The translations under genes were made by a program, and so were the position numbers. Under the pieces are notes generated by a model. It saw nothing but the letters and a program-made list of their open reading frames with translations. It ran no database searches and had not been told where the DNA came from. Source: Candidatus Fermentithermobacillaceae bacterium (lineage in GTDB: Bacteria > Bacillota > Sulfobacillia > Fermentithermobacillales > Fermentithermobacillaceae). From it: 33,017 bases of DNA. Shown here in pieces: positions 1-33,017 of this stretch (position 1 is the stretch's first letter; each line of letters opens with the position of its first letter). The DNA lies in contig DULO01000024.1 in the NCBI GenBank assembly GCA_012840345.1, positions 1 through 33,017 on the forward strand, in the 5' to 3' direction.

Positions 1-70
1 GAACGTGTAGATGAGCTTGGTGCCGGGGTGCTTGCATTTCATCACGGAGGCTCACTCCAGACGCAGGGTT

Positions 71-1663
71 CTACCTAGATCTTAGCTCATGCGTTGGGCT
101 ACGTCGATCCTTTTGGCAACAGCCTCTACCCGGATAGTACGCCACGTGGGAGTTCCACTTGCAGGGAGGGTAACTCACGTCGTTGGGGTTCCATATCCAG
201 ATGGCGTTGTCGACGCCTTCCTCCTGGAAGATGCGGTAAACCGTGCGCCAGATCTCAATGAAGATGCCGGGGTCGCACAGGGACAGGTGTCCCGAGTAGC
301 TCACCCAGGTCGAGTTCATCTCGTTGTTGAGCCGGAAGAGGAAGGGGTGGCCGAACTCCTTGGCGCCCCGGGCGAACATGCGGATGTCGTCCAGCATCTT
401 GCCGTCGAGGACGTCGAAGTTCGGGTTGCGGCCGTAGAGGTCGCCTCCGATCTGGTAAGTCAGCTCGACCAGCTTGCCCTCGGCGTAGGCGTCCCGCATC
501 CCATCAAGGGGGAACTCGTGGCCGAGGTACCGGTACCACATGATGACCGGGAACTCGAAATCCAGCCTCTCCTCGACTTCTTGGCGCTTGGCCTTTCCCT
601 CGGGCGTGAACGGGTTGGGCGTGAAGAAGCCCCATAGGATGTGGTCCAAGCCGCGGATTCTCTCGTACAAGGCGGCGGTCTCCTCGCTCCACTTGGGGAG
701 GACGGGGTGAAAGTCCAGCTTGTACGTGGACTTGCCCTGGGGCTCGAAGGTCTGGAAGGACCCGATGACTGAGCGCACGACGGCCTCCAGCGTGTCCTGG
801 GAATCCGACCTGAAGTGGAGCGTGAAATAGGTGAGGCCTGCGGTATGGATATACGCATAGGCGTATGAGTTCTGGGTCCACGCGCTTCCTTCGGACGGAG
901 TCCTCGTCAGCCTGAACAGCCGGACTCTCCATCCTCCGATATCCGTCCAGCCGTCTTCGTAGACGGTGATGTCGTTGGCTTCCCTGTAGGTCTTGTCCGT
1001 AATGTACTCGTTGGGCAGGGTGGAGATCCACCACTTCACCTCAGCGTAGGGGGAGGTGTCCCGGGATATCCGGATTTCCAGGTTCTTGCCGTATATCCGG
1101 GTGTAGTCCGGGCTGCACGAGAAGTCGAACTTCATGCCCGTGGGGACGTTCACCATGTAACCCTTGGGATAGTCGATGAGCTGAATGCCGGACGGCCCGG
1201 CCGCTATCTTCTTGATGTCTCGCGAGAAGTCCGGCGTGGAGGATTCCGGGAGCAGGGTACCGTCCTGGTAGCACCTGATGTAATACTCGGGAACGTCGGG
1301 ATTCTCCGGGTCTTCGGAGTCGCCGGGGTCCATTGAGCCGCCGGGATGCCCTGAACCGTCTGGACTCCCAGTGCCGCCTGGATCTCCCGAATTGCCCGGG
1401 CCCTCTGAACCGCCCGGATTCCCTGAACTGCCTGGGTCTCCTGAACTGCCCGGCCCTCCTGGGCCTCCCGGCAGGTTAGGATTCGCAGGGTTGTTCGGGT
1501 CGTTGGGATTCGCGGCGTCCGGGTTTTCGCCGATTCTGCCGCCGTTGGGGTTCGGTTCCGATAAGAAGCATCCTGACGCGGCCAGCCCGGAAAGGATAAG
1601 CGCAGCTATTAGGGTCCAGGCCAGGGTGGTCTTACGGGCGCGGCTTACTGCGAGACGGTACAT
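71..1663 (-). CDS. Lipoprotein with truncated GH26 (beta-mannanase-like) domain
   Basis: This is a predicted secreted lipoprotein that would act on a polysaccharide outside the cell. A basic N-terminus and hydrophobic stretch lead to a lipobox ending ASGC (Cys near residue 34 from the 1669 start), followed by about 85 residues of Gly/Pro/Ser/Asn/Asp-rich linker. An unassigned beta-rich domain (about 125-320) comes next, then a GH26-like barrel. The motif FRLNNEMN carries the presumed acid/base Glu (about residue 450 from the 1669 start), and the later IWIWNPN stretch is typical of GH26 mannanases. Soon after the YYPG motif the reading frame turns into unrelated residues and stops. The last strands and the nucleophile Glu expected about 100 residues later are absent, so the enzyme is probably inactive or the gene frameshifted. 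AAGGAG lies 8 bases before the ATG at 1663; an ATG at 1669 is too close to it. The family call is fairly secure, the substrate is not. Confidence 0.72.
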   Translation of the reverse strand: MYRLAVSRARKTTLAWTLIAALILSGLAASGCFLSEPNPNGGRIGENPDAANPNDPNNPANPNLPGGPGGPGSSGDPGSSGNPGGSEGPGNSGDPGGTGSPDGSGHPGGSMDPGDSEDPENPDVPEYYIRCYQDGTLLPESSTPDFSRDIKKIAAGPSGIQLIDYPKGYMVNVPTGMKFDFSCSPDYTRIYGKNLEIRISRDTSPYAEVKWWISTLPNEYITDKTYREANDITVYEDGWTDIGGWRVRLFRLTRTPSEGSAWTQNSYAYAYIHTAGLTYFTLHFRSDSQDTLEAVVRSVIGSFQTFEPQGKSTYKLDFHPVLPKWSEETAALYERIRGLDHILWGFFTPNPFTPEGKAKRQEVEERLDFEFPVIMWYRYLGHEFPLDGMRDAYAEGKLVELTYQIGGDLYGRNPNFDVLDGKMLDDIRMFARGAKEFGHPFLFRLNNEMNSTWVSYSGHLSLCDPGIFIEIWRTVYRIFQEEGVDNAIWIWNPNDVSYPPCKWNSHVAYYPGRGCCQKDRRSPTHELRSR

Positions 1664-1822
1664 GTTCATGGCTCCTTGGGCGCGGTCAGTTTCGGCGCAA
1701 CGGAATCGAAGGAAAAAGACACGCGCATATGCTCGATACTGGCTGTAACGAATTCTGCGGCTCAGGACGAAAACCCTTTGCCGGGATTCCCGGAGAAGAA
1801 TCCGCTGAGAAGAAAGCCAAAC

Positions 1823-2027
1823 TGAGGACCCCCTAGCCGAGTTGTCAGCGGATGATGACTCTCTGCGGTGGAGACGTCTGCAGCCGACGACTCCCGGCTC
1901 CGCAGTAGTCAGTATTTGAGGACTCCCCGGCCAAGTCGTCGGCGGTTGACGACTTCCTGCGATGGAGACGTCCGTGGCTGACGACTTCGGGCTCCGCAGT
2001 AGTCAGTATTTGAGGACTCCCAGCCAA
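1823..2027. repeat. Two tandem 94-bp units with internal hairpin
   Basis: The TGAGGAC.CC motif recurs at 1823, 1917 and 2011, giving two full 94-bp units and the start of a third. Each unit contains GTCGTC/GACGAC-type inverted repeats; in the second unit, 8-base arms at 1933-1940 and 1948-1955 pair perfectly. A related family occurs at 32865-33017 at the other end of the window. The open frame crossing this stretch on the minus strand is only a by-product of the repeat. The rest of the 1670-1822 gap holds no gene that I can support. Confidence 0.85.
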
Positions 2028-2099
2028 GGCGCGTCACCCGGCGCATGACTACCATGTTAGTCAGCGTGTTAAGGACTGTTTGGCCTGGGAAAACCCCTT

Positions 2100-2260
2100 C
2101 CTACGAGGTTTTACTCGAGGTTTTACTAGACTTAAGAGACCTTGAGAGGTCTTACGAGGCCTTGAGAGGCCCTGGGACGTCCTGCGAGGCCTTAAGAGGG
2201 CTTGATAGGGCTTTTGGGAGGCCCTGGGAGGCCCTGGGAGGCCTCAACAGCGCCTGACAG
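2100..2260. repeat. Degenerate 10-12 bp tandem repeat (GAGGCCTTGAG-like)
   Basis: Variants of GAGGCCTTGAG and GAGGCCCTGG recur about a dozen times back to back, most regularly in 2215-2245. No gene is visible. The repeat ends just before the predicted pilus promoter. Confidence 0.75.
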
Positions 2261-2274
2261 GTCTAAGAATTCGG

Positions 2275-2303
2275 TTGCAATGACGGATTAATACCCGTAT
2301 GAT
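2275..2303 (+). promoter_or_regulatory. Predicted sigma-70/A promoter of the pilus operon
   Basis: TTGCAA (2275-2280) and TATGAT (2298-2303) are separated by exactly 17 bases, close to the TTGACA-17-TATAAT consensus. It faces pilT and would give a leader of about 185 bases. Prediction by eye only. Confidence 0.55.
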
Positions 2304-2309
2304 CGGAAC

Positions 2310-2495
2310 AAGATTCGCAAACCTCCTGCCCAAAAGGGGTTAAGAAATAGCCGGAGTTTCCGATAAAGAAAGAAATGGATAAGAAATTTCCGAAATCCGG
2401 CGTCTTCTCTGAAGGCATTATCCCCAGTGAGATAGAAATGGACAGGCGTCAACGTACCACTGTAGAACGACCCATTAGCCGGGGGGACTACATAT
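2310..2495 (+). promoter_or_regulatory. Long structured leader before pilT
   Basis: The leader can fold in two places. GCCGGAGTTTC (2350-2360) pairs with GAAATCCGGC (2392-2401) with one bulged G. Next to the start codon, TGTAG (2461-2465) pairs with CTACA (2488-2492) and CCC (2471-2473) with part of the GGGGGGA ribosome binding site, which would hide it. It does not match the c-di-GMP-I riboswitch consensus that I know. A regulated translation start is an inference. Confidence 0.35.
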
Positions 2496-3548
2496 ATGTC
2501 AATTGATATGTTGGGGCTCATTACTGTGGCTTTCCGCCAGGGTGCCTCTGATATTCACCTAGTGAAAGGGGCTCCGCCGACCTTAAGAGTAGCCGGCCGG
2601 TTGGTCGGGTTGGGCTTGCCTCCGGTGACGCCCGAGGATCTTGAGGAAGCCCTGAGCTTCCTCGCCCAGCATACAAACCGGCCTGAAATCGCTCAGGAAG
2701 AGGTACATAGCAGGGAGTACGCTTTTGACCTGAGCTGCGAGATTGAGAACCTCGGCAGGATGAGGGTTCACATATTCCACGAAAAGGGCAGCCTGGGCGT
2801 GAGCTTGCGTCTCATCGCGAGCCAGGTGCCCGCGATAGCAGAACTTGGCATTCCCGACACGATGGTGGAGCTTTGCAACCGCAGGGGCCTCATCCTGGTG
2901 ACCGGCCCTGTCGGCTCGGGCAAATCGACCACTCTGGCGGCTCTGGTCCGCCACCTGCTGGATAACCGGGGCGCACGGGTGGTCACCATCGAAGACCCCA
3001 TCGAGTACCAGTTCCCTCACTTCAGAGGCATAGTGACCCAGAAAGAAGTGGGTTTGGACTGCGAGTCCTTCCACAGCGGCTTGGTTGACGCCCTCCGAGA
3101 AGACCCCGACGTCATCGTGTTGGGCGAGTTGAGGGATCCCGCGTCCGCGGACGCCACGCTAACCGCGTCTGAAACAGGGCACTTGGTTATCGCCACTATG
3201 CACACTCCGACGGCGGCACGCGCTTTGGACCGCCTCGTGGACCTGTTCCCGACCGGCAGGCAGGAGCTGGCCAGACACTCCCTCTCCAGGGCACTAAACG
3301 GGGTGTTCGTGCAGCGCCTGTTGCCCACCCGAGACCGGACCCGCAGGGTCCTTGCGTACGAGCTCCTCGTGGCGATCCCGGCTGTAAGAAGCCTCGTCAG
3401 AAGGGGCGAATACCACCAGATCAATTCCGCTATCGAATCAGGGCAGCAATACGGGATGATCACAATGGCAAAACATATCCAGAAACTCGTGGCTCAAGGG
3501 TTAGTATCTCCTGAGGACGCGTTTGACGAGGTGGAAATAGGTGAGTAA
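2496..3548 (+). CDS. pilT: Type IV pilus retraction ATPase PilT
   Basis: PilT is a cytoplasmic hexameric motor that depolymerises the pilus. The N-terminus matches the PilT opening (GASDIHL...G.PP.LRV.GRL). The nucleotide site follows in order: Walker A GPVGSGKST (about 137-145), Walker B DPDVIVLGELRD (about 203-214) and the His box TGHLVIATMHT (about 227). At 350 residues it has normal PilT length and lacks the N-terminal extension of PilB. GGGGGGA precedes the ATG. The stop overlaps the start of pilB by 8 bases, so the two motors are translationally coupled. Placing pilT first, ahead of pilB, is a little unusual. The family is certain; the retraction role rests on similarity to PilT rather than PilB. 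Confidence 0.93.
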   Translation: MSIDMLGLITVAFRQGASDIHLVKGAPPTLRVAGRLVGLGLPPVTPEDLEEALSFLAQHTNRPEIAQEEVHSREYAFDLSCEIENLGRMRVHIFHEKGSLGVSLRLIASQVPAIAELGIPDTMVELCNRRGLILVTGPVGSGKSTTLAALVRHLLDNRGARVVTIEDPIEYQFPHFRGIVTQKEVGLDCESFHSGLVDALREDPDVIVLGELRDPASADATLTASETGHLVIATMHTPTAARALDRLVDLFPTGRQELARHSLSRALNGVFVQRLLPTRDRTRRVLAYELLVAIPAVRSLVRRGEYHQINSAIESGQQYGMITMAKHIQKLVAQGLVSPEDAFDEVEIGE

Positions 3549-5268
3549 GCCTGTGGACGGAGGAGTGTTGGGAGGCCGCATAGGAGCCATTCTCCTTAGC
3601 GAGGGACTCATATCCGAACGGACCCTGCAGCGCGCCCTGGAGCTACAGAAGCAATCTGGCGGACGCTTGGGCGAAGTGCTCATCAGCATGGGCGCTCTCT
3701 CGGCTGCCCAGTTCTACAGGGCGCTCGCCAAACAGCTCCAGACGCCCTTCTGCGACCTCAAGGCTACAACGCCGGACTCTAACGCGCTCAAGCTTTTTAC
3801 CGCGGCGGAAGCCAAGTCTTTTAGGGCGATCCCTCTATTTATAAGAGGAAACACAATTGATGTCGCGGTCGAAAACCCTACGGACCTGAACCGCCTGGAG
3901 GCCATCCGCGCCAAGACGGGTTACAGGGTGTTTCCGCACCTGGCAGTCCCCGAAGACATAGACCAGGCCCTGCGTCTCTACTACGAGATTCCCGACGCCG
4001 AGGCGGAACCTGGCAACGGGAAAGGGAAGGATTTCGCGAGTCAGGAAGTAGGGGTGTACCTCGCGCAATCCAATGAGGGCAGGGTGGACGACACTCCCGC
4101 CGTCGCCATGGTGGACAACCTCCTGCTCGAGGCGGCGCGTCGCGGAAGTTCTGACATACACATCGAACCATTCCCCGACAAGACCACGGTGAGATTCAGG
4201 ATAGACGGCGTTCTGGAATCGGCCGGTGATTTCCCGAGGATGCACCACGAGGCCATCATTACCCGCCTTAAGGTGCTCGGCGGGATGGACGTGGCCGAGA
4301 AAAGGCTTCCTCTTGACGGGCGGTTTTCGACAATAATCGATAACAGAAGGTATGACCTGAGGCTATCCACCCTTCCGACGATTTTCGGTGAGAAGGCGGT
4401 TATCCGGCTACTTGAGCAGACTACCGAGCACTTGGACTTCGCCCGCCTGGGGCTGTCGCCCGATGTAATGGAGAAGCTGCAAAAGGCCTTGGCGCTTCCT
4501 CACGGGTTGATCATCGTGGGCGGGCCAACCGGAAGCGGTAAGTCCACCACGCTGGCAACAGCGCTTAATACGGTGAACACGCCCGGGAAGAACATAGTGA
4601 CCGTAGAAGACCCTGTCGAGTACATCATTCCAGGCGTCAACCACACTCAGGTGAACATCAAGGCCGGATTGAACTTCGCGACCGTCATCAGGCACATCCT
4701 GCGACAGGACCCTGACGTGATTATGGTGGGCGAGATCCGCGACTCGGAGACGGCGGAAATGGCTTTTAGGGCGGCGCTTACCGGCCACTTGGTCTTGACA
4801 ACCATCCACGCCAACGACGCGCTGTCAGTTCTCACAAGGCTTGAGGACATGGGCGTAAACAAGTATTTGGCGCTCACTTCGATGGTCGCCATGTTCAGCC
4901 AGCGTCTGGTGAGGACCATCTGTCCGTGGTGCAAGTACACGGAAACGGCTCCCGCTCAAGTCATTGAGGAAGTCAAGAACGCGGCTGGCATTGATAACGG
5001 GATAGACGTCACTGTGGCCAGTACCACAAGGCCTTGTGTGGGATGTCCCGATAGAGCGTACAAACGGCGGACGGCCATATCCGAGATAATCCTTGTTGAT
5101 GACAACTTCCGCCGAAGGTATCTGGAATCGGGCGATCCCAAGTCGGATCCCTTGCTCAACCCTGCCAGACGCCACGAAGGGCTCTTGGCGGACGGGGCGC
5201 GGAAGGTCATCCAGGGTCTGACCACATGGGACGAAGTTCTCAGTGTTTTCAGGACAAGTCAGGATTAG
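3541..5268 (+). CDS. pilB: Type IV pilus extension ATPase PilB
   Basis: This cytoplasmic GspE/PilB-family motor drives pilin polymerisation. An MshEN-type N-terminal domain (about 5-150, starting GRIGAILLSEGLISE) is followed by the N2 and ATPase domains: SDIHIEP near 205, Walker A GPTGSGKST (about 328-336) and Walker B DPDVIMVGEIRD (about 390). The four-Cys zinc motif of PilB/GspE is present as CPWC (461/464) and CVGC (499/502). Length 575 is normal. MshEN domains in related proteins can bind c-di-GMP; whether this one does is not shown. Translation starts at a GTG inside the end of pilT. A 79-base spacer leads to pilC. Confidence 0.95.
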   Translation: MSKPVDGGVLGGRIGAILLSEGLISERTLQRALELQKQSGGRLGEVLISMGALSAAQFYRALAKQLQTPFCDLKATTPDSNALKLFTAAEAKSFRAIPLFIRGNTIDVAVENPTDLNRLEAIRAKTGYRVFPHLAVPEDIDQALRLYYEIPDAEAEPGNGKGKDFASQEVGVYLAQSNEGRVDDTPAVAMVDNLLLEAARRGSSDIHIEPFPDKTTVRFRIDGVLESAGDFPRMHHEAIITRLKVLGGMDVAEKRLPLDGRFSTIIDNRRYDLRLSTLPTIFGEKAVIRLLEQTTEHLDFARLGLSPDVMEKLQKALALPHGLIIVGGPTGSGKSTTLATALNTVNTPGKNIVTVEDPVEYIIPGVNHTQVNIKAGLNFATVIRHILRQDPDVIMVGEIRDSETAEMAFRAALTGHLVLTTIHANDALSVLTRLEDMGVNKYLALTSMVAMFSQRLVRTICPWCKYTETAPAQVIEEVKNAAGIDNGIDVTVASTTRPCVGCPDRAYKRRTAISEIILVDDNFRRRYLESGDPKSDPLLNPARRHEGLLADGARKVIQGLTTWDEVLSVFRTSQD

Positions 5269-5347
5269 GCATGTTACCATAGCGGCCAAAAGGAATTTTT
5301 GGCAACAGATAGAAGAAAATGTGTAGCGGAGCGCTGGGGGGATAGAG

Positions 5348-6553
5348 ATGGCACTTTACGAATACCGGGCCATAAACAAGGAGACCGGAGCTCGGGTCAC
5401 CGACAAAGTCCGGGTCGATGACATGTCCCTATTCCTTCAGGAGATGAACCGCCAGGGCTTCCTGGTCACGTCCGTAAAAAGGACAGGCTCCAGGGAACTG
5501 TTCGGCGGGCTCTTCAGCAGGCGTTCCACTGTAAGCAAAGTGGATAAGGGAATGTCCTTGATGGAGCTTGGGGCGTTCCTGAAGGCAGGCATACCTCTCA
5601 GGACAGCTTTGGAACGCTTGGCGGCCGAGGCGCCGAAAGCAATCGCCGCTCCTATCCGGGCTTCGGCGGAAAGCCTGGAGCAAGGACAGGCATTCAGCCA
5701 GGCAGTGGCGCCACACAAATCCCTTTTTGACGAGTGGGAAGTCCGGGCCATTGAAGCTGCTGAAACGTCAGGCACCTTGGCTGAATCCCTAACCTATATA
5801 GGAGAGCAAGCGCTCAAGTCCCACGACTTCGACTCCAAGGTCAAGTCCGCGATGATATACCCGGCGTTCGTTATGGTGGTTGTAGTGGCGGTCATTTTGA
5901 TAATGTTGTTTTTCGTCATTCCCGCATTTTCCGACTTGCTGGGAACAGAGAACTTGCCTCGGTCGACAATAATGCTTCTTGCTCTGTCTAACTTCGTGAG
6001 GGCGAACTGGCTATGGGTATTCGGCGGGCTGGTTGTGGCGTTTGTCATCGCCAGGCGCCTACTTAAGAAGGAGGACACCCAGGGATTCAGCGAGAGGGTT
6101 GCTCTTAAGATCCCGGGTTGGGGGCGCATCCTCAGGAATTCTTACTTGGTCAGGTTCGGGAAGACTTTCGCTACGCTTCTTGAAAGCGGTGCCAGGGTCT
6201 TACCCGCGCTTGAATATGCGGGCCAGGCTACCGGCTCGGCGCTATATATGAAGGCATCGTCTGATATCCGAAAGGAGGTAGAGCAAGGAAGAAGAATCGG
6301 TGACTCCATGCGAAAGACAGGAGTATTTCCGGCGCTTTTCTGCGAGCTTGCGGCCGCGGGAGAGGCCAGCGGTACACTTCCCGAGATGGTTTTAAAGGCC
6401 GCGACTTTTTACGAAGGCGAAGTCAACCGGATGCTTAACTCCCTGTCTTCCTTGGTGGAACCAATCCTCATCGCGATTGTCGGAGTCATCGTAGGGTTTT
6501 TGGCGATCACGATCCTAGGACCGATTCTGCGGGCAGTCGAAGTACTGACGTAG
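5348..6553 (+). CDS. pilC: Type IV pilus inner-membrane platform protein PilC
   Basis: PilC is the polytopic platform on which PilB and PilT act. The protein has the family opening (ALYEYRAINKETG) and two T2SSF domains (about 65-190 and 265-390). Each precedes strongly hydrophobic segments, at about 168-195, 222-238 and 368-393. Length 401 is typical. GGGGGGA lies 6 bases before the ATG. It sits between the motor and the pilin genes, the usual order in Gram-positive type IV pilus loci. Confidence 0.94.
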   Translation: MALYEYRAINKETGARVTDKVRVDDMSLFLQEMNRQGFLVTSVKRTGSRELFGGLFSRRSTVSKVDKGMSLMELGAFLKAGIPLRTALERLAAEAPKAIAAPIRASAESLEQGQAFSQAVAPHKSLFDEWEVRAIEAAETSGTLAESLTYIGEQALKSHDFDSKVKSAMIYPAFVMVVVVAVILIMLFFVIPAFSDLLGTENLPRSTIMLLALSNFVRANWLWVFGGLVVAFVIARRLLKKEDTQGFSERVALKIPGWGRILRNSYLVRFGKTFATLLESGARVLPALEYAGQATGSALYMKASSDIRKEVEQGRRIGDSMRKTGVFPALFCELAAAGEASGTLPEMVLKAATFYEGEVNRMLNSLSSLVEPILIAIVGVIVGFLAITILGPILRAVEVLT

Positions 6554-6624
6554 TTCTTCGGGGTTCTCGGCAGAGGCGATACATAGTGATACCCATGATC
6601 CTGAGAAAGATGGAGGGAAAGAAA

Positions 6625-7065
6625 GTGAAAAAGCGGAGAATTCTTAAGTCGGAGCGCGGTTTTACCTTGGTCGAGCTCGGTATCGTCATGGCCATCATTG
6701 CTATTTTGGCGGCAGTGGCGTACCCGACGTACCAGGGTATGAGGGAGAGGGCGTATGCGGCTGAGGCCAAAGCGGCTATGCAGGAAGTGAGAGTCGAAGC
6801 TTGGGCATGGCATGTGGAAAAGGGCACAGGCTGGCCGGAAGGTACTGACCTCTTCGATGGTTCGCAGACTAAGACCGTAGGCCTATGGAAGCTTAGCGTC
6901 TATTCTAGCGGCACTTTTCAAACAGCTGAAACTGGTTTTACGCCAGTTTTCGAGATAAAGGCAACGAGAACATCAGGCTCGACTGACTACAACATATACC
7001 TTGGTCTTGACGCCAACGGTGTTGCCAAGTTTAAGGAGACGCAGTCCCCCTCCTCGCCTACTTAG
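6625..7065 (+). CDS. pilA: Type IV prepilin, major-type, copy 1
   Basis: This is a pilus subunit precursor. A short basic leader ends in the cleavage site RG|FTLVELG, with Gly at -1, Phe at +1 and Glu at +5, followed by the hydrophobic helix (GIVMAIIAILAAVAYPTY) that builds the fibre core. The GTG start at 6625 is preferred because GGAGGG lies 7 bases before it and gives a 12-residue leader; an in-frame ATG at 6586 would add a long leader without a ribosome site. The C-terminal globular part has no cysteine pair. It is nearly identical to the next gene over the first 65 residues of the mature protein, then diverges. Confidence 0.9.
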   Translation: MKKRRILKSERGFTLVELGIVMAIIAILAAVAYPTYQGMRERAYAAEAKAAMQEVRVEAWAWHVEKGTGWPEGTDLFDGSQTKTVGLWKLSVYSSGTFQTAETGFTPVFEIKATRTSGSTDYNIYLGLDANGVAKFKETQSPSSPT

Positions 7066-7138
7066 CCAGGCGACACACGACATTAACTGGTGATCACTGT
7101 GTCTGGTGTTTGTAGGTAATCAGATGGAGAGGGAGAGA

Positions 7139-7558
7139 ATGATGATGAAGCGAAGAACACTTAGGTCTGAACGCGGTTTCACCTTGGTCGAGCTCGGTAT
7201 CGTAATGGCCATCATCGCCATTTTGGCGGCGGTGGCGTATCCGACGTATACGGGAATGAGGAAGAGGGCGTATGAGGCTGAGGCCAAGGCAGCTATGCAG
7301 GAAGTGAGAGTGGAAGCTTGGGCATGCTATGTTGAGAAGGGAAATTGGCCAACTGAGGCGGAACTTGATTTACCCAGGACCGTAGGCAAATGGACCATCA
7401 GAGCAGGTTCTCCTTCTGATGGAGTCACCTATTCGACGCAGGGATTTGCTGCTGACTTCGAGATAAAAGCTGAGATAAAAGCTACTGGTGGGACCGTCAC
7501 TGACGCCATCTATCTTGGTCTTGACAAGAAGGGCAGGGCAGAGTTTGGAAAAAAATAG
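7139..7558 (+). CDS. pilA: Type IV prepilin, major-type, copy 2
   Basis: A second prepilin made by tandem duplication of the preceding gene. The leader, cleavage site (RG|FTLVELG) and helix are almost the same, and the stretch through EAEAKAAMQEVRVEAWA is shared at protein and largely at DNA level. The distal half (NWPTEAELDLP onwards) is different and shorter. Three adjacent ATG codons (7139, 7142, 7145) follow GGAGAGGGAG; any of them may be used. Two pilins could form mixed fibres or be used alternatively; the sequence does not decide. Confidence 0.88.
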   Translation: MMMKRRTLRSERGFTLVELGIVMAIIAILAAVAYPTYTGMRKRAYEAEAKAAMQEVRVEAWACYVEKGNWPTEAELDLPRTVGKWTIRAGSPSDGVTYSTQGFAADFEIKAEIKATGGTVTDAIYLGLDKKGRAEFGKK

Positions 7559-7576
7559 TGGGGTGACCCAGAGATA

Positions 7577-7954
7577 GTGTTCTCGCAACGCGGCTCAATC
7601 CTGCTAGATACGGTGCTGTTCCTGGCCCTTTTGTCAGTCTTGTCAATGGCACTCATAGGTCAACTAGTATTCATGACCAAGGTGTCGGCGCAAGAAGACG
7701 CAAGGGTTCAGGGGCTCATGGCCGCGCGAGTTCAGTTGGAGGATATGCGGACGAAGTGGACATACGATGTGACCACCAGTCCGGTCAAGTTCACAACGAC
7801 CGCATTCGATGACAACAGGCTCAAGGAAGGTTACTACAGTATCACCAAACCGGATAGCAGCAAGCCGCATCTATACCAGGTGGAGATATGGATCAATGAC
7901 AAGACAGACAAGACTGTCTATAGGACCATCTCCCAGGTATGGGTGAAACCGTAG
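7577..7954 (+). CDS. Minor pilin-like protein with atypical N-terminus
   Basis: A small pilin-like protein of 125 residues in the pilus operon. It has a very short leader (MFSQRG) and a processing-like site G|SILLDTVLFLALL, with Ser instead of Phe at +1 and Asp instead of Glu at +5. A hydrophobic helix of about 22 residues follows, then a mixed polar domain with no recognised family. The GTG start lies 18 bases after the preceding stop, with only a weak GGGTGA upstream. Its place before the PilW-like and PilX-like genes suggests a minor (priming or tip) pilin; this is inferred from context. Confidence 0.72.
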   Translation: MFSQRGSILLDTVLFLALLSVLSMALIGQLVFMTKVSAQEDARVQGLMAARVQLEDMRTKWTYDVTTSPVKFTTTAFDDNRLKEGYYSITKPDSSKPHLYQVEIWINDKTDKTVYRTISQVWVKP

Positions 7955-8006
7955 AGTTGACGTGGTTTTGTGGTAGGGACGAGGATAAGCGAAGGAGGTT
8001 GTTAGG

Positions 8007-8486
8007 ATGAAAGCTCGCTTGTCTTCGTCCCGTTCAGAACAGTCCGGATTCACTCTGGTTGAGGTGGCCGTAGGTTTGGCCGTCGGGATGTTCGTGTTGG
8101 TTTCCACAATAACTTTCCTTTCTCGTACTATTGGGGTGGTTCGAAAACTAAATATCGAGCGGGATATCCGGGATCAGGGTATGATGGCGGTTGAAACCAT
8201 AGAGAGAGAGTTCCGGAAGGCTTTGGAATATGGAGGTAGCCTAGACACACTCACCGCAAGTGAGGTAACTGCGATAGGTAATGGACATACAATTAGCATA
8301 AAGAAAAGTGGAACAAATATTGAGTTAACGGTGGATGGCGATACCAAGTTATTTCCTGGCTGCAAGAGTTTCGAGGTAGAGCCCATATTTGAGGGAACTA
8401 AGGCAAGGGTAATCGTGATCAAGTTTGTGTTGGGGGATGAAAAGCATGAGAAGTCCTTCAAGGCCGCTTTTTCGGCAGGCGGTTAG
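8007..8486 (+). CDS. Minor pilin, PilW-like prepilin
   Basis: A prepilin with a classical cleavage site, SG|FTLVEVAVGLAVGMFVLVSTITFL. Its helix is typical of PilW-type minor pilins (VE.AVGLAVGMFV), followed by the amphipathic stretch IERDIRDQGMMAVETIEREFRKAL often seen in PilW. AAGGAGG lies 9 bases upstream of the ATG. The globular part is short (159 residues in all; Gram-negative PilW is longer). It ends 4 bases before the next gene, so both are surely co-translated. A role in starting or tipping the pilus is expected from the family. Confidence 0.82.
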   Translation: MKARLSSSRSEQSGFTLVEVAVGLAVGMFVLVSTITFLSRTIGVVRKLNIERDIRDQGMMAVETIEREFRKALEYGGSLDTLTASEVTAIGNGHTISIKKSGTNIELTVDGDTKLFPGCKSFEVEPIFEGTKARVIVIKFVLGDEKHEKSFKAAFSAGG

Positions 8487-8490
8487 GATC

Positions 8491-9918
8491 ATGACCAGAC
8501 GGTTTCGCTGTCTGGGAATGGACCAAAACGGATCTGTTCTTGCAGCGGGGATCGTTATATTGGGCATCTTCGCGGTCATTTTTGCCGCCGGCGTTAGGCA
8601 TGAGGGTAGCGCACAGGAACTAGATATTTTCACTGCGCACCGTCGTAAAGCCCTTGACATAGCTCGGGGCGGCATCGACAGGCTACTGATGGAATTCAGT
8701 GAGCGCTACGAAATAACTGACTGTACAACGGGTGACCTTCCTGCCCCGGACCATCAGTCGACGTTGCACTCCAGAGCTACGAAGTCTGCGTCAGGTGCGG
8801 TCACTTTGACCTCCATTGCTACGGTGGCAGGGGTTCGAGAGACCGTATCTGTTACTTTGGAGCCCTCCGGCGGAGGTCTCTTTGAGAGCATTTTTGGAGA
8901 GAGAACACTTGCAGCCGGGGGAACTGTCTTCGCAAAGAACAACTCACAAGGGTCTGTCGATAGCCCGGTTTACTATGGCAATTTGGACCGTAAGAGTAAC
9001 GCGAAGATTACGATCCCGAATTCAGTCGGAACGGTAGACATCCCTACAGTGGACGAAGTTAAGACCGCCATATTGAACCGGTTCACTCCTCCACACGTGA
9101 CCTACTCCCAGACCGTCAATGCCATACCCACTAGCACCGTTACGCAGAACACGTTTGTTACCAAGAATTCTCACACGTTCAACTCAACCACTCAGATAAG
9201 CGTTGCCGAGGGTGCTTGGTTGGGGTTGAAAACCATCACCATCGGCGATGGTGCTAACGTGCGTCTCAACGGTGCCTTCGAAGTCGATCAGATTAACAGC
9301 GGGACGAATGTCCAGTTCAATGTCCAACTTGATGGAACCCTCGTAGTAAAAAATGGTAATGTTAGCATCAGCAACAACAGCAAGGGCACTATCGTCCTGA
9401 ACGGTGATCTCATCATAAAAAACGGCGGGTCGCTCAGGTTTGTGAATAACACTAGCGTCGACTTGGTGCTGAACGGAAACATAGTAGTGCTTGGTGGAAA
9501 TGTGGTCTTTGGTAACAATAACACGACTAACATCACTGGTCGGGGAATGATTATCACAGTCCCACCCGAAGGTACTTCTGGCATCGTGGCTTCGAACAAT
9601 TCTACTCTGAACATCGGTAAGCCGGGAATTGGGACCACTCAGCTGTCAATGATAACTACCGGCAAGGCGGACATGAAAAACAACGGTACCTTCTATGGTT
9701 CGCTCCTTCTGTACGGCAAGGATATCACCTTCTTGAGCAACTGCGATGTAACAGCGAACACGGCGTCCGTTGTGTCGCCTGGCAACATCGAGTTCGCGAA
9801 CAACTGCGATGTGACGCTAAGGCGAGGGGCTTTTGAGGATTGGGAGGGTCATCCAGACCTCGAGGGTGAGGAGTTTGGCGATTACCAAGTAGTGAGCTGG
9901 AAAGAAGGTAACGGCTAA
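8491..9918 (+). CDS. PilX-like pilin with long beta-helical C-terminal domain
   Basis: A surface or tip-type pilus protein. The N-terminus (QNG|SVLAAGIVILGIFAVIFAAG) is PilX-like: a hydrophobic helix without the +5 Glu, followed by EGSAQELDIFTAHRRKALDIARGGIDR. From about residue 150 the protein becomes an Asn-rich array of short beta-rungs (repeated patterns such as IVLNGDLIIKNGG, LVLNGNIVVLGGN, ANNCDVTLRRGAF), as in polymer-forming or polyadhesin-like domains. With 475 residues it is far larger than the other pilins. The ATG at 8491 is preferred because earlier in-frame starts lie inside the previous gene. A tip adhesin role is an inference. Confidence 0.75.
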   Translation: MTRRFRCLGMDQNGSVLAAGIVILGIFAVIFAAGVRHEGSAQELDIFTAHRRKALDIARGGIDRLLMEFSERYEITDCTTGDLPAPDHQSTLHSRATKSASGAVTLTSIATVAGVRETVSVTLEPSGGGLFESIFGERTLAAGGTVFAKNNSQGSVDSPVYYGNLDRKSNAKITIPNSVGTVDIPTVDEVKTAILNRFTPPHVTYSQTVNAIPTSTVTQNTFVTKNSHTFNSTTQISVAEGAWLGLKTITIGDGANVRLNGAFEVDQINSGTNVQFNVQLDGTLVVKNGNVSISNNSKGTIVLNGDLIIKNGGSLRFVNNTSVDLVLNGNIVVLGGNVVFGNNNTTNITGRGMIITVPPEGTSGIVASNNSTLNIGKPGIGTTQLSMITTGKADMKNNGTFYGSLLLYGKDITFLSNCDVTANTASVVSPGNIEFANNCDVTLRRGAFEDWEGHPDLEGEEFGDYQVVSWKEGNG

Positions 9919-9989
9919 GCTCACAGCTATCCTTAGTCCCGACGTGTGATCCGAGAGTCGGTACGGTACCCAAGCGGAGGTGAGTTATT

Positions 9990-11108
9990 GTGGCAGTCCC
10001 AAAAGGGACAAGCATAGGGATTGATCTTTCGAACCCGGTTCGAGTTGTGGCGTTTTCTAAGGCGTCGAGCCAAGTGGTATCGACGTTCACAGCGAAGACA
10101 CCTTTTGATCCGGGTTCAAAGCCTAAACTCAAGGAGCTTGCCTCCGAGATAAAGGCCTTCTGCAAGAGCTTGCGGGCTAGACTCCCAGGGACCGCGGGAC
10201 TTCCGATGTCTGCCTGTCTTCTCTTCACGGTGGCAGTACCGAAGTTACGCAAGAAGGAGTTCCAAAAAGCCATTCAGTTCGAGATAGAGAGGTTGGTTCC
10301 GGGCGGGTCGGATAGCATGAGAGTGGTGGTTAGGGAGTGGCCCAAAGGGATTCCCCTTCCTCCGTCAGTCAAGGTACCGGAAGGCACTACGTTGCACCTT
10401 GTGGTGGCCGCCAACATCCAGGCGGTGCTCGCTGCCGAGTACTTGATGAAGGCTGCCGGAATCCGAGTGTCGGGAGTGGAGATGCCTGCCAACCCCGCCT
10501 CTCGCGCTAGTTGGTGGTTATGGGAACAGTTGCCATCCGCGAAACTAGACCCCATTCCGAGGAATGATCAAGGGAAGACCGCCTCGGGCTCCGATAGTAA
10601 TACCCCCGTAAGCGGCGCTTACATGCCGTGGGTCACTCACGGCAATGGGGCGCTTTCCAGCTCGGAACCGGAGGATCTGGCCCTCCTCCCATTAGGTGAT
10701 GCAGAGCACAGCCAAGATGATGCCCACGATGCCCTTCCTGGTGCGAATCTGGATATATCCTTAGTAGCATCGGCCTCGGAAGCTATCATGTACCTCAGTT
10801 ACGGAGCGTGTCCGTGGCTTATGCGCGAGATACCTCTTGACCCAGACAACCCGTTTGTTAACGGCCAGATTCTTGCAGGTGAGATTACCCGGTCGGCAAG
10901 GTTTGCCAGGACTGCATCTAAAGGACGTATCGATGGACGAGTGACCGTGTTTGGCGCCTCGGACAGGGTCAGTTTTCTGGCGGATTTCCTGCATGAACAG
11001 ACGGGACTTCCAACCCAGCTATGGGGGCGTCCTGTGGTTGACTCTGATCCCGAGTACGGCGTAGCAATAGGGTTGGCTCTCTCATCAGAGGGGAGGGCAG
11101 AATCATGA
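9990..11108 (+). CDS. pilM: Pilus assembly protein PilM-like (actin-fold)
   Basis: PilM is a cytoplasmic actin-like protein that binds the N-terminus of PilN and links the motor to the alignment complex. The start SIGIDLSNPVRVVAF is the first phosphate-loop strand of the family. The segment CLLFTVAVPKLRKKEFQKAIQFEIERLVP matches the PilM region that precedes the PilN-binding groove. The middle (about 190-255) is low-complexity and poorly conserved. GGAGGTGA lies 6 bases before the GTG start, and the stop overlaps the pilN start (ATGA). Assignment rests on these motifs plus the M-N-O gene order. Confidence 0.82.
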   Translation: MAVPKGTSIGIDLSNPVRVVAFSKASSQVVSTFTAKTPFDPGSKPKLKELASEIKAFCKSLRARLPGTAGLPMSACLLFTVAVPKLRKKEFQKAIQFEIERLVPGGSDSMRVVVREWPKGIPLPPSVKVPEGTTLHLVVAANIQAVLAAEYLMKAAGIRVSGVEMPANPASRASWWLWEQLPSAKLDPIPRNDQGKTASGSDSNTPVSGAYMPWVTHGNGALSSSEPEDLALLPLGDAEHSQDDAHDALPGANLDISLVASASEAIMYLSYGACPWLMREIPLDPDNPFVNGQILAGEITRSARFARTASKGRIDGRVTVFGASDRVSFLADFLHEQTGLPTQLWGRPVVDSDPEYGVAIGLALSSEGRAES

Positions 11109-11680
11109 GCATGATTATGCCTAGCGGACAGAACCTTCAACCTCAGATGAACTTCCTGAGACCGGACTTCAGGGCTGGTGAAGAGGAACGGAAGCGTTCC
11201 GCATCGGTCATGCGGCTTGTGTTCTTGGGGATCGCGCTAGCCGTGTGGGCGACGGTGGGTCTCAAGGTTTGGGACATAAGCCTGGTGGTGGCTGAGCGCC
11301 GCCCCGACGAAATCGAGCAAGCCCGGTTATCACAGGAGATTGCCGATTTGCAGGCCATATTGAGTAAGGTTCCCTCCAGTGTGCTTGATGCCCGTGAGGA
11401 TCTCTACACGCAAGTTAGGTGGTCCCAACGTTTGGCCGCTATAAAGGACCTTGCTTCCGCTGGCCTTGCGTTTGGAGACTACAGAGTTGAGCAAGACGGG
11501 ACCATTCAGTTGAGCGGACTTGTGTCGAACCCGTCGACGTATGCCGATATCCTAGATGCCATCAGTGAGATAGATTTCGTCACGAGAGTAACGAGCGCAT
11601 CGCTGTACGATCAAGAGCAGGTCTGGAGGGGGTACTACCTCCAGATAGCAATCAGTACCGTGCCGCAAGAAGAGAAGTAG
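11105..11680 (+). CDS. pilN: Pilus alignment protein PilN-like
   Basis: A bitopic membrane protein of the pilus alignment complex. A cytoplasmic N-terminal tail of about 35 residues contains MNFLRPDFR, like the short NLLP-type motif by which PilN binds PilM. One transmembrane helix follows (about 37-55), then a coiled-coil-prone segment (about 65-95) and a small ferredoxin-like fold (AGLAFGDYRVEQDGTIQLSG onward). At 191 residues it has normal PilN length. The 4-base overlap with pilM implies coupled translation. Confidence 0.8.
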   Translation: MSMIMPSGQNLQPQMNFLRPDFRAGEEERKRSASVMRLVFLGIALAVWATVGLKVWDISLVVAERRPDEIEQARLSQEIADLQAILSKVPSSVLDAREDLYTQVRWSQRLAAIKDLASAGLAFGDYRVEQDGTIQLSGLVSNPSTYADILDAISEIDFVTRVTSASLYDQEQVWRGYYLQIAISTVPQEEK

Positions 11681-11701
11681 CCGGATCTCGGGGGGTTGAC
11701 T

Positions 11702-12265
11702 ATGGAGAGCAACTCATCACCAAAGACTATATGGACCGCCGGCACGACACTCTTGGTCATCGTTGCTTTTCTGGGTGTCGGCGTCCTTTTGTACGCCAAC
11801 AACAGGTATAATCAGGAACTGGAGGCGAGCGACGAGCTCCGCATGGAGCTCGCTATGCTAAGGGTCACTCAAACCAAGTTGGAGAAGTCGGTGGCACATC
11901 TCGACCTACTTCCGCCGCTTGCGGACGCTGACTGGGAGAAGACCTTGACTGATCAGATCAACGCGGCCGCGGCTCAAGCTGGGGTGCGTATCTCGCGTCT
12001 TATGTATTCCTTACGGACCAGCGAGAGCAGGGCCGGCATTGATTCCGTGCATTTCACGCTGGAAGTGGAGGGCAACAATGAGGCGCAAGCCAGATGCTTG
12101 GCTCTCCTCGAGGAGAACGTGGTCGGGATACGTTTTGATGAAGTTGAAGGGATCCTTGGAGGAGGAGACTCCTACTACCTGAGTGTCCTTGCTGACTATA
12201 GAGGCGGATCCGATATGATGAGAGTCATAGGCCGCGTATACTTGACACCGGGAGGAACCTCATAG
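11702..12265 (+). CDS. pilO: Pilus alignment protein PilO-like
   Basis: The partner of PilN. It has a short N-terminal tail, one transmembrane helix (about 12-32, GTTLLVIVAFLGVGVLLYA), a coiled coil (about 35-65, ELEASDELRMELAMLRVTQTKLEKSV) and a C-terminal alpha/beta domain. The ATG at 11702 follows GGGGGT at a good distance; a TTG 6 bases earlier is possible. The stop codon directly abuts the GTG of pilD. Sequence similarity to PilO is weak by eye and the call depends on topology and gene order. Confidence 0.75.
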   Translation: MESNSSPKTIWTAGTTLLVIVAFLGVGVLLYANNRYNQELEASDELRMELAMLRVTQTKLEKSVAHLDLLPPLADADWEKTLTDQINAAAAQAGVRISRLMYSLRTSESRAGIDSVHFTLEVEGNNEAQARCLALLEENVVGIRFDEVEGILGGGDSYYLSVLADYRGGSDMMRVIGRVYLTPGGTS

Positions 12266-13042
12266 GTGTTTTCCCCCTTTGCGGACTTACTCCGGTCCCT
12301 TAGCGCTGGTCCAAGTCTAGGCGATGCCGTCATGCTTGTCATCGGCCTCGCCTTCGGCAGTTTCGGCGGGATGTTGGCCTCCAGAGTCCCGAGAAAGCTC
12401 GCGCCGACGGGGAGGTCCCAATGCCCTCACTGTGGGGCCGTGTTATCGCCGTCAGAATTGATCCCGGTGTTCAGCTACCTCATCCAAAGAGGACGCTGCA
12501 AGCACTGCGGCGAGAAGATCAGCGCCGGCTACTTGCTGGTCGAGTTGTCTACCGCCGTGACCTTCGTGCTGTTCTACCGCTACTTCGGGCTCGGCATCGT
12601 AGGGATCCTCAATCTGATTGTAGCTTTCCACTTCACAGTTCTGGCCGGCACCGACATGATGCACGGCCTTCTGCCAAACGTGATCGTATTATCAGGGTCG
12701 GTATTCACCCTGCTGCTTCGGCTGGCGGCTCCTGTTCAAGGCTCCATCTGGCTCAGTCTGCGTGACGGATTGATTGGAGCCGCGTTGGGCTTCGGGTTCT
12801 TCTTCTTAGTCGCCCTCATCAAGCCCGGCGCGATGGGCGGCGGCGACATCAAAATGGCCGCCCTTATAGGTTTGTACTTGGGAGCCTGGAGACTGTTCCC
12901 GGCCCTGGGCCTGAGCTTCATCCTCTCATCCCTCTATTCGGTCCCCATGATGATCGCCGGAAAACTGAAGAGGACCGACACCTTGCCTCTCGGCATATTC
13001 CTCTCATTAGGAACCCTTATCCTCGCGCTGGCGAAGCTCTAA
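12266..13042 (+). CDS. pilD: Prepilin peptidase / N-methyltransferase PilD
   Basis: This integral-membrane aspartic protease (family A24) cuts prepilin leaders after Gly and methylates the new N-terminus. The cytoplasmic domain has the zinc cysteines as two CxxC pairs (C53/C56 and C78/C81). The two catalytic aspartates are D130 in AGTDMMHGLLPN and D194 in GGGDIKMAALIG. About seven or eight hydrophobic segments and a length of 258 fit the full bifunctional enzyme. GTG start directly after the pilO stop. It should process all five pilin-like proteins upstream and is the last pilus gene. Confidence 0.95.
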   Translation: MFSPFADLLRSLSAGPSLGDAVMLVIGLAFGSFGGMLASRVPRKLAPTGRSQCPHCGAVLSPSELIPVFSYLIQRGRCKHCGEKISAGYLLVELSTAVTFVLFYRYFGLGIVGILNLIVAFHFTVLAGTDMMHGLLPNVIVLSGSVFTLLLRLAAPVQGSIWLSLRDGLIGAALGFGFFFLVALIKPGAMGGGDIKMAALIGLYLGAWRLFPALGLSFILSSLYSVPMMIAGKLKRTDTLPLGIFLSLGTLILALAKL

Positions 13043-13337
13043 GGAAGTCCTCAAACCTAGGTTCACTATCTGCAGCTTCAGGTCTCCTTTCCACACATAA
13101 TTCCTGCCTGCAAGCGTAAAACCCCTGCGAAGTCTTGGCGGGAAGCGAACAACTTCTTGTGTAGTAGACATAATTAACAGGGTTTTCCAAATTCGCATCG
13201 AATAGAGGTTTACTTAATACCGCCCGGTTTTTGGATTCCGTTAAGAGACGCAGACAAAGTGAGGTGATGCCAACGGATTCAGCATTTCCGAAACCGGGCC
13301 TGGAATGGCAATATCAAAAGGCAGGTGAAAGAGGCTA

Positions 13338-14120
13338 ATGAAGATCATCCCCGGAAACATCTTCGGCTTTTGGCTTTTCGTCGTTGCGTCAGCCGTAATC
13401 GTCTACGTCATGAATCTCTCAGAGAAAGGAAAACTCAAAGTAACTCTGCGGCCAATAGCCGGTCTTGACGCGTTGGAAGAGGCGGTTGGAAGGGCGACCG
13501 AGATGGGGAGGCCCGTGCACTTCTCTCCCGGCCTGGGCGACATCATAGGCACGTCGGCCCCCGACACCCTTGCCGCGCTTCAGATTCTTTCCTACGTGAC
13601 AGATCTATCCGCGAAGTACGACGCGCGGCTGCTGGTAACTATCCGCATGCCCAACGTTTTCCCTCTCGCTCAGGAGTTGGTTCGCACAGCTTACTCCATG
13701 GCGAACAAGCCTCAATCCTATAAGGAAGACACGGTCCGTTACGTGTCCAGCGACCAGGACGCCTACGCCGCCGGCGTAATTGGCCTCATGCACCAGGAGA
13801 AGGTGGCGTCCAGCATCCTGGCCGGGCTGTACATGGGTGAGGCTCTCTTGATAGCCGAGTCCGGTGCCAGCTTGGGCACGATGCAGGTGGCGATCACCGC
13901 GTCTATCACGCAGATCCCGTTCTTTGTCGCTGCCTGCGACTACACCATCATCGGCGAGGAACTCTACGCCGCGGGAGCGTACGTCTCCGGGAATAAGGCG
14001 CGTCTTGGGGCGATAGCCGGACAAGACTGCATCAAGCTGGCCGTCATGGCCATCATCGTCCTCGGGACAATAGTGACCTCCCTAGGCAGCAACTTCGTCC
14101 AAGATCTCCTGACTAAGTAG
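13338..14120 (+). CDS. DUF6754 membrane protein, first gene of four-gene module
   Basis: A protein of unknown function that I recognise as DUF6754, a family found in bacteria and archaea. One N-terminal transmembrane helix (about 8-26) is followed by a soluble alpha/beta region (about 35-205) and a second helix near the C-terminus (about 228-248). Conserved-looking blocks are RPVHFSPGLGDIIGTSAPDTLAAL, the SSDQDAYAAGVIGLM stretch, the GLYMGEALLIAESGASLGTMQ stretch, and PFFVAACDYTIIGEELYAAGAY. No catalytic motif is evident to me. AGAGG precedes the ATG. Three more membrane proteins follow with gaps of 12-17 bases, so the product probably works in a complex with them. The 295-base gap upstream separates it from the pilus genes, and I found no clear promoter or terminator in it. 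Confidence 0.85.
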   Translation: MKIIPGNIFGFWLFVVASAVIVYVMNLSEKGKLKVTLRPIAGLDALEEAVGRATEMGRPVHFSPGLGDIIGTSAPDTLAALQILSYVTDLSAKYDARLLVTIRMPNVFPLAQELVRTAYSMANKPQSYKEDTVRYVSSDQDAYAAGVIGLMHQEKVASSILAGLYMGEALLIAESGASLGTMQVAITASITQIPFFVAACDYTIIGEELYAAGAYVSGNKARLGAIAGQDCIKLAVMAIIVLGTIVTSLGSNFVQDLLTK

Positions 14121-14137
14121 GAAAGGAAGGTGGAACC

Positions 14138-14797
14138 GTGCGCAAAGAGTTGCCCTTGGCCATCACCTTTGTCGTGGCTCTTATCGCCTTGCTCTCGGGC
14201 GTCGTACAGGGACCTATCCCGGGGCTTGGCGTTTCAATAGGCGATATCTACGGTAACTACATAGGCAAGTGGATGACGGTTGTATCCGCGTTTGCCTTGT
14301 GTCTGGCCTCAGTCAACTTGATACTGGTCCATGGAAGGGCAGTTGCCCGCAAGCGGTCCCAGGATTGGATATACAGCGCGATCTTGCTGGGGACTCTGGT
14401 AGTGTACGCGCTGTTTAGAACCTATGTCGAGCTCAACCCTGCCGACGAAGCAGCGCGCGCCAACTACTCACTGATTTACGACTACATCCTGTCGCCGCTG
14501 ATGTCCGGTCAATGGGCCTGCCTGGCTTTCTACGTCGGTTCGGCCTCCTACCGTGCTTTTAGGGCGAGAAACCTGGAGGCGACGGTCCTGCTGGTCTCGG
14601 CCATCGTGGTCATGCTGGGCGCCGCCCCGATAGGTTCGCTTCTATGGGACCAGTTCCCCGCCATCCAACAGTGGCTTCTCAACGTACCGAGCATGACCGG
14701 GCAGCGCGCCCTACTGTTAGGTGCCGCCCTCGGTAGCTTCAGCACAAGCTTGCGTACGCTCCTCGGAATAGAGCGTGGGCACCTTGGCGGGATGTAG
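14138..14797 (+). CDS. Unknown six-helix membrane protein of DUF6754 module
   Basis: Not recognised. The product (219 residues) is mostly hydrophobic with about six predicted membrane helices (roughly 7-25, 46-66, 80-95, 118-138, 148-168, 190-207). Loops are short, with one longer polar loop (about 97-115) containing ELNPADEAARANYSLIYDY. The GTG start is preceded by AAGGAAGGTGG. It lies 17 bases after the DUF6754 gene and 12 before the next gene. No transporter signature or charged-residue pattern that I know is visible. It could be the channel-like or scaffold part of a complex with its neighbours; that is inference. Confidence 0.8.
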   Translation: MRKELPLAITFVVALIALLSGVVQGPIPGLGVSIGDIYGNYIGKWMTVVSAFALCLASVNLILVHGRAVARKRSQDWIYSAILLGTLVVYALFRTYVELNPADEAARANYSLIYDYILSPLMSGQWACLAFYVGSASYRAFRARNLEATVLLVSAIVVMLGAAPIGSLLWDQFPAIQQWLLNVPSMTGQRALLLGAALGSFSTSLRTLLGIERGHLGGM

Positions 14798-14809
14798 GGA
14801 GGTGTTGGC

Positions 14810-15646
14810 ATGAACTGGTTCCAAAAACTGCAGAAAGTTGACAGCAGGGTCATCTATTATCTGATGCTCGCTGTGACCATAATCCCTTTGCTGCGCCCCA
14901 TCGGGATTCCTATGAAGGTTAGCCCGATGGTCAGGGCGGTCTATGACATCATCGAAAGCCTCGACCCGGCCAAAGACGTGGTTTTGGTCTCGATAGACTA
15001 CAGCCCGGGCGCCGGCCTTGACGCCGACGTGTCCCCGCGAGTGGTCATCGACCACCTAGTCCAGCGCGGAATCAAATGGGTCGGCATATCCTTTGACACC
15101 ACTGACGGCCCGATGATGTGCAACAGGATAATCGCCGGCTTCGAGGAGAAGGGTTACGAGTACGGGAAGGACTTCGTCAACCTGGGCTACGTGGCCGGAG
15201 GAGAGAACGCCATCCGCCAGTTCGCCCTGGACTGCACCATCGTCACCCAGGACATCCGGGGCAACGCGACGTCCAGTCTCCCGGTGATGCAGGGCATCAA
15301 GACCATCAAGGACTTCGCGTTCGTCCTTCAGTTCTCAATGAGTACGCCGGAAGCCTGGATCCGTCAGGTGGTCGACCCCATGGGCGTCAAGTTCGCTCTG
15401 GGCACCGTCACGGTGTCAGTTCCCTCGGTTGTGCCGTACTACAACTCAGGCCAGTTGAAGGGTCTCATGGGAGGTTTGTCCTCGGGCGCTCAGTACGAGC
15501 ATCTCCTGAACCAGCCGGGACGCGGCCTCGCCATGATGGACGCCCAGTCCATGAGCCACCTGCTCATCATCATCTTCATCGTCCTCGGCAACATCGGGTA
15601 CTTCATGACGAGGGAAAAGAAATCATCCGGCGGTTACAAGAACTGA
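14810..15646 (+). CDS. Unknown bitopic membrane protein with alpha/beta domain
   Basis: Not recognised by name. It has an N-terminal helix (about 14-33), a soluble core (about 35-245) and a C-terminal helix (about 250-268), the same layout as the DUF6754 protein two genes upstream. The core alternates strands and helices in a Rossmann-like manner: VVLVSIDYSPGAG, VVIDHLVQRGIKWVGISFD, DFVNLGYVAGGENAIRQFALD, DFAFVLQFS. It ends with an unusual block VPSVVPYYNSGQLKGLMGGLSSGAQYEHLL (given here only as a landmark, about 205-234). A sensing or ligand-binding domain held at the membrane by both ends is a reasonable guess. GGGAGGTG precedes the ATG. Confidence 0.8.
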   Translation: MNWFQKLQKVDSRVIYYLMLAVTIIPLLRPIGIPMKVSPMVRAVYDIIESLDPAKDVVLVSIDYSPGAGLDADVSPRVVIDHLVQRGIKWVGISFDTTDGPMMCNRIIAGFEEKGYEYGKDFVNLGYVAGGENAIRQFALDCTIVTQDIRGNATSSLPVMQGIKTIKDFAFVLQFSMSTPEAWIRQVVDPMGVKFALGTVTVSVPSVVPYYNSGQLKGLMGGLSSGAQYEHLLNQPGRGLAMMDAQSMSHLLIIIFIVLGNIGYFMTREKKSSGGYKN

Positions 15647-15658
15647 GGAGGTGACGAC

Positions 15659-16279
15659 ATGAACGTTTCGACAAACCCCTGGCAGTGGATCGCGGTAGCG
15701 TGCATTTTCGGCATGTGGTCGCTTCCGCTGTTTAAAGATAACCCTGTGTATCGAGTCTCACAGGCCGTATTCGTCGGCTCGTGCGCCGGCCACGCAATCG
15801 GAGTGGCCATCGGAAACATCAAGAACTACGGGCTGGTCCCGCTGTTTGAGGGCAAAGTGGACCTGATCATCCCGGTAGCGTTGGGCATCTTGCTGTACAC
15901 CCGGTTCTTCCCGCGGATAAGCTGGCTGAGCCGCTGGCCCGTGTCTTTCATGGTAGGAGTCGGCGTCGGCCAGTCCATCTACACGTCGGTTAGGTCCCAG
16001 GTCATCAACCAGGCCGTCGCAGCTATAGTGAAGTTGCCGGCAGAGACCGTCGGCGCTACGCTGAACAACCTGGTCTCTCTGCTCGGGCTCTTGGCGGTGC
16101 TGACGTACTTTGTGTTCACGATTCCGCAGAACAGGGTGGTCAAGCCCATCGCCCAGGCCGGACGCTGGCTTGTGATGATTACCTTCGGTGTGGGCTTTGG
16201 CAACGTGGTAGCGGGCCGTATCTCGGTACTGCTCGGCGAGCTCCAGACCATCTTCGGGAACTGGTTGGGGATGATTTAG
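15659..16279 (+). CDS. Unknown six-helix membrane protein, last gene of module
   Basis: Not recognised. The product (206 residues) has about six hydrophobic segments (roughly 10-25, 32-52, 65-83, 92-110, 138-158, 167-185) and Gly-rich helices (VGSCAGHAIGVAIG, FMVGVGVGQSIYTSV, FGVGFGNVVAG). Such Gly patterns suit tight helix packing in a multimeric membrane assembly. An almost complete anti-16S match, GAGGAGGTGA, precedes the ATG by 5 bases, the strongest ribosome site in the window. It ends the operon. Its last codons run into the tandem-repeat region that fills the gap before the convergent surface-protein gene. Confidence 0.8.
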   Translation: MNVSTNPWQWIAVACIFGMWSLPLFKDNPVYRVSQAVFVGSCAGHAIGVAIGNIKNYGLVPLFEGKVDLIIPVALGILLYTRFFPRISWLSRWPVSFMVGVGVGQSIYTSVRSQVINQAVAAIVKLPAETVGATLNNLVSLLGLLAVLTYFVFTIPQNRVVKPIAQAGRWLVMITFGVGFGNVVAGRISVLLGELQTIFGNWLGMI

Positions 16280-16560
16280 TTAGGGTTTAGTGAGATTTGG
16301 TCAGGATTTGATCAAGCTGGCTGTGGGTGATGTTAGGCGACAGTCGGACTGGTTGTGATGATTGTCGGCAGCCAGCCCAGCAATTGGAGTGGTCGTGAGT
16401 GTCGTCAGCTTACAGTCAGGCCGACTGTGGGCATCGCTAGGCGGCAGTTGGACTGGTTGTGATTGTCGGCATACAACAATTGCAGCGGCTGCGAGTGTTG
16501 CCGGCTGGCAGTCAGACCGGTTGTGAGTGTTGCTAGGCCACAGTCATGCTGACTGCGGAG
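16280..16560. repeat. Degenerate tandem repeat, 33-bp-like unit (GTGAGTGTTGC...AGGC)
   Basis: Diverged copies of a unit built around GGTTGTGAGTGTTGCTAGGC and a following CAGT.AG motif fill the gap after the four-gene operon. The same family, better preserved, forms the array at 21235-21545. No gene is visible in 16280-16783 apart from this repeat and the hairpin at 16652-16679. Confidence 0.7.
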
Positions 16561-16651
16561 TGCCGCTGGACTCGGATGAATGCCTGCGTTGCGCTCCAGT
16601 GAATACCTGAGTCACGCTCCAGACAAGCAGGATAAGCGAGACAAATAGGAG

Positions 16652-16679
16652 GGCGGTGTACCCCTGAGGGTACACCGCC
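16652..16679. terminator. Perfect 12-bp hairpin between convergent operons
   Basis: GGCGGTGTACCC (16652-16663) and GGGTACACCGCC (16668-16679) pair perfectly around a CTGA loop. It lies between the plus-strand membrane operon and the minus-strand surface gene. T-richness after it is moderate on both strands (ATTCATTT on plus, TATTTG on minus). A bidirectional terminator is likely. Confidence 0.7.
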
Positions 16680-16783
16680 ATTCATTTGCTTCCTAGTTAC
16701 AGCCGAGTCTAGCGGTTGCCCGTGTCGTGTGCCTGACTGTTGCGTCTGCCGTCAGCCGGCATCACTTACCGACTAAATTGCGT

Positions 16784-18067
16784 CTACCGCCGTCCGCGCT
16801 TGCCGCGCTTCTTCGTCGCCAAGCCGAGACCCAGCAACGATACTCCGATACCGTACATCATCGTCGCCGAGATACCGCCGGTCGGTGCCAAAGGCGGCTC
16901 CTCTTCCTCGATGACTAGCTCGTACCAGAACGTGTAGGTAGTGTTGCTCGCCCCGAACGTGTGAGTGTACGAGGCCGGTTCGCCTTCTCTCAACTCATAC
17001 CCCTCGATATCGGGGGCAGTGACTACTTGAGTCGCTCCGACGTAGCCGCTGTGAGTGGTCGGCGTGCGGAGATCCTGATTCGTGCCCCATTCCCTGTAGT
17101 ACACGGTCAGGAGGCTCGATGCCGGCGGGGGAGGAGGCGGAGGAGGCGTAGGCGCTGTGTACTTGTTGAGTACTGGATCTGCAGTGCTCTCTTCGCCGGC
17201 CGAGACCCACACGAACAGCTGCTCTGGGTTCGTCCATTGCCAGTTAGCAGGGACGTCTTCCTCAAACACCTCGTACAAGCCGGGCATGAGACCGGTGAAC
17301 GTGTGGGACTGGCCAATCCCAAGGTACACGTACTGAGGCTCGTCAACCTCAGTCAAGGCTACATCCTCGACACGCCTGATACCGATCTTGAACGTCTGAG
17401 TACCCGAGTAGGGGTCGCCGCTGTTGTCGAGTTCCTTCGTGACGACGAGGCTGCCGGTTTCGGGTTCAGGTACGGGAGCGGTGTATTTGTTGGTAACGGT
17501 TACAGTGAACTCGTACTCGCCATCTGCTCCAACTTCTACTTCCTGCTCTGAGTAGGATACGGTCCAGCCTTCGCCGGGGCTTGTCTCAGAAACCGTGTAG
17601 GTTCCCTCCGCAAGACCGGAGAACGTAACGGAACTGCCGGCCGCGACCGTCTGGGTTTCAGAATAGTCGTTGGGTCCAGTGAGAGTAACCTCAAATGTAC
17701 TTATGTCGTGCGGGTCGGAGTCTGAGTCGAGCACCTTTTCAACGGTGATGCTGCCCAGTTGGGGCTGCGGAGCGGTGTAGCAGTTGGTGATGGTTACGCT
17801 ATCGCTACCTCCCGCTGCGACAGTCACCTCGGTCTTCGAGTAAACCGGAGCTGACCAGTTGGTGCCCGGGTGAGTCTCGGCCACAGTGTAGGTACCGGGA
17901 ACAACGGTGAATACAACTTTGCCTTCCTCGCCCAGAGCCAACTCATCGCTGGTATAGGTTTTGAGAGGAACGACCCATAGAACCACAAATAAGGAAGCTG
18001 AAAAGGTCGAAACTGAAACGGTCGAAGCGGAAACACCATCGAGAGCGCATGAGAGCGTATGCAACAT
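16784..18067 (-). CDS. LPXTG-type surface protein with Cna-B/SpaA-like repeats and MucBP
   Basis: A cell-wall-anchored adhesin-like protein. Three related beta-sandwich repeats, each ending in N.YTAP (about 40-101, 105-195, 200-305), contain PGTYTVAET/EGTYTVSET/PGLYEVFEE motifs typical of DUF5979/SpaA-type pilin domains. A run of nine prolines follows, then a MucBP-like domain (about 319-388). The C-terminus is a sorting signal: LAPTGG (about 394-399), a 20-residue hydrophobic stretch, and the basic tail KKRGKRGRR. The start is doubtful: the N-terminal 38 residues derive from a short degenerate repeat (17985-18060), the first repeat domain looks cut, and no convincing signal peptide is present. 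AAAGGG precedes the ATG at 18067; a TTG at 18070 also exists. No sortase gene lies in the window. Confidence 0.8.
   Translation of the reverse strand: MLHTLSCALDGVSASTVSVSTFSASLFVVLWVVPLKTYTSDELALGEEGKVVFTVVPGTYTVAETHPGTNWSAPVYSKTEVTVAAGGSDSVTITNCYTAPQPQLGSITVEKVLDSDSDPHDISTFEVTLTGPNDYSETQTVAAGSSVTFSGLAEGTYTVSETSPGEGWTVSYSEQEVEVGADGEYEFTVTVTNKYTAPVPEPETGSLVVTKELDNSGDPYSGTQTFKIGIRRVEDVALTEVDEPQYVYLGIGQSHTFTGLMPGLYEVFEEDVPANWQWTNPEQLFVWVSAGEESTADPVLNKYTAPTPPPPPPPPASSLLTVYYREWGTNQDLRTPTTHSGYVGATQVVTAPDIEGYELREGEPASYTHTFGASNTTYTFWYELVIEEEEPPLAPTGGISATMMYGIGVSLLGLGLATKKRGKRGRR
17985..18060. repeat. Short degenerate repeat at the 5' end of the surface gene
   Basis: Variants of GAAACGGTCGAAGC recur three or four times and are translated into the Ser/Thr/Val-rich start of the surface protein. 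The repeat sits where a signal peptide and the first half of the first domain would be expected. Confidence 0.5.
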
Positions 18068-18205
18068 CAAACCCTTTGGCAGATTAGAAGGTTGCCGGGG
18101 AGTTGGCTTTGCTGCCCTCTCGACGGCTATGTCATACTCCGGAGGATTGTCTCATGTCAGGGTGGCTTTCTTGGGTTCGCGTAAGGGTAGTTGAAGGGGT
18201 GTCGT

Positions 18206-18615
18206 GTGAAAACCATACAGCACCTGCAGTCCGCTCGACGCCGGAGATTCATCCGACGCGGCCTGTTAGTCCAACACCTGCAGTCAGTCCGTCGGCTGGG
18301 GTTCGTCCGGCGTCGCCTGTTCATCCAGCATCAACAGCTCGTCCACCATCCTCCATCCGTCAAACGCCGGTGACCCGGCAACTGTTCGCCCTGACCCTCA
18401 TCTTCGCTCTTATCTCTGCGACCCTTGTCCTGCCTAGGCTGGCGTCTGCCGCTCTGTTGCCGTCCGAGTGGGCTGAGACCGAACTGGAACTAGCCCGTCA
18501 GTGGGGATTGTTGAGCGACCTGTACGGCTCAGCGTCATCGTCAGCATCAGCATCCGGCGGTCAGGTTAGTCGGGGGTCGGATGGCCAAGTCGCCCCCTCG
18601 TCGTACACCACTTGA
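18206..18615 (+). pseudogene. 5' part of SLH/M15 peptidase gene, out of frame with the rest
   Basis: This stretch appears to hold the start of the following peptidase gene, broken by two frame changes. A GTG at 18206 with GAAGGGG 6 bases upstream begins an Arg-rich reading frame that stops at 18373 and is made largely of a degenerate repeat. A neighbouring frame (from GTG 18370) then encodes a good signal peptide (RQLFALTLIFALISATLV...LASA) and the piece WAETELELARQWGLLSDLYG, which resembles the second half of an SLH unit. That frame runs through a TCA/GCA trinucleotide-rich stretch (18530-18556) and stops at 18615. The next SLH unit continues in the first frame. Sequencing error, decay and repeat-driven phase switching are all possible. 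Confidence 0.6.
18215..18365. repeat. Degenerate repeat in the N-terminal coding part of the SLH peptidase
   Basis: CACCTGCAGTC/CACCTGCAGTCAGTCCG and CGCCTGTTAGTCCA/CGCCTGTTCATCCA are repeated with variation, giving the paired sequences QHLQSARRRRFIRRGLL and QHLQSVRRLGFVRRRLF in one frame. Expansion here would explain the first frame change. Confidence 0.6.
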
Positions 18616-19591
18616 TGTCCTGACCACCTTCTCCGACTGCGAGGCCATCAGCGACTGGGCAAGGGACGCCGCCCGGTACATGGTCGAAAGGGGTATTTTG
18701 AAGGGAGCCGACGGCGGGTTCCTCCCGAAGGAGAACTGCACCTTTGAGCAGGGAGTGGTTCTCGCCAAACGGGTCTACGAGAGATTCGCGGACGAACAGG
18801 TCCTGAACAACGCGCCGATGATGCGAAGCGGGCTCTCGGCTCCTGTGGTGACCCGACCGGCGGCGAGTCCGGCCGACGTGTCCATCCAGAAAGGTGTGAA
18901 GCTGGAGTGGCAGGCCATGCCCGGCGTATCCCAGTACCTGGTCCGGATCGACTACCCCGGAGCGACTCAGACCCAGAGCAGCTACGTGAACAGCACCGAG
19001 TTCCAGGTTCAACCTCAGCGGGGTAAGTCTCTGAGCCCGGGACGTCACACTGTCTCGATAGCGGCTGTGGACGGCGACCACAACGTCATCTCGCCGTTTA
19101 CGAGGGTCTCTCTGAACCTCCGCAACGATTCCGACTACTACTTTGACTTCAAGAGCGCCGCCGAAGCGGAGAGATACATGACGACTGTGACGATAAGGGT
19201 ATGGGACTTTGACGCGAACGGGCAGAAGGTGACCCGGACGAAGTCCCTGACGGTCCACAAGTGGGTCGCAGACGACGTCGTGGCCATCTTCGAGGATATC
19301 TATAACGGCCCTGAGAAGTTCCCTATCCATACCGTCCACGGGTACCGGCCGGGTTCCAGCGGCGAGCATCCCAAAGGGACAGCCATCGACATCAACCCCA
19401 ACGAGAACTACGAGGTCTGGCTGGACGGCCGCGTCGGCGTGGGCTCTTTCTGGAAGCCTGGTGAGAACCCGTACTCAATCCCTTTGGACGGCGACGTCGT
19501 CCGGGCTTTCCGCGCCCGAGGCTGGGGATGGGGAGGCACCGACTGGAGGAGCAAGCGGGACTACATGCACTTCTCGTATTTTGGGACGTAG
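18581..19591 (+). CDS. SLH-domain protein with M15-type D-Ala-D-Ala carboxypeptidase domain
   Basis: The main body of a probably secreted peptidoglycan peptidase. An SLH unit (about 15-65: FSDCEAISDWARDAARYMVERGILKG) would tether it to the cell wall. A beta-sandwich segment (about 90-180) follows, then a C-terminal M15C/VanY-like metallopeptidase domain. Zinc ligands are visible as HPKGTAIDI (H263, D270) and MHF (H330), matching the H..G.A.D...W...D.MHF pattern of the family. The ATG at 18581 is only the first start in this frame and lacks a well-spaced ribosome site. The natural start and signal peptide lie upstream in another frame (see 18206-18615), so this ORF alone would not be exported. 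Confidence 0.78.
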   Translation: MAKSPPRRTPLDVLTTFSDCEAISDWARDAARYMVERGILKGADGGFLPKENCTFEQGVVLAKRVYERFADEQVLNNAPMMRSGLSAPVVTRPAASPADVSIQKGVKLEWQAMPGVSQYLVRIDYPGATQTQSSYVNSTEFQVQPQRGKSLSPGRHTVSIAAVDGDHNVISPFTRVSLNLRNDSDYYFDFKSAAEAERYMTTVTIRVWDFDANGQKVTRTKSLTVHKWVADDVVAIFEDIYNGPEKFPIHTVHGYRPGSSGEHPKGTAIDINPNENYEVWLDGRVGVGSFWKPGENPYSIPLDGDVVRAFRARGWGWGGTDWRSKRDYMHFSYFGT

Positions 19592-19930
19592 CGGTGGAGT
19601 GAAGCGCTGCCACGGAGCAATGGAGTGTAGCATCGGGTTGCAGCATTGGGACGGAGCATTGAAGCGTACAATCGGGACGATGCATAGGGATCCATCATTG
19701 GGACGACGCATTGGGATCCATCATTGGGACGACGCATAGGGATCCATCATCGGGACGTGCATCAGGATGCATCATAGGGATGTCGCATCAGGATGCATCA
19801 CCGGGGCGTTGCGTCGAGATTCATCATAGGAACGTCTCAAAGGAACTGGGAGCGTGGAGAGAGTCCGCGTTCCCATTCCGTTCCCATTCAATAATGGGGA
19901 ACTAATCTAGAATGGGGAACTAATCTAGCG
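19592..19930. repeat. Tandem repeat of GGGACGACGCAT/GGATCCATCATT type, plus hairpin
   Basis: From the peptidase stop, motifs such as ATTGGGACG, GACGCATTGGGATCC and GATGCATCA alternate for about 250 bases; the TTGGGACGTAG at the gene's own end resembles the repeat core. At 19875-19905 GTTCCCATT pairs with AATGGGGAAC (one bulge), followed by a direct duplication of AATGGGGAACTAATCTAG (19893-19928). The hairpin may terminate the two convergent genes. No gene is visible. Confidence 0.7.
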
Positions 19931-19931
19931 G

Positions 19932-20678
19932 TTACCGCCGTTCCTCTTTCGCGAGGATTCTTGCGACTTTTCTCCGGTAGTCGGCGCACAGGTCGTCCAA
20001 CCCCTTAGCATAGGGCCCCTCCAGGTCCACGCTATGAAGAGGTATGTTGGGTGGTAGCAGCTTCCTCATCCCCTCGATGCTGAGGTCAGGCGCTTTCAAA
20101 GTGATGAGCGGAATCCCTGCCTTCTTACACATTCCTTCCTTCATCAAATCATGGGCCTTGATCTCGTCGACCTGCTCGCGACTGAACTTACTTGTTTCTC
20201 GGTAGTGTTGAGGACCGTCGAACTCCACACCCAAGATACTCTCCACATATATGTCGAGCTCAAACCGCTGTCTAGTCTGGGGGTTTTCAAGGAAGTCCGG
20301 ACGAGCGTTCCGGATGATCCTAGGATGGTCGACCCAGAACTCCGTGAGACGACATGTGAGGAACTCTCCGGTTAGTGGTGCCATGTCACAGTCCTTTTTC
20401 AACTCGTCAACGAGAGCCTTCTGCTGTTCATGGGGTATCCAGCATACTGGCTTCAGCTGCCGACCGCGGGATTCGAGGCGTAGCCATCCCGCATCCGCCA
20501 GTCTCTTGCACGACGCGACCACTTTCTCCCTGCAGAAACCGACCTTCCGGGCGAGATCGCCGATGCTTGACGGCCTGAGGTAAGACACCGCGACGAAAAG
20601 GGAGCGGTCCTCATGGCCGATATTCGGGTCGTCATAGAGCAGACGAAAGGCAGTGGGAGGGATGTGCAGGGTGTTCAC
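19932..20678 (-). CDS. Winged-helix plus PD-(D/E)XK-like nuclease protein
   Basis: This is probably a DNA-binding protein with a nuclease-fold C-terminus. The first 85 residues carry a winged-helix pattern (PSSIGDLARKVGFCREKVVASCKRLADAGWLRL). After residue about 130 comes a DUF559/VSR-like core: FELDIYVESILGVEFDGPQHY, then AHDLMKEGMCKKAGIPLITL. The Asp of LDIY and the Glu of VEFDG fit the PD-(D/E)XK metal-binding pair, though the Lys is less clear. The function (repair, defence, regulation) is unknown. The start is uncertain: the GTG at 20678 begins the conserved part, but AAAGGAG directly touches it. The frame stays open up to 21131 only because it runs through repeats that encode Gly/Pro/Ser-rich sequence. 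Confidence 0.6.
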   Translation of the reverse strand: MNTLHIPPTAFRLLYDDPNIGHEDRSLFVAVSYLRPSSIGDLARKVGFCREKVVASCKRLADAGWLRLESRGRQLKPVCWIPHEQQKALVDELKKDCDMAPLTGEFLTCRLTEFWVDHPRIIRNARPDFLENPQTRQRFELDIYVESILGVEFDGPQHYRETSKFSREQVDEIKAHDLMKEGMCKKAGIPLITLKAPDLSIEGMRKLLPPNIPLHSVDLEGPYAKGLDDLCADYRRKVARILAKEERR

Positions 20679-20775
20679 TCCTTTACACCTTGTCGGCGGT
20701 AGGTCTGGACCAACTGATGTTCTGTGGGAGGGATGTGTAGGTCGTTCACCCTCTGAGTCCGTTTGCACCTCGTTT
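20655..20775. repeat. Duplicated start region of the nuclease gene
   Basis: GTGGGAGGGATGTGCAGGGTGTTCAC (20653 on) recurs as GTGGGAGGGATGTGTAGG-TCGTTCAC about 70 bases downstream (landmarks shortened). Read on the minus strand the second copy encodes VNDLHIPPTEHQL, a relic of the true gene start VNTLHIPPTAFRL, and ends at a TGA overlapping the real GTG. Confidence 0.65.
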
Positions 20776-20850
20776 GAACTCCGTGGTACTCCATGAAACC
20801 CCTTGGGACTACTTAGAACCCCTTTGAACTCTCTGAAACTCTGGAAATAT

Positions 20851-20930
20851 GGACCCCCCCGGAACCCCCTGGAACCCCCTGGAACCCCCTGGAACCCCCT
20901 GGAACCCCCCGGAACCCCCTGGGACCCCTG
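20851..20930. repeat. Eight in-register copies of a 10-bp unit (GGAACCCCCT)
   Basis: The unit GGAACCCCCT is repeated eight times with almost no change, flanked by looser versions (GGGACTACTTAGAACCCC and similar) on both sides. It is the cleanest and presumably youngest array in the window. On the minus strand it reads as a 10-residue Gly/Pro/Arg repeat. Confidence 0.95.
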
Positions 20931-21234
20931 GAATCCGTGAGGGGCCCCTTGAGACTCCTTTGACCCGGTTGAGTCTTGATGAGTCAACAGTTCCTTCTGG
21001 TCGATGCCGATAGGTCCGACAGCTTCAGTATGCCACAATATGGAATAAAATGGAAGATGGTTGGTCGAGCATTGGGGTCTTGGTGGGCTCTGATTCGACC
21101 GTTTGAGGGATGAAGACTCACCAACCGACACAGGAGGGTCGACTTGTCACCCTTAAGTGTCGGAAGGCAACCGGTAGGTCACGGTGTGAGTACTGGCTGG
21201 CGGTGATTAGTTGCGACCGCGATTACAGCCTGGC

Positions 21235-21545
21235 AGTAGTTAGACTTGCCGTGAGTGTGGCTAGGCAACAGTTAGGTCGGGTAGTAACAGTTGCCAGGCA
21301 GCAGTTAGGCCGGGTCTTAAGTGTTGCCTGGCAGTAGTTAAGCCGAGTCGTAAGTGTTGCCAGGCTGCAGTTAGGTCGGGGTGTAAGTGTGGTCAGGCAG
21401 CAGTTAGGTGGGGGTGTAAGTGTTGCCAGGCTGCAGTTGGGTCGGGTCGTAAGTGTGGCTAGGCAGCAGTTAGGTGGGGCGGTGAGTGCGGCTAGGCTGC
21501 AATTAGGTCGGGGTGTAAGTGTTGCCAGGCACCAGTTAGCTCAGA
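21235..21545. repeat. About nine copies of a 33-bp tandem repeat
   Basis: The unit is built on GTAAGTGTTGCCAGGC followed by GCAGTTAGGTCGGG; copies differ at several positions (GGTCGG/GGTGGG, GCTGC/GCAGC). There are no spacers between units, so this is not CRISPR. The remainder of the gap 20931-21665 shows no gene. Related degenerate units occur at 16280-16560. Confidence 0.88.
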
Positions 21546-21665
21546 CCGACAGTCGAGGGGAGTAGGGCCAGCCATTGGTTCGGAAAAAGGAATACCTCGT
21601 CGCACTGGTTCTCCCTCACAGTGCTGACCTCATCCTCAAATTGCCGATCCCCCACCGGATTCATC

Positions 21666-22757
21666 CTAATCCTTCTGCGCCACACCCTTCCTCACCACAT
21701 CCTTCCTTACCACCTTCAAACCGTTCCAGATGAGGAAGAGTGAGACGATGGCTGAGCCTACCGCGTCCACATAACCCGTCGCAGGGTGATCGGGAGCAGC
21801 AGCTACGGCACCAAGAGCCACCACTACACAGAGGTCAACCAACGATTTTGCCCGGTAGAGACTACTTTGGGCGGCAATGACTGAATCGAACCGCTCCTTG
21901 TTCATTGCCCGGTAGCGAATCCAGAACCACGTATTGGTCAGGAGGCCCAGAATCGCGATCGTCAGGCCGGGGATCACGTTGCCCCGGGACTGATGTGACG
22001 AGGAACCCGCTGAGGAACCTAATGAAGAACCTAATCGGGTATCGAAAATTGCGATGCAGACCATGACGACTCCCGAAATCAACATCGCCCCGCCGACCCA
22101 TAGGTTGGCGAGCCGTTCGAGCCGAGTTCTTTGCGCAGCACCGGTGTGATGTGCCTCAGATTCTTCATGTGCTTCACGCGCTTCGCGTGGTCCACTTGGT
22201 TCACGTTCTCCATTTACTCGGCTTCTGTCCGCCTGGCTCAGTTGCGACTCGCCTGGTTGTCCTTCTTCATCGTCCGCCTTGCTAACATCAGGCTCGCTTC
22301 CACGCCCTAGAATCCTGTAGACCCGCCACGAGACGAATATGGCGATCAGTTCGGTGGTACGCCGCAGGAAGTCCGCCAGCTGAGTCGCGGAGCGGCTGCT
22401 CAAGGCGGCGAATCCGGTAACAAGGGGGCCAGGAGAGCTCAGGAGCAGCGACCACAGCAGGGTTTTTTCTTCCCTGGATGTGGTTCTACCCACAAATCTG
22501 CCTGTGTCCGCAGAGTAGCTTGTGTCCGGAGAGCTGCCTTTGTTCGGAGAGCTGCCTTTGTTCGGAGAGCTGCCTGTGTCCGGAGAGGTGCTTTTGTCCG
22601 CAGAACTGCCTGTGTCCGCAGAACTGCCTTTGTCCGGAGAGCTGCTTGTGGCCACAGACCCGCCTTTGTCCTCAGACCTGCCTCTATGCTCAGAACTGCT
22701 TCTATTCATGAATCTGCCTCCATCCGCAGGTCTGCTTTCACTAACCCACCGCTCCAT
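21666..22757 (-). CDS. Cation diffusion facilitator-like transporter with repeat-expanded N-terminus
   Basis: A membrane protein that resembles the transmembrane domain of CDF metal/proton antiporters. Segments corresponding to TM1-TM6 can be followed: SSPGPLVTGFAALSSRSATQLADFLRRTTELIAIFVSW, RLERLANLWVGGAMLISG, GLTIAILGLLTNTWFWIRYR, SLVDLCVVVALGAV and GYVDAVGSAIVSLFLIWNGLKVVR. The C-terminal cytoplasmic domain is missing. The first 100 residues are an in-frame 6-residue repeat (SSADTG-like), and a charged insert (about 175-240 from the longer start) sits in the TM2-TM3 loop. Usual metal ligands are altered: TM2 keeps AD but has R...E where H...D is common, and TM5 has K...D. The ATG at 22757 follows GGGGATGAC; a TTG at 22826 gives a longer version. 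Metal transport is doubtful. Confidence 0.62.
   Translation of the reverse strand: MERWVSESRPADGGRFMNRSSSEHRGRSEDKGGSVATSSSPDKGSSADTGSSADKSTSPDTGSSPNKGSSPNKGSSPDTSYSADTGRFVGRTTSREEKTLLWSLLLSSPGPLVTGFAALSSRSATQLADFLRRTTELIAIFVSWRVYRILGRGSEPDVSKADDEEGQPGESQLSQADRSRVNGEREPSGPREAREAHEESEAHHTGAAQRTRLERLANLWVGGAMLISGVVMVCIAIFDTRLGSSLGSSAGSSSHQSRGNVIPGLTIAILGLLTNTWFWIRYRAMNKERFDSVIAAQSSLYRAKSLVDLCVVVALGAVAAAPDHPATGYVDAVGSAIVSLFLIWNGLKVVRKDVVRKGVAQKD
22486..22720. repeat. 18-bp minisatellite inside the CDF-like gene
   Basis: About twelve copies of TTTGTTCGGAGAGCTGCC-like units (18 bp, occasionally 15-21) lie in frame in the N-terminal coding part. Being a multiple of three, expansion keeps the reading frame and yields a Ser/Asp/Gly/Thr-rich tail. 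Confidence 0.9.
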
Positions 22758-22900
22758 GTCATCCCCAACCAACCTAATAGCCCACGATAGCTGACGCCGC
22801 ACCTGATTACATCCCCAACCGGCCAAGTAACCCTACGAAGACGGATGACGCCCCACGATAACGGACGCCGCCCCACGTCACATCCCGAACCGGCCTAGCA
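22755..22900. repeat. Copies of the kinase gene end forming the start of the CDF-like gene
   Basis: CATCCCGAACCGGCCTAG (at the kinase stop) recurs as CATCCCCAACCGGCCAAG near 22811 and CATCCCCAACCAACCTAA near 22757, with matching GACGCCGC.CC pieces between them. On the minus strand the last residues of the kinase (GRFGM, stop) thus reappear as GRLGM and then as the ribosome site and start of the transporter. Confidence 0.75.
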
Positions 22901-23603
22901 CCCTCAGTACGACTGATACCGCTCCCGCTACGGCAAGAGGCACGGTGATCGTGTCCATCCCGCGTCGGGTGTAAAGCTCCACAAGGGCGCTCGTAGGAGC
23001 GACCAACAATCCGATGGCCAGGCATACGAACCAAGGCTTCCCTGTATATAAGAGGGTGGTGATGAATATGGCGACCAACGACACGGCGTACATGCTTGCC
23101 GTGCCTTCGACTGTCTTCTTGCCCTCAATGAACCGACTTGTGAGGTAGTAGCGGCCAAACGTTTTTCCGACGAGCGCGGCGGCCGCGTCTCCGCACCCCC
23201 AAGCCAGGACAGCCACGACGATGATGTACTTGGAGTCCGGACCCAGCCATCCCCAAAACACGGTCATCAGGATGACCATCATTAGGAAGAAAACGACCAT
23301 GCTCTTCTTGACTTCTCCGAGCCGCCGCTCGGCGAGGACTTTGCTGTACCAAGGAAGCCGCTCAATCAAGGTGAGGAGGGGATATAGCAAAGCTGCCAGT
23401 ACGGCTGCGGAAAAGGCGGACGCATACCAAGTCGAAAAGGCGTAGAGCCAGACGAAGACCGACCCGGTTATCATGAGGTGCAGGATCTTACGAGTCAGCT
23501 CAGACGGAATCTCAACGAACCGCTTGACCAGCGCAAGTGGCACGACAACGGCGAGCAAGTATCCGAGCAAAACTGTGAGTCCATGCAGGCTTTCTTGTAA
23601 CAT
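22878..23603 (-). CDS. Phytol/dolichol kinase-like (CTP-dependent) membrane enzyme
   Basis: A polytopic membrane protein of the dolichol/phytol kinase and CTP-transferase-like family, which phosphorylates polyprenol-type alcohols or makes CDP-lipids. Family motifs are visible in order: ELTRKILHLMITG (about 34-46), WGCGDAAAALVGKTFG (about 138-153), EGKKTVEGTASM (about 163-174) and ALVELYTRRGMDTITVPLA (about 207-225). About seven hydrophobic helices and length 241 are normal. AGAGG lies 8 bases before the ATG. The exact alcohol substrate cannot be read from sequence. The gene lies between MarR and the CDF-like gene, but the repeat-filled gaps argue against a tight operon. Confidence 0.8.
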   Translation of the reverse strand: MLQESLHGLTVLLGYLLAVVVPLALVKRFVEIPSELTRKILHLMITGSVFVWLYAFSTWYASAFSAAVLAALLYPLLTLIERLPWYSKVLAERRLGEVKKSMVVFFLMMVILMTVFWGWLGPDSKYIIVVAVLAWGCGDAAAALVGKTFGRYYLTSRFIEGKKTVEGTASMYAVSLVAIFITTLLYTGKPWFVCLAIGLLVAPTSALVELYTRRGMDTITVPLAVAGAVSVVLRVLGRFGM

Positions 23604-23614
23604 CGATTAGCCTC

Positions 23615-23778
23615 TCTTCGATCGTCTTTCCGATTGTCTCTCGGACCGTCTTACCGGGGGTCCTTCCGAGCGTACCGTGCAGAGCTGATCCGTGCCGCCC
23701 ATCCGTGCCGACCCCATCCATGCGAGCGATCCCGGTCGAACCTATCCGTGCCTAACTCCTCCGTGCCTCACCAATCCC
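23615..23778. repeat. Degenerate repeats between marR and kinase genes
   Basis: Two short families occupy the gap: CGATCGTCTTTCCGATTGTCT/CGGACCGTCTTACCG (23618-23655, about 16-bp unit) and CCGTGCC/CATCCGTGCCGA variants (23690-23775). No coding or RNA gene is visible. Confidence 0.6.
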
Positions 23779-24210
23779 TCACAGGCTCATCTTTGACATT
23801 TCCGTCCCTGACAAATTCCCCGCGATGTGAGCCATAAGACGGACCATGCGGTCGTACTCCTCGTGTGGAATCCCTCTCCGTACTATGTCGAAGACGTGGT
23901 TGTAGATGCCCTCGATTGTCGGGCCGATGGCTTTGGCCTTCTCGGTTAGTCCAACGATGTGGGCGCGCCTGTCTGAGGGGTGCGTCTTCCGCATCACAAA
24001 GCCTTTCTCTTCGAGAGAATCGATGGCCCGGGATATGGCCGCTTTGCCGATGTCGAGTTCGTCCGCCAGCTGCTCCTGAGACATCTCGGAGTCACCGTCG
24101 CCCATGAGCAAGTGAAGCAGGATGTTGCCTTGGGCGCTGGACAGACCCAGCGGTTTGAGTTCAGCATTGATGATCTGCCTTGCCGAGCGGATCATCCTGT
24201 GAGCGTGCAT
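23779..24210 (-). CDS. MarR-family transcriptional regulator
   Basis: A dimeric winged-helix repressor that usually responds to small aromatic or toxic compounds and controls an adjacent exporter. The DNA-binding part is clear: MSQEQLADELDIGKAAISRAIDSLEEKGFVMRKTHPSDRRAHIVGLTEKA, with DRRA at the wing tip (quoted only as landmark, about 50-99). AAGGAG stands 7 bases before the ATG at 24210, which gives a normal 143-residue protein; GTG 24234 and ATG 24225 are alternatives without a ribosome site. The promoter upstream overlaps a perfect palindrome, which suggests autoregulation. The neighbouring MFS gene is the likely former target but is now half missing. Confidence 0.88.
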   Translation of the reverse strand: MHAHRMIRSARQIINAELKPLGLSSAQGNILLHLLMGDGDSEMSQEQLADELDIGKAAISRAIDSLEEKGFVMRKTHPSDRRAHIVGLTEKAKAIGPTIEGIYNHVFDIVRRGIPHEEYDRMVRLMAHIAGNLSGTEMSKMSL

Positions 24211-24269
24211 CCAAATCTCCTTCATTGATGACACGGCTTCGACGCCTCCAGTGTTCTCTCACTCCCTCG

Positions 24270-24299
24270 ACTATGATGGAGAATAGTTGACTTGTCAAC
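24270..24299 (-). promoter_or_regulatory. marR promoter with overlapping palindromic operator
   Basis: On the minus strand TTGACA (24298-24293) and CATAGT (24275-24270) are 17 bases apart. The -35 box lies inside GTTGACTTGTCAAC (24286-24299), a perfect 6-base inverted repeat with a 2-base centre, similar to known MarR operators. Binding of MarR here would block its own transcription. Confidence 0.65.
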
Positions 24300-24334
24300 G
24301 ATTTTCGCTGACCGCACGACTACCCACAGTTGGA

Positions 24335-24412
24335 TGACCGAGACCGGGCGGCACTCTCAGGACCAGGCCGGCACTTTGAGCATCAGACCGGTACTTTGAG
24401 GATAGAAAACAG
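24335..24412. repeat. Three degenerate 22-24 bp units (ACC.GGCGGCACTYTSAG)
   Basis: GACCGGGCGGCACTCTCAG, GACCAGGCCGGCACTTTGAG and AGACCGGTACTTTGAGGA follow each other between the marR promoter and the MFS gene end. Confidence 0.6.
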
Positions 24413-24446
24413 CATCATGGTTTTTTGAGACGAGGTCGAGACCGAA

Positions 24447-25352
24447 TCATTGATTCTCCGAGACCGGCACTCCCCGAGTCTTGTTGATGGCGTTCGAGAT
24501 CAGCGCCAGCAGCGGGACCATCACCCCGAGGGTGCAATACGCCACTGGCGGCCCAAAGCGCCCCGCGATGGCCCCCGCAAACAGTATTCCGACCACCTCG
24601 CTCGCGCTGACTATCGAGGTTGCCAATCCCCACACCCGACCCGTCATTTCCGTTGGCGCCTCCTCTTGGATGCGAGTCATGAAGAGATTGGACAAGAAGG
24701 ATAGCGTCAACCCCTCTATCATCCCTACCGTCAGCACCACGGGGACGGACCTGTTTAGAGAGTAGCTAATCCACACCATTGCGGTGGGGATTATGAACCG
24801 GGTCGCCGGTTGACGTCTCAGCGTGTCGCCAAATCGAGCTAAAAGGAAGCCCGCCGCGAGATTCGCTCCCTGATAGAGGGATACGGCTACTCCGAAGGAC
24901 TCAGGTCCGACCTTTAAGACCGTCTCGAGGAACGGGTAGTAGATGGCGTTGGCTCCGTTTTGGCCTCCCATGTAGATGCAGTGGAGGATCATCGCAGCCA
25001 TGAGCCCTTTGTTGCTCCGAATGTACGTGTAGGATGCCTTCATGTCTCGGAGGAAGCTCCCGGACATTCGAGTTTTCAAGGCTGTCTGTTTCGTTCCGTC
25101 GGACGTCGCTTCAGCGTCCGTCCGGCCATGCATCGCGACAGCATCCGTCCTGCGGGATGCCGCGACAGCGCCCGTCGAGCCGGGCGCCATGACAACATCC
25201 GTCCCGTCGGGCGTCTTGACAGCATCCGTCCGCTCCTCACACCGGTCAGCACGCCGGTCTGCGCACCGGTCAGCACGCCGCTCAGCACGCCGGCCTCGGA
25301 ACACTTGAGTGGCTACCCAAATGCTCGGGTGCTCAGCTACCCGGATGTCCAA
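24447..25352 (-). pseudogene. C-terminal half of an MFS transporter
   Basis: The 210 C-terminal residues contain about six membrane helices with MFS C-half features (SFLRDMKASYTYIRSNKGLMAAMIL, FGVAVSLYQGANLAAGFLLARFGD, PTEMTGRVWGLATSIVSASEVVGILFAGAIAGRFG as landmarks). This resembles drug or siderophore exporters of the MFS_3 type. The N-terminal six helices are absent. In their place are about 85 residues encoded by degenerate repeats (RTDAV/GTDVV/RRADRC). The TTG at the ORF start has no ribosome site. Most likely a decayed transporter gene whose 5' half was lost and replaced by repeats. A half-transporter working as a dimer is possible but unlikely. Confidence 0.7.
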
Positions 25353-25440
25353 CTGCCCTGCTGCCCGCTGTCAGACTGCCTAGCTGGCCAAGCGTCCGAC
25401 TAACCGGCTACTCGCCTGCACCCCTGCCCGCCTACTTTCA
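25085..25440. repeat. Degenerate repeats replacing the 5' half of the MFS gene
   Basis: Units such as GCATCCGTC..GCGGG (25100-25235), CACCGGTCAGCACGCCG (25240-25295) and C.ACTGCC/GCTACCC variants (25315-25440) follow one another. On the minus strand the first two are read into the remaining MFS frame; the last lies outside it. Confidence 0.65.
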
Positions 25441-25531
25441 TCTGCTCCAGGAAACAGTAATCTAAGAGGAAACCGTTATGCATCGACGAATATCCTATAC
25501 ACGGCTGCATAATCGGGCCCCATAACGAAGA

Positions 25532-25562
25532 TTGGCCATAGTTAACTGTAAGTGCCTATAAT
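25532..25562 (+). promoter_or_regulatory. Predicted promoter of the rocB-like gene
   Basis: A perfect TATAAT (25557-25562) has TTGGCC (25532-25537) 19 bases upstream, slightly long. It argues that translation starts downstream at GTG 25606 rather than at the ATG that overlaps the -10 box. Confidence 0.5.
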
Positions 25563-25605
25563 GAGTTCCGGAGAACGGCCAGGGCAGGAGGGAGGTCTGC
25601 GGCCC

Positions 25606-27243
25606 GTGAACACGAAGAGAATGTACGATTTCCTGCTGGAGCTAGCCAAGATCCCCAGCGTCTCGCCCAGCGTCGAAGAGAAACGGGCTGCTGAGACTAT
25701 ATATAACGCTCTCCTTGAGGAATCCTATTTCAAGGCTAACAGCGGCGACCTGCGCCTGCTCCCGATCCCGGGAGACCAGTTCGAGCGCCAGACCGTCTTC
25801 GCCATGGTGAGGGCGGAGCCCCGCACGCCCAGGACAGTCCTCATAATCGGCCACCTTGACGTCGTCGAAACCCGCGAGGCCCGGGAGCTGGCGGACCTTG
25901 CGTTCGACCCCGAGGAGTACACGCGCCAGCTGTCCCGTCGGATGCTCCCCCAAAGCGCCCGCGTCGACCTCGAATCGGGGCATTTCCTTTTCGGTCGCGG
26001 GGTCTTCGATATGAAGTGCGGTGTCGCGGCGGCTGTGGAACTCATCAGGAAAGTCTCTCAAGACCCAAAGAGCCTCGAGTGCAACCTGCTGTTCTTGGCT
26101 GTGTGCGATGAGGAGAACCAGTCCGCAGGTATGTTGTCCGCGGTGGAGCACTTGATCCGGATACGGGAAGAGGAAGGCCTTGAGTTTCTCGCGTGCGTCA
26201 ACACCGAAGGGGAGACTCAGAAGTACGCCGGCGACTCGAACAGGTACGTGTCCTTGGGCACGGTCGGAAAGATGATGCCCGTGTTCTACTGTGTCGGGCG
26301 AGAGAGCCACGTCGGGTCCCACTACGAGGGGTTTAACGCCATTCTCCTGGCGTCCGCCGTCAACATGATTCTGGAAGGATCTCCCGAATGGGCCGACAGA
26401 GTGGGCGACGAGACCTATCCGCCTCCGACGGCCCTAAAACACCGGGACTTGAGGGACGAATACTCGGTCACCCTCCCGGCCCGCGCCGTCACCTATTTCA
26501 ATTACCTCTTTGTCAACAAGACTCCGGGCAAAGTGGTTGAAATGATGAAGCGGGCGGCGGAGGACGCCTTCGACATGGCGCTGGAGCGGATGCGGTACAG
26601 CGCCCGGCGGTTTTCGGCAGAGGGTGGCGGCCCGGTGGAGATTCAGTGGCGTCCAAAGGTGATTTCCTATAAGGAACTGGTGGACAGCGTACGGAAGACG
26701 TTCGGGGATTATCTGGACCAGCATATCAGCCGGTTTGTCGACGGCCTGCCCGCCGATATGGATCCCAGAGACAAGTGCATAGCGGTCATCGGAGAGGTCC
26801 TCAGGCACTATGAGGACAAAGACCCGCAGATCATAGTCGGTTTCCTGCCGCCTTTCTATCCTCACAGGACTAACCTGCGACAGACTTCGAGAGAGCTGGC
26901 GATTATCCAGGCCGTGGAGGGGCTGATTGCGGAGGCCAAGGAGGTGTACGGCGAGACGCTCGCCGTGAACGAGCACTTTCTTGCCATAAGCGACCTGAGC
27001 TACGTGGGATTCCAGGGGAGCCGGGACGACATCCAGCCTCTCATCGAGAACACGCCGGGGTGGGGGAAGGTCTACAACCTGCCGGTGGAAGCCCTGCTCA
27101 AGCTGGATATTCCGGTGGTCAACATCGGCCCGTCGGGACGGGACGCCCACAAGTACACGGAGAGGCTGGACCTCAAGTACTACATGGGAGCTTACCCGAG
27201 GTTGTTGGAGTCTTTCGTTCGTAGGCTTGCGGTTATGCTGTGA
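25606..27243 (+). CDS. RocB-type M20 family peptidase/deacylase
   Basis: A cytoplasmic zinc hydrolase of the M20 family, closest by pattern to RocB of arginine utilisation, whose substrate is unsettled. Metal-site motifs are in the usual order: GHLDVV (H83), GRGVFDMKCG (D135) and CDEENQSAG (E169/E170), then NTEGE near 204 and NIGPSGRDAHKYTERLD near the end. About 545 residues fits RocB (around 560) and is longer than ArgE or DapE. The GTG at 25606 has GGAGGGAGG 9 bases upstream; GTG 25552 and ATG 25561 lie in or before the predicted promoter. It is followed by, but probably not co-transcribed with, the etf operon; the 250-base gap contains a copy of its own 3' end. Confidence 0.85.
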   Translation: MNTKRMYDFLLELAKIPSVSPSVEEKRAAETIYNALLEESYFKANSGDLRLLPIPGDQFERQTVFAMVRAEPRTPRTVLIIGHLDVVETREARELADLAFDPEEYTRQLSRRMLPQSARVDLESGHFLFGRGVFDMKCGVAAAVELIRKVSQDPKSLECNLLFLAVCDEENQSAGMLSAVEHLIRIREEEGLEFLACVNTEGETQKYAGDSNRYVSLGTVGKMMPVFYCVGRESHVGSHYEGFNAILLASAVNMILEGSPEWADRVGDETYPPPTALKHRDLRDEYSVTLPARAVTYFNYLFVNKTPGKVVEMMKRAAEDAFDMALERMRYSARRFSAEGGGPVEIQWRPKVISYKELVDSVRKTFGDYLDQHISRFVDGLPADMDPRDKCIAVIGEVLRHYEDKDPQIIVGFLPPFYPHRTNLRQTSRELAIIQAVEGLIAEAKEVYGETLAVNEHFLAISDLSYVGFQGSRDDIQPLIENTPGWGKVYNLPVEALLKLDIPVVNIGPSGRDAHKYTERLDLKYYMGAYPRLLESFVRRLAVML

Positions 27244-27296
27244 TTACTCCTCGACTGTTGGAATGCCTCATCCAAAGACTTGCGGCTTTGCTGCGG
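27201..27296. repeat. Degenerate duplication of the rocB 3' end
   Basis: The last codons (GGCTTGCGGTTATGCTG, ending 27240) reappear 52 bases later as GACTTGCGGCTTTGCTG (27279-27295 region), preceded by the matching TGTTGGA. The rest of 27297-27493 holds small repeats (CCATCTGCCATCTGC, GACAACGGACAACCGACAAC) and no gene. Confidence 0.7.
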
Positions 27297-27493
27297 CAGC
27301 TCCCTCTTAGCCACTTCCTCAATAGCAGCAGGACTTAGAAATCACAAAGTTGAAAGTATCGTTTATCCGCCATCTGCCATCTGCTGCGGGAATTCTCGAG
27401 ATTGATAGGCAGAGCCTTGAAACGGCGGGAATCGAGCATACGTCTGTTCGGACAACGGACAACCGACAACCGAACGAAGTGGGTGCCGGCTCA

Positions 27494-28297
27494 ATGAACA
27501 TCATAGTCTGCATCAAACAGGTCCCAAGCACGTCAAACGTTGAAGTTGACCCGGTCACCGGCGTCCTTAAGCGCGAGGGCACCAAAACCAAGATGAACCC
27601 CTACGACCTGTTCGCTCTGGAGCAGGCTTTCCAACTGAGAGAACGGTACGGCGGGACGGTGGCCGTCCTGACTATGGGGCCTAACCAGGCGAGAGAAGTC
27701 CTACATGAAGCTTTGTACATGGGGGCGGACTCGGCCGTCTTGGCCAGCGACAGGCGGTTCGCGGGAGCTGACGTCCTGGCGACCAGCTACACCCTGGCGC
27801 AGTGTGTCCGCAAGATGGGCAAGTACGACCTCATAATTTGCGGAAAGCAGACCACTGACGGGGACACGGCTCAAGTCGGGCCGGAAATGGCCGAGTTGCT
27901 GGGGATTCCTCACGCATGCAACGTGATCTCGGTGGAGGGATTCTCGGAGGACACCTCCTCCGGCGGCGCCCTCGTCGTCAAAGTCAACATGGACGACAGC
28001 ATCTACACCCTCAAGATGAAAGCGCCTTGCCTAATTACCGTGGACAAAGACGTCAACACTCCCCGTCTTCCGTCTTATCTTCGCAGGAAGAAGGCAGGAG
28101 ATGCTCAGTTGTTGGTGTGGAACATGGACGACTTGCCTGATCAGGATGAGTCCCACTACGGGCTTACTGGTTCCCCGACTCAGGTGGAGAAGGTTTTTCC
28201 GCCGGAAGTGAAGCGGGACCGGGAGTGTTTCACTGGAAGCGGGGAAGAGCTTGCCGACCGGCTCTATTCGTTGCTACGGGAGAAAAAGAGGATCTAA
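27494..28297 (+). CDS. etfB: Electron transfer flavoprotein beta subunit
   Basis: EtfB is the smaller subunit of the cytoplasmic electron-transfer flavoprotein; in bifurcating types it carries the second FAD. The start MNIIVCIKQVPSTSNVEVDP is diagnostic, as are KMNPYDLFALEQAFQLRE and the nucleotide region ICGKQTTDGDTAQVGPEMAELLG (about 112-134). VKVNMDDSIYTLKMKAPCLITVDKDVNTPRLPSYLRRKKA is the family C-terminal block. The ATG at 27494 is the family start; the frame is open upstream but not conserved. Length 267 is normal. It is followed by etfA and a GlcD-type oxidase, the order of acetogen lctBCD. Confidence 0.93.
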   Translation: MNIIVCIKQVPSTSNVEVDPVTGVLKREGTKTKMNPYDLFALEQAFQLRERYGGTVAVLTMGPNQAREVLHEALYMGADSAVLASDRRFAGADVLATSYTLAQCVRKMGKYDLIICGKQTTDGDTAQVGPEMAELLGIPHACNVISVEGFSEDTSSGGALVVKVNMDDSIYTLKMKAPCLITVDKDVNTPRLPSYLRRKKAGDAQLLVWNMDDLPDQDESHYGLTGSPTQVEKVFPPEVKRDRECFTGSGEELADRLYSLLREKKRI

Positions 28298-28423
28298 GGC
28301 CCGCTGGGTCGACTGAGTTCGCTGACGCCATTAGATGTCAGCACCGGGACGTCATCGTACGTCAGCAGCGGTCCGGCTACTCGTCGCGGATATGCGAATA
28401 GAAAGATGATCTAAGGTGACGCT
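28279..28423. repeat. Repeat-filled spacer carrying a copy of the etfB end
   Basis: AGAAAAAGAGGATCTAAGG at the etfB stop recurs as AATAGAAAGATGATCTAAGG at 28397-28416, where it now supplies the AAGG ribosome site of etfA. Between them GACGTCATCGTACGTCAGCAG/GACGCCATTAGATGTCAGCA units are repeated. Confidence 0.75.
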
Positions 28424-29737
28424 ATGGCACACATTGAAGTCAATCAGCAAAAGGTGACGCCGGAGATTGCGGAGAGGCTTGCGTCCGTCTGTCCGTTCGG
28501 CGCCATCGTCGTGAGTGAGAAGGGCCTCGTTATTGACGATAGCTGCAGGATGTGCCGGATGTGCCTCAAGGCCGATAAGGACGGCGTACTCTCCCTTGTG
28601 GAAGACAGACCTGCGGGGAAGCGCCTTGGAGGATCCGGTGCGGGCAAGCCTGCGGGAGACAGGTCGCCTAGAGACACGCCTGAGGCAGACAGGCCCGATG
28701 GAGACAAGCTCACCGCAACCATCGACAAGAGCGCTTGGCGCGGGATAGCCGTCCTCGCTGAGTGCTCGGGCGATTCGGTCCACCCGATCACGTTGGAGCT
28801 CCTGGGAAAGGCGCTTGAGATGGCCGCGCCTGCCCGTCCGCGCACGCCCGTCTACGTGGTTCTCGCCGGGTGGAGCCTGTCTTCCGCGGTCCAAGACCTC
28901 AGATATTACGGCGCGGATAGGATCTACGTCTATGACGACAAGTCCCTGGAGCATTTCGAACCTCTCCGCTACACCTCGTGCATAGCGGATTTTGTTCGGA
29001 AGGTGAAGCCGTCGGTCCTCATGGCGGGCGCGACGAGCATGGGCCGTTCTCTGGCTCCGAGGATCGCCGCGCGCTTCAGGACGGGCATCACTGCCGATTG
29101 CACAGGGCTCGCCCTTCGCGAGAACAGCGACCTCGTCCAGACCAGACCGGCTTTCGGCGGCAACATCATGGCGCAGATAGTGACTCCCCGAACCAGGCCA
29201 CAACTGTGTACCGTGAGGTACAGGGTCTTTGGCGAGGCTCCCAAACGAGAGCATCCGACTGCCCAGGTCGAGGTCATGCCGGTCCCGGATGGACTGGACG
29301 AGGTCGGCGCCTGTGTCCTGGACGCCCTGGCCAAGCCGAAGGAACTGGATATTTCCGGAGCGGAAGTAATCGTCGCGGCGGGGCGAGGGGTCAAAGATGA
29401 AGCGGGGCTCGACCTCGTGAGGAAACTGGCCGACATGCTGGGCGCTCAGTTGGCTTGTACCAGGCCGATGGTGGAAAGAGGCTGGTTTGACCCCAGGAGG
29501 CAGATCGGGCTTTCCGGCAGGACCGTCAAGCCGAAGTTGATTATCACTGTAGGCGTCTCGGGCGCCGTGCAATTTGCGGCGGGCATGAACCAGTCGGAGT
29601 GCATCGTCTCGATAAACAACGATCCGGAAGCGAGCATCTTCAACATCTCCCACGTGGGGCTAGTAGGCGACTTGTATGAGGTGCTGCCGGCTTTCATGGA
29701 GAGGGTTGAACAGGGAGTCTTGCCCGCGTCTAAGTAG
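28424..29737 (+). CDS. etfA: Electron transfer flavoprotein alpha subunit with N-terminal iron-sulfur domain
   Basis: EtfA binds FAD and passes electrons between EtfB and the partner dehydrogenase. An N-terminal ferredoxin-like segment has four cysteines, C23 (CPFGAI) and C41/C44/C47 (CRMCRMC), enough for one 4Fe-4S cluster. A low-complexity Gly/Pro/Asp/Arg linker follows (about 64-94). The EtfA core (about 98-437) ends in the FAD domain: GRGVKDEAGLDLVRKLADMLGA, TRPMVERGW, GVSGAVQFAAGM and NNDPEASIFNISHVGLVGD. Such ferredoxin-EtfA fusions occur in electron-confurcating lactate dehydrogenase (LctC) and related complexes of anaerobes. The linker looks like another in-gene repeat expansion. Confidence 0.92.
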   Translation: MAHIEVNQQKVTPEIAERLASVCPFGAIVVSEKGLVIDDSCRMCRMCLKADKDGVLSLVEDRPAGKRLGGSGAGKPAGDRSPRDTPEADRPDGDKLTATIDKSAWRGIAVLAECSGDSVHPITLELLGKALEMAAPARPRTPVYVVLAGWSLSSAVQDLRYYGADRIYVYDDKSLEHFEPLRYTSCIADFVRKVKPSVLMAGATSMGRSLAPRIAARFRTGITADCTGLALRENSDLVQTRPAFGGNIMAQIVTPRTRPQLCTVRYRVFGEAPKREHPTAQVEVMPVPDGLDEVGACVLDALAKPKELDISGAEVIVAAGRGVKDEAGLDLVRKLADMLGAQLACTRPMVERGWFDPRRQIGLSGRTVKPKLIITVGVSGAVQFAAGMNQSECIVSINNDPEASIFNISHVGLVGDLYEVLPAFMERVEQGVLPASK

Positions 29738-29795
29738 AGGAATGAACATGGACTGTTGCCCTCGTACATAGAGAGGGAACATGGAGTGTGGCGCT
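29694..29795. repeat. Three degenerate copies of the etfA 3' end
   Basis: ATGGAGAGGGTTGAACAGGG (end of etfA), AGAGGAATGAACATGGACTG and TAGAGAGGGAACATGGAGTG follow at about 35-base spacing, each continuing with a TTGCCC- or TGGCGC-like piece. The last copy provides the start region of the oxidase gene. Confidence 0.6.
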
Positions 29796-31202
29796 ATGCA
29801 GACCACTAATCTAAACAGGGTCGAACCTGCGGATTTGGAATATCTGAGGAGTTTCATCCCGGCCAAAAGGATGCTGGTCGGTGCCGATATCAGCCCAGAC
29901 TATGCCCACGACGAACTCGGCGGAGTAAAGAGCGCTCCCGATGTGCTAATTCGTGTCCAGTCGGCGGAGGAGGTCTCCAAGATCCTCTCGTACGCCAACA
30001 AGAGGCTACTGCCTGTGGTTACTCGTGGAGCGGGGACGGGGTTAGTCGGCGGCGCCGTCGCGGTGATGGGCGGGATCATGATTGAGACTACGCCCATGAA
30101 CCGGATCCTCGAGCTAGACGAGCAAAACATGACCGTGACCGTGGAACCCGGCGTCTTGTTGATGGATCTGGCCAAGTACGTGCAGGAGCGGGGGTACATG
30201 TATCCTCCTGACCCCGGCGAAACTTCGGCCACGATCGGAGGCAATATCAGCACTAACGCCGGAGGCATGCGGGCTGTTAAGTACGGGGTCACCCGGGACT
30301 ACGTGTTGTCCCTTACCGCCGTGCTGCCGACCGGCGAAATCGAGACCTTCGGCTCGAAGGTAGTCAAGAATAGTTCAGGCTATAGCATCAAAGACCTGCT
30401 AATTGGTTCCGAGGGGACTTTGGCTGTCATCGTGTCGGCGACGCTCAAGATTATTCCTTTTCCCAAAGAAATCGTCAGCCTGCTTGCGCCGTTTCCTACG
30501 TTTCAAGCGGCCGTCTCGACCGTCCCGGAGCTTATCCGCTCAGGTACTGACCCAACTGCCGTTGAGTTCCTGACCCGCGAGGTCATATCGCTGGCAGAAG
30601 ACTACCTGGGAAAGCGCTTCCCGCGCATCGACGGTGATACCGCGCTGTTGCTCACGTATGACGGGTTTTCCGCGCAAGAAGTGCGGGAGCGGATGGACCG
30701 GGCGTCCGAGCTCTGCATCGAGAGAGGCGCCTACGACGTCTACATCGTGGACACCGAGGAGCGCCGGGCGTCCGTCTGGACAGCCCGGGGGGCGTTCTTG
30801 GAGGCGATCAAGTCCTCGACTACCGAGTTTGACGAGTGCGACGTGGTGGTTCCCAGGAGCAAGGTTGTGGATTTCACGGAGTGCATCAATGAGTTGTCTG
30901 GGAAGCTTGGGCTGAGAATCCCGTATTTCGGACACGCTGGCGATGGAAACCTGCACGTGTACTTCTGTCGTGACGGTCTGGATGAGGATGTTTGGGGGTC
31001 CAAGCTCCAGGAAGGATTTGATGCCTTGTACTCCAGGGCTGTGGAGCTGGGCGGGATGGTCTCCGGCGAGCACGGCATCGGTTTCGCCAAGAGGGAGTAC
31101 CTCGCAAAACGGCTCGGCCCCACTCAAATGGAACTGATGCGTCGCATCAAGAAGGCGTTTGACCCCAACGGGGTCCTGAACCCGCAGAAGGTTTGTACCT
31201 GA
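29781..31202 (+). CDS. FAD-linked 2-hydroxyacid dehydrogenase, GlcD/D-LDH type
   Basis: A cytoplasmic flavoenzyme oxidising lactate, glycolate or a similar 2-hydroxyacid. The FAD-binding domain (about 40-220) shows TRGAGTGLVGGAV and PPDPGETSATIGGNISTNAGG; the FAD-oxidase C-terminal domain (about 220-465) shows HAGDGNLHVYF (about 384) and SGEHGIGFAKREYL (about 427), and the end DPNGVLNPQKV is typical. Length 473 is normal. Directly after etfB and etfA this matches lctD of acetogens, in which EtfAB drive lactate oxidation by NAD with reduced ferredoxin. The substrate is inferred. An ATG at 29796 with GGAG 9 bases upstream is an equally good start. Confidence 0.9.
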   Translation: MECGAMQTTNLNRVEPADLEYLRSFIPAKRMLVGADISPDYAHDELGGVKSAPDVLIRVQSAEEVSKILSYANKRLLPVVTRGAGTGLVGGAVAVMGGIMIETTPMNRILELDEQNMTVTVEPGVLLMDLAKYVQERGYMYPPDPGETSATIGGNISTNAGGMRAVKYGVTRDYVLSLTAVLPTGEIETFGSKVVKNSSGYSIKDLLIGSEGTLAVIVSATLKIIPFPKEIVSLLAPFPTFQAAVSTVPELIRSGTDPTAVEFLTREVISLAEDYLGKRFPRIDGDTALLLTYDGFSAQEVRERMDRASELCIERGAYDVYIVDTEERRASVWTARGAFLEAIKSSTTEFDECDVVVPRSKVVDFTECINELSGKLGLRIPYFGHAGDGNLHVYFCRDGLDEDVWGSKLQEGFDALYSRAVELGGMVSGEHGIGFAKREYLAKRLGPTQMELMRRIKKAFDPNGVLNPQKVCT

Positions 31203-31425
31203 ACATGATCGGCGCGATGGGTACGACGAGTGCGATGAGTACCATGAGTACGATAGTACAATGAGTTCGGCGCAGGGATTCTGGGAGAGATTCTCGGAGG
31301 GATCTTAGGCGAGAACCTGGGGGAGATTCTCCGAGAAATCCTAGGAGAGATTCTGAAGGTGATTCTGAGACAGATCCTGGCAGAGATCCTAGGGGGAACC
31401 TGGGAAAGATCCTGTGAGTAAACCC
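31203..31425. repeat. Two short tandem repeats after the oxidase gene
   Basis: First GTACGACGAGTGCGATGAGTACCATGAG-type 9-10 bp units (31218-31268; landmarks ATGAGTAC), then about a dozen 15-16 bp units of the form GAGATTCTCGGAGG/GAGATCCTAGGAGA (31275-31420). No gene is visible. Confidence 0.8.
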
Positions 31426-31438
31426 GGGAAGTTGTTGG

Positions 31439-31476
31439 AAACAGGCTACTGCGTGGGTGCAGTAGCCTGTTTTTTT
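31439..31476 (+). terminator. Rho-independent terminator of the etf/oxidase operon
   Basis: AAACAGGCTACTGC (31439-31452) pairs perfectly with GCAGTAGCCTGTTT (31459-31472) around a GTGGGT loop, followed by an unbroken T-run to 31476. It is the clearest terminator in the window. The A-run on the left arm is short, so it mainly serves the plus strand. Confidence 0.93.
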
Positions 31477-31479
31477 GAT

Positions 31480-31910
31480 CCCGGTCGGGGTGAGTCGTAG
31501 GAAAACTGCGACTGGGGTGGTGGCAGTAGTGGGATTCCTACTTCTCGCCGGGGTGAGTTGCAGGAAAACCACAACCGGACGTCGGCAGTGGGAAGTTTTC
31601 TACTACTGGTTCAGCGAAGTAGGAAGAAAGCTACTACTGGAAATCGGAAGCAGCAACAAATCTACAACTGGGTGACGGCAGTGGGATGATTTCTACTTCT
31701 GGCCGGGATGAGTTGTAGGAAAACTGCAACCGGGAGGCGGCAGTGGGATGATTTCTACTTCTGACCGGAGTGAGTTGTAAGAAAGCTGCAACCGGGCGAC
31801 GGCAGTGGGAAGATTTCTACTGCTGATCTCGGGAAGTAGAAAGAAATCTACGACTGGAAATCGGAAGTGGCAAGATATCTACAACTGGAAGCCGAGCGAT
31901 CAAAGACGCG
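31480..31910. repeat. Array of about 62-bp units containing covarying 19-base hairpins
   Basis: Units contain GTTGTAGGAAAACTGCAAC-like hairpins alternating with GTGGGATGATTTCTACTTCT-like segments, which resemble the same element in the opposite orientation. Hairpin copies lie at 31494-31512, 31557-31575, 31619-31637, 31712-31730, 31774-31792 and 31836-31851. The outer stem reads GTCG/CGAC, GTTG/CAAC or GTAG/CTAC. There are no spacers and no gene. Confidence 0.85.
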
Positions 31911-31915
31911 CACGG

Positions 31916-32653
31916 CTATCGAACGTCCAGTTTATCCAATCTAAGACGGAAATGCGCTGATACCCAGTCCTTTCCGTAGCCCAACGCATTGTCCTCTACC
32001 GGATGTCCCCAACCGTGATGGATGATCAGAGGAATTCCATTCCGCATGCGCTTGTCCGACACGATTCCGATGTGGTCGTAGCCTTCCCCGAAGATGACGA
32101 TGTCTCCTGGCTGCCATTCTCTCGCGTTGTCCGCGTCCCAGGGCTTGATTTCGGTGGTGAGGGACTCCGCGTTTCTTGATAGGAAGACGTAGAGGTTCGG
32201 CACTCTCCTGAAATCGATGTTGGGGTCAGGACTCCCGGCGACCCGGGGATAGGACTCGACCGTCGCGGCGATGTCGCGGTCCACGGAGCTCTTGAAGTCG
32301 TAGCCTGCGTGCCACAGGGCCCTCCACACCAGGTCAGTGCAGACTCCCTCGTTCTCGGGGGGATAGCCTCCTTCGTAGTAAGCGCTCTTGTAGACCGGCC
32401 GGGCTTCCACTTGTTTGCGGGCGCCGACGACGATGTCCAGCGAGTCGTCTATCCCGTTGCCGTTGGTATCCATTCCGGAGAGTATGTTCTCGACGACCAA
32501 GGGCGGGCGGAAGTCCAAAAGGATGCCCTTCCTCCAACACCAGTATCCGGCTCCTGCGACCGCGGCGACCGCGACGAGGAACACAAGGAACCCCAAAAAG
32601 GGCGATCCGGGTCTTCGTCGTTTCCGAGGTATTCTGGAGAGAGAACTCCTCAT
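31916..32653 (-). CDS. Membrane-anchored DUF1287 protein (NlpC/P60-like fold)
   Basis: A protein of the DUF1287 family, thought to be related to NlpC/P60-type cysteine hydrolases of the cell envelope, with unproven activity. A very basic N-terminus (RIPRKRRRP) and one membrane helix (about 19-41) anchor it, with the domain outside. The family blocks are clear: GVCTDLVWRALWHAGYDF (C105), PDPNIDFRRVPNLYVFLSR, GDIVIFGEGYDHIGIVSD (H194) and LIIHHGWG (H212/213). Before the domain, DTNGNGIDD (62-70) looks like a dockerin-type calcium loop. CAGGAG lies upstream of the ATG at a long spacing, and GGAG closer. It stands alone; the upstream 32654-32860 stretch shows no gene. Confidence 0.87.
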   Translation of the reverse strand: MRSSLSRIPRKRRRPGSPFLGFLVFLVAVAAVAGAGYWCWRKGILLDFRPPLVVENILSGMDTNGNGIDDSLDIVVGARKQVEARPVYKSAYYEGGYPPENEGVCTDLVWRALWHAGYDFKSSVDRDIAATVESYPRVAGSPDPNIDFRRVPNLYVFLSRNAESLTTEIKPWDADNAREWQPGDIVIFGEGYDHIGIVSDKRMRNGIPLIIHHGWGHPVEDNALGYGKDWVSAHFRLRLDKLDVR

Positions 32654-32864
32654 GACTCCACGCTCCTGGACTAGATGGTCTTGCGGCTGCGTGTTTCCTG
32701 GCTCCGGGGATAGCCTCCAACAGACAACTCCAGCAAACAGCGACTTTGGAATTGGCCAGCGACACGCAGCCTAACACCCAACACTGTACCAGGGCAAACT
32801 AATATTAGGTGAACTGTTTTCTTAAGACTCTCTTAAGACGTCAGGATATACGTTGCGTTCCGCT

Positions 32865-33017
32865 GTTGAATACTCCGTGGGTGAGTCGTCAACAGCTGAC
32901 GACTCCGCACGACTGAGATGCTTCTGGTTGATGACTCCGCCGTCCGAGGGTGCAGTTGTTGAATACCCCGTGACCAAGTAGTCAACAGCTGATGACTCCG
33001 CTCGGCAGAGACGTTCC
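32865..33017. repeat. 93-bp tandem units related to the 1823-2027 array
   Basis: GTTGAATACTCCGTG (32865) recurs as GTTGAATACCCCGTG (32958), a 93-base period running off the window edge. GAGTCGTC (32883-32890) and GACGACTC (32898-32905) form a perfect hairpin with a 7-base loop. Motif order matches the 94-bp family at 1823-2027. Confidence 0.85.

Follow-up and report, generated by a model that had tools for sequence, protein, structure and literature searches.

We describe here a cassette of four genes, A, B, C and D, which recurs in the same order in bacteria and archaea and is accompanied by a second unit that consists of an ATPase and a protein termed c7. The module is thus larger than the four genes first noticed in a stretch of 33,017 nucleotides from a Candidatus Fermentithermobacillaceae bacterium, here called the window. 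A first-pass annotation had suggested that these genes encode one stable hetero-complex without recognised counterpart, a view supported by the conserved order of the cassette and by the co-occurrence of its genes in a survey of 299 genomes of the phylum, and there is good support for the conclusion that A, B, C and D would form one obligate membrane complex served by a dedicated ATPase. Three of the four subunits have no family name, and the cassette is strictly conserved and carried by many little-studied lineages, with up to about ten copies per genome; lineages with so many copies probably depend on it. The link to a GlmL-like ATPase is a first handle on the mechanism and makes the complex testable.

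The operon of the window comprises the following genes:

13338-14120, forward strand: subunit A, DUF6754 (260 aa); N-terminal helix, Rossmann-like core predicted to be cytoplasmic, C-terminal helix
14138-14797, forward strand: subunit B (219 aa, GTG start); six hydrophobic segments, predicted N-in/C-in, conserved SAAYRAFRAR loop
14810-15646, forward strand: subunit C (278 aa); N-terminal helix, Rossmann-like core predicted to lie outside, C-terminal helix with conserved MDAQSxxH...GN
15659-16279, forward strand: subunit D (206 aa); six hydrophobic segments, predicted N-out/C-out, Gly/Phe-rich last helix, conserved EH starting helix 2

The coordinates of the open reading frames give intergenic gaps of 17 (A-B), 12 (B-C) and 12 bases (C-D), in agreement with the 12-17 bases noted at first, and purine-rich ribosome-binding sites are visible before B (GGAAGGTGG), C (GGGAGGTG) and D (GAGGAGGTGA). 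A consensus scan of the coding strand found no sigma-70-type promoter upstream of the operon. Tandem Repeats Finder detected no tandem-repeat arrays inside 13338-16279, while other open reading frames of the window do contain arrays, confirming that the operon is free of the repeats that invade other genes here. Degenerate minisatellite-like repeats, seemingly alike (around GTAAGTGTTGCCAGGCAGCAGTTAGG), lie directly downstream of the operon at 16280-16600, where they were recognized by eye, and at 21228-21539. The reverse strand at 16784-18070 encodes a surface-type protein of 428 aa in which, as judged by eye, repeated segments are SpaA/Cna_B-like and a C-terminal LAPTG-helix-basic tail resembles a sortase signal; the forward-strand gene at 18581-19591 encodes a protein that combines an S-layer homology domain with a D-Ala-D-Ala carboxypeptidase (M15) domain. 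Subunit A is a clear member of DUF6754 (PF20539, E 1.4e-81, 273.9 bits against a gathering cut-off of 27). Neither B, C nor D matches a Pfam or NCBIfam family above cut-off, leaving DUF6754 as the only family name, as first noted, and no family is consistently matched by the homologues of B (n=60), C (n=90) and D (n=57). Sequence searches of solved structures with all four subunits gave nothing significant, and a faint match of A to methylthioribose-1-phosphate isomerase covers fewer than 30 residues. DUF6754 or PF20539 is not mentioned in the literature searched, to which most subscription papers did not belong, and a description elsewhere is possible. Some of the cassette families may be listed, without a function, in FESNov-type catalogues, which collect unknown gene families of uncultivated taxa (PMC10849945).

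A scan of GTDB species genomes with A found more than 500 relatives, and 80 loci of these were analysed. Complete A-B-C-D sets, in order and on one strand, account for 100 of 120 cassette runs (median gaps 17, 12 and 10 bases), and most of the incomplete runs are broken by contig ends or by the simple gene caller. Co-occurrence in the same order across bacteria and archaea, which had been suggested as a test, is therefore observed in 100 complete cassettes, a recurrence far beyond chance. At three loci A stands alone, with C and D located elsewhere in those genomes, and tandem sets of two or three cassettes are found at ten loci. The bacterial carriers among the loci analysed span over ten phyla, including Bacillota, Armatimonadota, Zixibacteria, Cloacimonadota, WOR-3/Stahlbacteria, Eisenbacteria, Neomarinimicrobiota, Latescibacterota, Edwardsbacteria, Planctomycetota and Acidobacteriota, and the archaeal loci belong to two groups, Methanomethylicota and Bathyarchaeota. 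Within the Bacillota they come mainly from Candidatus Fermentithermobacillaceae, the family of the closest relatives among the matches listed. The four genes occur in nearly identical sets of genomes: among 299 genomes of the phylum, 25 have A, 24 have D, and B and C are each present in 23. The sets disagree in two genomes, where A is fragmentary; one of these has D as its only further subunit, and the other lacks B, C and D. The genome of the window itself has ten copies of A, each with B, C and D where the contig permits. In a tree of the concatenated subunits these paralogues are scattered among cassettes of other genomes, indicating that this genome has retained several old types of cassette in parallel. 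The distances of the subunits correlate over the cassettes of this genome and one relative (r 0.76-0.85, with none of 2000 Mantel permutations as high); among the eight complete paralogues of this genome alone, the correlation is clear for C and D and otherwise poor. An origin as phage, plasmid or other mobile module was rejected, since C has no match among phages and A none among plasmids.

The second unit became apparent in genomes with a single copy of the cassette, where c14, a small protein of about 100 aa, is encoded before the cassette, and a GlmL/MutL-type protein followed by c7 after it. The GlmL/MutL-type protein, the partner ATPase of about 600 aa, has the GlmL/MutL fold (PF13941, E 1.4e-128, 430 bits against a cut-off of 27), and its ASKHA-type ATP-binding motifs, read by eye, are intact (DCGSTTTK, GVDIGGATTD, GSGGALSHAPR); it has no close solved relative. 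The only similarities of c7 (about 370 aa) are to barrel-sandwich (lipoyl/biotinyl, RnfC_N) and KOW-like segments, and a sequence search against solved structures gave matches of the lipoyl/biotinyl type alone. A strong match to c7 is present in 24 of the 299 genomes of the phylum, and 23 of these have A, which is found in 25 (Fisher p 5e-31, phylogeny not corrected for). Mostly in other phyla, 40 of 43 genomes with A contain a strong c7 match as well. The genes of the ATPase and c7 are adjacent in 18 pairs, with a median gap of 17 bases, and in several lineages the pair directly adjoins A-B-C-D. In Cloacimonadota and Zixibacteria the two proteins are naturally fused (928-1067 aa), with one further fragmentary case; the fusions are located as follows:

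L188, 9844-12825: ATPase-c7 fusion
L189, 5208-8411: ATPase-c7 fusion
L190, 5211-8237: ATPase-c7 fusion
L191, 7006-9792: ATPase-c7 fusion

Besides its fusion, L188 has a separate c14-ATPase-c7 set. The ATPase and c7 are near-obligate partners of the cassette, often encoded elsewhere in the genome. A metagenome-assembled genome named Symbiobacterium thermophilum (L057), a cultivable relative, also has a cassette together with its ATPase-c7 pair. In the genome of the window they lie on contigs other than that of the window, as one c14-ATPase-c7 set and two more ATPase-c7 pairs, and ten copies of A compared to so few sets would fit a shared energiser. Two exceptions were found: the single-contig genome G095 has a divergent A-B-C-D and a negligible c7 match, and G009 has the ATPase and c7 and no cassette. 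As for the surroundings of the partner genes, the divergent one of the two ATPase-c7 pairs of the window's own genome (L139, 15669-18553) lies beside ABC transporter and regulator genes and not beside a cassette. The c14-ATPase-c7 sets of several Bacillota families (L140, 2474-6105, in the window's genome; L148; L152) are flanked by a conserved small membrane protein and also by a gene for peptidase S58, peptidase C26 or a PLP enzyme.

AlphaFold2 gave confident models for both A and C (pLDDT 94.4 and 95.5), and the two are alike, with two helices, six alternating strands and helices and a long C-terminal helix. They show the layout of helix, alpha/beta core and helix that had been proposed for the two bitopic proteins, and the six hydrophobic segments each in B and D fit the two six-helix proteins of the same proposal. 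No close relative of A or C is found in the PDB, and in Foldseek no match to A had an E below 1e-3, while C had four that did so marginally; all had low TM-scores. Structural alignments to CODH/ACS epsilon cover that protein from end to end (with A 37-218 at Z 9.5, with C 35-233 at Z 8.9), and those to transhydrogenase domain III do the same for that domain, so that A and C share a Rossmann arrangement. Z scores to DHS-like NAD/FAD-binding Rossmann domains reach 12.1 for A and 9.4 for C, values within the range of many unrelated Rossmann proteins. Profile comparison of A with C yielded two in-register alignments, covering the first strands and the last helix (p 0.006 and 0.023 at full length), with scores that shuffled controls almost never reach, and a motif Qxxx[KH]x9G is found in the last helix of both families (A, 42 of 59 sequences; C, 72 of 90). 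A and C are probably ancient paralogues, a relationship that is suggestive by sequence alone and not proven; sequence comparison gave no support for a common ancestry of B and D. Counts of lysine and arginine flanking the helices predict the core of A to be cytoplasmic in 59 of 59 homologues and that of C to lie outside in 86 of 90. B and D are likewise predicted to be oppositely oriented: all 60 homologues of B come out N-in, whereas of the 57 homologues of D 44 come out N-out, 6 the other way and 7 tied. The paired symmetry that had been suggested is supported, with two bitopic and two polytopic subunits, but each pair is predicted to be inserted in opposite orientations.

What could such a complex do? 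Two Rossmann-type subunits on opposite sides, two six-helix subunits and many cassettes compared to fewer ATPase units are features most like those of an energised transporter or coupler. Our best guess is accordingly a transporter or energy coupler driven by ATP, albeit a tentative one that may well turn out otherwise. A and C would present the same Rossmann-type fold on the two membrane faces, the core of A in the cytoplasm and that of C outside, and B and D would be the probable transmembrane body. On the cytosolic side, the GlmL/MutL-like ASKHA ATPase might dock on A together with c7 as one separate unit, and ATP use might switch the conformation of the complex so that a small molecule or ion is moved across B/D; C would be the outer gate or receptor. 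A smaller number of ATPase units would then serve several membrane cassettes that can replace one another. Several observations speak against transport. No substrate, binding protein or transport domain was identified, the neighbouring genes vary, neither B nor D matches a transporter family, and to our knowledge GlmL-like proteins have no role in transport. Furthermore, G095 and G009 uncouple the cassette from c7, and the subunit distances among the paralogues of this genome correlate poorly apart from C and D.

The predicted topology could also suit a cell-envelope sensor or scaffold, in which C and FN3-type parts of A would sense or hold something outside and A would relay to ATPase-c7 inside. 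Ahead of the first helix, A orthologues from many phyla have a stretch resembling a signal peptide, followed by FN3-like or propeller-like domains, an arrangement that is independent support for the orientation of A and, together with the charge statistics placing C outside and A inside, is what one would expect of a sensor, as are the inconstant catabolic and transport neighbours. However, the A of the window is without this outer domain, two conserved six-helix subunits exceed the needs of a sensor, and no signalling domain recurs beside the cassettes. We regard this function as doubtful.

A membrane-bound enzyme complex, with the GlmL-like ATPase as reactivating chaperone and a cofactor or substrate bound by the Rossmann cores of A and C, is rather unlikely, although several features point in its direction. 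GlmL/MutL is an accessory protein of glutamate and ornithine mutases, thought in the case of GlmL to be a reactivating chaperone of glutamate mutase, and the PF13941 match makes the partner ATPase a relative of it. The folds of A and C resemble the cofactor-binding Rossmann domains of Sir2, transhydrogenase domain III and CODH/ACS epsilon. Rossmann domains bind ligands at the carboxyl ends of their strands, and in the model the most conserved residues of A (G65, E168, T187, Q192, G206, E207 and E208) lie near the C-terminal ends of strands, a position that might correspond to such a ligand-binding site. On the other hand, the ATPase stays below the curated NCBIfam cut-offs for GlmL (236 against 475 and 176 against 204 bits), and in the clusters examined neither a mutase nor a cofactor-binding protein is a recurrent neighbour of the cassettes.

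The gene neighbourhood does not single out a substrate. Amino-acid and peptide catabolism genes beside several cassettes looked suggestive at first, but the commonest flanking family, the amidohydrolases, makes up 4 of 47 neighbours, and peptidases abound in a control sample of the same genome as well. With neighbours that change from cassette to cassette, in a genome rich in peptidases overall, no substrate is claimed, and the search for a cofactor or substrate link in other genomes that the first-pass annotation had recommended led to no constant neighbour. The same annotation had left room for a link to the pilus. That the complex is an accessory of the type IV pilus encoded upstream is hardly credible, since the pilus genes, although they end just 295 bases upstream of A in the window, are missing beside the closest orthologous cassettes (67-74% identical to that of the window) and no pilus gene recurs near other cassettes, where 100 loci gave one weak prepilin-peptidase match.

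None of the searches made here found a description of this putative four-protein membrane machine, and in line with the initial impression no characterised complex emerged as its counterpart; we also know of no characterised system with these parts. DUF6754 (PF20539) covers subunit A as a name and says nothing on the other three subunits or on the ATPase partner. A classical ABC or ECF transporter was rejected, as no subunit matches an ABC ATPase family and the conserved unit contains no such ATPase; ABC-like ATPases lie near only 10 of 100 loci and in varying positions. Group II ECF transporters resemble the present system in their working, with several interchangeable membrane modules and apparently fewer shared ATPase units, but here no ABC-type ATPase pair, EcfT or S-component was found and the ATPase is of the ASKHA class. 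The barrel-sandwich domain of c7 is faintly like RnfC and NqrA, yet the match to RnfC_N is weak (16.8 and 26.8 bits against 25.6), the iron-sulphur and NADH domains of RnfC are absent, B and D have no Rnf match and no cassette protein matches an Rnf/Nqr subunit, and an Rnf complex was rejected because this single weak domain resemblance in c7 is all that points to it. A and C resemble CODH/ACS epsilon, transhydrogenase domain III and Sir2 in their Rossmann-type arrangement, but at an identity of 6-14% and middling Z scores, and A and C carry membrane anchors on both sides. It is also conceivable, though unlikely, that the system is a new class of ATP-powered membrane machine, in which a GlmL-like ATPase of the actin/Hsp70 (ASKHA) fold and its barrel-sandwich partner would drive transport or energy coupling through a pseudo-symmetric four-subunit membrane complex, with the Rossmann subunits A and C as inverted paralogues on opposite sides. 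With GlmL/MutL (PF13941) the partner ATPase shares the fold, with intact ASKHA-type motifs, whereas it is longer, falls below the curated cut-offs, is paired or fused with c7 and is tied to a membrane cassette instead of a mutase.
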